NCBI RefSeq assembly: GCF_019968905.1
Contig: NZ_CP079946.1
Coordinates: 7,847,356-7,911,355, forward strand
Origin: Corallococcus sp. EGB
GTDB lineage: Bacteria; Myxococcota; Myxococcia; Myxococcales; Myxococcaceae
DNA: 64,000 nucleotides
Direction: 5' to 3'
The position numbers and the translations under genes were made by a program. The notes beneath the pieces were generated by a model. That model had not been told where the DNA came from. It ran no database searches and worked only from the letters and a program-made list of their open reading frames with translations. This document shows, one piece after another, positions 1 to 64,000 of the stretch (position 1 is the first letter of the stretch; every line of letters starts with the position of its first letter).

Positions 1-1858
<1,858 letters not shown>

Positions 1859-1869
<11 letters not shown>

Positions 1870-3064
1870 ACTGAAAGTCCCCCCGCTCGGCGAATCCATC
1901 ACCGAGGCCGTCGTCGGCAAGTGGAACAAGAAGCAGGGTGAGTCCGTCGCCGCGGACGAGCCGCTCGTCGTGCTGGAGACCGACAAGGTCACCATCGACG
2001 TGCCGGCCCCCGCCGCCGGCAGCATCGCGTCCATCGCCTTCAAGGAGGGCGACAAGGTCCGCGTGGGTGACGTGCTGGGCACCATCGAGGCCGGTGCCGG
2101 CGCGGGCGCTCCCGCCGTGGCCGCCGCCACGCCCGCGCCCGCCCAGGCCGCGGCGCCGGTGGCCGCGCCGGCCGCTCCGGTGGCCAGCGACACGCGCATC
2201 ACCCCCACCGCCAGGAAGATGGCGGAGGAGAACCGGGTGGACGTGGGCCAGCTGAAGGGCTCCGGCGCCGGTGGCCGCATCATGAAGGAGGACGTGCAGG
2301 GTCAGCTGAACCGCCCGGCCGCCGCCCCGGCCCCGGCCGCGCCGTCCGGCCCCCGCCCCAACGCCGCGCGCGAGGAGCGCGTGCGCATGACGCCCCTGCG
2401 CAAGCGCGTGGCCGAGCGCCTCATCCAGGCGCAGTCCACCGCCGCCATGCTCACCACCTTCAACGAGGTGGACATGGGCGAGGTGATGGCGCTCCGCAAG
2501 AAGTACAACGACAAGTTCCAGGCGAAGCACGGGGTGAAGCTCGGGTTCATGAGCTTCTTCATCCGCGCGTCCGTGGAGGCCCTCAAGGCGTTCCCGCAGA
2601 TCAACGCGGAGATCGACGGCGAGGACGTCATCTTCAAGCACTACTACGACATCGGCGTGGCCGTGAGCGGCAGCCGCGGTCTGGTGGTGCCGGTGGTGCG
2701 TGACGCGGACAAGCTGTCGCTCGCGGAGCTGGAGAAGACGGTCGGTGACTACGGCGGCCGTGCGCGCAACGACAAGCTGACGATGGCGGACCTCACGGGT
2801 GGCACGTTCACCATCACCAACGGCGGCATCTTCGGCTCCATGCTGTCCACGCCCATCCTGAACCCGCCGCAGACGGGCATCCTGGGCATGCACAACATCG
2901 TGGAGCGCCCCGTGGCCCGCGACGGCCAGGTGGTCATCCGGCCCATCATGTACATCGCCCTGACGTACGACCACCGCCTGGTGGACGGCCGTGAGGCGGT
3001 GCAGTTCCTCGTGCGCGTGAAGGAGTGCATCGAGGACCCGGAGCGCCTGCTTCTCGACATCTGA
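1859..3064 (+). CDS. sucB: Dihydrolipoyllysine succinyltransferase (2-oxoglutarate dehydrogenase E2)
   Basis: E2 core of the 2-oxoglutarate dehydrogenase complex; accepts the succinyl group on its lipoyl arm and passes it to CoA. The 401-residue protein has an N-terminal lipoyl domain with the lipoylated lysine at K43 ([12 protein letters not shown]), a long Ala/Pro-rich linker (about 80-110), a peripheral-subunit-binding domain (about 115-150, [13 protein letters not shown]) and a C-terminal catalytic domain with the [10 protein letters not shown] motif (H372, D376). It overlaps sucA by 11 bases. No lpd (E3) gene follows; a strong hairpin terminator ends the unit instead, so E3 must be encoded elsewhere. 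Confidence 0.97.
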
Positions 3065-3111
3065 CGGACACTCCGCGCCTGGAGCGGGGACGCAAGACGG
3101 GCAATTCCCGT

Positions 3112-3140
3112 GGGCCGGCTGGACTTCCAGTCGGCCCTTT
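3112..3140 (+). terminator. Rho-independent terminator after sucAB
   Basis: GGGCCGGCTGG at 3112-3122 pairs with CCAGTCGGCCC at 3127-3137 (11 bp with one G-U pair) around an ACTT loop, and is followed by TTT. It lies 48 bases after the sucB stop. Confidence 0.8.
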
Positions 3141-3149
3141 CACTACAAC
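3120..3149 (+). promoter_or_regulatory. Possible sigma-70-type promoter for the cold-shock gene
   Basis: A weak -35 (TGGACT, 3120-3125) and a -10-like TACAAC (3144-3149) are 18 bases apart and would give a leader of about 70 nt in front of the cold-shock gene. The -35 lies inside the sucB terminator. This is pattern matching in GC-rich DNA, so it is tentative. Confidence 0.25.
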
Positions 3150-3224
3150 TAGAGCCGTCTCCCCGGTCGTCGGGCAGAACGGGTGGCCTTCCCCACGGCT
3201 GCCCTGCAAACGCAAGGAAGCGCA

Positions 3225-3428
3225 ATGGCAACTGGTACCGTGAAGTGGTTCAACGACGCGAAGGGCTTCGGCTTCATCACCCAGGACGGCGGCGGCGAGG
3301 ACGTGTTCTGCCACCACACCGCCATCAACATGGATGGTTTCCGCACCCTGGCCGAGGGCCAGAAGGTGGAGTTCGAAGTCACCAAGGGCCCGAAGGGCCT
3401 GCAGGCGCAGAACGTTCGCGCCGCCTGA
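3225..3428 (+). CDS. Cold-shock domain protein (CspA family)
   Basis: A 67-residue single cold-shock domain, a cytoplasmic RNA/ssDNA-binding protein that melts RNA structure. RNP1 is KGFGFIT at 13-19; the RNP2 position reads DVFCHH (26-31), where most CspA proteins have DVFVHF or DVFVHY, so Cys29 and His31 are unusual. I chose the ATG at 3225 because the purine-rich AAGGAAG (3214-3220) sits just upstream and [10 protein letters not shown] is the standard N-terminus; an in-frame ATG at 3183 would add 14 unrelated residues. The gene stands alone between two terminators. Confidence 0.95.
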
Positions 3429-3470
3429 TTCGCGTCCTCAGCCATTCCCCACGGACTGGTTGAAGTCAAA

Positions 3471-3511
3471 GAGGCCCGGACCCGCGGTGGGGTTCCGGGC
3501 CTCTCCTTCTT
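3471..3511. terminator. Bidirectional terminator between the cold-shock gene and the S9 peptidase
   Basis: GAGGCCCGGA (3471-3480) and TCCGGGCCTC (3494-3503) form a perfect 10-bp stem. Pyrimidine-rich TCCTTCTT follows on plus, and TTTGACTTC follows on minus, so it can end both convergent genes. Confidence 0.75.
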
Positions 3512-3532
3512 CCAGGCGTGGCGCCGCGCGGC

Positions 3533-5758
3533 CTACTTCTTCAGGGTCTGCTCGAAGTGGGCGATGACGCGCTCGTACTGGCGCTCGGTGACGACGGGGT
3601 CCGGCACCATGTGCGTGAGGCCGGACAGCGGCAGCAGCTGGTGCGGCTTGCCCGCGCGGAAGAGGGCATCCGACAGCTTCAGCGTGTGGAAGAAGTACAC
3701 GTTGTCATCCGCGGTGCCGTGGATGAGCAGCAGGGCCCCAATGGGGCTGTCCTTCTTCGCGTACGTCAGCAGGCTGCTGACCTCGTAGGCCTGGGGGCTC
3801 TCCTCGGGCAGGCCCAGGTAGCGCTCGGTGTAGTGCGTGTCGTAGTCGCGCCAGTCCACCACCGGGGCGCCGGACACGGCGGACTTGAAGAAGTCCGGGC
3901 GCTTCAGCGCGGCCAGCGCGGCCATGTAGCCGCCGAAGCTCCAGCCGGTGATGCCCACGCGGCTCAAGTCCATCTCCGGCACCTCCTTCGCCAGGGCCTG
4001 CACCGCCTCAATCTGATCATCCAGGGTGACGGTGGCGAAGTCGTGCTTCACCGCGCGGTTCCAGTCGGAGGTGCGCAGCGGCGTGCCGCGCCCGTCCACC
4101 TTCACCACCAGGAAGCCGTGGTCCGCGAACCACTGGCTGAGCAGGTGCGCGGCCATGGACTGGTGCACGACGGTGACGGTGGGGCCCGCGTAGACCTCCA
4201 CGATGACGGGCAGCTTCTGGCCGGGCTTGAAGTCGCGCGGCTTCACCAGCGAGGTCCAGAACTTCTTCGGGCCCACCTGGCGCACCTCGAAGTTCGGCGT
4301 GAAGGGCGGCTCCTGCGCCACCTCGGGCAGCTCGCCCAGCTTCGTGCCGTCGGCCTTGAGCACCAGCGTGCGCGGCATGCTCTTGGGGCCCTGGGTGTTG
4401 AGGACGATGAGGCCGCCGTTCTTGGAGACGAGGCCGTTCTCCACGGCCGGGCCGGTGGTGCCGGTGGACACCTGCTCCGGAGCGCCGCCGGACTTCACGC
4501 GCCACAGGTGGCTTTCGGTGGGGTTGGGGCCGCCGGTGAAGAAGAGCGTCTTGTCCGCCTGGACGAAGCGGGCGAGGTTGCGGAAGCCCGCGTCCGGCTT
4601 CACCACGGAGCGGTCCAGCTCACCGTTGGCCTTGCGCAGCTCCACCTCCGCGCCGCCGTTGCGCTCGGTGTACCAGAGGAAGCCGGAGCCATCCTCCAGC
4701 CACAGCGGGAAGTCCTGGGCCAGCTCCACCCACGCGTTGTCCTTCTCCGTGAGGAGCACGCGCGTCTTGCCCGTGGCGGGGTCCACCGCGAGCACCTGCT
4801 CCTCCGTCTGGAGGCGGTTCTGCACCACGAGGGTCAGCGGCCCGCCCTTGTCCCACTTCACCGTGGCCAGGTAGGGGTACTTCGCCGCGTCCCACTGCGC
4901 CCACACCGTCTTGCCGCCGGCGGCGGGCGTGATGCCCAGGCGCACCTTCGCGTTGGCCTTGCCGGGGCGCGGGTACGGGAACACGTCCCCGCCCTTCTCC
5001 GGGTGCATCACGTCCACGATGGTGAGCTTCTCCACGTCGGACGTGTCGGACTCCGTGTACGCGATGGACTTCGAGTCCGGGCTCCACCAGTAGCCGGAGA
5101 AGCGGCTCATCTCCTCCTGCGCCACGAACTCCGCCAGGCCGTGCGTCTTGTCCGCCGTCCCGCCCTGCGTGACGCGCTTCTCCTGGTTGTTGGAGAGCTC
5201 CACCCGGTAGACGTCGTGGTCCCGGACGTAGGCCACCTGCTTGCCGTCCGGCGACAGGCGCGGGTCGATGACGCCGGGGCCCGTCTTGAGCTCCGTGGAC
5301 TTCCCCGTCGCGCGGTCCACCACGTAGAGGCGGCCGGAGAGGGGCACCAGCAGCTGGGTGCCGTCCTCGGAGAGGCTGTAGGAGGTGAAGCCCCGGGCGC
5401 TCACGCGCATGCGCTCGCGGCGGGCCTTCTCCTCGGGGGACAGGGTCTCCTCGGCGCCCTTGAGCAGGGCCTCCGGAGTGAGCAGCTCACGCGCCTGGCC
5501 GCCGGCCACGTCGAACGCGTAGAGCATCTGCACGTTGGACGTGGGGGACGTGCGCAGGAAGAGGACGGACTTCTCGTCAGGGGTGATGCGCGTGCCCACC
5601 GGGCGCCCGCTCTGGAAGCGGCGCGTCTCGGCGTACTGGCGCAGGAAGGTGTCCGGCTGCTTTTGCGAAGGGGCCATGGCGGAGGGTTTGCGCTCCTGGG
5701 CGATGGAGGGGGCGCTGCTCATGAGGAGGAGCGCGGCGGCGGTGAGGACCTGACGCAT
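3533..5758 (-). CDS. Secreted S9 prolyl oligopeptidase family protein, DPP-IV type (copy 1)
   Basis: Serine exopeptidase predicted to remove X-Pro/X-Ala dipeptides from peptide N-termini outside the cytoplasm. The 741-residue protein starts with a signal peptide (about 1-20, ending SIAQ), followed by a beta-propeller domain and an alpha/beta-hydrolase domain. The catalytic triad is visible as Ser607 (GWSFGGYM), Asp684 (GTADDNVYF, the DPP-IV form) and His716 (GLTHMV). The double glutamate that DPP-IV uses to bind the substrate amino terminus is present at 215-216 (VAQEEMSRF, followed by WWSPD). It lies directly downstream of a close paralog in the same direction. The start is the only ATG before the signal peptide; its SD-like AAAGGAG is separated from it by a hairpin. 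Confidence 0.93.
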   Translation of the reverse strand: MRQVLTAAALLLMSSAPSIAQERKPSAMAPSQKQPDTFLRQYAETRRFQSGRPVGTRITPDEKSVLFLRTSPTSNVQMLYAFDVAGGQARELLTPEALLKGAEETLSPEEKARRERMRVSARGFTSYSLSEDGTQLLVPLSGRLYVVDRATGKSTELKTGPGVIDPRLSPDGKQVAYVRDHDVYRVELSNNQEKRVTQGGTADKTHGLAEFVAQEEMSRFSGYWWSPDSKSIAYTESDTSDVEKLTIVDVMHPEKGGDVFPYPRPGKANAKVRLGITPAAGGKTVWAQWDAAKYPYLATVKWDKGGPLTLVVQNRLQTEEQVLAVDPATGKTRVLLTEKDNAWVELAQDFPLWLEDGSGFLWYTERNGGAEVELRKANGELDRSVVKPDAGFRNLARFVQADKTLFFTGGPNPTESHLWRVKSGGAPEQVSTGTTGPAVENGLVSKNGGLIVLNTQGPKSMPRTLVLKADGTKLGELPEVAQEPPFTPNFEVRQVGPKKFWTSLVKPRDFKPGQKLPVIVEVYAGPTVTVVHQSMAAHLLSQWFADHGFLVVKVDGRGTPLRTSDWNRAVKHDFATVTLDDQIEAVQALAKEVPEMDLSRVGITGWSFGGYMAALAALKRPDFFKSAVSGAPVVDWRDYDTHYTERYLGLPEESPQAYEVSSLLTYAKKDSPIGALLLIHGTADDNVYFFHTLKLSDALFRAGKPHQLLPLSGLTHMVPDPVVTERQYERVIAHFEQTLKK

Positions 5759-5794
5759 GCGTAGCTGAATCCCCGCGCGAGGCGGGGCTCCTTT
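5759..5794 (-). promoter_or_regulatory. SD-hairpin-start leader of S9 peptidase copy 1
   Basis: On the minus strand AAAGGAG (5794-5788) is followed immediately by a 6-bp stem (5771-5776 with 5782-5787, five-base loop) and then 12 nt before the ATG at 5758. The same arrangement precedes copy 2. Confidence 0.55.
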
Positions 5795-5910
5795 CGCGAG
5801 AAGGTGCGGGCAAGCCTACACTCCGGCCGCCGCGCGGCCCTCCCAACGTCCGGCCCTGGTGAGGATTCCCACGGGAAGCGGGCGGCGCCCGCGGCACCTG
5901 GACCTTCCCG

Positions 5911-8091
5911 CTACTTCAGGTTCTGCTGGAAGTGGGCGATGACGCGCTCGTACTGACGCTCCATGACGAGCGGGTCCGCCACCATGTGCGTGAGGCCGGA
6001 CAGGGGCAGGAACTGGTGCGGCTTGCCCGCGCGGAAGAGGGCATCCGACAGCTTCAGCGCGTGGAGGAAGTACACGTTGTCGTCCGCGGTGCCGTGAACC
6101 ACCAGCAGCGCGCCGATGGGCCCCTCCTTCTTCGCGTAGGTCAGCAGGCTGTTGACTTCGTAGGCCTGGGGGCTCTCCTCGGGGAGGCCCAGGTAACGCT
6201 CGGTCGCGTGCGTGTCGTAGTCGAGCCAGTCCGTCACCGGAGCACCCGCGACGCCGGCCTTGAAGAAGTCCGGGTGCTTCATCACCGCCAGGGCGGACAT
6301 GTATCCACCGAAGCTCCAGCCAAAGATGCCCACGCGGCCCAGGTCCATCTCTGGCACCTCCTTCGCCAGGGCCCGCATCGCATCCATCTGGTCCTCCAGG
6401 ATGGGGGTGGCGTAGTCGTGCTTCACCGCGCGGTTCCACTCGGCGGTGCGAAGCGGCGTGCCGCGCCCGTCCACCCGCACCACCAGGAAGCCCTGATCCG
6501 CCATCCACTGGTCGAGCAGGTGCACGGCCATGGACTGATGCACCATGGTCTTGATGGGGCCGCCGTAGATGTCCACGATGACGGGCAGCTTCTTGCCGGG
6601 CTTGAAGTCACGCGGCTTCACCAGCGACGTCCAGAACCTCCTCGCGCCCACCTGACGCACCTCGAAGTCCGGCGTGAAGGGGGGCTCCTGGGCGACGGAA
6701 GGCAGTTCGCCCAGCATCGAGCCATTGCCCTTGAGCACCAGCATGCGAGGCATGGTCTTGGGGCTCTGCCTGCTGAGGACGATGAGCCCCCCGTCCTTGG
6801 AGACGAGGCCGCCCTCTTCCGCGGAACCGCGGGTGCCCGTGTCCACCCGCTCCGGCGACCCTCCGAGCTTCACGCGCCACAGGTGGCTCTCGGTGGGGTT
6901 CGGGTCGCCATTGAAGAACAGCGTCTGGTCCGCCTGGACGAAGCGGGAGAGGCTCCGGAAGCCGACGCCCGGCTTCACCACGGAGCGGTCCAGGTCCCCG
7001 TTGGCCTTGCGCAGTTCCACTTCCGAAGCGCCGTTGCGGTCGGTGTACCAGAGGAAGCCGGAGCCATCCTCCAGCCACACCGGGAACTCCTGGTGCAGGT
7101 CGATCCACGCCGCGTCCTTCTCCGTGAGGAGCACGCGCGTCTTGCCCGTCGCCGGATCTACCGCGAGCAGTTGTTCTTCCGTCTGGGGCCGGTTCTGCAC
7201 GAGCAACGTCAGCGGCCCGCCCTTGTCCCACTTCACCGTGGCCAGGTAGGGGTACTTCGCCGCGTCCCACTGCGCCCACACCGTCTTGCCACCCGTGACG
7301 GGCGTGATGCCCAGGCGCACCTTCGCGTTGGCCTTGCCCGCGCGTGGATAGGGGAAGGTTGCCCCGGGCTGCTCCGGGTGCATCACGTCCACGACGGTGA
7401 GCTTCTCCACGCCGGACGTGTCGGACTCCGCATAGGCGATGAACTTCGAGTCCGGGCTCCACCAGTAGCCGGAGAAGCGGTTCATCTCCTCCTGCGCCAC
7501 GAACTCCGCCAGGCCGTGCGTCTTGTCCGCCGTCCCGCCCTGCGTGACGCGCTTCTCCTGATTGGCGTTCAGGTCCACCCGGTAGACGTCGTGGTCACGG
7601 ACGTAGGCCACCTGCTTGCCGTCCGGTGACAGGCTCGGGTCGATGACGCCGGGGCCCGTCTTGAGCTCCGTGGACTTCCCCGTCGCGCGGTCCACCGCGT
7701 AGAGCCGTCCGGCCAGAGGCACCAGCAGGCGCGTTCCGTCCTCGGAGAGGTCGTAGGACGTGAAGCCCCGGGCACTGACGCGCATGCGCTCGCGGCGGGC
7801 CTTCTCCTCGGGGGACAGGGTCTCCTCCGCGCCCTTGAGCAGGGCCTCGGGCGTGAGCAGCTCTCGCGTCTGTCCGCTGGCCACGTCGAACGCGTAGAGC
7901 ATCCGCACGTTGGACGTGGGGGACGTGCGCAGGAAGAGGACGGACTTCTCGTCGGGGGTGATGCGCGCACCCACGGGCCTCCCGTTCATGAACCGCCCTG
8001 TCTCGGCGTACTGGCGAAGGAAGGACGAATGCTCCTGGGCCAGGACGGGCATCCCCAGGAGGAGCAGCGCGACGGTGACGAATGGACGCAT
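5911..8091 (-). CDS. Secreted S9 prolyl oligopeptidase family protein, DPP-IV type (copy 2)
   Basis: Paralog of the downstream gene, with long identical stretches throughout both domains. It has 726 residues: a signal peptide (about 1-17, ending PVLAQ), a beta-propeller with the VAQEEMNRF double-Glu motif, and a hydrolase domain with Ser593 (GWSFGGYM), Asp670 (GTADDNVYF) and His702 (GLTHMV). The frame is open upstream to 8310, but the ATG at 8091 begins the signal peptide and shares its leader layout with copy 1. Compared with copy 1 it lacks about 15 residues of the linker after the signal peptide. The pair looks like a tandem duplication with both active sites intact, so the two copies may differ in substrate or expression. 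Confidence 0.92.
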   Translation of the reverse strand: MRPFVTVALLLLGMPVLAQEHSSFLRQYAETGRFMNGRPVGARITPDEKSVLFLRTSPTSNVRMLYAFDVASGQTRELLTPEALLKGAEETLSPEEKARRERMRVSARGFTSYDLSEDGTRLLVPLAGRLYAVDRATGKSTELKTGPGVIDPSLSPDGKQVAYVRDHDVYRVDLNANQEKRVTQGGTADKTHGLAEFVAQEEMNRFSGYWWSPDSKFIAYAESDTSGVEKLTVVDVMHPEQPGATFPYPRAGKANAKVRLGITPVTGGKTVWAQWDAAKYPYLATVKWDKGGPLTLLVQNRPQTEEQLLAVDPATGKTRVLLTEKDAAWIDLHQEFPVWLEDGSGFLWYTDRNGASEVELRKANGDLDRSVVKPGVGFRSLSRFVQADQTLFFNGDPNPTESHLWRVKLGGSPERVDTGTRGSAEEGGLVSKDGGLIVLSRQSPKTMPRMLVLKGNGSMLGELPSVAQEPPFTPDFEVRQVGARRFWTSLVKPRDFKPGKKLPVIVDIYGGPIKTMVHQSMAVHLLDQWMADQGFLVVRVDGRGTPLRTAEWNRAVKHDYATPILEDQMDAMRALAKEVPEMDLGRVGIFGWSFGGYMSALAVMKHPDFFKAGVAGAPVTDWLDYDTHATERYLGLPEESPQAYEVNSLLTYAKKEGPIGALLVVHGTADDNVYFLHALKLSDALFRAGKPHQFLPLSGLTHMVADPLVMERQYERVIAHFQQNLK

Positions 8092-8124
8092 GCGTGATTG
8101 AACCCCGCGGGACGGGGCTCCTTT
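8092..8124 (-). promoter_or_regulatory. SD-hairpin-start leader of S9 peptidase copy 2
   Basis: AAAGGAG (8124-8118, minus strand) is followed by a 5-bp CCCCG/CGGGG stem (8103-8107 with 8113-8117) and then 11 nt to the ATG at 8091. The stem and SD match copy 1 while the loop differs. Confidence 0.5.
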
Positions 8125-8180
8125 CGCGGCAAGATGGGACACGTCTCGAACGCCGGAGTCTGGAGGGGATTTCCTCCCGC

Positions 8181-8960
8181 ATGAACCCAAATGATGACGT
8201 TGCCCTGCGCCACCTGCGCCTCGCGGGCGTGGTGCGGTTGGGGCTGGGCGGAGGCCGGGGCCCGACGGATGCGTATGTGTTCGACCCGCATCGGCTCGCA
8301 CTGCCCGCATGGGCCTGTGCGCTCGGCGATGAGGGGCCCCCTGCCCTGCTCGTCACGCTGGACCGGCACCTGGACATCGTGGTGCCCGAGCGCCCCGCGG
8401 ACATGCCGGACCGCTCCGCCGGCCTGCGCGCCTTGGATGAACACACGCGGTGGCGCCTGGACGTGCGCAACTACGACCACATCCTCGCGGCCATGGAGGC
8501 GAACCTCGTCGGTGACGCGCTGCTCATCGCGCGCACCCGGCCCCGGGGCTCCTTCTCCGGGGACACCTACGTGGACACGCGCGGCCGCTCGCACCGCATC
8601 GTGACGGTGACGACGGTGGACCGCGCGGCGGAGGCGTACCTGCACCCCGGCCCCACGGACGCGGTGCGCGACGTCCTGGAGGCCGCGTCCGCCGTGCTGC
8701 TGGACCTGGACCTGGACTGCTTCACCAGCCTGAGCGACGCGGACCCCACCACCGTGCTGCCGTGGCCGAAGTCCGTCATCCGCGAGTTCCTCCTGCCGCC
8801 CGACTCGGAGCCCTTCTGGGACGCGGTGCTGGGCAAGGCGGTGGCGCTGACGCTCGCGCGCGAGCCGCACCACTGCGGCGGGCTGCTCGCGTCCGGCGAG
8901 CTGTTCCGCGACGTGGCGGACGTCCTCTTCCGCGAGCTGCTGCGCGTCGAGCCGCCCTGA
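8181..8960 (+). CDS. UPF0489 family protein (arginase-like fold)
   Basis: A 259-residue cytoplasmic protein resembling UPF0489, a family with an arginase/deacetylase-like metal site. Metal-binding-type motifs seen are DRHLD at 61-65 (compare DxHxD of arginases), RNYDH at 96-100 and LDLDLDCF at 174-181. Some UPF0489 members are peptide arginases that turn arginine into ornithine in ribosomal peptides; nothing near this gene looks like such a precursor, so the substrate is unknown. I chose ATG 8181, preceded by GGAGGGG at 8162-8168, over an upstream frame extension that would overlap the peptidase start. The gene is divergent from the S9 pair and ends 6 bases from the convergent BamA-like gene. 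Confidence 0.75.
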   Translation: MNPNDDVALRHLRLAGVVRLGLGGGRGPTDAYVFDPHRLALPAWACALGDEGPPALLVTLDRHLDIVVPERPADMPDRSAGLRALDEHTRWRLDVRNYDHILAAMEANLVGDALLIARTRPRGSFSGDTYVDTRGRSHRIVTVTTVDRAAEAYLHPGPTDAVRDVLEAASAVLLDLDLDCFTSLSDADPTTVLPWPKSVIREFLLPPDSEPFWDAVLGKAVALTLAREPHHCGGLLASGELFRDVADVLFRELLRVEPP

Positions 8961-8966
8961 GAAAAG

Positions 8967-10925
8967 TCAAGGCGAGTCGAGGAACGTGGGCCGGTAGTCC
9001 GTCACCTGCCCGCTGCTGAGCGACAGGCGGCTGCCCACCGGGGGACGGTCGCCGTTGAGCACGTAGCCGAAGTCGATGCGGAACGGGAACACGTTGAACT
9101 GCGGGAACAAGAGCCGCAGGCCCACGCCCACCGTGGTCACCATCTCCGGCCGCTTGTTGAACGCGCTGCCGGAGTCGACGAAGAGCACGCCGCCCAGGTG
9201 CACCGTGCGCACCACGACGGGCGCGGTGCGGTACTCCAGGTTCACCAGCAGCAGCCGCTTGCCGGAGTACGCATCCACCGCCGCGCCGCGCAGGCCGTTG
9301 CTGCCGCCCAGCAGGCTCACGCGCTCGGACAGGTCGTCGATGTTCACGTCCAGCAGGCCGCGCGCCACGAAGCGCCCGCCAAGGACGCGCGGCGACACCT
9401 GCACCAGCTCCGCGGCCCAGCGGCGGTTCGTCCAACCCTCCTTCACGCCGGGCTGGCTCGCGCTGAACTGCTGGCGGATGGACGCGGCCGCGGACGCGGT
9501 GGTGAGCGCGTCGCCCCAGTGCACGCGGTAGCGCACGGACAGGCCGCTTTCCACGAAGTGCGCCGCGGACGGGAACACCGGCGGCGCGTAGCGCAGCGTG
9601 GCCACCACCGAGTGCCCCAACTGGAAGTCCTCCGACAGCGTGTACGAGTCCACGTTGCGAAGGACGTCGTAGCGGGCCTCGAAGGCGCTGAGGGAGAAGT
9701 TCGCGTACCCCGCGTCCTCCGCGCGCGGCAGGTAGTTGCGGCGGAACCAGTCCGTCTGCGCGTCGGTGAGGTGGGACGCCACCGGCGCGGCGTAGGCGTA
9801 GTGGTAGGCCCCCGCGCCCATGCCCACGTTCCACTTGTAGCGCTGCCCGTAGGAGCGCGTGTACGTGGCGCCCGCGGCCACCTCGCGCGTGTTGTAGACG
9901 TACGGGATGGGGTCGCCGTCCGGGAACGGGAGCTGCCAGATGTCCGCGCCCCGGAACTGCCGCGCGGTCTCCATGTTCCACGCCACGGACGTGCTCAGGC
10001 TCCACGGCGTCGCCAGCGAGTACAGCGGCCGGCTGACCACGAGGCTCCCGCGAGAGCCCTCCGCGCGGCCCGTGTCGCGATTGATCAGCACCGCGGCGGA
10101 CTCCGTCAGCGACCAGCGGCTGCCGAGCACGCGCTTGTCCGTGTAGCTCTGGCCGAAGCTGAACGTGTCCAGGCGCATGATGAAGTCCAGCGCCACCTTC
10201 TTGCCGCGCCCCAGGAAGTTCTGCTCCGTGCCCTGAAGGCGCAGGTAGAGCAACAGCGAGCCCACGGCGGAGAACTCGTTGTTGAGCCGGAGCGACCACA
10301 GGTCCTTGGTCACCAGCAGCAGCGCGACCTTGTCCGGCGCACTGCCCTTCACCGGCACCGCGCGCACGACGGAGAACAGGCCCAGCTTGCGCAGGTTGCG
10401 CACCGACTCCGCGACGAGCGCCTCCGAGTACGGCTGCCCCGGCGAGATCAGCACCTCCCGGCGGACAACCTCGTCGCGGGTGCGGACGTGGAAGATGTTG
10501 AGGAACGAGGGATACGGATCCGTCGGCGCGACCACCTCCTCCGCGGTGACGAGCACCTCCTCCAGCACCTTGCCCTCGGGCGCGGGCTCCACCTGGCGCT
10601 CGACCTCGCCCAGGCCCCAGGCGATGAGCGCGTCCTCGTAGTTCTTCGTGCTCTCGGCTTCCGTGGTGGCCACGGGCGCCTGCGTGCCCTCCGGCCCCAC
10701 CGGGACCTGCTCCGCGCGCGGTGGCGCGGCGACCTCCGTGTTCGACACGCCCGAGGGCTCATCATCCGGCGAGCGCACGGGCGCGTCCGGAGGCACGACC
10801 TCCTGGGGCTTGCCCGAGCCATCCGGCGCGGGCGGCAGCGGCGTATCGGAAGGGGAGGTCTGTCCCGCCGGAGCGCCGGTCGCGGCGAGCACGGTGACCA
10901 GCAGGACGGGCAGGGAGAGCGGCAC
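8967..10925 (-). CDS. BamA/TamA-like outer-membrane protein (Omp85 superfamily)
   Basis: A 652-residue predicted outer-membrane beta-barrel. There is an N-terminal signal peptide (about 1-22), a low-complexity Pro/Glu/Ala stretch to about 95, and a POTRA-like segment (about 110-190, with REVLISPGQPYSEALVAESVR). The rest is a barrel domain whose loop motif GGSNGLRGA (near the C-terminal quarter) matches the (V/L)RG motif of Omp85 proteins. Only one POTRA-like repeat is evident, against five in BamA and three in TamA, so it is probably an accessory Omp85 protein rather than the essential BamA. The start must be GTG at 10925, because an in-frame stop lies five codons upstream. It follows the BtuF-like gene by 41 bases, a likely operon. 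Confidence 0.8.
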   Translation of the reverse strand: MPLSLPVLLVTVLAATGAPAGQTSPSDTPLPPAPDGSGKPQEVVPPDAPVRSPDDEPSGVSNTEVAAPPRAEQVPVGPEGTQAPVATTEAESTKNYEDALIAWGLGEVERQVEPAPEGKVLEEVLVTAEEVVAPTDPYPSFLNIFHVRTRDEVVRREVLISPGQPYSEALVAESVRNLRKLGLFSVVRAVPVKGSAPDKVALLLVTKDLWSLRLNNEFSAVGSLLLYLRLQGTEQNFLGRGKKVALDFIMRLDTFSFGQSYTDKRVLGSRWSLTESAAVLINRDTGRAEGSRGSLVVSRPLYSLATPWSLSTSVAWNMETARQFRGADIWQLPFPDGDPIPYVYNTREVAAGATYTRSYGQRYKWNVGMGAGAYHYAYAAPVASHLTDAQTDWFRRNYLPRAEDAGYANFSLSAFEARYDVLRNVDSYTLSEDFQLGHSVVATLRYAPPVFPSAAHFVESGLSVRYRVHWGDALTTASAAASIRQQFSASQPGVKEGWTNRRWAAELVQVSPRVLGGRFVARGLLDVNIDDLSERVSLLGGSNGLRGAAVDAYSGKRLLLVNLEYRTAPVVVRTVHLGGVLFVDSGSAFNKRPEMVTTVGVGLRLLFPQFNVFPFRIDFGYVLNGDRPPVGSRLSLSSGQVTDYRPTFLDSP

Positions 10926-10966
10926 GCGCGCATCCTGTCACGCGCCGCGCCTGCCGCCAGCCCCAC

Positions 10967-11836
10967 TCACTCCAGCGCCGTGCGCAGGTCTCCCGGCCGG
11001 GCCATGGGCAGCTTCTCCCCCCGGGCAATGGCCGCCACGATGCGGGCCAGCTGATCCACCCCGTCCGAAAGCGCCGCCGGCCCTGGCTGGAGGATGTACG
11101 TGCTCTTGACCTCGTAGAGCTGGTCGTCCAGCACCGCGCGCACGCCCTCCCAACCCGGCCGGGCGACGATCTTCTCGCGCTTCGCCTTGCGCCCGCACCA
11201 GCTGGCGATGACGCCCTCCGGGTCGCGCTTCGCCACCTCCGCCGGGTCGAAGATGCGCCCCTTCGCGCCCTGCGACGCGCGCGACTCCTGGCACACGTCC
11301 ACCCCACCCACCACCTCCACCAGCTCCGAGCACCAGCGGATGCCGGAGATGAGCGGCTCGTGCCACTCCTCGAAGAAGATGCGCGGCCGCTTCGGCAGCG
11401 ACTGCGCCGCGTCCGAGTGACGCTCCAGGTTCTTCTCCAGCTCCTCCGCCAGTGCCTCCGCGGGCTCCGCGCGCCCCACCAGCGCGCCCGTCAGCCGCAC
11501 GGCCTGGAGGATCTCGGCGAGGGAGCGCTGGTTGAACAGGTACACGGGCACCCCGCGCTTGCACAGCTCCCGGCCGATGTCCGCCTGCAGGTCGCTGAAG
11601 CCCAGCACCAGGTCCGGCTTCAGCTCCAGGATGCGCTCGAAGTTCGCGTCCAGGAACGAGCTGACCTTCGGCTTCTTGCGCGCCTCCGGCGGCCGCACCG
11701 TGAACCCCGACACGCCGACGACCAGGTCCCCCGCGCCAATGCGGTAGAGCACCTCCGTCGTCTCCTCCGTCATGCACACCACCCGCCGCGGATGGCGCGG
11801 CGCCGACGACAACAGCGCGGACAGCTGGGCATTCAT
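10967..11836 (-). CDS. BtuF-like cobalamin/metal-chelate-binding protein without a signal peptide
   Basis: A 289-residue protein with the class III periplasmic binding fold of BtuF/FepB-type proteins (RVVCMTEETTEVLYRIG, GDLVVGVSGFT, LKPDLVLGFSD, FFEEWHEPLISGIRW). Family members bind vitamin B12 or chelated metals and hand them to a BtuCD-type ABC importer. From the ATG at 11836 there is no hydrophobic signal segment, and the possible N-terminal extension to 11896 is Arg-rich rather than signal-like. No permease or ATPase gene is adjacent. It may be cytoplasmic, or may serve a transporter encoded elsewhere. It heads a likely two-gene unit with the BamA-like gene. Confidence 0.78.
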   Translation of the reverse strand: MNAQLSALLSSAPRHPRRVVCMTEETTEVLYRIGAGDLVVGVSGFTVRPPEARKKPKVSSFLDANFERILELKPDLVLGFSDLQADIGRELCKRGVPVYLFNQRSLAEILQAVRLTGALVGRAEPAEALAEELEKNLERHSDAAQSLPKRPRIFFEEWHEPLISGIRWCSELVEVVGGVDVCQESRASQGAKGRIFDPAEVAKRDPEGVIASWCGRKAKREKIVARPGWEGVRAVLDDQLYEVKSTYILQPGPAALSDGVDQLARIVAAIARGEKLPMARPGDLRTALE

Positions 11837-12031
11837 GCCGGAAACCCTAACCCGCCCGCGCCCCCTCCACCGGGGATGACGCAACGCGCCGACCACCGCG
11901 CTCTGTGCGGCAACGGACGCTGATTTCCGCGTTTTCCCAAAGCCACCGGGGACGCGGCAGGACGGGAGGTGCGGGAGGACGGGCGTGCGGCGCGGGCCGG
12001 AAACTCGGCGCCGGGGCGCCGCGAAGATAGC

Positions 12032-12071
12032 GGCACGTCTCTTGGGCGGTTTTCAAAGGCGGTGCTAGCAT
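12032..12071 (+). promoter_or_regulatory. Candidate promoter elements for the kinase-receptor-lipoprotein operon
   Basis: Two overlapping possibilities. A sigma-54-like site has GG at 12032-12033, then exactly ten bases, then GG at 12044-12045 (CGGCACG-N4-TTGG; the second element should be GC, so it is imperfect). A sigma-70-like pair is TTGGGC (12042-12047) with TAGCAT (12066-12071), spacer 18. Both would give a short leader before the ATG at 12125. Confidence 0.3.
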
Positions 12072-12124
12072 CCGCCGGGTCCGAAACGACGTATGCCGTT
12101 CTTCTCTTCGCCTTGGGGGAACAC

Positions 12125-13738
12125 ATGATCGAAAGCGACGCCCGCCGCCAGGGCGCGCCCGCCGACGTGCCGGATCCCCTGCTCGGGCGGATCCTCAACG
12201 AGCGCTTCCGCATCCTGGAGACGCTTGGCGCCGGAGGCATGGGCCGCGTCTACAAGGCCATGCAGGCGCCGTTGGACCGGCTGGTGGCGCTCAAGGTCCT
12301 CAACCCCCAGTACAGCGGCGAGGGCAAGGACCCCGGCTTCCAGAAGCGCTTCTTCCTGGAGGCCAGCGTCACCGCGAAGCTGCGCCATCCGAACACCGTC
12401 ACCGTCATCGACTACGGCAAGACGGAAGACGGCATCTACTACATCGCCATGGAGTACCTGGAGGGGCTGACGCTGTCGCAGCTGCTCACCCAGGAAGGGC
12501 CGCTGCCGTGGGAGCGCGCGCTCGCCATTGGCCAGCAGGTGGCCCGCTCGCTGCGCGAGGCGCACAAGGTCGGCCTCATCCACCGCGACCTCAAGCCCGC
12601 CAACGTGATGATCCTCAACCAGGAGTCCGACCACGACGTGGTCAAGGTCCTGGACTTCGGCCTGGTGAAGTCCTTCGCGGGCGACGCCGCGATGAAGGAG
12701 GACACCACCCTCACGCAGGCGGGCGTCATCCTGGGCTCGCCGCAGTACATGGCGCCGGAGCAGGCGCGCAACATCGCGGACCCGCGCAGCGACGTGTACA
12801 GCCTGGGCGTGGTGCTCTACCAGACGCTGATGGGCCGCCCGCCCTTCCAGGCGGCGCAGAGCATCGACGTCATCGTCAAGCACATCAACGACCCGCCGCC
12901 CCCCTTCCACACCGTGTGGCCGGACCACAACGTGCCCGCGGAGGTGGAGTCGCTGGTGATGAAGTGCCTGGCCAAGCGCCCCGTGGACCGCTACGCGTCC
13001 ATGGACGCCGTGCTCCAGGGCATGCGCGCCGCGGCGTCCGCGTCCGGCGTCAGCGGCGTCTTCGCCACGCGCACCGGCCTCAACGCGGTGGGCTCCGGCC
13101 CCCACAGCGGTCCGCACAGCGGCATCCACACCGGCCCCCACCACCTGGGCTCCGGCCCCACGCCCGCGCCCAACACCATGGCGCTGGACATCTCCGTGGA
13201 CGAGGGCGGCGGCCTCGCGGAGAAGAAGTCCGGCAAGGGCCTGGGCATCGCCCTCTTCGGCGCGTCCCTGCTCGTGGGCCTGGGCGTGGCGGGCTTCTTC
13301 GTGCTGCGCGGGCCCCAGAAGCCGCCAGCGGAGGAGCTGCCGTCCGCGCCCGTGGCGCGCACGCCCGCCGCGCCGCCGCCCGCGCGCGAGCCCGCCGCCG
13401 TCGCGGAGGCTCCCGCCGTGGCGCCGCACCCGGCCATCCTCCGGCCCATCCGCTTCGACGTGGACAGCGAGCCCCAGGGCGCGGAGGTGAAGGTCGCCGG
13501 CAAGGTGCGCGGCACCACCCCGGTGGTCGTCACCTACACTCCGGATGGACCAGGCCTGGCGGACGTGGAGGTGTCGTTCGAGCTGGAGGGCTACCAGCCC
13601 CTCAGCAAGGTCTACTCGGGAGAGCCGGGGAGCACCGTGCCCGTTTCCATCAAGCTGACGCGCATCAAGAAGCAGGCTCCCAAGCCCGCCCCCCCGGCCC
13701 CCGCTTCTTCCAAGTACAAGGACAATCCGTACCAGTGA
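12125..13738 (+). CDS. Membrane-anchored serine/threonine protein kinase with PEGA domain
   Basis: A 537-residue Hanks-type kinase. The cytoplasmic kinase domain (about 28-300) has all key residues: glycine loop GAGGMGRV (35-42), Lys57 (VALKVL), HRDLKPAN (153-160), DFG at 177-179 and MAPEQ. A Gly/His/Pro-rich linker follows (HSGPHSGIHTGPHH), then a single membrane span (GIALFGASLLVGLGVAGFF), a Pro/Ala stretch and a periplasmic PEGA domain (DSEPQGAEVKVAGKVRGTTP). I chose ATG 12125 because of the purine-rich GGGGGAA just upstream; an upstream in-frame start at 11969 adds unrelated residues. Its TGA overlaps the next gene's GTG, so the kinase is translationally coupled to the receptor. Confidence 0.95.
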   Translation: MIESDARRQGAPADVPDPLLGRILNERFRILETLGAGGMGRVYKAMQAPLDRLVALKVLNPQYSGEGKDPGFQKRFFLEASVTAKLRHPNTVTVIDYGKTEDGIYYIAMEYLEGLTLSQLLTQEGPLPWERALAIGQQVARSLREAHKVGLIHRDLKPANVMILNQESDHDVVKVLDFGLVKSFAGDAAMKEDTTLTQAGVILGSPQYMAPEQARNIADPRSDVYSLGVVLYQTLMGRPPFQAAQSIDVIVKHINDPPPPFHTVWPDHNVPAEVESLVMKCLAKRPVDRYASMDAVLQGMRAAASASGVSGVFATRTGLNAVGSGPHSGPHSGIHTGPHHLGSGPTPAPNTMALDISVDEGGGLAEKKSGKGLGIALFGASLLVGLGVAGFFVLRGPQKPPAEELPSAPVARTPAAPPPAREPAAVAEAPAVAPHPAILRPIRFDVDSEPQGAEVKVAGKVRGTTPVVVTYTPDGPGLADVEVSFELEGYQPLSKVYSGEPGSTVPVSIKLTRIKKQAPKPAPPAPASSKYKDNPYQ

Positions 13739-16290
13739 ATCCCCCGACAGCCTTCCGACGTGGAGCGCTCCTCGCGCTGTGTCTCTGCGCGACCGAGGCC
13801 CTGGCGGACGCGCGCCTCGAAGCGCGCCGCCACTTCCGCAATGGCATGAACCTCATCGAGCAGAAGCAGTTCGATGAAGGCATCGCCGAGTTGGAAGAGG
13901 CCTACAACATCAAGCCGCACCCCAGCGTCCTCTACAACATCGCCCGGGCGTACCAGGACGCGGGCCGGCTGGAGGAAGCGCTGGATGCCTACAAGCGCTA
14001 CCTCGCCTCCAACCCGCCGGACGCCGCCAGCGTGCAGGCCCAGGTCGCGCGCCTGGAGGCCACGCGCCAGGCCGCGCAGGCGGAGGCGCCCGCTCCCGGC
14101 ACCCAGGCGGGCACGTCGGGCAGCGCCACCGGCCTGCCCATGCCCCCGCCGCCCCCCACGAGCATCCAGGCCCAGCAGCAGCTGGCCGCGCTCATGGAGC
14201 GGCTGGAGAAGGCCGTGGCCCGCGCGGAGTCCATCTCCGCCCAGCCCCAGGCCCCGCAGCCCGCGGCCGCGCCCGCCACCGGTGCCACCTCCAGCGGCAG
14301 CGCCGGCTCCGGCGACACCTCCGGGGACCAGGGCCTGGTGCCGTACGAAGAGCGCGTGGTGACGGCGAGCCGCCGCGCCCAGTCCTCGCTGGAGGCGCCC
14401 AACGCCACCACCGTCATCACCGCGGAGGACATCCGCCTGTCCGGCGCCACCACGCTGCCGGAGCTCCTGCGCCGCGTGCCCGGCGCGGACGTGATGGCCA
14501 TGGGCGTGGGCAGCGCCAACGTCAGCCTGCGCGGCTTCAACCAGCGCCTGGCCAACAAGGTGCTGGTGCTGGTGGACGGCCGCACCGAGTACCAGGACTT
14601 CCTCGGCCTCACGCTGTGGGCGGGGCTGCCCATCGGCCTGGAGGAGATTGACCGCATCGAGGTCATCCGCGGCCCGGGCAGCGCGCTGTACGGCGCCAAC
14701 GCCATGCTGGGCGTCATCAACATCATCACCCAGGCCCCCGGCACCGGCCGGCGCGCGCGCTTCGGCGTCATGGGCGGTGGCGGCAACACCGTGCAGGGCT
14801 CCTTCGTCAGCCACGGCCAGAGCGGCGACCTGCGCTACCGCGCGTCCGCCGCGTACCGCCAGGAGGACAAGTGGACCCGCGACTACGCGAGCGGCCGCCC
14901 GGACTTCGCCGTGGAGGGGCCCGCGGATCCGGACCTGGGGGTGCGCGGAGCCCGCGCCAACCTGTCCACGGTCTACACGTTCCAGGAGGGCCGCTCGATT
15001 GGCCTCTCCGGCGGCGTGCACCGCTACCTCACGGAGATCTATCCGCTGGGCCTGCTGCGCAACTACTACATCGACGGCCTGGGCGCGTACGCCAAGGCCG
15101 ACGTGGAGCTGGGCGCGGTGAAGCTCAAGGCGTTCTGGAACCACCTGTCCGGCGACGCGGGCCCCCAGTACGAGGCCATTGGTCAGCGCTCGCTGGGCAT
15201 CCAGGTGGCCTCCAACGTCTTCAACGGTGAAGCGCTGTACGCGCGCGGCTTCGAGCTTGCGGGCGAGCACCAGGTGAACATCGGCGTGGAGGGCCGCTTG
15301 AAGCGCGTGGCCTTCACCTACCTGGACGACCTGCGCGAGGAGTTCCACGCGGCGGCCTTCGTCCAGGACGACTGGCACATCGTGCAGCCGCTGCGCCTCA
15401 TCGTCAGCTACCGCGTGGACCGGCACCCGCTGCTCGACAAGGGCAACCCGGGCCTCGCGCAGTCCCCGCGCCTGTCCGCGGTGTTCCAGCCCATTGAAGG
15501 GCACGCCTTCCGCGCGTCCGTGGCCACCGCCTTCCGCGAGCCCACGTTCCTGGAGAGCTACACCCGGCTGCCGGTGCCCGTGCCGGGCGTCAACGGCGTG
15601 AGCCTGCTGACCACCGGCAACCGGACGCTGCGCCCCGAGCGCCTCAACGCGCTGGAGCTGGGCTGGCGCGGTGAGTCCCCGCGCCTGGGCCTGGACTGGG
15701 ACGTGGCCCTCTACCAGAACACGGTGAAGGACCTCATCGCGCTGTCGCCCGTGCAGCCTTTGCCCGCCGGCGAGTCCTATGACCGCGGCACCGGGAGCTA
15801 CCTGCTGGGCCGCTCCATGTTCACCAACGAGGCCGCCATCTACACCGCGCGCGGCGTCGAGGCGGGCATCAACGTGTCCCCCATCGACGGCCTGGGCGTG
15901 AAGGCGAGCGCCGCGTACCAGCACATCAGCTCCGACCTGCCGGACGACGGCCAGTGCGGCACGTGCAGCCAGACACCGGCCTTCCGGCTCTTCGGCGGCA
16001 TCACCTACCGCACGCGCACGGACCTGGAGTTCGGCATCGAAGCGGCGTTCACCTCCTCCACCACCTGGGTGGAGCGCGAGCCCTCCGCGTCCGACCCGAC
16101 GCGCGTGGCCCTCATCGCCAACAACCTCCCCGCGTACACCGTCGTCAACGCCCGCGTGGGCTACACCGTGGTGAAGGACTTCGTCTCCGTGGCGCTGCAG
16201 GGCAGCCAGCTCGGTGGCAGCCACGCGGAGCACCCCTTCGGCAACCGCATCGAGCGGCGCGTGTTCGCCAACCTCACGGTGACCCCATGA
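13735..16290 (+). CDS. TonB-dependent receptor with an N-terminal TPR domain
   Basis: An 851-residue outer-membrane receptor for TonB-energised uptake. A signal peptide (1-26, ending EALADA) is followed by TPR-like repeats (about 30-105: FDEGIAELEEAYNIKPHPSV, YNIARAYQDAGRLEEALDAY) and a Pro/Ala/Gln linker with a short coiled coil. Then come a TonB-box-like VVTAS (208-212), a plug domain (about 215-330, with SLRGFNQR and DRIEVIRGPGSALYGANAM) and a 22-strand-type barrel. The ligand is not deducible. The TPR extension in front of the plug is not standard. The start is GTG 13735, overlapping the kinase stop (GTGA) and followed at once by the signal peptide. Its own stop overlaps the lipoprotein start. 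Confidence 0.92.
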   Translation: MNPPTAFRRGALLALCLCATEALADARLEARRHFRNGMNLIEQKQFDEGIAELEEAYNIKPHPSVLYNIARAYQDAGRLEEALDAYKRYLASNPPDAASVQAQVARLEATRQAAQAEAPAPGTQAGTSGSATGLPMPPPPPTSIQAQQQLAALMERLEKAVARAESISAQPQAPQPAAAPATGATSSGSAGSGDTSGDQGLVPYEERVVTASRRAQSSLEAPNATTVITAEDIRLSGATTLPELLRRVPGADVMAMGVGSANVSLRGFNQRLANKVLVLVDGRTEYQDFLGLTLWAGLPIGLEEIDRIEVIRGPGSALYGANAMLGVINIITQAPGTGRRARFGVMGGGGNTVQGSFVSHGQSGDLRYRASAAYRQEDKWTRDYASGRPDFAVEGPADPDLGVRGARANLSTVYTFQEGRSIGLSGGVHRYLTEIYPLGLLRNYYIDGLGAYAKADVELGAVKLKAFWNHLSGDAGPQYEAIGQRSLGIQVASNVFNGEALYARGFELAGEHQVNIGVEGRLKRVAFTYLDDLREEFHAAAFVQDDWHIVQPLRLIVSYRVDRHPLLDKGNPGLAQSPRLSAVFQPIEGHAFRASVATAFREPTFLESYTRLPVPVPGVNGVSLLTTGNRTLRPERLNALELGWRGESPRLGLDWDVALYQNTVKDLIALSPVQPLPAGESYDRGTGSYLLGRSMFTNEAAIYTARGVEAGINVSPIDGLGVKASAAYQHISSDLPDDGQCGTCSQTPAFRLFGGITYRTRTDLEFGIEAAFTSSTTWVEREPSASDPTRVALIANNLPAYTVVNARVGYTVVKDFVSVALQGSQLGGSHAEHPFGNRIERRVFANLTVTP

Positions 16291-17513
16291 AGCGCGCCCT
16301 TCCCCTCCTCGCCTTCGCGCTGACGTCGCTGCTGTCCGGCGGCTGTGATGTCCCGGACGTGGTGCCCACCGCGGACGGCCGCCAGCACACGCGCTCCGCC
16401 CGCATCGAGGGCAACCTGGTGGTGCAGTCGCGCGCGCGCGGCAACGCCATCGTGTTCCTCTACGACGCGGCCAACCCGCCGCCGCCCGCGGGCTCCGGCC
16501 GGCCTCGGGCCTTCACCGTCGTCACCGCCGCGGAGCTGTTCGGCGCGTCGCTGGGGGACAACTCCCCGGGCCCGTTCACCGCGCCGTTCGCGCTGAGCCT
16601 CGTGGACCCGGGCCGCTACATCCTGCGCGGCTTCATCGACGCGGACACCTGCCGGAGCATGCCCCAGCCCTGCCACGTGCCCGACTTCAACCCCTGGTAC
16701 GGCGTCACCTCCGAGCCCAACGCGGGCGACGTGGGCGGCGGCGCGGTGGACCCCATCACCAGCGCCACGCGCGTCCTGGAGATCACCACGGACGCGGACG
16801 GCTGGCCCCAGCCGCTCACCGGCGTGTCCGTGTCCTTCTCGGACTCGGCCACGGTGCCCTTCGACCGGCCCGCGTTCCAGACCGCGGATCCGCGCGAGTT
16901 CAACACCGCCAGCACGCCGACGAAGCTGCTGACGCTCACGCCGCAGGTGCTCACCGGCGCGGTGGACCAGCGGCCTCCCGGCTTCTGGGTGCAGCTCGCG
17001 GATGCCAACAAGGACGGCCTCCCGGACGACGCCAACAGCGACGGCGTGCCGGACATCGCCTGGCCCCGCGTCATCGTGCGCAAGCTGGCGGAGGGCGTGA
17101 CGGGCTACGTGGACGAGAACGACCTCAACCGCGACGGCGTGGTGGACGCGGAGGGCGTGGACTACGCGCGCGCGAGCGGCGGCAAGGACGGCAAGCCGGA
17201 CGCGGTGGTGCTGGCGGCCGGCCTGGTGGCCGACCCCCTGCTCCCTGCCCTGCTGGATGAGCAGGGGCGCATCCGCCCGCAGCCCGTCTTCGTCCCGCAG
17301 CTGGTGGTGGCCATCCGCCCGCAGGCGCTGGACGCGCGCGACCCCGCCGCGCCCGCGCCGCTCGCGGCCGTGCCCCCGGGCCGCTACAGCATCACCCTGC
17401 TGCAGTCCACGGGGCAGACCTGGCGGCTGCCCAACGAGCTGGACCCGGCGCTCGCGGAGCCCGCAGGGCTGCCGGGCGTGCCGTCCCAGTCCTTCGTGCT
17501 GGACGTGCGCTGA
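16287..17513 (+). CDS. Lipoprotein with EF-hand/thrombospondin-3-like calcium-binding repeats
   Basis: A 408-residue protein of unknown function. The N-terminus (MKRALPLLAFALTSLLSGGC) is a lipoprotein signal with Cys20 as the lipidation site; the -3 to -1 residues SGG are not textbook. Two Asp-rich loops, DANKDGLPDDANSDGVPD and DENDLNRDGVVDAEGVD (around 235-295), resemble EF-hand or thrombospondin type-3 calcium sites. The start codon overlaps the receptor stop (ATGA), so it belongs to the kinase-receptor operon. As a surface or periplasmic lipoprotein next to a TonB receptor it could help capture the ligand, by analogy with other receptor-lipoprotein pairs; this is an inference. Confidence 0.8.
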   Translation: MKRALPLLAFALTSLLSGGCDVPDVVPTADGRQHTRSARIEGNLVVQSRARGNAIVFLYDAANPPPPAGSGRPRAFTVVTAAELFGASLGDNSPGPFTAPFALSLVDPGRYILRGFIDADTCRSMPQPCHVPDFNPWYGVTSEPNAGDVGGGAVDPITSATRVLEITTDADGWPQPLTGVSVSFSDSATVPFDRPAFQTADPREFNTASTPTKLLTLTPQVLTGAVDQRPPGFWVQLADANKDGLPDDANSDGVPDIAWPRVIVRKLAEGVTGYVDENDLNRDGVVDAEGVDYARASGGKDGKPDAVVLAAGLVADPLLPALLDEQGRIRPQPVFVPQLVVAIRPQALDARDPAAPAPLAAVPPGRYSITLLQSTGQTWRLPNELDPALAEPAGLPGVPSQSFVLDVR

Positions 17514-17523
17514 GGTCGTTTTC

Positions 17524-17579
17524 GCCCTCCCGAAATCGGGGTGGAGGGCCCTGGGTTGCTTTGACTTCGCAGGGCCCTT
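17524..17579 (+). terminator. Terminator with an alternative overlapping hairpin
   Basis: GGGCCCTG (17546-17553) and CAGGGCCC (17570-17577) form a perfect 8-bp stem followed by TT. A second stem, GCCCTCC (17524-17530) with GGAGGGC (17543-17549), shares bases 17546-17549, so the two cannot form together. Confidence 0.55.
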
Positions 17580-17636
17580 CCGCGACCATGGGCGGTGCCG
17601 CTGGAGGCATTCCGCTCCCCCGAGGTTCTGAATCCG

Positions 17637-18119
17637 ATGAAGGTCGGCCCCCTCTCCGCCCCTGAAACCGCGCCCTCCCGTCCCACGGGAAGCACCCCCT
17701 CGGTCCGTCCGGCGGGAGGGACAGGTGCGCAGCGCGTGCTGCTGGTGGACGACAGCCGCTCCATCCGGACGCTGCTGAAGATCTACCTCATGGCCCGGAG
17801 CTTCGAGTTCCTGGAGGCCGAGTCCGCCGAGGAGGGCCTGAAGATCGCCGAGGCGGAGCCCGTGGACCTCATCCTCACCGACTTCCACATGGACGGGATG
17901 AACGGCGCGGACTTCGCCGGGCAGATCCGCGCCAGCAGCAACGTGAGGCTGTCCAAGGTCCCCATCCTGATGATGACGGGCGACCCGAACGTGGCGGAGG
18001 TGCGCGCCCTGGGCCAGAAGGCCGGCATCAGCGCCTTCGTGCGCAAGCCGGTGAGCTGCGCGCAGCTGATGACGCTGGTGGACACCATCCTCCCGCTGCC
18101 CCGCGCCGCCGCGAAGTAG
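17637..18119 (+). CDS. Single-domain response regulator (CheY-like)
   Basis: A 160-residue protein consisting of about 30 unstructured residues and one receiver domain. The acidic pair D38-D39, phospho-acceptor D82 (LILTDFHMDGM), T114 (MMTGD) and K137 (VRKPVS) are all in place, so it should be phosphorylated by a histidine kinase, with no output domain of its own. No histidine kinase gene is next to it. The ATG at 17637 has GAGG 12 bases upstream; a GTG at 17595 would add 14 residues. A terminator separates it from the receptor operon, so it is probably transcribed on its own. Confidence 0.9.
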   Translation: MKVGPLSAPETAPSRPTGSTPSVRPAGGTGAQRVLLVDDSRSIRTLLKIYLMARSFEFLEAESAEEGLKIAEAEPVDLILTDFHMDGMNGADFAGQIRASSNVRLSKVPILMMTGDPNVAEVRALGQKAGISAFVRKPVSCAQLMTLVDTILPLPRAAAK

Positions 18120-18134
18120 CGCCGCCGCGCAGCC

Positions 18135-18752
18135 TCAGGCCGGGCGCTCCCGCGCGAGCGCCCGCCGCTTGCGCAGGGCCTCGGCCACGCGCACGGCCAG
18201 GAGCAATGCCAGGACGGCCCCGTAGAGCACCGGCTCCGTGACGTCCTTCTTCACCCGCCAGATGAAGTGCACCACGCCCAGCACCGCGGCCACGTAGGCC
18301 AGCCGGTGCAGGCGCTGCCATGCCGGGAAGCCCAGCCTGCGCACCCACCTGTTGGTGGAGGTGACGGCCAGCGGCACCAGCAGCACGAAGGCGGTGAAGC
18401 CCACGGTGATGAAGGGCCGGGTGAAGACGTCCTCCACCATGGCGCGCACGTCCAGGCCCTGATCCAACACCGCGTAGGTGAAGAGGTGCGCCGCCGCGTA
18501 GGTGAAGGCCAGCAGGCCCAGCGTGCGGCGGATGCGCGCCGGCCACGTCCAGCCCGTCAACAGCCGCACGGGCGTGCACGCCAGCGACGCCAGCAGCACC
18601 GCCAGCGCGAAGAGGCCCGTCTGGTTGAGGGCGAACTCGATGCCGTTGGCCCCCAGCTGCCCCTGCGCCCCCTGCACCGCGAGCTGCAGCAACGGGGCGA
18701 GGCCTCCGACGGCGACAGCGGGATTGAGCCAGGGGAGCTTGGAGGAGGCCAT
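18135..18752 (-). CDS. msrQ: MsrQ, haem-binding membrane subunit of methionine sulfoxide reductase
   Basis: A 205-residue integral membrane protein of the ferric-reductase-like transmembrane family (YedZ). It passes electrons from the membrane to MsrP, which repairs oxidised methionines in periplasmic proteins. Five to six hydrophobic spans are visible, with conserved histidines in AAAHLFTY and in RLHRLAYVAAVLGVVHFIW that fit haem ligation. It starts 3 bases after the msrP stop, the usual msrP-msrQ order, so the two are co-transcribed and probably translationally coupled. Confidence 0.93.
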   Translation of the reverse strand: MASSKLPWLNPAVAVGGLAPLLQLAVQGAQGQLGANGIEFALNQTGLFALAVLLASLACTPVRLLTGWTWPARIRRTLGLLAFTYAAAHLFTYAVLDQGLDVRAMVEDVFTRPFITVGFTAFVLLVPLAVTSTNRWVRRLGFPAWQRLHRLAYVAAVLGVVHFIWRVKKDVTEPVLYGAVLALLLAVRVAEALRKRRALARERPA

Positions 18753-18755
18753 GGT

Positions 18756-19745
<990 letters not shown>

Positions 19746-19779
19746 GGCTCCCTCTATAACGCCCCAGCGCCTTTTCCGG

Positions 19780-20505
19780 TTACCGCCGGGCGTCCTTCAC
19801 CCGCCACAGCCGCCACCAGGGCGTACCGGGGGAGTGGTGGTGTTCCCAGTGGTAGCCGAAGAAGAAGCACGACAGCAGGGCCCACAGGTGGTTGCGCGGC
19901 AGGGTGCGCGCATGGTGCGGCGCCATGCCCTCCGCGTCCGGACGCCGGTGGGGCAGGTAGGTGCCGAAGTAGAAGAGCTGCACGGTGGCCAGCACCGACG
20001 GCAGCACCCAGAAGGCCAGGATGCGCGCCTGGGGCACGCCCAGCCAGAGCAGCGCGTTGAACTTCAGCGCCATGACCGCGATCTGCGGCCACGTCGTGTA
20101 GCGCACCATGAAGGCCCCGAACCACGGCCAGAATGACAGCCCCCGGGCCGCGAAGTCCGGGTCGTGCGCTCCCGTGGGGTCCGCGTGGTGCGCGCGGTGG
20201 TTCACCACCAGCCGGCGGTAGGACATCCCCGCGAAGAGGAAGCAGGCCAGAAAGCCCACCCCCGTGTTCACCCGGCGGTTCAGGGACACGGTGCCGTGCA
20301 TGGCGTCATGCCCGGTGATGAAGAGCCCGGTGGACAGCCACATCTGCACGAGGACGTGCAGCCAGGGGAGCGGTGAGCCCCACGGCCGCGCCGGGCCCGC
20401 CAGCATCCACGCCAGGTGCCCGCCCCACGCGCCCACCACCGCGAGCGCGAGCGCGACGCCCCAGGGGTCGGGGGACGGAGGACGCGTGGAGGACTCGGAC
20501 ACCAT
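19780..20505 (-). CDS. crtW: CrtW-like beta-carotene ketolase (fatty acid desaturase superfamily)
   Basis: A 241-residue membrane di-iron enzyme. Its histidine boxes match carotenoid ketolases better than acyl desaturases: [26 protein letters not shown] and [19 protein letters not shown], plus [11 protein letters not shown]. Such enzymes add a 4-keto group to beta-ionone rings, giving echinenone, canthaxanthin or keto-torulene type pigments. No other carotenoid gene is in the window; the downstream neighbours are msrPQ. Start uncertain: ATG 20505 lies only about two bases after AAGGGAG, so GTG 20502 is a possible alternative; in-frame ATGs at 20535 and 20541 lack a ribosome-binding site. An acyl-lipid desaturase cannot be excluded from sequence alone. 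Confidence 0.78.
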
Positions 20506-20522
20506 GGCTCCCTTACTGGACG

Positions 20523-20569
20523 GGCCCCGCGCCATCCGCACGCGACGAGCGTGCGGGCGGGACGGGGCC
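20523..20569 (-). terminator. Strong hairpin between the M49-like peptidase and the ketolase
   Basis: A perfect 8-bp stem (20536-20543 with 20549-20556) is nested inside GGCCCC/GGGGCC (20523-20528 with 20564-20569). There is no T-run on the transcript side, so it may act as a Rho-type or processing signal rather than a classical terminator. Confidence 0.4.
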
Positions 20570-20580
20570 TGGCCGGGCCG

Positions 20581-22299
20581 CTACTTCGCCGCGGACTTCG
20601 TGGCCGGGGCGCCGAAGTCCTTCACCAGCGACTCGGCGGTGACGTAGCGCGGCTCGATGTCCACCGGCACGTTCTTCAGCTTCTCCAGCACCTTCTGCAC
20701 GGAGGGGCGCACCACGCCCTGCTTCGCGAGCAGCTCCTCGGCGGCGGCGCGGTCGCCCTTGGCCTGGAGCGACATCAGCTGGTTCGTCAGCGACGTGACG
20801 GAGGCCTGCATCTTGTCCGGCACCACCTCGAAGGTGCCGTCCGCGTTCACCTTCACCGCGCCGGTGTCCAGGAAGTGGTTGAGCTGCAGCGCGATGCCCT
20901 TGCCGTGCGCCTCGTCGATGCCGAAGCGGATGGAGCGGAACGCGGACGCGAGGAACGTCGTGTACATGGTCCGCTGCAGCTCCTTGTCCAGCGTGCCCTT
21001 GTCCACCAGCCGCTGGAGCGCCCACAGGCCGGAGATGTCCGCCTTGGCCTCTTCAATGGCGCTGGAGGACGCCTGCAGCGCCTGACGCACCGTCGTCTGC
21101 TTCCCGGCCACGGTGACGTTGTGGGGCCCCAGGCCGTGCATCAGCTCGTGCATGAGGATGTGCGTGAAGAAGGCGTCGAAGGACACGTCCTTGCGGTCCT
21201 TCGCGGGCAGCGCCACCTTCGCGATGGGCACCAGCACGCGCTGGAACTTCGCCTCCTGGATGTTCTTCAGCATCACGCGCTTGGTGCCCTTCTCCGCCGC
21301 CACGCGCTCGTCGTTGGGCAGGTTGTAGGCCGCCGTCTGCACGCCCCGGTTGCCGTCGCCGGATGAATAGAGGCTGTTGATGACGCGGATGGGAGCCAGC
21401 GCCCCCAGCTTGGGGTTGCGCAGGGCGGGCTCGATCGGGAGGTTGTTCTCCAGCTCCTGAAGCTCCGCGCTGAACTTCGCCAGCTTCTGCGTCTCCGCTT
21501 CGTCGCGCACGCCGATGAAGGCCTCGAACGCGGCCTTGTAGTTGAACCAGCCGTCCTCGTAGACCTCGTAGGGCCCGATGGTGGGCTCCACGCTCGCGTC
21601 CAGCTCCATCCACGCGACCTCGCTCGCGTAGTAGTCGTTGGACAGGAACGCCTCCGCGCGCGTCTCCAGGAAGCGCTTCAACGTCGGCTGCTGGGTGAGC
21701 GCCGCGGCCTCGCGCAAGAGCTTCGCGGCCATGCCCAGCTCACCCTGGTACTCCACGCTGTAGGGGACGGTGAGGAACTTGCCGTCAGGCCCCTTGCGCA
21801 CCGTGGTGAAGAAGCCCGTGGCCGCGTGCTGCTGCGCCTCTGGCAGGCTCTTCACCCACGCCTCCACCTCCGCCTTGGTGGCGCCGGCGGGATAGAAGTT
21901 GCCCTCGTCCGGCTTGGGCGGCACGCCGGGGATGAACGGCTTCGCTTCGTCCAGGCGCGACCAGGGGCCCTTGTTGAGGAGGAACGCGTGCAGCCGCTCC
22001 TTGCCCAGGGGCGTGGTGTCCTCCACCAGGTCCAACAGCAGCGTCGGGTTGCCCGCCCACGCCTGGCTCAGGAAGAGCGGGTCCATGATCTTCGCGGCCT
22101 GGAGTATCTTGGCCAGGGCGCGCTTCTCCGCGTCCGGCAGCTTGGACACGTCCACCTTGACGTCCACGGGGGCGAAGCGCGCCGTCATCCGCTTCAGCGT
22201 CGGGGCGTCGGGCAGGCGGGCGGGGGCTTCCTGGGCAGGGGCGGCGCCCGACAGGAGCATCGCGCCGAGCAGGGGCAGCAGGGTTCTGGACTTGGGCAT
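20581..22299 (-). CDS. Secreted M49-like zinc peptidase (dipeptidyl peptidase III-related)
   Basis: A 572-residue protein with a signal peptide (1-22, ending GAAPAQ). The zinc site is read from HELMHGLGPH and, about 40 residues later, EEAKADISGL, which correspond to the HExxGH and E(E)xxAE motifs of family M49. The first motif has the short HExxH spacing instead of HExxxH, as in a bacterial branch of the family. Cytosolic DPP III removes dipeptides from short peptides; this version is exported, so its substrate is likely extracellular or periplasmic. It is divergent from htpG and upstream of the ketolase gene on the same strand. Confidence 0.75.
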   Translation of the reverse strand: MPKSRTLLPLLGAMLLSGAAPAQEAPARLPDAPTLKRMTARFAPVDVKVDVSKLPDAEKRALAKILQAAKIMDPLFLSQAWAGNPTLLLDLVEDTTPLGKERLHAFLLNKGPWSRLDEAKPFIPGVPPKPDEGNFYPAGATKAEVEAWVKSLPEAQQHAATGFFTTVRKGPDGKFLTVPYSVEYQGELGMAAKLLREAAALTQQPTLKRFLETRAEAFLSNDYYASEVAWMELDASVEPTIGPYEVYEDGWFNYKAAFEAFIGVRDEAETQKLAKFSAELQELENNLPIEPALRNPKLGALAPIRVINSLYSSGDGNRGVQTAAYNLPNDERVAAEKGTKRVMLKNIQEAKFQRVLVPIAKVALPAKDRKDVSFDAFFTHILMHELMHGLGPHNVTVAGKQTTVRQALQASSSAIEEAKADISGLWALQRLVDKGTLDKELQRTMYTTFLASAFRSIRFGIDEAHGKGIALQLNHFLDTGAVKVNADGTFEVVPDKMQASVTSLTNQLMSLQAKGDRAAAEELLAKQGVVRPSVQKVLEKLKNVPVDIEPRYVTAESLVKDFGAPATKSAAK

Positions 22300-22431
22300 A
22301 CCCCTTCCCTACCCCAACCCGCCCCGGTCTCCCAGCGGCGGGTGGCGGCGGATTGCCTCTTCTCGACAAGCCGGCGGGCATGGTTATGGGGAAGGGCATT
22401 GGCGCGTTCCAGCCCGCGCCCGGAGGCCTTC

Positions 22432-24423
22432 ATGTCCGCAGAGACCCATCCCCAGCGGGAAACCCATTCCTTCCAGGCGGAGATCCAGCAGCTCCTGAGC
22501 CTGGTCATCAACTCTCTCTACAGCCACCAGGAGATCTTCCTCCGGGAGCTGGTGTCCAACGCGTCCGACGCGCTGGACCGGCTGCGCTTCCGCTCCATCA
22601 CGGAGCCGGAGCTGCTCAAGGACGAGCCCGCCCTGGAGCTGCGCATCCTGCCCGACGCCGACAAGGGCACCCTCACCATCGAGGACACCGGCATCGGCAT
22701 GACGCATGACGAGCTGGTGAAGAACCTGGGCACCATCGCGCACTCGGGCTCGCGCGAGTTCCTCCAGGCGCTGGCGCAGAAGGGCCAGAAGGACATGCAG
22801 CTCATCGGCCAGTTCGGCGTGGGCTTCTACAGCGCGTACCTCGTCGCGGACCGGGTGGAGGTGGTGAGCCGCGCCGCGGGTGCGACGGACGCGTGGAAGT
22901 GGGCGTCGGAGGCGCACGGCACCTTCACGGTGGAGCCCGCGCAGAAGGCCACGCGCGGCACCGCCATCACGCTGCACCTGAAGGCGGACCAGAAGGAGTT
23001 CCTGGGTGAGTGGCGGCTGCGTGAGCTCATCACCCAGTACTCGGACTACGTGGGCCACCCCATCAAGCTCCAGGTGACGAAGCACGTGGGCAGCGGGGAC
23101 ACGCAGGCCACGGAGTCCGCGCTGGAGGTGGTGAACAAGGCCAGCGCCCTCTGGCAGCGCGCGAAGGGCGAAATCACGGACGAGCAGTACCAGGAGTTCT
23201 ACAAGCACCTGACGCACGACTTCGACAAGCCGCTGGCGTGGACGCACTTCAAGGCGGACGGCACGCAGCAGTTCACCGGCCTGCTCTTCGTGCCCAGGCA
23301 CCCGCCGTTCGACCTGAACTCGCAGCAGCAGCGCGGCGTGCGGCTCTTCGTGAAGCGCGTGTTCATCATGGACCGCTGCGAGGACCTGGTGCCGCAGTGG
23401 CTGCGCTTCGTGCGCGGCGTCATCGACTCGGACGACCTGCCGCTCAACGTGTCGCGTGAGATGTTGCAGGACTCGGCGGTGGTGCGCGCCATCCGCAAGC
23501 ACGTGGTGAAGAAGTCGCTGGACCTCCTGGAGAAGCTGGCCAAGGACAAGCCGGACGACTACCGCGCGTTCTGGGAGTCCTTCGGCACGGTGCTGAAGGA
23601 GGGCCTGACGCTGGAGACGGAGTACCGCGAGAAGCTGGGCGCGCTGGTGCGCTACGAGTCCTCGCGCGAGGAGGGGCTCACGTCGCTCGCGGACTACGTG
23701 GGCCGCATGAAGGAGGGCCAGGAGGCCATCTATTACGTCTACGGCGAGAGCCGGAAGGCGGTGGCGGACAGCCCGCACCTGGAGGCGCTGAAGCAGCGCG
23801 GCTACGAGGTGCTCTTCATGACGGACCCGGTGGACGAGTGGGCCGCGCAGGGCCTGCGCGAGTTCCAGGGCAAGCCGCTGGTCTCCGCGCTCAACGCGGA
23901 CCTGAAGCTCCAGTCCACGGACGAGGAGAAGAAGGCCAAGGAGCAGGTGTCCGAGGGGCTCAAGGGGCTGACGGACAAGATGAAGGACGTGCTGAAGGAG
24001 GACGTGCGCGAGGTGCGCGTGTCGGACCGGCTCACGGACTCGCCGGTGTGCCTGGTGGTGTCGGAGGGCGGCACGCCGGCCTACCTGGAGCGCCTGCTCA
24101 AGGAGCGCGGCAAGGGGATGCCGCGCATCAAGCGCATCCTGGAGGTCAACCCCAAGCACCCGGTCATCGAGCACCTGCGCGGGCTCATCGCGCGCGACCC
24201 GGCCGCGCCGCAGGTGGGCGAGTGGATTGAGCTGCTCCACGACCAGGCGCTGCTCACCGAGGGCAGCCCGCTGAGCGACCCGAACCGCTTCGCCCGGCGC
24301 ATGACGGCGCTGCTCACCCAGGTGGCTTCGAGCACGGAGACGGCCCCGGGCAACGGCGTCCCGGCCGCCGCCCAGGTGCCGCCGCCCGCCGCGACGACGG
24401 CGGCGCAGCCGCGGCAGGGCTGA
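22432..24423 (+). CDS. htpG: Molecular chaperone HtpG (bacterial Hsp90)
   Basis: A 663-residue ATP-dependent chaperone. The GHKL ATPase domain (about 15-230) shows NSLYSHQEIFLRELVSNASD, DTGIGM, GTIAHSG and GQFGVGFYSAY; the middle domain shows KRVFIMD and LPLNVSREMLQ, and the C-terminal dimerisation domain ends in a Pro/Ala-rich tail. It lacks MEEVD, as expected in bacteria. The start ATG has GGAGG at 22422-22426. It is monocistronic, divergent from the M49-like gene and convergent with panE. Confidence 0.97.
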   Translation: MSAETHPQRETHSFQAEIQQLLSLVINSLYSHQEIFLRELVSNASDALDRLRFRSITEPELLKDEPALELRILPDADKGTLTIEDTGIGMTHDELVKNLGTIAHSGSREFLQALAQKGQKDMQLIGQFGVGFYSAYLVADRVEVVSRAAGATDAWKWASEAHGTFTVEPAQKATRGTAITLHLKADQKEFLGEWRLRELITQYSDYVGHPIKLQVTKHVGSGDTQATESALEVVNKASALWQRAKGEITDEQYQEFYKHLTHDFDKPLAWTHFKADGTQQFTGLLFVPRHPPFDLNSQQQRGVRLFVKRVFIMDRCEDLVPQWLRFVRGVIDSDDLPLNVSREMLQDSAVVRAIRKHVVKKSLDLLEKLAKDKPDDYRAFWESFGTVLKEGLTLETEYREKLGALVRYESSREEGLTSLADYVGRMKEGQEAIYYVYGESRKAVADSPHLEALKQRGYEVLFMTDPVDEWAAQGLREFQGKPLVSALNADLKLQSTDEEKKAKEQVSEGLKGLTDKMKDVLKEDVREVRVSDRLTDSPVCLVVSEGGTPAYLERLLKERGKGMPRIKRILEVNPKHPVIEHLRGLIARDPAAPQVGEWIELLHDQALLTEGSPLSDPNRFARRMTALLTQVASSTETAPGNGVPAAAQVPPPAATTAAQPRQG

Positions 24424-24466
24424 GCCACGCCCCAGGGCGTGGCGGGAGCTTCGGACCCGCCACGCC
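24424..24466. terminator. Three-segment inverted repeat between htpG and panE
   Basis: GGCGTGGCGGG (24436-24446) and CCCGCCACGCC (24456-24466) form a perfect 11-bp stem with a nine-base loop. GCCACGCC at 24424-24431 can pair instead with GGCGTGGC at 24436-24443. The symmetric stem can serve both convergent genes, but there is no clear T-run. Confidence 0.5.
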
Positions 24467-24477
24467 GTGCGTGCTGC

Positions 24478-25500
24478 CTACCGCTTCGCGCTCTCCAGGT
24501 CCGCGAGCAGCGCCTCGCCGGTCCATGCGCGGTGGTTCCCCGCTTCCGCTTCGTGGATGAGCGCCACGAGCCGGGCGTTCACGGGGGCGCGCAGGCCGTG
24601 CTTCGAGGCCAGCCGGACCACCTCGCCATTGAGATAGTCCACCTCCGTCTTGCGCCCCGCATGCAGGTCGTCCCACATGGACGAGCGCGCCTTCGGGTCG
24701 ATGGCCAGCATCTTCTTCGCCAGCGTCGCGAACACCGCGTCCGGTGAGAGCAGCAGCAGGGGGATCCACCCCGGCGGCAACGGCGTCAGCCGCGCGGGCT
24801 TCACCCCGGCACGCGCCAGCACCGCGAACGCCTCGCCTTGAGCGAGCGCCAGGCACCGCCGCCACGCGCGCTGGGACAGCTCCTCCTTCAGCGGCAGGTC
24901 AGCCAACGCGTTGAGCGCGTTGTTGAGGTTGAAGAGCAGCTTCGCCCACTGCACCGCGACAATGTCCGCGTGCTGCTTCAACGGCAGCCCCGCGCGCGCG
25001 AAGGCCTCCACGAACGGCGCGAGCGCCGCGTGCCGCTCCACCTCCAGCGTCCCTTCCGAGCCCGCATGGAAGTGGCCCTGTCCCTGCGCCGCGACGTTGA
25101 AGGGCACCATCCCCGTGAGCACCGGGCGGCCGCGCAGCAGCCCGCGCAGCACCTCCGCGTTGTGCAGCCCGTTCTGGAAGCTGATGACGAGGGTCCCGGG
25201 CTTGAGCCTCGAGGCGAGCGTCCGTGCCGCGTCCTCCGTCGCCGCGGACTTCACCGTGACGAGCACCAGGTCCGCCGAGGCCAGCGCGTCCGGCTCCGTG
25301 CCGATGCGCACGTCCGCCGCGGGCACCTTCAGGTCCGCGCCCTGCCAGTCCGTCAGGTGCAGGCCGTGCGCGCGCACCTCCCCGACGATGCGCTCGCGGC
25401 CGATGAAGCGCACCGTCGCGCCCGTCGCGGCGAGCCGCCCGCCCACGTAACAACCGATGCTGCCCGCGCCGAAGACGACGATTACAGGAGCCGAAGCCAT
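24478..25500 (-). CDS. panE: 2-dehydropantoate 2-reductase (ketopantoate reductase)
   Basis: A 340-residue NADPH-dependent enzyme that reduces ketopantoate to pantoate in pantothenate/CoA synthesis. Seen are the Rossmann motif GAGSIGCYVGGRLA (about 10-23), LVLVTVKS, FQNGLHNAE (the NG motif), the catalytic-type lysine in WAKLLFNLNNALNAL, and SSMWDDLHAGRKTEVDYLNG near the C-terminus. The start is ATG 25500, or ATG 25509 three codons earlier; neither has a strong SD. It begins 4-13 bases after the CPBP protease stop and is probably co-transcribed with it. Some paralogs in this family act on other 2-keto acids. Confidence 0.9.
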   Translation of the reverse strand: MASAPVIVVFGAGSIGCYVGGRLAATGATVRFIGRERIVGEVRAHGLHLTDWQGADLKVPAADVRIGTEPDALASADLVLVTVKSAATEDAARTLASRLKPGTLVISFQNGLHNAEVLRGLLRGRPVLTGMVPFNVAAQGQGHFHAGSEGTLEVERHAALAPFVEAFARAGLPLKQHADIVAVQWAKLLFNLNNALNALADLPLKEELSQRAWRRCLALAQGEAFAVLARAGVKPARLTPLPPGWIPLLLLSPDAVFATLAKKMLAIDPKARSSMWDDLHAGRKTEVDYLNGEVVRLASKHGLRAPVNARLVALIHEAEAGNHRAWTGEALLADLESAKR

Positions 25501-25513
25501 GGCGCGCATCGTG

Positions 25514-26167
25514 TCACGTCGCGGGCCACACCACGACGATGAGCACGTCCCACAGGGCATGGCTCACCCATGACGCGAGGGGCGTCCGGCGCCACTCGGC
25601 CAGCGCGCCCCAGGCAAGCGACGTGGGCAGCGCGGCCAGGGCCAGCAGCGGCTCACCGAAGCCCAGCAGCACCAGGCTCGACAGCACCGCAGCCCCAACG
25701 ACGGCGCCCCACCGCCCCAGCCGGGGCCGCAGCGCGCCCTGCACCCATCCACGCCAGAACAGCTCCTCCGCGGGAACGAGCAGCAGCACCAGGGCCAGCG
25801 CCATCCCCAACGACCCCGTGCCGAACGTCGAGTAGATGGCTTGCAGCGGTCCGCAGAGCGCGTCCGTGAGGCCGCCGCAGGAGGCCCACAGGAAGGCCCT
25901 CGCGCCCGCGTACAGCACCACCGCCTGGGCGGTGCCCCACGCGGCGTCCGACGGCGACAGGGAGGGAGGCGGCCTCCGCCAGGGGCCCATCGCCCGCCAC
26001 GTCACCGCGAGCCACGCGGCGCAGAAGACGGAGGCGACGGCGAAGAAGCGCGGCGGGTGCACGTGCACCAGCGCCGTCCAGGCCAGCACGCCGCCAGCGG
26101 CCGCGGCCCGCCAGACCGGCAGGGCCGCCCCGCCAGCTGCCGGCGGTCCAACGGAAGAAGCAGTCAT
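25514..26167 (-). CDS. CPBP-family intramembrane glutamic endopeptidase (CAAX protease-like)
   Basis: A 217-residue integral membrane protein with about six hydrophobic spans. The CPBP/Abi signature is present as the EE pair in PAEELFWRGWVQG and the later histidine motif SHALWDVL; these form the glutamate/histidine active site of Rce1-like intramembrane proteases. The family also includes bacteriocin-immunity and sorting proteins, so the substrate is unknown. It lies between the subtilisin-like lipoprotein and panE on the same strand. Confidence 0.87.
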   Translation of the reverse strand: MTASSVGPPAAGGAALPVWRAAAAGGVLAWTALVHVHPPRFFAVASVFCAAWLAVTWRAMGPWRRPPPSLSPSDAAWGTAQAVVLYAGARAFLWASCGGLTDALCGPLQAIYSTFGTGSLGMALALVLLLVPAEELFWRGWVQGALRPRLGRWGAVVGAAVLSSLVLLGFGEPLLALAALPTSLAWGALAEWRRTPLASWVSHALWDVLIVVVWPAT

Positions 26168-26244
26168 CGCGCGCGGCAGCGTAGCCCGGCGCGAGGCCCA
26201 CCGGCGGACGCGTTCATCCGCGTGCCGCCAGTGGACGCTTCACG

Positions 26245-28713
26245 TCACGGGGTGAGGCACACGCCGTTGCCCGCGCCATCGTCGCTGCACACGTAGCCGG
26301 AGCGGCACACTCCGGAAGCCCCCGGCGTACACGACGCGAAGCAGTAGGCGCTGGAGCCGGACGAGTTGCTGTAGCAGGCGGAGCCCGCCGGGCAGCTCGA
26401 CGACAGACAGTCCTGGGTGCAGTAGCCGCCCGGGAAAAACGTGCCCGTGGCGCACATGCCGTTGGTGCCGCACTCGCTGCTGCTGGTGCAGGGCGCTCCA
26501 ATCTTCGACGGAGTGGAGTGGTCGTCGTCCGACTGGTACGGCACCAGGGTGAAGCTGATGCCGCTGGCCGTCCGGCCCTTGGAGACCGTCACCGTCTCCA
26601 CCTGGGTGACGTCACGCCAGAAGCCCACGCGGTCGCCGTCGCCGAAGTAGTTCCCATCGTCATTGTCGTCGATGGACGCCAGCACCAGGTAGTCGTGCGG
26701 GGTCAGCTTCACGTTGTAGTTGTACCCACCGGCCGCGGGCACCAGGGCGATGCCGTCGTCGTCGACCTGCACCTCGCCCGCGGCGTCCAGGTACGCGAAC
26801 CCGACGACCGCGTCCTTGTCATTCGTGGCCCCCACGCGGAACTTCACCAGCACCTGCGCGTTGCCCGCGCCCGACGCGCCAGTGAGGTCCACCTGCGCCA
26901 CGTAGTTGCCCGCCGGCAGCGAGCCCGGATTGACGCTCACGTTCAGCGACGCGGACTTGTACGCGGGGATGGACAGCGACGTGCTGGAGACGGACACCGA
27001 GGAGGCGTTGGCGCCGGAGACGCCCACGCCCACCTGCAGCGTGCCGCCGCCGTTGTTGCGCACCGTCAGCGCCTGCGAGGACGTGCCGGTGAAGGACAGC
27101 TGCGTGGTGGTGATGGACAGCTTCGGCGGCTTCGCCGGGTCCCCGCCGCCCTTGGCGCGCAGCACGGCGGCGTACGCGTCCACCAGGCCCGCGCCACAGC
27201 CCTCGGAGCACTGGCTGGACGTGTCCGCGGTCTCCTTCAGGATGCTCTCCACCTCCGCCGCCGTGAGGGTGGGGTCCTGCGCCAGCATCAGCGCGACGAT
27301 GCCCGCCACGTGCGGGGTGGCCATGCTGGTGCCCTGGTACCACTCATACGAGGGCTGGTTGCTGCTGTTGGGCAGCGTGGACAGCACGCCGTCCGGGAAG
27401 CCGTCGCCGTTGCGGTCCTCGCTCGTCTGGCCACCGGTGGCCATCACGTCCACCTGCGTGCCGAAGTTGGAGTAGTTGGCGCGCTTGCCGTTGAAGCGCA
27501 CCGCCCCCACGCAGATGACGTTCTGCTGGTTGCAGGGGAAGCTGTTGGAGGTATTCGAGTTCTCGTTGCCCGCGGCCACCACCAGGATGGCCTTGCGAGC
27601 GATGGCCGCGTTGATGGCGGCCTGCATCTCCGAAGACGCGGAACCGGTGCCACCCAGGCTCATGTTGATGACCCGCGCGGGCGTGGTGTTCGCCCGCACG
27701 CCGGGGACAGAGCCGCCGCTGGCCCAGGTGATGCCCGCGATGATGTCCGCCAGCGAGCCGCCCTGCGTGCCCAGCACGCGCACCGGCAGGATGGTCCGTC
27801 CGGACCAGGTGACACCCGCCACGCCCACGCCGTTGTTGGACGACGCGCCGATGGTCCCCGCCACGTGCGTGCCGTGGAACGATGAGCCGCCGTTGGGCAG
27901 GTCCTTGCCGTTGTCCGTCGGGTCGTTGTCCACGCCGTCGCCGTCGCCCGCGTTGGCGGCGCTGGAGATGAGGTCGATGCCGGGCAGCACGCGCGAGTCC
28001 AGGTCCGGGTGCTTCGTGATGCCGGTGTCCACCACCGCCACGACAATGGACTCGCTGCCCGTGCCCAGGTCCCAGGCCGCCGGCAGGTTCATGTTCTTGT
28101 AGTGCCACTGCCGCGAATAGAGCGGATCATTCGGCACGGCCAGCGCCCGCACGCGCAGGTTGCTCTCCGCGTTCTGCACGCCCTGCGCGGCCTGCACCTG
28201 CTGGAGCACGCGCACGTGCTCGGCCTCGGTGAGGGCGCGCACGGTGGGCGCGGCGCCGGACATCGCCTGGGGCTGGCTCACCTCATAGCGGAGCAGGTGC
28301 TGCGTCTCGCTCAGGAAGGCCTGGTGCACCACGTGGTAGCCCGCGACGCGCGCCCGCGCGACGGCCTCCTCGGCGGACAGGTTGGGCGTGTCGAAGTGGA
28401 CGATGAGCTCCCCCGGCAGCAGCGACGCCTGGTGCGTCAGCGGCTTGGACGGGATGCCCGTGCGCCACACGCCCCGCGCCGCCAGGGCATTGGAGACCTT
28501 CTGGGACAGGTTCTTCGCGCCCGGCAGGGAGAAGAACGCATCCAGCGACGACCCGCCGTTCGCGGAGGAGGAGCCGGCCTGGAACGGCTGCAGGGTTCCC
28601 GAGACGGCACCCTTCGACGCGTTGGTGTTGGTGTCGTCATCATCGTCGGTGCTGTTGCTGCCGGGACAGGCCACGAGGCCGAGCAATCCCAGGAGGGCAA
28701 GGCGGCGGAGCAT
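26245..28713 (-). CDS. Subtilisin-like serine protease lipoprotein with Cys-rich C-terminus
   Basis: An 822-residue exported protease. The lipoprotein signal ends LVAC with Cys16, followed by an Asp/Asn-rich spacer. An inhibitor-I9-like propeptide region (about 85-190) precedes the S8 domain (about 195-510), whose catalytic motifs are VAVVDTGI, SSFHGTHVAGT and YQGTSMATPHVAG. Next come a beta-sandwich region with a bacterial Ig/choice-of-anchor look (about 520-640), a pre-peptidase-like region with Asp-rich DDNDDGNYFGDGD, and a tail of about 80 residues with about a dozen cysteines. The start ATG 28713 is preceded by AAGGA eight bases upstream. Likely surface-anchored and active against external protein. 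Confidence 0.92.
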   Translation of the reverse strand: MLRRLALLGLLGLVACPGSNSTDDDDDTNTNASKGAVSGTLQPFQAGSSSANGGSSLDAFFSLPGAKNLSQKVSNALAARGVWRTGIPSKPLTHQASLLPGELIVHFDTPNLSAEEAVARARVAGYHVVHQAFLSETQHLLRYEVSQPQAMSGAAPTVRALTEAEHVRVLQQVQAAQGVQNAESNLRVRALAVPNDPLYSRQWHYKNMNLPAAWDLGTGSESIVVAVVDTGITKHPDLDSRVLPGIDLISSAANAGDGDGVDNDPTDNGKDLPNGGSSFHGTHVAGTIGASSNNGVGVAGVTWSGRTILPVRVLGTQGGSLADIIAGITWASGGSVPGVRANTTPARVINMSLGGTGSASSEMQAAINAAIARKAILVVAAGNENSNTSNSFPCNQQNVICVGAVRFNGKRANYSNFGTQVDVMATGGQTSEDRNGDGFPDGVLSTLPNSSNQPSYEWYQGTSMATPHVAGIVALMLAQDPTLTAAEVESILKETADTSSQCSEGCGAGLVDAYAAVLRAKGGGDPAKPPKLSITTTQLSFTGTSSQALTVRNNGGGTLQVGVGVSGANASSVSVSSTSLSIPAYKSASLNVSVNPGSLPAGNYVAQVDLTGASGAGNAQVLVKFRVGATNDKDAVVGFAYLDAAGEVQVDDDGIALVPAAGGYNYNVKLTPHDYLVLASIDDNDDGNYFGDGDRVGFWRDVTQVETVTVSKGRTASGISFTLVPYQSDDDHSTPSKIGAPCTSSSECGTNGMCATGTFFPGGYCTQDCLSSSCPAGSACYSNSSGSSAYCFASCTPGASGVCRSGYVCSDDGAGNGVCLTP

Positions 28714-28840
28714 GAACGAAGTCCTTGGAAGTACGAGGTGCGCGTCCGACCCTAGGTCCGCTGCGGGCAATGCGTCCAGCCGCCCGACGCCTGGCTGGCT
28801 GCTCTTCATGAATGGCAGTCTTTCGCGGAGCGCTGACGAC

Positions 28841-30091
28841 TCAACGGCCCAGGTCCAGCAACACCGCCTCCGCGGCGCGGCGCCCCGACGCGAGCGCGCC
28901 GTCAATCGACGCGTTCTCGCGATGGTCTCCGCACACGTAGAGCCCCGCGGCCAGCCGCACGGGCCGGTGCGGCTCCACCAGCGCGGACGGCGGCTGCGCG
29001 GGCAGTGCGTCCGGAATGACATAGCTGCGCAGATGCCGCCACGCGGACACCGCCGCGCCGAACCACTCCGTGAGCTGCGCGCGCACGCGAGCCTCCAGTG
29101 ACTCCGCGCCGCCCGCGTCACCCACCACCGACACGGACACCAGCGCCTGCCCCTTGGGCGCGTACGTAGCGGACACCTCGCTCATCACCGCCACGTTGTT
29201 CACCGGCCCGCGCCCCTCGCCGTCGAGCACGAGCCACGGCCCCTCCACCGGCGGCTCCGGCGCGGCGAAGTACAGGCACGTCACGCGGTTCATCCGGGGC
29301 GCGGGCATGCCCACGAGCAGCGACGCCGCGGTGGTTGGATCCGTCGCCACCACGACCGCGTCCGCGTGCACCAGCTCCCCGCCCGGCAGCCGCACGCGGT
29401 GCCCCCACACCTCCTCCACGCGCACGCGCATCCGCAGCGCGGCGGACGGCAGCCTCGCCGCCAGCTGGTCGGGGATGGCGCCCATGCCCTCCGCGGGGAC
29501 GGCCGCGTGGCCCGTCGCGAACATCCGGAACACGAACTCCAGCATCCGGCTGGACGTCGTCAGCCCACGCTCCAGGAAGATGCCGCCGAAGAAGGGCGTG
29601 AAGAACGCCTCGAGCATCTCCTCGGAGAAGCCCAGGTCGCCCAGCAAGCGCCGCGACTCCTGCTGGGGCCGCTGCCACAAGTCGCTCAGCTCGCCGGACG
29701 TGGCGTGCTGCCGCAGCTCCAACACGCGCAGCTTGTCCGTCAGGCCCCCCGGCGCGTCGAACAGATGTGACATCGCGATGACGGGCCGCCGCAGCGGGTC
29801 CGCCAGCGTGTGCAGCCGCCCACCCCGCCACACCTTGGCGCCCGGCATGAAGCGTTGGAGCGCCAGGGCCTTGAGGTCCAGCACCCGCCGACCTTCCGGG
29901 TAGGCCGTGAGGTACACCTGGAAGCCTCGGTCCAGCAGGAACCCTTCGTGCGAGTCGGTGCGCACTCTGCCGCCCGGTGCGTCCCCTGCTTCCAGCACGT
30001 GCGCGTCCACGCGCGCGTCGAGCAGCGCCGTCGCGCACGCCAGGCCCGCGAGCCCACCTCCCACCACGATGACCCCGGGCCGCTTCGCCAT
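28841..30091 (-). CDS. FAD-dependent amine-oxidase/phytoene-desaturase-like oxidoreductase
   Basis: A 416-residue flavoprotein. The N-terminal dinucleotide motif GVIVVGGGLAGLACA, followed by GGRVRTDSHEGFLLDRGFQVY, is typical of amine oxidase/protoporphyrinogen oxidase/carotenoid desaturase enzymes; the C-terminal FAD motif GLYVCGDHRENASIDGA is also present. The substrate cannot be told from sequence, and no pathway gene is next to it. The start ATG 30091 is preceded by GGAGG at about 6-7 bases. It is transcribed divergently from the aroF-trp operon. Confidence 0.85.
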   Translation of the reverse strand: MAKRPGVIVVGGGLAGLACATALLDARVDAHVLEAGDAPGGRVRTDSHEGFLLDRGFQVYLTAYPEGRRVLDLKALALQRFMPGAKVWRGGRLHTLADPLRRPVIAMSHLFDAPGGLTDKLRVLELRQHATSGELSDLWQRPQQESRRLLGDLGFSEEMLEAFFTPFFGGIFLERGLTTSSRMLEFVFRMFATGHAAVPAEGMGAIPDQLAARLPSAALRMRVRVEEVWGHRVRLPGGELVHADAVVVATDPTTAASLLVGMPAPRMNRVTCLYFAAPEPPVEGPWLVLDGEGRGPVNNVAVMSEVSATYAPKGQALVSVSVVGDAGGAESLEARVRAQLTEWFGAAVSAWRHLRSYVIPDALPAQPPSALVEPHRPVRLAAGLYVCGDHRENASIDGALASGRRAAEAVLLDLGR

Positions 30092-30187
30092 GGTCCGCCT
30101 CCCGTCCAGCGAGCGTGCGGACCCTGGCTTGATAACGCCAGGACGTGCAAGCGAGACTCCAGTTCGGTTGCGGGCATCCGACAGTTC

Positions 30188-30239
30188 CGGCAAAGGTTTT
30201 GCCGTGCACGGTGCTCCAGGCATCCCCACGCAGGCATCC
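30188..30239 (+). promoter_or_regulatory. Leader hairpin and direct repeats before aroF-trpDCFBA
   Basis: CGGCAAA-GGT-TTTGCCG (30188-30204) is a perfect 7-bp stem with a 3-base loop. Downstream, CAGGCATCC occurs twice (30217-30225 and 30231-30239), with a third GGCATCC at 30173-30179. No Trp-rich leader peptide or T-box is visible, so control may be through a protein binding these repeats. Confidence 0.35.
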
Positions 30240-30279
30240 GCCCGCGTGCCCTTTGGAGAGAAAGAGCAGGAGTTTCCCC

Positions 30280-31305
30280 ATGTTGATCGTGATGCGCCCC
30301 GACGCGACGGCCCAGGACATCGAGCGAGTGAACGATGAGATCCGCCGCCGCGGCTGGCATCCGCACGCGATCCCAGGAGGCTCCCGCACCGCCATCGGCA
30401 TCACCGGCAACCCGGGCGCGGTGGAACCGGAGCCCTTCCTCGTGCTGCCCGGCGTCGCGGACGCGGTCCCCATCTCCCAGCCGTTCAAGCTCGTCAGCCG
30501 TGAGGTGAAGCAGGAGGACAGCCAGGTGCGCGTGGGCGACCTCACGCTCGGTGGCGCCGCCATCCACGTCATCGCGGGCCCCTGCTCCGTGGAGTCGCGC
30601 GAGCAGATCATCTCCACCGCCCAGGCGGTGAAGAAGGCGGGCGCCACCATGCTGCGCGGCGGCGCGTTCAAGCCCCGCACCAGCCCCTACGAGTTCCAGG
30701 GCCTCAAGGGCGACGGCCTGGCGCTCCTCGCGGAGGCGCGCAAGGAGACGGGCCTGCTGGTGACGACGGAGGTGAAGGACACGGCGACGCTGGCCTCCGT
30801 CGTGGAGCACACCGACATCCTCCAGGTCGGCGCGCGTAACATGCAGAACTTCAGCCTGCTGGAGGCGGTGGGCGAGACGCGCAAGCCCGTGCTGCTCAAG
30901 CGCGGCATCAGCGCGACCCTCAAGGAACTCTTGATGGCGGCCGAGTACATCGTCGCGCGCGGCAACACGCAGGTCATCCTCTGCGAGCGCGGCATCCGCA
31001 CGTTCGAGACGATGACGCGCAACACGCTGGACCTGAACGCGGTGCCCATGCTCAAGGCGCTCACGCACCTGCCGGTGTTCGTGGATCCGTCGCACGGCAT
31101 CGGCGTGCGCAAGGCCGTGCCCGCGATGATGCGGGCCGCGGTCGCCGCGGGCGCGGACGGCCTCATCGTGGAGGTGCATCCGGATCCGCCGCGCGCGAAG
31201 TCGGACGGCTTCCAGTCGCTGGACTTCTCCGAGTTCGAGAAGGCCATGGGCGAGGTGCGCGCCATCGCCGCCGCGATGGGACGCGAAACGGTCAGGTTGG
31301 GATAG
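30280..31305 (+). CDS. aroF: 3-deoxy-7-phosphoheptulonate synthase (DAHP synthase, type I-beta)
   Basis: First enzyme of the shikimate pathway: condenses phosphoenolpyruvate and erythrose 4-phosphate. The 341-residue protein has an N-terminal ferredoxin-like (ACT-type) regulatory domain (about 1-70), as in Bacillus/Thermotoga-type enzymes, then the TIM barrel with [22 protein letters not shown], the KRG motif (LLKRGIS) and DPSHGIG. The N-terminal domain is where aromatic end products usually bind. ATG 30280 has AGGAG at 30268-30272. It is 3 bases upstream of trpD, placing pathway entry under the same control as tryptophan synthesis. Confidence 0.95.
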
Positions 31306-31308
31306 CCC

Positions 31309-32325
31309 ATGACGCTCAAGGAAGCGCTGGGCAAGGTGGTGGGCCGGCGCGACCTCTCCCGCGAGGAGATGGCCTCTGTCATGGGCCAGATGCTCGCGGG
31401 CGAGGCCTCCGCCGCGCAGGTCGGTGCGCTGGCGGCCGCGTTGCGCATGAAGGGGGAGACCGAGGACGAGATCCTCGGCGCGGCGGAGGCCATGCGGGCC
31501 TGCGCGGCGAAGATTGCGCCCCAGGCGGAGGTGGTGCTCGACACCTGCGGTACGGGGGGTGATGGGGCGCACACCTTCAACATCTCCACCGCGGTGGCCT
31601 TCGTGGTCGCCGGGGCGGGAGCGACGGTGGCCAAGCACGGCAACCGCGCGGTCTCCAGCCGCTGCGGCAGCGCGGACGTGCTGGCGGCGCTGGGCGTGTC
31701 CATGGACCGGGCGCACGCGCAGGTGGCGCGAGACATCGACGAGCACGGGGTGGGCTTCCTCTTCGCGCCCTCGCACCACAGTGCCTTGAAGCACGTGGCG
31801 CAGGCGCGCAAGGACCTGGGGTTCCACAGCGTGTTCAACCTGCTGGGGCCGCTGACGAACCCCGCGGGGGCTCGCTACCAGCTCCTGGGCACGTTCGACC
31901 GGCAGCGCGTGGAGCAGACCGCGCGGGTGCTGGGGCGGCTGGGCAGCCGGCGCGCCTGGGTGGTGCACGGGCACGACGGGCTGGATGAGATTTCACCGTG
32001 CGCGCCCACGGAGGTCGCGGAGCTGTGCGAGGACGGCACCGTGCGCCGCTTCACGGTGACGCCGGAGGACGCGGGCCTCTCCACGGTGACGCGTGAGTCC
32101 ATCGCCGGGGGCGACGCGGAGGAGAACGCGAAGCGCCTGCGCGCGCTGCTCGCGGGAGAGCGCGACGGCGTGCGCACGGCGGTGCTGCTCAACGCGGCCG
32201 CCGCGCTGCTCATCGTGGGGCTGGCGAACGACTTGAAGGAGGGCGTGAAGCGGGCCGAGCACGCCATCGACTCCGGGGCCGCCGAACGCAAGCTCACGGC
32301 GCTCATCCGGAGGGTCGCGGCATGA
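31309..32325 (+). CDS. trpD: Anthranilate phosphoribosyltransferase
   Basis: Transfers phosphoribose from PRPP to anthranilate, the second tryptophan-specific step. The 338-residue protein has the glycine-rich PRPP motif DTCGTGGDGAHTFNIST, KHGNRAVSSRCGSAD and the NPLGPLTNPAG-type sequence FNLLGPLTNPAGA. It is not fused to TrpG. It is three bases after aroF and 58 bases before trpC. Confidence 0.97.
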   Translation: MTLKEALGKVVGRRDLSREEMASVMGQMLAGEASAAQVGALAAALRMKGETEDEILGAAEAMRACAAKIAPQAEVVLDTCGTGGDGAHTFNISTAVAFVVAGAGATVAKHGNRAVSSRCGSADVLAALGVSMDRAHAQVARDIDEHGVGFLFAPSHHSALKHVAQARKDLGFHSVFNLLGPLTNPAGARYQLLGTFDRQRVEQTARVLGRLGSRRAWVVHGHDGLDEISPCAPTEVAELCEDGTVRRFTVTPEDAGLSTVTRESIAGGDAEENAKRLRALLAGERDGVRTAVLLNAAAALLIVGLANDLKEGVKRAEHAIDSGAAERKLTALIRRVAA

Positions 32326-32383
32326 CGGCGCGCCCCCCGGACGTGAAACCGGCGGCGGCTCCGCGTACGCGAGGCATGCCGTC

Positions 32384-33199
32384 ATGACGACCCCATCCTC
32401 GCCAGCGAAGCCCGTGGAAGCACCGGGCACGCTGGACGTCATCATGGCGCGCAAGCGCCGGGAGCAGGGCACGCGCCCTCCTCCCACGCACGGCGCGCAG
32501 CCCCCGACGCGGGACTTCGCCCAGGCGCTGGTGCGGCGCGTGGGACATCCGGTCAACGTCATCGCGGAGGTGAAGCGCAAGAGCCCTTCGGGTGGCGCCT
32601 TCCCCCACGGGGACGTGGTCGCGGTGGCCCGTTCCTATGAGGCCGCCGGCGCGTGCGCCATCAGCGTGCTCACCGACGGGCCGGACTTCGGCGGCAGCCT
32701 GGAGGACCTGGTCGCGGTCCGGGCCGCCGTCTCCATCCCCGTGCTGCGCAAGGACTTCCTCGTCGCCGCCAGCGACGTGGAGGAGAGCGCGGCCTGGGGC
32801 GCGGACGCGGTGCTGCTCATCGCGGACGCGCTCGGGGATGCGGAGCTCCGCGAGATGCTCGCCGCCGCGAAGCAGGTGCGCGTGGCCGCGCTCGTGGAGG
32901 CCCACACGGAGGCGCACGCCGAACGCGCGCTCGCCGCGGGCGCGACCATCATCGGCCTCAACAACCGCGACCTCGCCACGCTGAAGACGGACACCGGCAC
33001 GGCGCTCCGGGTGATGCCCGCGCTGCGCTCCCGGTCCACCGCGCTGGTGGCGGAGAGCGGCCTCAAGAGCCTCGCGGACCTCACCGCCGCGCGCGACGCG
33101 GGCGCCAACGCCGTGCTCGTCGGGGAGTCCCTCCTGCGTGACGCGGATCCAGGCCGCGCCCTGCGCCGGCTGCTCGGGCTGGAAGGCAGCGGGACATGA
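32384..33199 (+). CDS. trpC: Indole-3-glycerol-phosphate synthase
   Basis: Ring closure of CdRP to indoleglycerol phosphate. The 271-residue TIM barrel contains [48 protein letters not shown] and [13 protein letters not shown] at 32371-32374 supports ATG 32384. Its stop overlaps the trpF start (ATGA). Confidence 0.97.
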
Positions 33200-33828
33200 A
33201 CGTCCTCGTGAAGGTCTGCGGCGTCACGCGCGTCGAGGACGCGAAGGGCGTTTGGGCCGCGGGCGCGGACGCGATGGGGCTCAACTTCCATCCGCCCTCG
33301 CCCCGCTTCGTGGACCTGGCCACGGCGACGGCGCTCGCGCGCACGCGGCCTCCTCTGGCCGCCGTGGTGGGCGTGTTCGTCAACGCGAAGCCGGAGGACA
33401 TCCGCGCGCGCGTGCGCGAGTGCGGCCTCACCGCCGTGCAGCTCCACGGCGACGAGCCGCCCGAGGCCTGCTCCGGCTACGGCGTGCCCGTCATCAAGGC
33501 GCTGCGCGTGCGCGGACCGGACGACGTCGCGCTCGCCCGGACCTACGTGGGCGTGGGCGACGTGGCGGGGCTGCTGCTGGACGGCGCGGCCCCGGGCTAC
33601 GGCGGCGGCGGCGTCACCTTCGACTGGTCGCTGGTGAGGCAGCTTTCGGACTGCGGCCTGCCCGTGCTGGTGGCGGGCGGCCTCAAGCCTTCCAACGTGG
33701 CCGAGGCCGTGAAGGCCACCCGGCCCTACGGTGTGGACGTGGCCAGCGGGGTGGAGTCCTCCCCTGGCATCAAGGACCTGGACGCGGTGCGCGCCTTCGT
33801 GCGCACGGTCCGGTCCCTCAACCTCTGA
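33196..33828 (+). CDS. trpF: Phosphoribosylanthranilate isomerase
   Basis: Amadori rearrangement of PRA to CdRP, which TrpC uses next. The 210-residue TIM barrel starts with [12 protein letters not shown] (catalytic Cys in KxCG), and has [13 protein letters not shown] and [12 protein letters not shown]. It is a separate protein, unlike the trpC-trpF fusion in enterobacteria, and its ATG overlaps the trpC stop. Confidence 0.97.
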
Positions 33829-33839
33829 GGAGTCGTGCC

Positions 33840-35045
33840 ATGACGACGGACACTGCCGTGGGCCGCTTCGGCCGTTACGGCGGACGCTATGTGCCGGAGA
33901 CGCTGGTCCCGGCGCTGCTCGAACTGGAAGAGGCCTACGCGAAGGCGCGGGCGGACGCGTCCTTCGGTGACGAGGTCACCCGCGTGCTGCGCGAGTACGT
34001 GGGCCGCCCCACCACGCTGACGCCCGCGCACCGCCTCACGGAGGCCTGGGGCGGCGCGCAGGTGTGGCTCAAGCGCGAGGACCTGGCGCACACGGGCGCG
34101 CACAAGATCAACAACACCGTGGGCCAGGTGCTGCTCGCCCGGCGCATGGGCAAGAAGCGCATCATCGCGGAGACGGGCGCCGGCCAGCACGGCGTGGCCA
34201 CCGCCACCGCGTGCGCCCTCTTCGGCCTGCCCTGCGAGGTGTTCATGGGCGCGCTGGACGTGGAGCGCCAGGCGCTCAACGTCTTCCGCATGCGCGCGCT
34301 GGGGGCGGTGGTGCGGCCGGTGGAGTCCGGCTCGCGCACGCTCAAGGACGCGATGAATGAGGCCATGCGCGTCTGGGTGTCGCAGGTGCAGGACACCTAC
34401 TACGTCATCGGCAGCGCGGCGGGTCCGCACCCCTACCCCACCCTCGTGCGCGACTTCCAATCCGTCATCGGCCGCGAGCTCCGCGCGCAGACGGTGGCCG
34501 CCATGGGCCGTCTGCCGGACGCCATCATCGCGTGCGTGGGCGGCGGCTCGAACGCCATCGGCGCGCTGCACCCCTTCATCCCGGACGCGGAGGTGCGGCT
34601 CGTGGGCGTGGAGGCCGGGGGCCACGGCCTGGACTCCGGCCAGCACGGCGCGTCGCTGACGCTGGGCACCGAGGGCGTGCTGCACGGCTCGCGCTCGCTG
34701 GTGCTCCAGGACGAGCACGGCCAGATTCAGGAGGCGCACAGCATCTCCGCCGGCCTGGACTACCCGGGCGTGGGGCCGGAGCTGGCGCACCTGGCGAAGA
34801 CGGGGCGCATGGAGGTGCGCACCGCCACGGACGACGAGGCGCTCGCCGCCTTCTACGAGGTCGCGCGCCTGGAGGGCATCCTCCCCGCGCTGGAGACGTC
34901 GCACGCGTTCGCGGCGGCGCGCTCGCTGGCCCGCGACCTGGGCAAGGGCAAGCACCTGGTCATCAACTGCTCGGGCCGCGGCGACAAGGACGTGGCGACC
35001 ATCTCGGCGCGCGGCGTGCCGCCGGCCACGGGGGTGAAGTCATGA
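33840..35045 (+). CDS. trpB: Tryptophan synthase beta subunit
   Basis: PLP enzyme joining indole and serine. The 401-residue protein has the PLP lysine at K89 (HTGAHKINN), GAGQHG, the phosphate-binding [10 protein letters not shown] and the C-terminal NCSGRGDKD. It is the standard TrpB1 form. ATG 33840 follows GAGGAG by seven bases. It overlaps trpA by an ATGA. Confidence 0.98.
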
Positions 35046-35833
35046 GCACGGAGCTGGGCAAGGCGTTCGCGAAGGCGAAGGCCCGCGGCGAGGGCGCGCT
35101 GGTGGCGTACGCGATGGCGGGCGACCCGGACCTGCCCCGTTCGGTGGACGTGTTCGCCGCCATGGTGGAGGGCGGCGCGGACGTGCTGGAGATTGGCGTG
35201 GCGTTCAGCGACCCCATCGCGGACGGCCCCGTCATCCAGGCCGCGTCCGAGCGGGCGCTGAAGGCCGGCGCCACCCTGCGCCGCGTGCTGGACGAAGTGG
35301 TGCCGGAGGTGCGCCGCCGCTGCCCGGAGACGCCGCTGGTCATCATGACCTACGTCAACGTGGTGATGGCCATGGGCGAGGAGCGCTACGCGAACCTCGC
35401 GCGCGAGCGGGGCATCGCCGGCACCATCCTCCCGGACCTGCCCCCCGAGGAGAGCGCCGGCATCCGCGCCGCGTTCGACAAGGAGGGCGTGGACCTGGTG
35501 CCCCTGTGCGCGCCCACGACGCCGCCCGCGCGCGCGCAGGCCATCGCGAAGGACGCGCGGGGCTTCGTGTATTGCGTGTCCGTGGCGGGCGTCACGGGCA
35601 TGCGCTCGGAGCTGCCGCCGGACCTGTCGCAGCGGTTGGAGCTGGTGAAGCGCGCCGCGTCCGTGCCGGTGGTGGCGGGCTTCGGCATCTCCAACGCGGA
35701 CACGGCCCGGCCGCTGGTGGCCCACGCGGACGGCGTCGTGGTGGGCAGCGCGCTGGTGAAGGCCGCCCACGCGGACGGTCCGGGCGCGGCGAAGCAGCTC
35801 TGCATGGACATCAAGCGCGGCCTGAAGCGCTAA
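35042..35833 (+). CDS. trpA: Tryptophan synthase alpha subunit
   Basis: Cleaves indoleglycerol phosphate and channels indole to TrpB. The 263-residue barrel has the catalytic glutamate in [40 protein letters not shown] and VAGFGISN. Start ATG overlaps the trpB stop. A strong hairpin follows, which probably marks the end of the trp unit. Confidence 0.97.
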
Positions 35834-35839
35834 GGTCCG

Positions 35840-35872
35840 CTCCACGCGCCGGCACGTCGCCGGCGCCTGGAG
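35840..35872 (+). terminator. Stem-loop after trpA
   Basis: GCGCCGGC (35846-35853) pairs perfectly with GCCGGCGC (35859-35866) around ACGTC, and CTCCA/TGGAG extends the stem after one mismatch. No T-run follows, so it could stabilise the mRNA end or slow the polymerase rather than act as a simple terminator. Confidence 0.4.
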
Positions 35873-35879
35873 ACCGGAC

Positions 35880-36431
35880 ATGCACACTCCGCCCATCCTG
35901 GGGCCCACCCTCGAAACACCGCGCCTCATCCTGCGCCCGCCCACCCTCCAGGACCTGGATGGCTTCGTGGCGATGATGGCGGACGAGGAGAGCGCGCGGT
36001 ACATCGGCGGTGTCCAGCCCCGCTCCAACGTGTGGCGCGCCGTCTGCGCCATGGCCGGCTCCTGGGCGCTCCAGGGGTTCGCGATGTTCTCCGTCTTCGA
36101 GAAGGCCACCGGCCAATGGGTGGGCCGGCTCGGCCCGTGGCAGCCCGCGGACTGGCCGGGCCCGGAGGTGGGCTGGGGTCTGTCGCGCGACGCGTGGGGC
36201 AAGGGCTACGCGACGGAGGGCGCCGCCGCCGCCATCGACTGGGCCTTCGAGCACCTGGGGTGGACGGAGGTCATCCACTCCATCTCCCCGCCCAATGAGC
36301 CCTCGAAGCAGGTGGCCCGCCGGCTGGGTTCGCGCTTCCTGCGCGTGGGCATGCTGCCTCCGCCCTACAACGACCACGACATGGAGATCTGGGGGCAGAG
36401 CCGTGAGGAGTGGCGAACACGCAGGCGGTAG
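35880..36431 (+). CDS. GNAT-family N-acetyltransferase (RimJ/RimL type)
   Basis: A 183-residue acetyl-CoA-dependent acetyltransferase. The N-terminal LETPRLILRPPTLQDLDGF and the acetyl-CoA loop DAWGKGYATEGAAAAIDWAF are typical of RimJ/RimL proteins, followed by NEPSKQVARRLG. Substrate unknown; family members acetylate ribosomal proteins, antibiotics or small amines. It follows the trp operon on the same strand but has its own GGAGA before the ATG. Confidence 0.85.
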   Translation: MHTPPILGPTLETPRLILRPPTLQDLDGFVAMMADEESARYIGGVQPRSNVWRAVCAMAGSWALQGFAMFSVFEKATGQWVGRLGPWQPADWPGPEVGWGLSRDAWGKGYATEGAAAAIDWAFEHLGWTEVIHSISPPNEPSKQVARRLGSRFLRVGMLPPPYNDHDMEIWGQSREEWRTRRR

Positions 36432-36482
36432 CGCCAGCACTTTTCCCTCCCGTCCCAGCAGGGGCTGACGCAGATTGGCGCC

Positions 36483-37079
36483 ATGAACACACGCGCGCCC
36501 CAGGTGGTCCTCGTCCGTCACGGTGAGACGGAGTGGAGCCGCAGCAGTCAGCACACCGGCCGCACGGACCTGCCGCTGCTGGAAGAAGGCCGCCGGATGG
36601 CGGAGCGGCTCCGCGCGCCGCTGAGCAAGTGGCGCTTCGCCGCCGTGTGGACCAGCCCGCTGACGCGCGCACTGGAGACGTGCGTGCTCGCGGGCTACGG
36701 CGACGTGGCCCGGAAGAAGGACGACCTGAGGGAGTTCGACTACGGCGACTACGAGGGGCGCACCGGCGCGGACATCCGCACCACGCGCCCGGGCTGGACG
36801 CTGTGGAAGGACGGCGTCCCCAACGGCGAGACCATGGAGGAGGTGGGCGCCCGCGCGGACCGCATCATCGCGGAGGCGCGAGCCCTCCAGGACGACGTGC
36901 TCCTCTTCTCCCACGGGCACATGCTGCGCATCCTCGCCTCGCGCTGGCTGGGCCTGCCCCCGGACGGAGGCAGGCTCTTCCACCTGGGCACGGCGTCCAT
37001 CAGCGTGCTGGGCTCCGAGGCCGGCGGCAGCCAGCCGGTCCTCGTGAGCTGGAACGACACCACGCACCTGACGGACTGA
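36483..37079 (+). CDS. Histidine phosphatase family protein (phosphoglycerate mutase-like)
   Basis: A 198-residue protein of the histidine phosphatase superfamily. The catalytic RHGE motif is in VVLVRHGETEWS, followed by the TSPLTRALET substrate motif, the acid/base glutamate in GETMEEVGARAD, and the second catalytic histidine in LFSHGHMLRI. Candidate substrates range from sugar phosphates to cobalamin or nucleotide precursors and cannot be told apart here. It ends 6 bases from the convergent trpG. Confidence 0.87.
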   Translation: MNTRAPQVVLVRHGETEWSRSSQHTGRTDLPLLEEGRRMAERLRAPLSKWRFAAVWTSPLTRALETCVLAGYGDVARKKDDLREFDYGDYEGRTGADIRTTRPGWTLWKDGVPNGETMEEVGARADRIIAEARALQDDVLLFSHGHMLRILASRWLGLPPDGGRLFHLGTASISVLGSEAGGSQPVLVSWNDTTHLTD

Positions 37080-37085
37080 CGTCCG

Positions 37086-37649
37086 CTACAGCTTCCCCTC
37101 CAGGAAGTTGCGCACCAGCGACGGGCCCTCCGGCGTGAGCACGCTCTCCGGATGGAACTGCAGGCCCACCACCGGACGCGACCGGTGGCGCAGCGCCATC
37201 ACCAGGCCATCCTGGCTCCACGCCGTGGCCTCCAGCTCCGAGGGCATGGAGTCCGCGGCCACCACCAGCGAGTGGTAGCGCGCCGCCTGGAAGCCCTGCT
37301 TCACGCCCGTAAAGACGCCGGTGCCGCCGTGGCGGATGTGGGCGGCCTTGCCATGCACCGGCTCCGGCGCGCGCACCACCCGCCCGCCGAACGCCGCGCC
37401 AATGGACTGGTGCCCCAGGCACACGCCCAGCACCGGCACGCGAGACTGGGAGATGGCCGCCACGCTCACCCCGGCCTCGTGCGGCGTGCACGGCCCCGGG
37501 GATACCACCAGGTGCGACGCGCCCGACGCCGCGATGCCCGCGACATCCAGCGCGTCGTTGCGCACCACCTTCACCTCCGCGCCCAGCGTGTAGAGCAGCT
37601 GCACCAGGTTGAAGGTGAACGAGTCGTAGTTGTCGATGACGAGGATCAC
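37086..37649 (-). CDS. trpG: Anthranilate synthase component II (glutamine amidotransferase)
   Basis: Supplies ammonia from glutamine to TrpE. The 187-residue class I amidotransferase has NYDSFTFN, the catalytic cysteine in LGVCLGHQSIG, and the His/Glu pair in LQFHPESVLT. The start is GTG 37649: GGAGG lies about five bases upstream, and it overlaps the trpE stop (GTGA). It could also serve p-aminobenzoate synthase (PabA), as in other bacteria with one shared subunit. Confidence 0.95.
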   Translation of the reverse strand: MILVIDNYDSFTFNLVQLLYTLGAEVKVVRNDALDVAGIAASGASHLVVSPGPCTPHEAGVSVAAISQSRVPVLGVCLGHQSIGAAFGGRVVRAPEPVHGKAAHIRHGGTGVFTGVKQGFQAARYHSLVVAADSMPSELEATAWSQDGLVMALRHRSRPVVGLQFHPESVLTPEGPSLVRNFLEGKL

Positions 37650-39142
37650 CGCCCACCTCCTTCGCGAGCCAGGCGCAGCGCGGCGGCCATGGCGCCCGCC
37701 TTGGCCTCCGTCTCGTCCGCTTCCTTCATGGGGTCCGAGTCCGCCACCAGCCCCGCGCCGGCGGTCCACATCGTGCGGTCGCCGTCCACGAAGAAGGTGC
37801 GCAGCGCGATGGCCACGTCCAGCGTGCCGCAGAAGGACAGGTAGCCCACCGCGCCGGCATAGGGCCCGCGCCGCATGGGCTCCAGCTCGTCGATGATCTG
37901 CATCGCGCGGATCTTGGGGGCCCCGGACACGGTGCCCGCGGGGAAGGTGCTCGCCAGGGCGTCCAGCGCGTCGAAGCGCGTGGTGTCCAGCTTGCCGCGC
38001 ACCTGGGACACGATGTGCATCACGTGGCTGTAGCGCTCGATGATCATCAGGTCCTCGATGCGCACCGTGCCCGGCGCGGCCACGCGGCCCACGTCGTTGC
38101 GCCCCAGGTCCACCAGCATGATGTGCTCGGCGCGCTCCTTCTCGTCCGCGAGCAGCTCCTTCTCCAGCCGCAGGTCCTCGGCCTCGGAGCCGCCCCGGCG
38201 GCGCGTGCCCGCGATGGGCCGCACCACCACGTCCCCGTCGCGCACCTGCACCAGCAGCTCCGGTGATGCGCCCACCAGCGCTCTCGCCTCGCCCAGGTCC
38301 ACCAGGAAGAGGTACGGCGACGGGTTGACGCGCCGGAGCGCGCGGTAGAGCGACAGCGGGGGGATGGCGCCCTTCGCCTCGAACCTGCGCGCGAGCACCG
38401 CCTGGAAGCAGTCACCCGCGCGCACGTACTCCTTCACCTTGTCCACCGCCCGGGCATAGCCCTCGCGATCCCAGCACGCGACGGGGGCCGGCGCGTTCTT
38501 CTGCGCGGGCGCGGCCGCGTAGGCCTCCGGCGGCAGCGGACGTCGCAGCTTGTCCGCCAACGCCTCCGCTCGCCCCTCCGCGTCCTTCAGCGCCGCCGCG
38601 ACGCTGCCGTGCAGCGCGGGCCGCGCGATGGCGATGGCCTTGAGCGTCTGGGTGCGCGTGTCGTGGGTGACGAAGTCCTCGGCCACGAGCCACTCGGAGT
38701 CCGGGAAGCCCGTGTCGCGCGGGTGGCGGTCCGGCACGCTCGGCTCGAACCACGACGTGGCGTTGTAGCCCAGGTAGCCCACGAGCCCGCCCAGGAAGGG
38801 CGCCTCGCCCGGCAGCGTCGCCACGGACAGCTCACGCCACAACGTGCGCAGCACGTCCAGCGGCCGGCCCTCGCGGCGCTCCTCGTGCGAGCCGCGCCAC
38901 AACGTGAGCCCGTCCCGGTCCAGCCGCACGCGGCCCGCCGGGTTCACGCCCACGTGGCTGTAGCGCCCGAAGCGCTCGCCGCCGTAGCACGACTCGAGGA
39001 TGAAGCCGCGGCTCCCACCGCCCAGCTTCAGGTATGCCGACAGCGGCGTGTCCAGGTCCGCCGGCAACTCCACCGACACCGGCACCGCCTGACCCGCTTC
39101 CGCGCGCTGCCGGTAGGCTGCCTTCCGCTCCTGCGCATCCAT
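37646..39142 (-). CDS. trpE: Anthranilate synthase component I
   Basis: Converts chorismate to anthranilate with ammonia from TrpG; first committed step to tryptophan. The 498-residue chorismate-binding protein contains the N-terminal feedback-type region (LESCYGGERFGRYSHVG), RPIAGTRRRG, DLGRNDVGRVA, MHIVSQVRGKL, FPAGTVSGAPKIRAM and GAVGYLSF. It is coupled to trpG and lies on the opposite strand from aroF-trpDCFBA, so the tryptophan genes form two units. The 72-base gap upstream holds two small hairpins (39171-39192 and 39192-39207) but no Trp-rich leader peptide. Confidence 0.96.
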   Translation of the reverse strand: MDAQERKAAYRQRAEAGQAVPVSVELPADLDTPLSAYLKLGGGSRGFILESCYGGERFGRYSHVGVNPAGRVRLDRDGLTLWRGSHEERREGRPLDVLRTLWRELSVATLPGEAPFLGGLVGYLGYNATSWFEPSVPDRHPRDTGFPDSEWLVAEDFVTHDTRTQTLKAIAIARPALHGSVAAALKDAEGRAEALADKLRRPLPPEAYAAAPAQKNAPAPVACWDREGYARAVDKVKEYVRAGDCFQAVLARRFEAKGAIPPLSLYRALRRVNPSPYLFLVDLGEARALVGASPELLVQVRDGDVVVRPIAGTRRRGGSEAEDLRLEKELLADEKERAEHIMLVDLGRNDVGRVAAPGTVRIEDLMIIERYSHVMHIVSQVRGKLDTTRFDALDALASTFPAGTVSGAPKIRAMQIIDELEPMRRGPYAGAVGYLSFCGTLDVAIALRTFFVDGDRTMWTAGAGLVADSDPMKEADETEAKAGAMAAALRLAREGGGR

Positions 39143-39214
39143 GGTCGATTGCCCTGAGCCCCTCTTCCATCACCCGGAGGGGCGCCCGGGTGCCCGGCCT
39201 TCCGGGCCCTGCAC

Positions 39215-40117
39215 CTACGGCTTCGCGACGTTCTTCGCCTGGGCGAACACGCCGTCCTTCCACTGATAGACCTCGCGCTCCGTAACCGTCTGGGGCTTGC
39301 CTTCTTCCTCTTCCTCGACGTTCGTGCGCACCACCAGCGCGCGCTTCGCGGCCGCCTGGAAGGAGACCTTGAACGTGCTCTCGTTCGGAGGATCCATCAG
39401 CCCGCCCAGCTCCAGCGCCAGCTTCGCCCTGCCCAGCACGCCCGGCTTCCCGTTCGCCCCGGTGTAGCTCACGTAGGACGTGACGAAGTCGCCACAGCGC
39501 TCCGGCGCGGAGTCCAGCCGCAGCAGCGTCACGCCCGCCTCCTTCGCGGGCACCAGCTTCACCGTCACCGGCCCTCCCTGGCCGCCGCCATACACCGTGG
39601 ACGCCACCGCCACGTCCACGCTGCTCACGCGGCGGGGCGGCTTCACGTTCGGTTCCAGCACGCGCACGCGCGCCTTGAACTCGTTGCTCATCACCACCGT
39701 GGCCACTTCCAGCTCGCCATCGCCGTCCAGGTCGGCCTCGAAGCGGAACGGCGTGAGCGTGTTGCCGAAGACCCAACCGGTGACCGGGGCCGCGCCCTTC
39801 GCGTCCACGGCGGACACCTGGTACCAGGTGTTGACGTAGTCGCCGACCTTCGCGCGCGCCCCCGCCTTCAGCACCTTCACGGGAGTGCCCAGCATCAGCG
39901 TCCGCACCACGGACCCGTCCGCCGCCGCGCTCGCGCGCAGGTTGGCTTCGTCCACGCCCATGTAGACCGTCTGCCCCGCCGTGAAGGCGGTGAACTCGAA
40001 GGACGCCGGATCCGGCGCGCCCTCCTCCGCCATGGGCGCGCTGTATTCGAGCACGGCGTCCGAAGCCGGAGCGGACTGTGCCAGGGTGAGGGACACAAGG
40101 AGCGCGGACGTCATCAT
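39215..40117 (-). CDS. Secreted protein with an SH3-like domain
   Basis: A 300-residue exported protein of unknown function. It has a short signal peptide (MMTSALLVSLTLAQSA), then an SH3b-like segment (about 55-120: VDEANLRASAAADGSVVRTL, GDYVNTWYQVSAVD, TGWVFGN) of the kind that binds cell-wall peptides. The rest contains DLDGDGELE (calcium-loop-like) followed by predicted beta-strands. Two ATGs in tandem (40117, 40114) are equally possible starts. It is upstream of trpE on the same strand and divergent from the repair operon. Confidence 0.75.
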   Translation of the reverse strand: MMTSALLVSLTLAQSAPASDAVLEYSAPMAEEGAPDPASFEFTAFTAGQTVYMGVDEANLRASAAADGSVVRTLMLGTPVKVLKAGARAKVGDYVNTWYQVSAVDAKGAAPVTGWVFGNTLTPFRFEADLDGDGELEVATVVMSNEFKARVRVLEPNVKPPRRVSSVDVAVASTVYGGGQGGPVTVKLVPAKEAGVTLLRLDSAPERCGDFVTSYVSYTGANGKPGVLGRAKLALELGGLMDPPNESTFKVSFQAAAKRALVVRTNVEEEEEGKPQTVTEREVYQWKDGVFAQAKNVAKP

Positions 40118-40319
40118 CGCGGAAGGGTCCGAGGTGGAGGGGTTGACGGGTTTATCCCCTGTCCACGGCCACCATCCAAGGGGCCCTCCGGTCGCTGGCG
40201 CCGTCGTTTGGACCGCAAGCAGGGCCAGGACGGACGCCCGCCCCCTTGTCAGCGGAGCGCGCCCGTCGCTCCGGCCGTGAGTGGCTCCGGTCGCAAGGCC
40301 TCGTTACCTCTAGAGGACC

Positions 40320-41342
40320 GTGGCCACCGCGACCCACCAGGAACGAACGCCGCTGGTTTCCGTGACGCCGCGGGGGCTGTATTGCGAGGCGGGGAACTTC
40401 CACATCGACCCCTGGCGCCCGGTGGAGCGGGCGCTCGTCACGCACGCGCATGGTGACCACGCCCGCAGCGGCAGCCAGCGCTACCTGGGAGCCGCGCCTG
40501 GCCGAGGCCTGTTGCAGCGCCGGTTGGGCGCGGACGCGGTCATCGACACGCTGGAGTACGGCGAGGCGCTGAGGGTGGGCGACACCACCGTGAGCTTCCA
40601 CCCGGCGGGCCACGTGCTGGGCAGCGCGCAGATCCGCGTCGAGCACCGGGGCGAGGTCTGGGTCATCTCCGGCGACTACAAGCGCACGCCGGACCCCACG
40701 TGCGCGCCCTTCGAAGTGGTGCGCTGCCACACCTTCATCACCGAGGCGACGTTCGGCCTGCCCATCTACCGCTGGGATGATCCGCGCCTCGTGGCGCAGG
40801 ACATCCTGCGCTGGTGGGACGCGAACCGCGAAGCGGGGCGCTCCGCGGTGCTGTTCTGCTACGCGCTGGGCAAGGCGCAGCGGCTGCTGGCGGAGCTGGG
40901 AAGGCTGACGGACCGGCCGGCCTACGTGCACGGCGCGGTGAACGGGCTCGTCACGGCGTACCGGGAAGCGGGCATCGCGATGCTGCCCACGCAGCTGGTG
41001 TCGGAGACGGAGAAGGGCATGTCCTTCGCGGGCGCGCTGGTGCTGGCGCCGCCGAGCGCGGCCGGCTCCACGTGGATGCGCCGCTTCGGTGAAGCGGAGA
41101 CGGGCTTCGCGTCGGGGTGGATGCGCGTGCGAGGCAACCGGCGCCGCCGCGGCCACGACCGGGGCTTCGTGCTCTCCGACCACGCGGACTGGCCGGACCT
41201 CCTGCGCACGGTGGCGGACACACGCGCGGAGAAGGTGCTCGTCACGCACGGCTACACCGACCCCTTGTCGCGCTACCTGCGGGAGCGGGGCGTGGATGCC
41301 TCGCCGCTCGCCACGCCCTTCGAGGGCGAAGCGGAGGACTGA
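40320..41342 (+). CDS. Ligase-associated metallo-beta-lactamase-fold DNA exonuclease
   Basis: A 340-residue nuclease of the CPSF/SNM1-like metallo-beta-lactamase fold. Metal motif THAHGDHARSGS (H42, H44, D46, H47), then HPAGHVLGSAQI, SGDYKRTPDP and SDHADWPDLL. In many bacteria this exonuclease is encoded with an ATP-dependent ligase and an Lhr-like helicase as a DNA-repair set, and the same order is seen here. The start is GTG 40320, very close to AGAGGA. The gene opens the operon, 3 bases before the ligase start. Confidence 0.93.
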   Translation: MATATHQERTPLVSVTPRGLYCEAGNFHIDPWRPVERALVTHAHGDHARSGSQRYLGAAPGRGLLQRRLGADAVIDTLEYGEALRVGDTTVSFHPAGHVLGSAQIRVEHRGEVWVISGDYKRTPDPTCAPFEVVRCHTFITEATFGLPIYRWDDPRLVAQDILRWWDANREAGRSAVLFCYALGKAQRLLAELGRLTDRPAYVHGAVNGLVTAYREAGIAMLPTQLVSETEKGMSFAGALVLAPPSAAGSTWMRRFGEAETGFASGWMRVRGNRRRRGHDRGFVLSDHADWPDLLRTVADTRAEKVLVTHGYTDPLSRYLRERGVDASPLATPFEGEAED

Positions 41343-41345
41343 TCC

Positions 41346-42944
41346 GTGCGAGCACTGGCCGACCTCTACGACACGCTCGACCAGACGACCTCCACCAACG
41401 CGAAGGTGGAGGCGATGGCGCGCTACTTCCGCACGACGCCGCCGGAGGACGCCGCCTGGGGCCTGTTCTTCCTCACGGGCCAGAAGCTCAAGCGGCTGCT
41501 CACGTCGAAGCTGCTGGTGGGCTGGACGCAGGAGCTGACGGGCATCCCGGACTGGCTCTTCGCCGAGGTCTACGCGTCGGTGGGAGACCTGGCGGAGGTG
41601 ATCGCCCTGCTGCTCGACGGAGCGAACCTCCCGCCCGAGCACGCCGAGGAGATTCCCCTCTCACGCTGGCTGGAAGAGCGCCTGTTGCCCCTGCGGGGTC
41701 TGGACGCAACAGCGCAGCGCGAGCGCGTGGTGGGCTGGTGGAGGTCCATGCCCCGCCGAGAGCTCTTCCTGCTCAACAAGATGCTCACCGGCGAGTTGCG
41801 AGTGGGCGTGTCCAACACGCTGGTGGTGCGCGCCATCGCGCAGGTCACGGGCCTGCCGGCGCCCAGCGTGGCGCACCGGCTGATGGGCACGTGGACACCG
41901 ACGAAGGCGTTCTTCGAACGGCTCGTGGCACCGGACGTGGCGGACGGGCACGTGTCGCGCCCCTATCCGTACTACCTCGCCTCCCCGCTGGAGCAGCCCG
42001 CGGAGTCGCTGGGCGAATTGAAGGCCTGGCTCGTCGAGTGGAAGTGGGACGGCATCCGGGGCCAGCTGATCCGCCGCCAGGGTGACGTGTTCCTCTGGAG
42101 CCGCGGCGAGGAGCTGATCACCGAACGTTTCCCTGAGATCACCGAGGCCGCCCGGGTCCTACCCGAGGGCACGGTGCTCGACGGCGAGGTGATGGCCTAC
42201 GAGGACGGCGTCCCCCTGCCCTTCGCCCGGCTCCAGCGCCGCATTGGCAGACAGAAGCTCACGCCCAGGGTGCTGGCGGAGGCCCCCGCCGCGTTCGTCG
42301 TCTACGACCTGCTGGAGCAGGACGGGAAGGACGTGCGCGAGCTTCCCCTGCGCGAGCGCCGCGCCAGGCTGGAGTCCCTGCTCAAGGAGCATCCGCGCTT
42401 TCCCATCTCGCCAGCGGTGACGGCGCCGTCGTGGGAGGCCCTGGCGGAGCTCCGCCAGGAGTCGCGGACGCGCAACGTCGAGGGCCTGATGATCAAGCGC
42501 CTCGACTCCGTGTACCAGACGGGGCGCAAGCGCGGCGACTGGTGGAAGTGGAAGATCGACCCATACACGGTGGACGCGGTGCTGCTCTACGCGCACCCGG
42601 GCCACGGCCGGCGCTCGTCGCTCTACACGGACTACACCTTCGCGGTGTGGAACGGCGAGGACCTGCTCCCGGTGACGAAGGCCTACTCCGGCCTCACCGA
42701 TGAAGAGATTGGCCGGCTGGACCGGTGGATCCGGGCCCACACGCGGGAGAAGTTCGGCCCGGTGCGCTCGGTGGATCCGGAGCAGGTGTTCGAGCTGCAC
42801 TTCGAAGCCATCGCCCCCTCTCCACGACACAAGTCAGGCATCGCCCTGCGCTTCCCCCGCATCGCGCGCTGGCGAGCGGACAAGACCGCCAGGGACGCGG
42901 ACACGCTCGATTCACTGAAGGGGCTGCTCCATGCAGCCCACTAG
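41346..42944 (+). CDS. ATP-dependent DNA ligase (repair-operon type)
   Basis: A 532-residue ligase with an N-terminal DNA-binding domain (about 1-200), an adenylation domain and an OB-fold domain. The nucleophilic lysine is K233 in EWKWDGIRGQ; further nucleotidyltransferase motifs are LWSRGEELIT, LDGEVMAY, GLMIKRLDS and WWKWKIDPYTVD. It seals nicks using ATP and differs from the replicative NAD-dependent LigA. Start GTG 41346 has GGAGG eight bases upstream. It overlaps the helicase gene by 14 bases. Confidence 0.95.
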   Translation: MRALADLYDTLDQTTSTNAKVEAMARYFRTTPPEDAAWGLFFLTGQKLKRLLTSKLLVGWTQELTGIPDWLFAEVYASVGDLAEVIALLLDGANLPPEHAEEIPLSRWLEERLLPLRGLDATAQRERVVGWWRSMPRRELFLLNKMLTGELRVGVSNTLVVRAIAQVTGLPAPSVAHRLMGTWTPTKAFFERLVAPDVADGHVSRPYPYYLASPLEQPAESLGELKAWLVEWKWDGIRGQLIRRQGDVFLWSRGEELITERFPEITEAARVLPEGTVLDGEVMAYEDGVPLPFARLQRRIGRQKLTPRVLAEAPAAFVVYDLLEQDGKDVRELPLRERRARLESLLKEHPRFPISPAVTAPSWEALAELRQESRTRNVEGLMIKRLDSVYQTGRKRGDWWKWKIDPYTVDAVLLYAHPGHGRRSSLYTDYTFAVWNGEDLLPVTKAYSGLTDEEIGRLDRWIRAHTREKFGPVRSVDPEQVFELHFEAIAPSPRHKSGIALRFPRIARWRADKTARDADTLDSLKGLLHAAH

Positions 42945-45486
42945 GACCCGCCGCAATCGCATGCGCGGCAAGCACGCGCCAGAGAAGCAGGCCGAGACGC
43001 CCAGGCGCCCCCGCGCGAAACAACCCGCGCCCCGAAGCCCTTCGCCCTACAAAGGCACGCCGCTGGAGCAACTCCGCCAGTGGTTCGCCGCCAGGGGCTG
43101 GACGCCCTACCCCTTCCAGGAGGAGGCGTGGGCGGCCTACGCGCGAGGAGACAGCGGCCTCATCCACGTGCCCACCGGCGCGGGAAAGACCTACGCCGCC
43201 TATCTCGGCCCGCTCGCGGACGTGGCGGAGCGCAACGCCAAGGGCCTCCAGATCCTCTACCTCACGCCGCTGCGAGCCGTGTCGCGCGATGTGGAACAGG
43301 CCCTGCGCGAACCGCTGATGGCCCTGGACGCGGACCTGGAGGTGGAGAGCCGCACGGGTGACACGTCCTCCTCCGTCAGACAAAGACAGCGCGAGCGCCT
43401 GCCTCAAGTCCTCATCACCACGCCAGAGTCCCTGTCACTGCTGCTGACGCAGGAGCAGGCGGCGGAGAACTTCGCCTCGCTGCGCGCGGTCATCGTGGAT
43501 GAGTGGCACGAACTGCTCGCCTCCAAGCGAGGAACCCAGGTGGAGCTGGCCCTGGCCCGCCTGCGCCACTTCGCGCCGGGCCTGCGCATCTGGGCGCTGT
43601 CCGCCACACTCGCCAACCTGGACGAGGCCGCGCGCACGGCCGTGGGCACGGACCGCGAGCCCACGCGGGTGTGCGCGGACCTCCAGCGCCCGGTGGACGT
43701 GGAGACGCTGCTGCCAGCGGAGGTGGACACCTTCCCCTGGGCCGGACACCTGGGCTTCTCCATGTTGCCGCGCGTGGCGGACTGGCTGGATCCGACGCAG
43801 TCCACGCTCCTCTTCACCAACACCCGCTCCCAGGCGGAGCGCTGGTTCGAAGGCCTGCGCCATCTGCGCCCGGAGTGGGAACACCTGCTCGCGCTGCACC
43901 ACGGCTCCATCGACCGCGAGGAGCGCGAGCGCGTGGAGGGAGGCCTCAAGGACGGGAGCCTGCGCCTCGTCGTGTGCACGTCCTCATTGGACCTGGGCGT
44001 GGACTTCGGCCCGGTGGAGCGCGTCGTCCAGATAGGAAGTCCCAAGGGCATCGGTCGCACGCTCCAGCGGGCAGGCCGCAGCGCGCACCGGCCCGGCGCC
44101 ACCTGCCGCATCCTCTTCGTCCCCACGCACGCGCTGGAGCTCGTGGAGATGGCCGCCGCGAGGGACGCCCTCGCGCGCCGCGAGGTGGAGCCACGCACGC
44201 CGCTGTCCAAGCCGCTCGATGTGTTGGCCCAGCACCTGGTGACGTGCGCGCTGGGAGGCGGCTTCACCCGCGAGGCCCTGCGCGAAGAGGTCCGCACCGC
44301 CACGAGCTACGCATCGCTCACCGACGAGGAGTTCGACTGGGCGCTCACCCTCGTGCGCGAAGGCGGCCCCACGCTGCGCGCCTACCCGGAGTTCCGCCGC
44401 GTCGTGGAGGTGGACGGCCGCTTCCGCGTGCCCGACGCGCGCCTCGCCCGGCTGCACCGGCTCCACATCGGCACCATCACCTCGGACGCCTCCGTCCAGC
44501 TGCGCTACTGGAGCGGCGGCACCCTGGGCACGGTGGAGGAGTCCTACGTCAGCCGCCTGAAGCCCGGGGACACCTTCCTCTTCGCGGGGCGCCGTCTGGA
44601 GTTCAGCCGCTTCAAGGACATGACGGCCTACGTGAGGCCCGCGAAGGCCAGGGCCACGCAAACACCCCGCTGGGGCGGCAGCCGCCTGCCCCTGTCCACG
44701 TCGCTCGCGGCCGCGATGCGCCGCACGCTGGAGTCCGCGCGCCAGGGCGACGTCACCCGCGACGAGGTCGCCGCCGCGTGGCCCATCCTCGACGCACAGG
44801 CCCGCCTGTCGCGCATCCCCGGCGACGGCCGCTGCCTGGCGGAGGTCTGCCGCACGCGGGACGGCCACCACCTCTTCCTCTATCCCTTCGAAGGAAGGCT
44901 GGTGCACGAAGGCCTGGCGGCGCTCCTCGCCCTGCGCCTCACGCGCCTCCAGAAAGCCACCTTCAGCCTGTCCGTGAACGACTACGGCCTGGAGCTGCTC
45001 ACCCCCACGCCCTTCCCCTTCGAGGAGGCGCTGCGCCCCGCCCTCTTCACCCGCGAGCACCTGGAGGAGGACATCCTGGAGAGCGTGAACCTGAGCGAGC
45101 TCGCGCGCCGCCAGTTCCGGGACATCGCTCGCGTGGCCGGGCTGGTGATGCCGGGCCTGCCCGGGGCGCGCAAGTCCACCCGCCAGGTGCAGGCCAGCGC
45201 CGCGCTCCTCCATGACGTCTTCGTCAAGTACGACCCGGACAACCTCCTCCTGCGCCAGGCGCGCCGCGAGGTCCTGGAACACCAGTTCGAACAGGGCCGG
45301 CTCACCCGCACCCTGGAGCGCCTGGAGGCCCACCCCGTGGAGGTCGTCCACGTGAACCGGCCCTCGCCGCTGGGCTTCCCCCTGGTCGTCGAGCGCATCA
45401 GCGCGAGCGTCTCCAACGAGTCCCTGCTGGACCGCGTGCAACGCCTCAAGGAGCGATGGTCCCAGGCCGATGCCAGACCCGCGTAG
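42931..45486 (+). CDS. Ligase-associated DExH-box helicase (Lhr family)
   Basis: An 851-residue superfamily 2 helicase. After a basic N-terminal tail of about 40 residues come the Q-motif region, Walker A PTGAGKT (81-87), DEWH (190-193), LSATL, TSSLDLGVDFG and QRAGRSAHRPG, then an Lhr-type winged-helix/core C-terminal part. It is the shorter Lhr-core form rather than the very long E. coli Lhr. Genome context groups it with the exonuclease, ligase and phosphoesterase; it overlaps both neighbours (14 and 31 bases). Confidence 0.95.
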   Translation: MQPTRTRRNRMRGKHAPEKQAETPRRPRAKQPAPRSPSPYKGTPLEQLRQWFAARGWTPYPFQEEAWAAYARGDSGLIHVPTGAGKTYAAYLGPLADVAERNAKGLQILYLTPLRAVSRDVEQALREPLMALDADLEVESRTGDTSSSVRQRQRERLPQVLITTPESLSLLLTQEQAAENFASLRAVIVDEWHELLASKRGTQVELALARLRHFAPGLRIWALSATLANLDEAARTAVGTDREPTRVCADLQRPVDVETLLPAEVDTFPWAGHLGFSMLPRVADWLDPTQSTLLFTNTRSQAERWFEGLRHLRPEWEHLLALHHGSIDREERERVEGGLKDGSLRLVVCTSSLDLGVDFGPVERVVQIGSPKGIGRTLQRAGRSAHRPGATCRILFVPTHALELVEMAAARDALARREVEPRTPLSKPLDVLAQHLVTCALGGGFTREALREEVRTATSYASLTDEEFDWALTLVREGGPTLRAYPEFRRVVEVDGRFRVPDARLARLHRLHIGTITSDASVQLRYWSGGTLGTVEESYVSRLKPGDTFLFAGRRLEFSRFKDMTAYVRPAKARATQTPRWGGSRLPLSTSLAAAMRRTLESARQGDVTRDEVAAAWPILDAQARLSRIPGDGRCLAEVCRTRDGHHLFLYPFEGRLVHEGLAALLALRLTRLQKATFSLSVNDYGLELLTPTPFPFEEALRPALFTREHLEEDILESVNLSELARRQFRDIARVAGLVMPGLPGARKSTRQVQASAALLHDVFVKYDPDNLLLRQARREVLEHQFEQGRLTRTLERLEAHPVEVVHVNRPSPLGFPLVVERISASVSNESLLDRVQRLKERWSQADARPA

Positions 45487-46109
45487 CCGACGCGGAGGTC
45501 GAGCTGCTCCCGGAACGGGCCTTGCACTGGCCCGAGGCCGGCGTGCTCGCCGTGGCCGACCTGCACTGGGGCAAGACGGAGTCCTTCCAGCAGCACGGCA
45601 TCCCCCTCCCCCTGGGGGTCCTGGAGGATGACCTGGCCCGCCTCTCCGCGGCCCTCACCGCCACCGGGGCCCGGCGTCTGCTCCTGGTGGGGGACCTGGT
45701 GCACTCGCGGCAGGGGCTCACCGCGGACGTCATCAGCCGCGTGAATACCTGGCGCGAAACACATGCTTCACTAGAAGTCATGCTGATACGCGGCAACCAC
45801 GACCGCCACGTCCGGAGCCTTCCCCCCACGTGGCGCATGGAGGACCGCGCGGAGGCGTTGGACGAAGGCCCGTTCCGCTTCGCCCACCATCCGGAGCCCG
45901 CCGCCGGGCGCTACGTCTGGGCCGGGCACCTCCACCCCATGGTGCGGCTGACCGGCGGAGCGGACCGGCTGCGGCTGCCCTGCTTCCACCTGGGTCCCGG
46001 GGTGGGCGTCCTGCCCGCGTTCAGCGCCTTCACCGGCGGGGTGGACGTGCGGCGGGGGCGCAAGGACCGCGTCTACGCGGTCGCGGGCACCGCGGTGGTG
46101 GAGGTCTAG
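45456..46109 (+). CDS. pdeM: Ligase-associated DNA damage response endonuclease PdeM
   Basis: A 217-residue calcineurin-like metallophosphoesterase. Motifs: ADLHWGK (D35, H37), VGDLVHSR (D80), RGNHD (112-116) and WAGHLHPMV. It matches the PdeM component that accompanies the Lhr/exonuclease/ligase set and is thought to cut damaged DNA. The start lies 31 bases inside the end of the helicase gene, so expression is coupled. Confidence 0.92.
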   Translation: MVPGRCQTRVADAEVELLPERALHWPEAGVLAVADLHWGKTESFQQHGIPLPLGVLEDDLARLSAALTATGARRLLLVGDLVHSRQGLTADVISRVNTWRETHASLEVMLIRGNHDRHVRSLPPTWRMEDRAEALDEGPFRFAHHPEPAAGRYVWAGHLHPMVRLTGGADRLRLPCFHLGPGVGVLPAFSAFTGGVDVRRGRKDRVYAVAGTAVVEV

Positions 46110-46113
46110 CACC

Positions 46114-46479
46114 ATGGGTCACGCCAAGCGCCGGCGCGTCCTGGGGATCATCGCCACGGACTCCACCTTCGAGCGCGTCGCGCACCGGGGCGCCGAGGTC
46201 TGGCAGGGCAAGTGCCTGCACTGCAACGCCCACCTCACCGTCGCCCTGGATGGCGAGCCGATCAGCCGCGCCACCATCGAGCACATCGTGCCCCGGACCG
46301 CGGGCGGCACCGACGCGCTGGAGAACCTGGGCCTCGCCTGCGCCCGCTGCAATCAGGGCAAGGGCAGCCGCCACGACGCCCACTTCCACCGCGACGCCCG
46401 CGTGCGCGAGCTGGTGGACCGGCTGCTCCAGAAGCGCCGCGACCGCTGGCGCGACCCCGGCGACCCAGACGCGCAGTAG
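46114..46479 (+). CDS. Small HNH endonuclease in the ligase-associated repair operon
   Basis: A 121-residue HNH nuclease. Zinc-binding cysteine pairs C34-x2-C37 and C76-x2-C79 flank the catalytic region IEHIVPR (H57) and EN (N71) with ACARCNQGKG, the full Cys4 HNH layout. The N- and C-termini are basic. It starts four bases after the pdeM stop with GAGG upstream, so it is very likely transcribed with the exonuclease-ligase-helicase-PdeM genes. A role as an extra end-processing nuclease of that set is an inference; HNH proteins also occur in defence and mobile elements, but none is nearby. Confidence 0.88.
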   Translation: MGHAKRRRVLGIIATDSTFERVAHRGAEVWQGKCLHCNAHLTVALDGEPISRATIEHIVPRTAGGTDALENLGLACARCNQGKGSRHDAHFHRDARVRELVDRLLQKRRDRWRDPGDPDAQ

Positions 46480-46927
46480 CCCTGCTTCAGACGCGGCGCG
46501 GCTCGTCGCACCCTGTAGCGCGCTCCTGAGTCGCGTTGATCCCCAGAGGGAAGAGCCCCCTCGCGCAATGCACCCTTCCGATCTCCAGAAGCGGGATTCA
46601 TCCCCCCGCGCGGGCAACTTGTCGCAACCGCCTCGGAAGGTGCTAAGCGCTCCTTATTCCCACTCCCCACAGAATGGTTGACACTGCCGTGTTGATGGTT
46701 GATGGTCCCGCGCCGCATTGGGTCGGGAAATGCATGAGGGACCCGCGCCCACGGCACCATCCTAGAGGTTCGTTGGACGTGACTGCCTTGCCGTCTGAGC
46801 GCCAGGAGCCACTGCCCGCCCGGTCCACCGGGGCCGGGATGGCCCCGCTGACTTCCGCGCCGGTCGGTTTCCCCGCGTCCACTCCTGCCTTCATGTCGCC
46901 TTCAGTCCTCTTGCCCCTGGTCCTGGT
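46480..46927 (+). other. 448-base gap before the respiratory cluster: candidate promoter, repeats and leader ORF
   Basis: This is the longest gene-free stretch. It holds a perfect -35 hexamer TTGACA (46678-46683) with a poor -10 (GATGGT, 46701-46706, spacer 17), a tandem TTGATGG repeat (46692-46705), a 7-bp hairpin (46829-46835 with 46841-46847) and a small open frame ending at the actA start. No homology-type signal was recognised elsewhere in it. Confidence 0.5.
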
Positions 46928-46931
46928 ATGA
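46674..46931 (+). CDS. Possible leader ORF ending in an ATGA overlap with actA
   Basis: An 85-codon frame (ATG 46674; internal ATG 46734 would give 65 codons) whose TGA overlaps the actA ATG. The predicted peptide is Pro/Arg-rich with a hydrophobic end (MSPSVLLPLVLV). The actA start itself lacks a Shine-Dalgarno sequence, so this frame might load ribosomes onto actA by coupling. Not recognised as any family and possibly just a chance open frame. Confidence 0.25.
   Translation: MVDTAVLMVDGPAPHWVGKCMRDPRPRHHPRGSLDVTALPSERQEPLPARSTGAGMAPLTSAPVGFPASTPAFMSPSVLLPLVLV
46678..46706 (+). promoter_or_regulatory. Candidate sigma-70 promoter for the act-sco-cox cluster
   Basis: A perfect TTGACA (46678-46683), 17-base spacer and GATGGT (3 of 6 consensus). 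It would give a leader of over 200 nt ahead of actA and overlaps the first codons of the possible leader ORF. Confidence 0.4.
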
Positions 46932-47586
46932 GCGGCCCTCTCTTCCCACGCTGGACGAATACGGTGTCGCGCCTGTCGGCCGCGATGCTCCTCGCCGTGC
47001 CCGCCATCGCCATCGGCGGCCTGCTGGCCTACGTGCGCTCCCCGCACGTGACCAATCAGGCGCATCCGGTGGAACAGCCCATCGAGTTCGACCACCGGCA
47101 CCACGCCGGTGACGAGCAGATCGACTGTCGCTACTGCCACTGGACGGTGGAGAAATCCCCGTCGGCGGGCATCCCCTCCACCACCGTGTGCATGTCCTGC
47201 CACGCGCAGGTGTGGAACAAGAGCCCGTACCTCACCGAGGTCCGCAAGGCGTTCTTCGCCGACCAGCCCATCCCCTGGGTCCGCGTCCACAACCTGCCGG
47301 ACTTCGTCTACTTCAACCACTCCATCCACGTGGGCAAGGGCGTCGGCTGCGCCACCTGCCACGGCCGCGTGGACCAGATGGGCGCCATCGAGCAGGCGGC
47401 CCCGCTGACGATGAGCTGGTGCCTGGACTGCCACCGCAACCCAGGCCCCAACCTCCGGCCCCCGGAGTTCATCACCAGCATGACCTGGGCGCCCCCGACG
47501 GAGAAGGCGGAAGCCTCGGCCCTCGCCGAGAAGCTCACCAAGGAATACGACGTTCACTCGCGCACGAGCTGCTCCACATGCCACCG

Positions 47587-47590
<4 letters not shown>
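46928..47590 (+). CDS. actA: Alternative complex III, pentahaem cytochrome c subunit ActA
   Basis: A 220-residue membrane-anchored cytochrome with an N-terminal span (LSAAMLLAVPAIAIGGLLAY) and five CxxCH haem sites: CRYCH, CMSCH, CATCH, CLDCH and CSTCH. In alternative complex III, which oxidises quinol and reduces cytochrome c or the oxidase in place of the bc1 complex, ActA carries electrons on the outer face of the membrane. It opens the cluster; its stop overlaps actB by ATGA. The ATG at 46928 has no Shine-Dalgarno sequence. Confidence 0.93.
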
Positions 47591-50802
<3,212 letters not shown>

Positions 50803-50807
50803 CCGTC

Positions 50808-52247
<1,440 letters not shown>

Positions 52248-52251
52248 CATC

Positions 52252-52797
52252 ATGGAAGCCAAGGTCCTTGATTCCTGGGTGTTGGCCGAGTTCGCCACGC
52301 CGGAAGCCCTCGTGGATGCCACCCGCCAGATGCGGGAGAAGGGCTTCCAGGGCATGGACACCTACTCCCCCTACCCGCTGCACGGCGGGTCGGAGGCGCT
52401 GGGTCTGCCGCCCTCCCGCATGCCCTTCATCGCCCTGGGGGGCGGCCTCACCGGCATGGTGACCGCCCTCACGATGCAGACGTGGATGAACACCATCGAC
52501 TATCCGCTCAACGTCGGCGGTCGTCCGCTCCTGAGCCTCCCGGCCTGGGTGCCCATCACGTTCGAGTTGAGCGTGCTGTTCGCCGCGTTCGGCATCTTCT
52601 TCGGCCTGCTCGGCCTGAGCAAACTGCCGCAGCCCTACCACCCGGCCTTCGAGTCGGAAGAGTTCCGCAGCGCGTCCACGCACGGCTACTGGCTGAGCAT
52701 CCCGCACCCCACGGGGGCGGATGCCGCGGACGTCAAGAACCAGCTGACGGCCCTGGGCGCGACCCACGTGACCGTCGTCTCGGGAGAGAAAGAATGA
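52252..52797 (+). CDS. actD: Alternative complex III subunit ActD (DUF3341)
   Basis: A 181-residue protein of the DUF3341/ActD family with two membrane spans (FIALGGGLTGMVTALTMQTW and PITFELSVLFAAFGIFFGLL) framed by cytoplasmic segments; the DTYSPYPLHG motif near residue 36 is characteristic. It starts four bases after actC and overlaps actE by ATGA. Confidence 0.93.
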   Translation: MEAKVLDSWVLAEFATPEALVDATRQMREKGFQGMDTYSPYPLHGGSEALGLPPSRMPFIALGGGLTGMVTALTMQTWMNTIDYPLNVGGRPLLSLPAWVPITFELSVLFAAFGIFFGLLGLSKLPQPYHPAFESEEFRSASTHGYWLSIPHPTGADAADVKNQLTALGATHVTVVSGEKE

Positions 52798-53354
52798 GGT
52801 GGCTCATCCCCGCCGCCGGGCTCGCCGCGCTCACGGGCTGCAACGTCAGCTCGGAGTTCCTCCAGCGCATGGAGTCCCAGGCCAAGTACGAGTACTACGA
52901 GACGTCCGAGTTCTGGCCGGACGGCCGCGCCATGCGCGTGCCCCCCGCCGGCACCATCCCGCGCGAGCGGCCGGTGGGCAACCCGGGCATCTCCACGGGC
53001 CGCGCCAATGGCGTGGCCGTGAACGCCATCCCCCTGCCGGTGGACAAGCACCTGCTGGAGCTGGGCCAGAAGAAGTACAACATCGTCTGCTCGCAGTGCC
53101 ACGGCGTGCTCGGCGACGGCAACAGCGTCGTCGCGGAGAACATGGCGCTGCGCCTGCCGCCGTCCCTGCTGGAGCTCGCGGACAAGCCGGCCGGCCACTT
53201 CTACACCGCCATCAACGAGGGCTACGGCGTCATGCCGTCCTTCTCGGGTGAGCTCAACACGCGTGAGCGCTGGGCCGTCGTCGCCTACGTGCGCGCGCTG
53301 CAGGCCGCCCGGAGCACCGCCGGGACGCAGGCCGTCCCGCAGGAGAACCGATGA
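52794..53354 (+). CDS. actE: Alternative complex III, monohaem cytochrome c lipoprotein ActE
   Basis: A 186-residue lipoprotein with the signal ending LTGC (Cys16) and one CSQCH haem motif; a methionine in GYGVMPSF is a likely sixth ligand. In the complex it hands electrons to the oxidase or a soluble cytochrome. Overlaps both actD and actF by four bases. Confidence 0.93.
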   Translation: MRWLIPAAGLAALTGCNVSSEFLQRMESQAKYEYYETSEFWPDGRAMRVPPAGTIPRERPVGNPGISTGRANGVAVNAIPLPVDKHLLELGQKKYNIVCSQCHGVLGDGNSVVAENMALRLPPSLLELADKPAGHFYTAINEGYGVMPSFSGELNTRERWAVVAYVRALQAARSTAGTQAVPQENR

Positions 53355-54550
53355 TTGCCATGGAGCGCTACACCGGCACGCCCAAGCTGATGGTGCCCGC
53401 GTTCGGCCTGGGCGTGGTGGGCCTCGTGCTCACCGCCGTGGGCTTCTTCATGAACCCCGAGGCGACCAGCTTCAGCTACCTCTTGGGCTTCACCTACTGG
53501 GTCGGCATCAGCGTGGCCGCCCTCATCATGCTGGCCATCTTCCACACGGCCAAGGCGAAGTGGCCCATCGTCCTGCGCCGCGCCATGGAGACGATGGCCA
53601 TCGCGGTGCCCGTCTTCGCGGTGCTCATCCTCGCCCTCATCCCGATGATGAAGCACCTCTACCCCTGGGTGGACGGCTCCCCGCTGGCCGAGCACATCCA
53701 CGGCGTGGAGGTGGAGCACCTGGCCCACAAGAAGGCCCACTACCTGAACCTGGGCTTCTTCGCCGCCCGCCAGGTCATCTACTTCGCGGTGTGGATCTTC
53801 GTCTCGCACCGGCTGTACGGCTGGAGCACCCAGCAGGACGAGTCCGGCGCGCTGGAGCTCACCGTCAAGCAGCGCCGCTTCTCCCCGGGCTCCCTGCCCT
53901 TCCTGGCGCTGACCATCACCTTCGCCGCCTTCGACTGGCTGATGAGCCTCACCCCGCTGTGGCAGTCCACCATCTTCGGCGCCTACTACTTCGCCGGCAG
54001 CTTCCTGGCCGCCTTCTGCGTCCTCGCGCTGGCCACGGTGCGGGCCCAGGGCAAGGACCTGTACGGCACCCTGGTGACGACGGCGCACTACCACAACCTG
54101 GGCAAGCTCATCTTCGCCTTCACGGCGTTCTGGGCCTACATCGGCTTCTCCCAGTTCCTGCTGGTGTGGATCGCCAACATCCCGGAAGAGGCCCCCTGGT
54201 ACGGCCTGCGCATGTACGGCGCGTGGCGCGGCGTCTCCATCGTCATCTTCTTCGGCCACTTCGTGCTGCCGTTCTTCACGCTGCTGTCACGCAAGCTGAA
54301 GGAGAAGCCCACGACCCTGGCCGTGGCCGCCGTCTACATGCTTCTCATGCACGTCGTGGACCTGTATTGGCTCATCTGGCCGGCGTTCTCCGGTGAGGCC
54401 GGGCCGACCTTCCACTGGACGCTCCTCACGGCCTTCGTGGGCGTGGGCGGTGTCTCCGTGGGCTACGCCCTCTTCCGGGCGCGCGGTCGGTACACCTTCC
54501 CGGTGAAGGACCCCTACATCGCGGAGTCCGTGAGGTACGTGCAGCCATGA
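53351..54550 (+). CDS. actF: Alternative complex III, membrane subunit ActF
   Basis: A 399-residue integral membrane protein with about ten hydrophobic spans, related in fold to ActC but distinct. A histidine-rich loop (EHIHGVEVEHLAHKKAH) lies near residue 115-135. Together with ActC it forms the membrane body of the complex. ATG overlaps the actE stop and the stop overlaps the following small gene. Confidence 0.92.
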   Translation: MIAMERYTGTPKLMVPAFGLGVVGLVLTAVGFFMNPEATSFSYLLGFTYWVGISVAALIMLAIFHTAKAKWPIVLRRAMETMAIAVPVFAVLILALIPMMKHLYPWVDGSPLAEHIHGVEVEHLAHKKAHYLNLGFFAARQVIYFAVWIFVSHRLYGWSTQQDESGALELTVKQRRFSPGSLPFLALTITFAAFDWLMSLTPLWQSTIFGAYYFAGSFLAAFCVLALATVRAQGKDLYGTLVTTAHYHNLGKLIFAFTAFWAYIGFSQFLLVWIANIPEEAPWYGLRMYGAWRGVSIVIFFGHFVLPFFTLLSRKLKEKPTTLAVAAVYMLLMHVVDLYWLIWPAFSGEAGPTFHWTLLTAFVGVGGVSVGYALFRARGRYTFPVKDPYIAESVRYVQP

Positions 54551-55026
54551 AGAAGACCCAGTCCGAAGTCGAATCGCGGGTCATCGTCGGCGCGCATGGC
54601 GTGGCCGCCGAGGAAGACCACCTCGTCATGGGGAAGATCATCGGCGTCGGTGTGGGCGCCATGGTCCTCTTCTTCGTGGGCGCGGTGTGGGCCTGGCGCA
54701 TCCAGGTGGTCACCATGGAGGAGGCCCAGCCGAACGGCCCTCCGCCCCGCCCGGCCGCGGTGGGTCAGTACGAGGTGGGCATCGTGAACCAGCGCCTGTT
54801 CGAGCAGGACTGGCGCGCGGCGGAGAAGCTGGGCGGCCAGCACCAGGCGCTGCGCAACGGCTGGGGTGACCAGCCGGGTGTCACCGCCCACAAGTCGTTG
54901 GACCAGGCCATGGAGCACGTCATCGCGACGGAAGCCCAGAAGGCCCGCGAGCCCGCCCCGGCTCCCCAGCAGGCCCCGGCCCCCGCGCCGCACACGGCGC
55001 CCCCGGCCCCGGCTCCGAAGAAGTAG
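54547..55026 (+). CDS. Single-span membrane protein of the act cluster (ActG-like position)
   Basis: A 159-residue protein not matched to a named family. One membrane span (about 30-50, GKIIGVGVGAMVLFFVGAVW) is followed by an outside-facing domain and a Pro/Ala-rich tail (about 135-159). Its ATGA overlap with actF places it inside the complex operon, where other bacteria carry a small actG or actH gene. It may be an accessory or assembly subunit; function is inferred from position only. Confidence 0.7.
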   Translation: MKKTQSEVESRVIVGAHGVAAEEDHLVMGKIIGVGVGAMVLFFVGAVWAWRIQVVTMEEAQPNGPPPRPAAVGQYEVGIVNQRLFEQDWRAAEKLGGQHQALRNGWGDQPGVTAHKSLDQAMEHVIATEAQKAREPAPAPQQAPAPAPHTAPPAPAPKK

Positions 55027-55065
55027 GTTCCCACCCGCTCCTCCTACCCAGAGCCGTCCTTCGCC

Positions 55066-55941
55066 ATGCCGTCCCTTCTTCCGCCCTCCTCCGCCCGCGC
55101 CGCCGGGCTCCTCGTGGCGCTCGCGCTGGTGCTTGCCAGCGCCGCGCCCGCGTACGCCCTGCCGGGCGGGGGCAAGACGCCTCGTGCCATCATCGAGGCG
55201 GACTCCGACCTGCCCCCGCCGGTGACGGGGGTGGACGTCGAGGAGCACCTGGGGGAGCCGCTCCCCCTGGAGACCCGCTTCCTGGATTCCAACGGGGAGG
55301 AGGTCCGGCTGGGCACGCTGCTGTCGAAGACGCGCCCCACCCTGCTCACGCTCGTCTATTACGAGTGCCCCATGCTCTGTAACCTCGTCATCAACGAGCA
55401 GGTCCGCGTGATGCGCGAGCTGGGCCTGGAGCTGGGCAAGGACTACGAGGCCGTCACCGTCAGCATCGACCCCAAGGACACCCCGGCGCAGAGCGCCGAG
55501 CGCAGGCGCAAGTACCTGCAGTCCATGGGCAAGCCGGAGACGGCCCCCTGGCATTTCCTCACCGGCACCGACGAGAACATCCACAAGCTCGCCGATGCCG
55601 TGGGCTTCAAGTACACGTATGAGCCGAGCACGAAGCAGTACGCCCACCCCGCGGTGGTCACCGTGCTCACCCCGGAGGGGAGCATCTCGCGCTACCTCTA
55701 CGGCACGTCGTTCGACCGCAAGGACGTGAAGCTTTCGCTGCTGGAAGCAGCAGGCGGTCGGGTCGGGACGAGCGTCGATCGCATCGTCATGTCCTGTTTC
55801 AAGTATGACACCGCCACGCGGCGGTACGGTTTCTACATCTTCGGGTTCATCCGCCTGGGCTCCCTCGCTGTCTTCGGCGCCCTGGCCATGATGCTGATCT
55901 ATTTCTGGAGGCGCGAGCTGAAGAAAGGCGCGACTACATGA
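55066..55941 (+). CDS. SCO1/SenC copper chaperone for cytochrome oxidase
   Basis: A 291-residue copper-insertion protein. N-terminal signal (about 1-31), then the thioredoxin-like SCO domain with CPMLC (C101, C105) and the copper-ligand histidine H194 (QYAHPAVV), a further Cys in SCFKYD, and a membrane span at the C-terminus (IFGFIRLGSLAVFGALAMML). SCO proteins load copper into the CuA site of subunit II, which is the next gene (ATGA overlap). The C-terminal anchor is opposite to the usual N-terminal one. Confidence 0.93.
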   Translation: MPSLLPPSSARAAGLLVALALVLASAAPAYALPGGGKTPRAIIEADSDLPPPVTGVDVEEHLGEPLPLETRFLDSNGEEVRLGTLLSKTRPTLLTLVYYECPMLCNLVINEQVRVMRELGLELGKDYEAVTVSIDPKDTPAQSAERRRKYLQSMGKPETAPWHFLTGTDENIHKLADAVGFKYTYEPSTKQYAHPAVVTVLTPEGSISRYLYGTSFDRKDVKLSLLEAAGGRVGTSVDRIVMSCFKYDTATRRYGFYIFGFIRLGSLAVFGALAMMLIYFWRRELKKGATT

Positions 55942-56984
55942 GCGACCTGGCCAACCAATTCCTGTTCCTCCCGGAGCGCGCGTCCACGTTCGCGGAACGG
56001 GTCGACTTCCTGCACTACTTCGTCGTCGGCACGACGATGGTGATGTCCGCGGGCGTCGGCCTCGCGGCGCTCTTCATGTTCTTCCGCTACCGCCGGCGGG
56101 AGGCCCACCAGCACACGGAATACGTGGTGCCGGACCTGAAGACGGAGTTCCTCTTCGTGTCCGTCCCGCTGGTGTTCTTCCTGGCGTGGTTCGCCATCGG
56201 GTTCCGGGACTTCACCTGGTTCACCACTCCGCCCAAGGACTCGATGGATGTCTACGTCATGGGCAAGCAGTGGATGTGGAAGTTCTCCTACCCGGAGGGC
56301 CCCAACGGCGTGAACGTGCTGCACGTGCCGGCCAACCGCCCGGTGCGCCTGCTCATCACGTCCCGCGACGTCATCCACTCCTTCTTCGTCCCGTCCTTCC
56401 GCATCAAGATGGACGCGCTGCCGGGCCGCTACACGCAGGCCTGGTTCGAGGCGACGAAGCCCGGCACGTACCAGGTGCTCTGCACCGAGTACTGCGGCCT
56501 GTCGCACTCGAAGATGCTGGCCGAGGTCGTCGTGCTCTCGCCCGAGGACTACGAGAGCTGGCTGAAGGAGCAGCAGCGGGGCCGCCTGCAGGACCGGCAG
56601 GACGCGCTGGCGGACACGTCGCTCGTGCCGTCCGTCGCCCGCATGGCGGAGCAGGGCCAGAAGCTGGTGGGCACGCAGGGCTGCCTCAAGTGCCACTCGG
56701 TGGACGGCTCGCGGCACATCGGCCCCACCTTCCTGGGCCTCTTCGAGCGCGAGGAGAAGCTCGACGACGGCCAGACCATCCGCGTGGATGAAGCCTACAT
56801 CACCCAGTCGATGATGGACCCGGGCGCGCACATCGTCGCCGGCTACCAGAACGTGATGCCGACCTACCAGGGCAAGCTGCAGGGCCCCGAGTCGGCCGCC
56901 ATCGTCGAGTACATCAAGACGCTGCGCACCGCGAACGTGCGCGAGACCGCTTCCGAGGGCCCCGCCTATGACCCCATCCAGTAG
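55938..56984 (+). CDS. coxB: Cytochrome c oxidase subunit II with fused haem c domain (caa3 type)
   Basis: A 348-residue subunit with two membrane spans (about 25-50 and 70-90), a CuA domain with ligands H147, C182, E184, C186, H190 and M193 (LCTEYCGLSHSKM), and a C-terminal cytochrome c domain (CLKCH, 249-253). The fused haem makes it a caa3-type oxidase that can take electrons straight from a cytochrome c-like donor. It overlaps both sco and coxA. Confidence 0.96.
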   Translation: MSDLANQFLFLPERASTFAERVDFLHYFVVGTTMVMSAGVGLAALFMFFRYRRREAHQHTEYVVPDLKTEFLFVSVPLVFFLAWFAIGFRDFTWFTTPPKDSMDVYVMGKQWMWKFSYPEGPNGVNVLHVPANRPVRLLITSRDVIHSFFVPSFRIKMDALPGRYTQAWFEATKPGTYQVLCTEYCGLSHSKMLAEVVVLSPEDYESWLKEQQRGRLQDRQDALADTSLVPSVARMAEQGQKLVGTQGCLKCHSVDGSRHIGPTFLGLFEREEKLDDGQTIRVDEAYITQSMMDPGAHIVAGYQNVMPTYQGKLQGPESAAIVEYIKTLRTANVRETASEGPAYDPIQ

Positions 56985-58644
56985 CATCGCCGCGCCGGGG
57001 GCCGTCCCCGGCCATGAGGCGCACGACGACCACGGCCACCACCCGAGCTACCTGACGGACGGCACCACGGTGAAGTCGTGGCTGCTGACGGTGGACCACA
57101 AGCGCATCGGCATCATGTACATGGCGTGGATCCTGCTCTTCTTCCTGGTGGGCGGCATCTTCGCGCTGCTCATCCGGATCGAGCTGCTCACGCCCGGCCC
57201 GACCATCATGGACGCGATGACGTACAACCGCGTCTTCACGCTGCACGGCGTGGTCATGATCTTCCTGTTCATGATCCCCGCCATCCCGGGCATCTTCGGC
57301 AACTTCATGCTGCCGCTGATGCTGGGCGCCAAGGACGTGGCGTTCCCGCGGCTGAACCTGCTGTCGCTCTACGTGTACCTGGCGGGCGCGGCCTTCGCGA
57401 TCTGGGGCATGCTCAACGGCGGCCTGGACACCGGCTGGACGTTCTACACGCCGTACAGCGCGCACACGACGACCACGGTGGCGCCGGTGCTCTTCGGCGC
57501 GTTCATCATCGGGTTCAGCTCCATCCTCACGGGCATGAACTTCATCGTCACCACGCACACCATGCGTGCGCCGGGCATCACCTGGTTCAAGATGCCGCTG
57601 ATGGTGTGGGCGCTCTACGCCACCAGCTGCATCCAGGTGCTGGCGACGCCGGTGATTGGCCTGCTGCTGCTCCTGGTGACGGCGGAGAACCTGTTCAGCC
57701 TGGGCATGTTCGACGTGGCCCGCGGCGGTGACCCGGTGCTCTTCCAGCACCTGTTCTGGTTCTACAGCCACCCGGCCGTGTACATCATGGTGCTGCCGGC
57801 GTTCGGCGTGATGAGCGAGATCGTCTCCGCCTTCAGCCGCAAGAACATCTTCGGCTACCGCGCGGTGGCGTACTCCAGCGTGGGCATCGCGTTCGTGGGC
57901 TTCTTCGCCTGGGGCCACCACATGTTCGTGTCCGGCCAGTCGACCTTCAACGCCGGCGTGTTCGGCGTGCTGTCGATGCTGGTGGGCGTGTTCACGGCCA
58001 TCAAGGTCTTCAACTGGGTGGGCACGGTCTACAAGGGCGCGGTGGAGTTCACGACGCCGTTCGCCTACTTCTGCGGCTTCCTGTTCTTCACCGTGTTCGG
58101 TGGCATGACGGGCATCGCGGTGGCGACGGTGTCGCTGGACGTCCCGTGGCACGACACCTACTTCGTCGTGGCGCACTTCCACTTCATCATGGTGGGCGCG
58201 ACGATCATGGCCTTCCTGGCCGCGCTGCACTACTGGTTCCCGAAGATGTTCGGGAAGATGTACCACGAGGGGTGGGGCCTGGTTTCCGCGGCGCTCATCA
58301 TCCTGGGCTTCAACGCGACGTTCATCCCGCAGTTCCTGCTGGGCAACGCGGGCATGCCGCGCCGCTACTACGAGTACCCGGAGCGCTTCCAGGCGCTGAA
58401 CGTGGCGTCCACGGCGGGCGCGTCGCTGCTCGCCTTCGGCTTCGTCATCATCGCCATCTACCTGACCTACGCGCTCATCTACGGCAAGCGCGTGGACAAC
58501 CCGTGGAACAGCAAGGGCTACGAGTGGCTGACCATGTCCCCTCCGCCCACGCACAACTTCATCGGGCCCCAGCCGACGTATCCCGAGGAGCCGCACTTCT
58601 ACGTGGATCCGAAGAAGGCCGAGGGCGAGGTGTCGGATGTCTAG
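56968..58644 (+). CDS. coxA: Cytochrome c oxidase subunit I (haem-copper oxidase, A2 type)
   Basis: A 558-residue twelve-span catalytic subunit that reduces oxygen and pumps protons. Haem/copper ligands: H93 (TLHGVVM), H268 and crosslinked Y272 (YSHPAVY), H317-H318 (WGHHMF), H403 and H405 (VAHFHF). The YSHP motif in place of the E of HPEVY marks the A2 subfamily, in which Tyr and Ser replace the D-channel glutamate. Start ATG lies 17 bases inside coxB. Confidence 0.97.
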   Translation: MTPSSSIAAPGAVPGHEAHDDHGHHPSYLTDGTTVKSWLLTVDHKRIGIMYMAWILLFFLVGGIFALLIRIELLTPGPTIMDAMTYNRVFTLHGVVMIFLFMIPAIPGIFGNFMLPLMLGAKDVAFPRLNLLSLYVYLAGAAFAIWGMLNGGLDTGWTFYTPYSAHTTTTVAPVLFGAFIIGFSSILTGMNFIVTTHTMRAPGITWFKMPLMVWALYATSCIQVLATPVIGLLLLLVTAENLFSLGMFDVARGGDPVLFQHLFWFYSHPAVYIMVLPAFGVMSEIVSAFSRKNIFGYRAVAYSSVGIAFVGFFAWGHHMFVSGQSTFNAGVFGVLSMLVGVFTAIKVFNWVGTVYKGAVEFTTPFAYFCGFLFFTVFGGMTGIAVATVSLDVPWHDTYFVVAHFHFIMVGATIMAFLAALHYWFPKMFGKMYHEGWGLVSAALIILGFNATFIPQFLLGNAGMPRRYYEYPERFQALNVASTAGASLLAFGFVIIAIYLTYALIYGKRVDNPWNSKGYEWLTMSPPPTHNFIGPQPTYPEEPHFYVDPKKAEGEVSDV

Positions 58645-59299
58645 CGCTCACGTGACGCCGGGCTCGGTGCCCGGTCCCAAGCTGGCTGCCCACTTCGCGT
58701 CGCTGGATGTCCAGAAGCACGCGGCGCGGTTGGGCATGTGGCTGTTCCTCGCCACGGAAATCCTGCTCTTCGCGGGTCTGTTCGCGTGCTACGCGGCCTA
58801 CCGCTTCCTGTTCCCGGAAGCGTGGGCGGCCTCCAGCCGCAGCCTGGACCTGACGATGGGCACCATCAACACGGTGGTGCTCATCACCTCCTCGTTCACC
58901 GCCGCCATGGCGGTGCACTACGCGAAGGAGGGCAAGAACGCGATGGTGGGGCACATGAACGTGCTCACCCTCCTGATGGCGGTGGCGTTCCTCGTCATCA
59001 AGTTCTTCGAGTACAAGCACAAGTTCCACATCGGGACGCTGCCCGGCCGCTACTACTTCTACGAAGGCATCCAGATGCCGGGCGCGCCGCTGTACTTCAC
59101 GGTGTACTTCGCCTCCACGGCGCTGCACGCCCTGCACGTCATCATCGGCATGACGGTGCTGGGCTTCGCCACGGTGCGCGCGTACCGCGTCGGGGACTTC
59201 AGCGCGAACAACTACACGCAGGTCGAGCTGGGCTCCATGTACTGGCACCTCGTCGACCTGGTGTGGATCTTCCTCTTCCCGATGCTGTACCTGGTCTGA
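58637..59299 (+). CDS. coxC: Cytochrome c oxidase subunit III
   Basis: A 220-residue integral membrane protein with about five spans. Family motifs include LGMWLFLATEILLFAGLF, FTVYFASTALHALHVIIGM (with the conserved histidines) and YWHLVDLVWIFLFPMLYL at the C-terminus. Overlaps coxA by eight bases and is 10 bases before subunit IV. Confidence 0.95.
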   Translation: MSSAHVTPGSVPGPKLAAHFASLDVQKHAARLGMWLFLATEILLFAGLFACYAAYRFLFPEAWAASSRSLDLTMGTINTVVLITSSFTAAMAVHYAKEGKNAMVGHMNVLTLLMAVAFLVIKFFEYKHKFHIGTLPGRYYFYEGIQMPGAPLYFTVYFASTALHALHVIIGMTVLGFATVRAYRVGDFSANNYTQVELGSMYWHLVDLVWIFLFPMLYLV

Positions 59300-59309
59300 G
59301 GGTTACGAC

Positions 59310-59750
59310 ATGGCCATCGCCAACGAATCGCGTCAGGAAGAGCACAACATGCAGGAGCACCACGGCGCCGGGCGCTACGTGGTCATCTGGATTGCCCTGC
59401 TGGTGCTCACGCTCGTCACGGTCTTCACCGGCCGCATGCACCTGCCCAGCTACGGCCTCCTGCTGGCGCTCGTCATCGCCAGCGTGAAGGGCACGCTGGT
59501 GGCGCTGTACTTCATGCACCTGTCCGAGCACCAGGGCGCCAACCGCCTGGTGTTCGGTGTGTCCATCCTGTTCGTGGTGCTGCTCATCGGCTTCTCGCTG
59601 ATGGACCTGGGCACCCGCTTCCGCCTGGCCAACCCCCCGGGGTCGCAGTACAGCGACCTGCAGGCGGTGGACATCGGCGCGAACCCGGTGGAAGGCCGCA
59701 CCGGTGGGCACGAGCAGCTCAAGAAGCAGGAACACGAGACGCACGAGTAG
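59310..59750 (+). CDS. coxD: Cytochrome c oxidase subunit IV (CtaF/CyoD-like)
   Basis: A 146-residue small subunit with three membrane spans (VVIWIALLVLTLVTVFTG, YGLLLALVIASVKGTLVALY, RLVFGVSILFVVLLIGFSL) and the MHLSEH motif of the prokaryotic subunit IV family. It closes the act-sco-cox cluster; the Rho-independent terminator lies 31 bases on. Confidence 0.9.
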   Translation: MAIANESRQEEHNMQEHHGAGRYVVIWIALLVLTLVTVFTGRMHLPSYGLLLALVIASVKGTLVALYFMHLSEHQGANRLVFGVSILFVVLLIGFSLMDLGTRFRLANPPGSQYSDLQAVDIGANPVEGRTGGHEQLKKQEHETHE

Positions 59751-59780
59751 TTGCCACTTCCGTCAGTCCTTGAAGCACGA

Positions 59781-59821
59781 ACGCGGCGCCCGGGATTCCT
59801 CCCTGGCGCCGCGTCGCTTTT
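59781..59821 (+). terminator. Rho-independent terminator of the respiratory cluster
   Basis: ACGCGGCGCC (59781-59790) pairs perfectly with GGCGCCGCGT (59805-59814) and is followed by CGCTTTT. Confidence 0.8.
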
Positions 59822-59842
59822 GGCGGGCTGCCGGACCGCGGA

Positions 59843-60910
59843 CTACAGGGCGACGGTCAGGTTGAAGGAGAGCGCCGTATCGGTGGACACCTTGCCCGGG
59901 GGCGGCGCGCTGTCCGACTTCACGAGGAAGCCCACGCCCAGGGCCAGCGCGTCGGTGAGGTTGGCCATCACCTGGGACTGGCTGCTGAAGAGGACGCGCG
60001 AGTCGGAGATGACGCTGACCAGGATCTCCGCGTCCTCCTGGAAGGTGATGTCCTTGGAGAGGCCGTAGCGGAACATGGCGCCGAAGCGGGGGCCGCCCAG
60101 GTCCACGTCCGCCAGGTCCGTGCGCACCGGGTAGTACTGGAAGCGCAGTTCGCGCGCGTAGCGGAAGGCGAAGTCGGTGCGCAGGATGGCCTCGCGCGTG
60201 CCGGACTTCTCGTCCTTCTTGGTGTCGAACCAGAGGATGCCGGCACCGGCTTCACCGTAGGGCCGCGCCTCGATGCTCTTGATGTGGTCCGTGTCCACGC
60301 CGGTCAGCAGGTAGCCGGAAATCTGCTCCGTGAAGCGGCGGTCCCCGCGCAGCTCGATGCCCGCGTTGAGGGCCACCACCTGGGACAGGGACTCCACCTC
60401 CCCTTGCACCTCGGGCGGGCGGCTGCGGCCGTACGCGCCGTAGGCCTTCACGGAGTAGATCCACTTGTCCGTCTTGCGCAGCGCGCTGGCCAGGCCGCTC
60501 ACGGTCAGCGTGGAGGCGTTGCCGGTGAGGGAGATGAGGCTCAGGCCCACGCTGACGTCCCAGGGGCTGGGCTTCGCGGGAGCTGCCGCGGCGGCGACCT
60601 CGGGGGCGGGCGGCGCGGGCGGCGGGGCGATGGGCCCGCGCGCGGTGACCTCCGCCAGCTTCTCGATGGCCTCCGCGAGCCGGGCGCTGGCCTCGGCGGC
60701 GCGCTCGGCGGCGAGGGCGGCACGCTCCGCGGCGGCGGCGGCGCGCTCGGCGGCGGGGGCATCCGTGGGGAGGGCGGCGGGCGGGGGCGGCGCCGGCGCC
60801 GGAGCGCGAGCGGTGGCCGGAGCCGGCGGCGGCGCGGCCGGATGCGGCGCGGCGGGCGCGGGCGTCTGGGCTTGCAGTGACGAGGCGAGCAGCAGTGCGA
60901 CGGGGACCAT
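59843..60910 (-). CDS. DUF481-type outer-membrane protein with an Ala-rich coiled coil
   Basis: A 355-residue exported protein. Signal peptide (MVPVALLLASSLQAQ), a Pro/Ala-rich stretch, an alanine-rich heptad segment (about 50-95, AERAAEASARLAEAIEKLAE) that could form a coiled coil, then a beta-barrel-like domain resembling DUF481 (SLISLTGNASTLTVSG, RFTEQISGYLLTGVDTDH, FRYGLSKDITFQEDAEILV). Function unknown. The ATG at 60910 has GAGGAA seven bases upstream, which favours it over an upstream in-frame ATG at 60991. Convergent with the oxidase cluster. Confidence 0.8.
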   Translation of the reverse strand: MVPVALLLASSLQAQTPAPAAPHPAAPPPAPATARAPAPAPPPPAALPTDAPAAERAAAAAERAALAAERAAEASARLAEAIEKLAEVTARGPIAPPPAPPAPEVAAAAAPAKPSPWDVSVGLSLISLTGNASTLTVSGLASALRKTDKWIYSVKAYGAYGRSRPPEVQGEVESLSQVVALNAGIELRGDRRFTEQISGYLLTGVDTDHIKSIEARPYGEAGAGILWFDTKKDEKSGTREAILRTDFAFRYARELRFQYYPVRTDLADVDLGGPRFGAMFRYGLSKDITFQEDAEILVSVISDSRVLFSSQSQVMANLTDALALGVGFLVKSDSAPPPGKVSTDTALSFNLTVAL

Positions 60911-61079
60911 CGGAGTTCCTCGAGGTGAGGCAGGTGCGGCAGCGGACCTGCAAGGGAGCGTGAAAGGGCCGGCTCCCTTTCCGGCGTGCACTTCTTAACG
61001 CATGCGGGACACGAAGCGTCGTGACCTTCTAGGCTCGGAGTGCGGGTCCTTCCCGGGCCCGGTACCTGAGGACCCGCTC

Positions 61080-61751
61080 TTGAGGCCCGCCCTGCTTCCG
61101 CTGCTGTTCGCGCTGTCGTCGTGGCCCGCGGTCGCCCTCGCGGCTCAGAAGGTCACCGTTCCGGTGGATGTGGGCGTGGGGCCGGCGGTGTTCGTGTTCT
61201 CCGGCCCCATCGCGGACGACCAGCTCCTGCACACGGGGCTGAAGCTGTCGGTGGACGCGGTGCTGGACAGGGAGTGGCTGCGCAAGAACCCGCGCGCCAT
61301 TCCCGCGCGCTACCGGAAGCAGGCGCAGCAGATGGACGAGGTGCGCATCTCGCCGTCCATCTTCATCCCGGACTCGTTCATCATCTCACCCAGGTACCGC
61401 GACACGGGGATGTACGGCGTGACCTTCAAGCCGCTGGGACTGGGGGTGCCGCTGTCCTCCAGTCCGGTGCGCTTCAAGCTGGGCGTGGGGCTGGTGTTGA
61501 CGTACGCGTACATCTTCTCCGACTCGCTCCCGGACACGCACCTCCTGCGGCCCGGTGCGAGCCTGGGCGCGGACCTGGAGTTCCAGCTCGCGAAGAGCTT
61601 CCTCGTCAGCGTGGGCTGGGAGTCCACCTTCTACGTGCCGCAGGAGCTGGGCGGGCTGGGGCTGCCGGACTCACCGGGCGACGGCATCTTCCACGTGGGG
61701 CAGGCGTACCTGCAGCTGCACTTCCGCTTCCCGTACACCACGACGTTGTAG
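61080..61751 (+). CDS. Exported hypothetical protein, outer-membrane beta-strand type
   Basis: A 223-residue protein with no recognised family. The TTG at 61080 gives a clean signal peptide (MRPALLPLLFALSSWPAVALA) and has GAGGA eight bases upstream; the in-frame ATG at 61002 would put 26 Gly/Pro-rich residues in front of it. The mature part has alternating hydrophobic strands (PVRFKLGVGLVLTYAYIFSD, LGADLEFQLAKSFLVSVGWE) and ends in an aromatic strand (LQLHFRFPY), consistent with a small outer-membrane barrel. Divergent from the DUF481 gene. Confidence 0.65.
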   Translation: MRPALLPLLFALSSWPAVALAAQKVTVPVDVGVGPAVFVFSGPIADDQLLHTGLKLSVDAVLDREWLRKNPRAIPARYRKQAQQMDEVRISPSIFIPDSFIISPRYRDTGMYGVTFKPLGLGVPLSSSPVRFKLGVGLVLTYAYIFSDSLPDTHLLRPGASLGADLEFQLAKSFLVSVGWESTFYVPQELGGLGLPDSPGDGIFHVGQAYLQLHFRFPYTTTL

Positions 61752-61793
61752 CGCTCGCACACGGGCGGGTCGTGTGCCTAAGTGCCCGGCACC

Positions 61794-62750
61794 ATGACCC
61801 TCGTCCTCGCCACCGACGCGCAGAAGGCGCAGCGCGACGCCGTCACCCATGCCGCGTGGGGTTCGCCCCTGAGCGTGCCGCAGTATCAGGAGCGCGAAGC
61901 CCGGCTGCGCGCGCACCCGTGGAGCCGCGAGGGCATGAACACGTGGCTGTGGCTGGCGGACGACGGCCGGGTGCTGGCGTCGTGCGAGACCTTCCACACG
62001 GACAGCTTCCTCCGGGGCGCGGACGGGCAGCTCACGCAGGGGGACAGCTACGGCATCGCCAGCGTCTACACCGAGGAGCACCTGCGCGGCCGGGGACACG
62101 CCACGCGGATGATGGACGCCGTCGCCGAGGCGCTGGAGCGGATGGCGCCGCGGCCGCACTCGGTGGTGCTCTTCTCCGACGTCGGAGCGCCGCTGTATCG
62201 CCGGTCGGGCTACGTGGAGGTGCCCGCGTGGGACTGGCACCTGGACGCGGCGGAGGCGCCGGGAGGACGGCCCGTGGACGGCGGGCTCCAGGAGACGGAC
62301 GTGGCCGGGGCGCTCGCGCGGATGCGCCGGCCGGACGTGCCGTTCTTCCTGTGGCCCAGCGCCACGCAGGTGGACTGGCACCTGGAGCGGGAGCGCATCT
62401 ACGCGGACCTGCTCGCGCGGCCCCGGCCGCGCTCGTGCGGCGCCGTGGTGGGCGAGTCCACCGCGCTGTGGGTGATGAACGCGCGCTATGGCGAGTTGGT
62501 GGTGTTGATGCTGGACGCGCGGGATGCCTCCGCGGCGGAGGCGCTGCTCTCCGAGGCTCGCCGCGTGGCGCATCAGGCGGGGCTCAAGCGCGTGGTGTGG
62601 TGGGAGGAGACCGCGACGGCCTCGCTGATCACCGGGGTGCCCGGCGCGGTGCGCGTGCAGCGGGATGGCTCGCTGCCCATGCTGCGCCCCCTGCGCCCGG
62701 GGCTTCCTCCCGCACCGGAGGTCCCCTTCCCTCGCGCCCTGTGGGTTTGA
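61794..62750 (+). CDS. GNAT-family N-acetyltransferase (yeast LYC1-like)
   Basis: A 318-residue acetyltransferase. The acetyl-CoA loop is LRGRGHATRMMDAVAEALE (near residue 100), with YTEEHLRG before it and a SDVGAPLYRRSGYVEV strand after it. The long C-terminal half, with WHLERERIYADLL and a second acyltransferase-like region, resembles fungal LYC1 lysine acetyltransferases. Substrate unknown. I prefer ATG 61794 to GTG 61782; neither has a clear SD. Confidence 0.75.
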   Translation: MTLVLATDAQKAQRDAVTHAAWGSPLSVPQYQEREARLRAHPWSREGMNTWLWLADDGRVLASCETFHTDSFLRGADGQLTQGDSYGIASVYTEEHLRGRGHATRMMDAVAEALERMAPRPHSVVLFSDVGAPLYRRSGYVEVPAWDWHLDAAEAPGGRPVDGGLQETDVAGALARMRRPDVPFFLWPSATQVDWHLERERIYADLLARPRPRSCGAVVGESTALWVMNARYGELVVLMLDARDASAAEALLSEARRVAHQAGLKRVVWWEETATASLITGVPGAVRVQRDGSLPMLRPLRPGLPPAPEVPFPRALWV

Positions 62751-62825
62751 GCCTGGCGGCCGTCATGGCCCCATGCGGTCAGGGCTGCGAGCCCCTGGAA
62801 CAGCCCCCTGGTGAGCGGTCTGGCT

Positions 62826-62847
62826 TCCCACCTCCGGCCCGGTGGGA
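62826..62847 (+). terminator. Hairpin between the acetyltransferase and the zinc-ribbon gene
   Basis: TCCCACC (62826-62832) pairs with GGTGGGA (62841-62847) around an eight-base loop. It is a perfect 7-bp stem without a following T-run, so its role as a terminator is uncertain. Confidence 0.3.
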
Positions 62848-62909
62848 GCAGGGGCGGCGCCCCCAACCCGGATGTGTCAGGCGGCGACAGGTCCCCTAGG
62901 ATGCGCCCC

Positions 62910-64000
62910 ATGGCCGAGCGAAGGCGCATCATCGAGGGCACCTGGAACTGCACGTCCTGCGGCGCCAGGAACATCCCCGCCCGTCACAAGAACTGCCCCT
63001 CCTGCAACAACCCCCGGGAGCTCACCGGCAAGGAGTCCGAGTTCGACTTCGGTGACGTGGACGCGGCCTCCGGCAGGTCCACCCGCGAGGGCGTCACCGA
63101 CGAGCAGGCCCTGGACCTGGCTGGCGCCGGCGCGGACTGGTTCTGCGCCTACTGCGGCGCGGCCAACCGGGGCGACGGCAAGCGCTGCCGGCAGTGCTCG
63201 GCCGAGCGGGGTTCGGACGCGAAGGCCGCGCCGCTCGCGGACCTGTCCCCCAAGGCGCCTCCCCCGCCCGCGCCCAAGCCCCGCCGCTTCGGGAAGGTGG
63301 CGCTCATCGTGGTGGGCATCCTGAGCTCGTGCTGCCTGGGCACCTGCGCGGTGGGCATCTGGGGCAACATGAAACATGAGCTCAAGGGCGAGGTGGTGGC
63401 CACCACCTGGCGCCGCGCGCTGGTGCAGGAGCGCTTCGTGCCGGAGACGCGCACGGGCTGGCGGGACGAATTGAGCGCCACCTCGCCGCGCATGCCGGTG
63501 AACGGCGCGGGTGAGGTGGCGGGCGTGACGAACATCCGAGACTGCGTGTCCCGGCAGCGCGGCACCCGCCGGGTGGCGGACGGCACCGAGCGCGTGTGCC
63601 GGACGAAGACGCGCAAGGTGGCCTGCGGCACCGAGGAGAAGTGCACCCGCCGCGACAAGGGCAACGGCTTCGCGGAAGAGGTCTGCCACGACGTGACGAA
63701 GTACTGCAACGAGTCCTACGAGGACTGCAACACGGAGACGCGCTACCGCAACGAGCCCGTCTACGCGCAGCAGTGCTCCTATGACACGTACGTGTGGAAG
63801 CCGGTGGACACGCGCGAGCTCAAGGGCACGGAGGGGCCGCCGCGCTGGCCGGAGCTCACCGCCGGGACGAACGAGCGGGTGCGGCGTGAAGAGGACTACA
63901 CCGTGCTCGTGCGCTACGACGATGGCGGCGTGAAGCAGCACGAGGTGAAGCCCACGCGCGAGGAGGAGTTCGTCGCGTGGAAGAAGGGCCAGGGCGTCAC
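62910..64000 (+). CDS. Membrane-anchored double zinc-ribbon protein (cut by window end)
   Basis: The frame is open from ATG 62910 (or in-frame ATG 62901) to the window end; at least 363 residues are visible. Two Zn-ribbon/RanBP2-like fingers lie near the N-terminus: CTSCGARNIPARHKNCPSC (about 14-32) and CAYCGAANRGDGKRCRQC (about 79-96). A Pro/Lys linker and one membrane span (KVALIVVGILSSCCLGTCAV) follow, then a Cys-rich outer domain with about nine cysteines (for example CHDVTKYCNESYEDCNTETR). No enzyme motif was seen. The topology suggests zinc fingers inside and the Cys-rich domain outside. Confidence 0.7.
   Translation, partial: MAERRRIIEGTWNCTSCGARNIPARHKNCPSCNNPRELTGKESEFDFGDVDAASGRSTREGVTDEQALDLAGAGADWFCAYCGAANRGDGKRCRQCSAERGSDAKAAPLADLSPKAPPPPAPKPRRFGKVALIVVGILSSCCLGTCAVGIWGNMKHELKGEVVATTWRRALVQERFVPETRTGWRDELSATSPRMPVNGAGEVAGVTNIRDCVSRQRGTRRVADGTERVCRTKTRKVACGTEEKCTRRDKGNGFAEEVCHDVTKYCNESYEDCNTETRYRNEPVYAQQCSYDTYVWKPVDTRELKGTEGPPRWPELTAGTNERVRREEDYTVLVRYDDGGVKQHEVKPTREEEFVAWKKGQGV

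Follow-up and report, generated by a model that had tools for sequence, protein, structure and literature searches.

A conserved kinase, TonB-dependent receptor and lipoprotein gene unit of Myxococcaceae that may transmit signals across the envelope

The genes for a Hanks-type Ser/Thr kinase, a TonB-dependent outer-membrane receptor and a lipoprotein lie in immediate succession on the plus strand of the window (the whole 64,000 nucleotide stretch analysed, C1:7847356-7911355 of a host genome consisting of a single 9.43 Mb contig) and constitute, with near certainty, one conserved gene unit. The kinase occupies positions 12125-13738, the receptor 13735-16290 and the lipoprotein 16287-17513. Analysis of the three products suggests that the unit may span the envelope, with the receptor serving as transducer for the membrane kinase, a model that is given an even chance of being correct.

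The first-pass annotation had reported that the three open reading frames (ORFs) are joined by GTGA and ATGA overlaps, and the ORF coordinates bear this out. The kinase stop codon (TGA, 13736-13738) overlaps the receptor start codon (GTG at 13735), and the receptor stop codon (TGA, 16288-16290) overlaps that initiating the lipoprotein (ATG at 16287). Start-stop overlap was retained at 52 of the 72 kinase/receptor junctions scored and at 33 of 35 receptor/lipoprotein junctions, and since the overlaps recur in this manner the translational coupling of the trio exceeds chance.

Kinase, receptor and lipoprotein were kept together in almost every Myxococcaceae genome examined, including all genomes of the same genus where the contig allows, in which the three genes were located by tblastn in the same order and on the same strand. 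The trio was also present in other genera of Myxococcaceae and, beyond that family, in f2, f7 and f10. The contigs scanned for related loci included those of Corallococcus, Myxococcus, Hyalangium and Polyangium and represent a sample rather than a census. Conserved synteny of the trio had been put forward as a check on the original annotation; far from being rarely adjacent, the homologues were found to adjoin one another across genera and families. Two Polyangium loci (L074 and L075) possess the kinase and receptor without the lipoprotein, which argues that the kinase and the TPR-bearing receptor are the core of the unit. Tandem arrangements were also encountered: at L076 (3942-13012) one kinase is followed by two receptor-lipoprotein pairs, as if serving two receptors, and L089 likewise exhibits tandem receptor-lipoprotein-receptor copies.

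The kinase comprises 537 amino acids, with a kinase domain at residues 29-295 (12209-13009; Pfam Pkinase, 161.8 bits) that contains the hallmarks of the Hanks type, namely the catalytic lysine, HRDLKPxN and DFG. Alignment of six diverged kinase homologues showed VALK (K57), HRDLKPAN and DFG to be invariant. The best NCBIfam match, PknB_PASTA_kin, scored 314 bits against a cut-off of 450 and covered the kinase part only. Hydropathy analysis yielded a single strong hydrophobic stretch, the predicted membrane span, at about residues 375-395 (13247-13309), beyond which lies a PEGA domain (residues 446-513, 13460-13663; Pfam, 26.4 bits, over the cut-off). With one membrane span at this position, the PEGA domain is therefore predicted to lie outside the cytoplasm. 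The PEGA domain of the L069 homologue was modelled by AlphaFold2 as a beta-sandwich with a pLDDT over 95. Outside the kinase domain, invariance was nearly limited to a C-terminal tail and a few PEGA residues, the linkers between the conserved parts being otherwise unalignable; about 50 residues separate the span from the PEGA domain and about 20 separate the PEGA domain from the tail.

The receptor (851 amino acids) is initiated at GTG and is ordered as signal peptide, TPR domain, long Pro/Ala-rich linker, TonB-box-like stretch, plug and barrel. The TPR domain was placed at residues 40-104 (13852-14046) by a match to Pfam TPR_19 of 32.7 bits, over the cut-off, and includes the motif IKPHPxVL, invariant in the receptor alignment (A1). 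The stretch EERVVTAS (14347-14370), about 100 residues beyond the TPR domain and ahead of the plug, is a putative TonB box recognised by resemblance to known examples; EE.VVTA or a close variant was kept at the expected place in the same alignment. Plug (residues 220-327, 14392-14715; PF07715, 81.7 bits) and beta-barrel (residues 370-821, 14842-16197; PF00593, 124.2 bits) follow, and among solved receptors Cir and BtuB are closest in sequence. No match to the STN domain was found in the receptor by Pfam, the TPR domain occupying that place. Pfam and hydropathy thus agree with the initial description of a kinase with an outside PEGA domain and a receptor with an added TPR domain.

Within the host genome, a TPR domain of this type accompanies one of 21 plug-domain matches, that of the window receptor only. 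Among the matches listed from the contig scan, TPR-bearing receptors had this kinase upstream wherever the contig reaches, whether next to them or with a tandem receptor copy in between. For 57 TPR-less TonB receptors among these matches the upstream sequence was long enough, and in none of them was a kinase motif detected within 4 kb upstream. At one TPR-less locus (L111) a kinase was matched weakly by tblastn (24% identity) at about 2 kb upstream, a match that the motif scan did not count.

The kinase terminates in the conserved extracytoplasmic tail YKDNPYQ (13715-13735), identified by alignment and pattern search, with the consensus [YF]K[DE][DN]PY. Its codon pattern occurs once in the host genome. 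When the tail alone was used in a class-wide search, exactly one match per genome was obtained in 92 of 147 genomes, which are not independent observations because the co-occurrence largely reflects vertical descent of one ancient unit; the reversed tail, used as a control, gave no matches across the same 147 genomes. All 70 tail matches inspected were in-frame C-termini, and all 70 were followed by a TPR receptor on the same strand, in one case (L159) with about 1.1 kb inserted between tail and receptor. In every inspected case where the sequence extended downstream for about 4.9 kb or more, the lipoprotein was found to follow. Looser versions of the tail occur in distant kinases, as with GFKPVPY in L076, and the Polyangium kinases end in a doubled version, YKPDPYKGNPY. 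TPR domains often bind C-terminal peptides, and for this reason the tail is a candidate docking peptide, the part of the kinase through which contact with the receptor would most plausibly be made.

As a stand-in for co-folding, AlphaFold2 was applied to L069, where the kinase tail and the TPR domain are naturally in frame and were joined by reading the TGA codon between them as tryptophan. Both the PEGA and TPR domains folded with a pLDDT mostly over 95; the tail had a pLDDT of about 40-52 and no docking was predicted, in what was a weak test given a thin alignment with two paired rows. As the tail was unstructured in the model, this test did not strengthen the docking idea.

The lipoprotein is 408 amino acids long and possesses a signal peptide and a lipobox (LSGG-C20), yielding a predicted mature N-terminus at Cys20, which is invariant in alignments A4 and A8. 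No Pfam family scored above its cut-off. The fold model is a set of beta-sandwiches with a mean pLDDT of 70, and a fold search with this model returned generic beta-sandwiches, the best with a Z of 6.4 (fimbrial-anchor and pilotin-type folds); the resemblance, at middling Z, is to surface and pilin-type beta-sandwiches. Calcium-loop motifs had also been reported for this protein, and loops of the form D-x-[ND]-x-D-G are indeed present (DANKDGLPDDANSDGVPD, at 17001-17054, and DENDLNRDGVVD) and mostly conserved in alignment A8; the assignment to calcium is at motif level and Pfam offers no support for it. In M. xanthus, lysine is found at position +2 of 8 of 12 inner-membrane lipoproteins (PMC3222651). 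The +2 residue of the present lipoprotein is not lysine, which makes placement at the outer membrane plausible. A TonB receptor and a lipoprotein, MXAN4746 and MXAN4747, were both recovered in the outer-membrane proteome of M. xanthus (PMC3222651) and are candidate orthologues of the receptor and lipoprotein described here. In family f7 the lipoprotein ORF extends to about 1,000 to 1,400 amino acids and contains several copies of the same module (L056:7198-11400 and L057:8712-11732).

Downstream of the lipoprotein lies a gene for a single-domain response-regulator receiver (17595-18119, plus strand), which keeps this position across Myxococcaceae and is a possible fourth member of the unit. 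Genes of the MsrQ/MsrP type follow the receiver on the opposite strand. Upstream and divergent from the trio, a gene for a Peripla_BP_2 (BtuF-like) protein without an obvious signal peptide (10967-11896, minus strand) is linked to the unit in several Myxococcaceae genera only. Rfam gave no match in the window at gathering scores, and a B12 reading of the locus is therefore without the support of a cobalamin riboswitch. The neighbours tested were the Peripla_BP_2 protein, the receiver, an Omp85 protein and UPF0489-like, MsrQ-like and MsrP-like proteins. Neither FecR nor an STN domain nor a sigma factor was found in the unit or among these neighbours, so that the first-pass claim of a trio lacking the usual FecR and sigma factor holds for the unit and the neighbours tested; the five FecR-type matches in the genome all lie outside this locus.

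Other combinations of the same parts occur in this genome, in which 29 PEGA matches were found, some of them inside or beside several TonB receptor loci. A second operon (L240:5243-9904, within C1:6951000-6965000) is encoded on the minus strand and consists of genes for a kinase with a C-terminal membrane span (8540-9904), for a protein anchored in the membrane that contains two PEGA domains and a TPR-like stretch (about 7411-8530) and for a TonB receptor (5243-7276), an order that is kept in the genus and in genomes G022 and G020. Elsewhere (L239:5573-8491), a single-chain TonB receptor is composed of a signal peptide, a TPR domain, three PEGA-type domains, plug and barrel, and no kinase is adjacent to it. 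The genome thus shows three combinations of TPR, PEGA and TonB receptor, of which two include a kinase, and a working relation between these parts is therefore favoured. The kinase tail, the second operon and the single-chain fusion, none of which the first-pass annotation had mentioned, are the most telling indications that these parts function together. Both the second operon and the trio combine kinase, TPR, PEGA and TonB receptor in a conserved operon. In contrast to the trio, the second operon carries TPR and PEGA on a separate inner-membrane protein, its kinase ends in the membrane span without a tail, and no lipoprotein was noted.

Under the transducer model, the barrel would bind a ligand at the outer membrane, the lipoprotein perhaps acting as a capturing or lid partner. 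Ligand and TonB action would then shift the plug and TonB-box region and so reposition the periplasmic TPR domain, by analogy with transducers of the STN type. The TPR domain might in turn bind or release the kinase on its extracytoplasmic side, most probably through the tail, the PEGA domain or both, as co-occurrence and conservation suggest. Clustering or activity of the kinase domain would change and cytoplasmic targets would be phosphorylated; more speculatively, the receiver is a candidate target. Hints as to ligand and targets come from Cir and BtuB as the receptors of closest sequence, from the divergent BtuF-like gene and from the receiver. The trio had earlier been read as a sensing route of this kind, and the synteny, the lack of FecR and sigma factor and the intact catalytic residues agree with that reading, whereas the TPR-kinase contact, the sensing of a ligand and the inward direction of the signal are elements that we infer. 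The model is favoured because gene order is conserved, TPR domain and kinase co-occur, the tail is conserved, the catalytic residues are intact, a second operon and the L239 fusion exist, and FecR, STN and sigma factor are missing. It is weakened because AlphaFold2 docked no tail, the genomes share descent, and TPR and PEGA domains are common in myxobacteria.

The same observations may be read differently. The trio might be an uptake operon that encodes its own regulatory kinase, the kinase and receptor sharing physiology without touching; PEGA would then sense something in the periplasm, either the cell wall or the substrate taken up, and the partner of the TPR domain would be TonB/ExbD, a chaperone or another periplasmic protein. 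Coupled translation and synteny need only a shared function, no tail was docked by AlphaFold2, and PEGA and TPR domains are widespread, all of which is compatible with such an operon. However, the tail was found only in kinases beside a TPR receptor and none of the 57 TPR-less receptors had a kinase motif nearby, both more specific than shared physiology predicts, and this explanation is considered rather unlikely. Control from the inside outwards, where the kinase tail would tether or gate the receptor so that the state of the cytoplasm governs outer-membrane uptake, requires the same anatomy as the transducer model, and the data are compatible with either direction; the linkers of about 50, 20 and 100 residues could, if extended, cross the periplasm. 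Single-span Hanks kinases with extracytoplasmic domains are nevertheless usually taken to be sensors of outside signals, and control in the outward direction is held to be improbable.

A scaffold or envelope-assembly role, with TPR receptor, lipoprotein and PEGA kinase forming a structural complex and little ligand-specific signalling, is less probable again. It would accord with the surface and pilin-type beta-sandwiches that the lipoprotein model resembles at middling Z and with a single-copy, strongly conserved unit, but the intact hallmarks of both the kinase and the TonB receptor argue for catalysis and transport. That three unrelated genes are adjacent by chance is refuted by the synteny, and also opposed by the co-occurrence of the tail and the conserved overlaps; no point in support of chance adjacency was found, and its likelihood is negligible.

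SusC/SusD and BtuB/BtuG are TonB receptors lidded by lipoproteins, and in these systems, as in the trio, the receptor gene adjoins a lipoprotein gene. Lids of this type have a SusD-like or beta-propeller fold; the lipoprotein of the trio, for which a lid role is conjectural, matches no Pfam family over the cut-off and its model gives generic beta-sandwich matches. PASTA kinases such as PknB and Stk1 share with the kinase of the trio a cytoplasmic kinase domain, one membrane span and an outside sensor module, from which the latter differs in its PEGA domain, its C-terminal tail and its translational coupling to an outer-membrane receptor. Cell-surface signalling involves an inner-membrane anti-sigma factor whose periplasmic part interacts with the additional N-terminal domain of the transducer (PMC11637429). 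The FecA/FecR/FecI and FoxA/FoxR/FoxI systems (PMC11637429) share with the trio a receptor in which an additional N-terminal domain, located in the periplasm, precedes the TonB-box region, plug and barrel, as well as an inner-membrane partner that has one membrane span and a C-terminal part in the periplasm. Where the FecA and FoxA transducers have an STN domain, however, the receptor of the trio has a TPR domain; in place of an anti-sigma factor of the FecR type (FecR/FoxR) there is a Ser/Thr kinase with PEGA domain and conserved tail; and the unit is without an ECF sigma factor, the main clade adding a downstream lipoprotein. By its sequence the unit is assigned to the TonB-dependent receptors and Hanks-type kinases, but it lacks the features by which cell-surface signalling of the classical kind is defined.

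In the literature library searched, in which few subscription papers are included, no account was found of a TonB receptor that is coupled to a Ser/Thr kinase. It is tentatively proposed, with somewhat less than even confidence, that TonB-dependent transducers may be wired to eukaryotic-type Ser/Thr kinases through periplasmic contacts of TPR with PEGA or tail, in at least two layouts in myxobacteria, an arrangement hitherto undescribed. Known signalling through TonB receptors ends in a sigma factor; a route ending in a kinase, if true, would tie ligands at the cell surface directly to the phosphorylation of proteins. Its key step is one that a simple binding experiment with the short conserved tail and the TPR domain could address. 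In bacteria whose numerous Ser/Thr kinases have few inputs that are known, the transducer model, if true, would supply one such kinase with a concrete and testable input.
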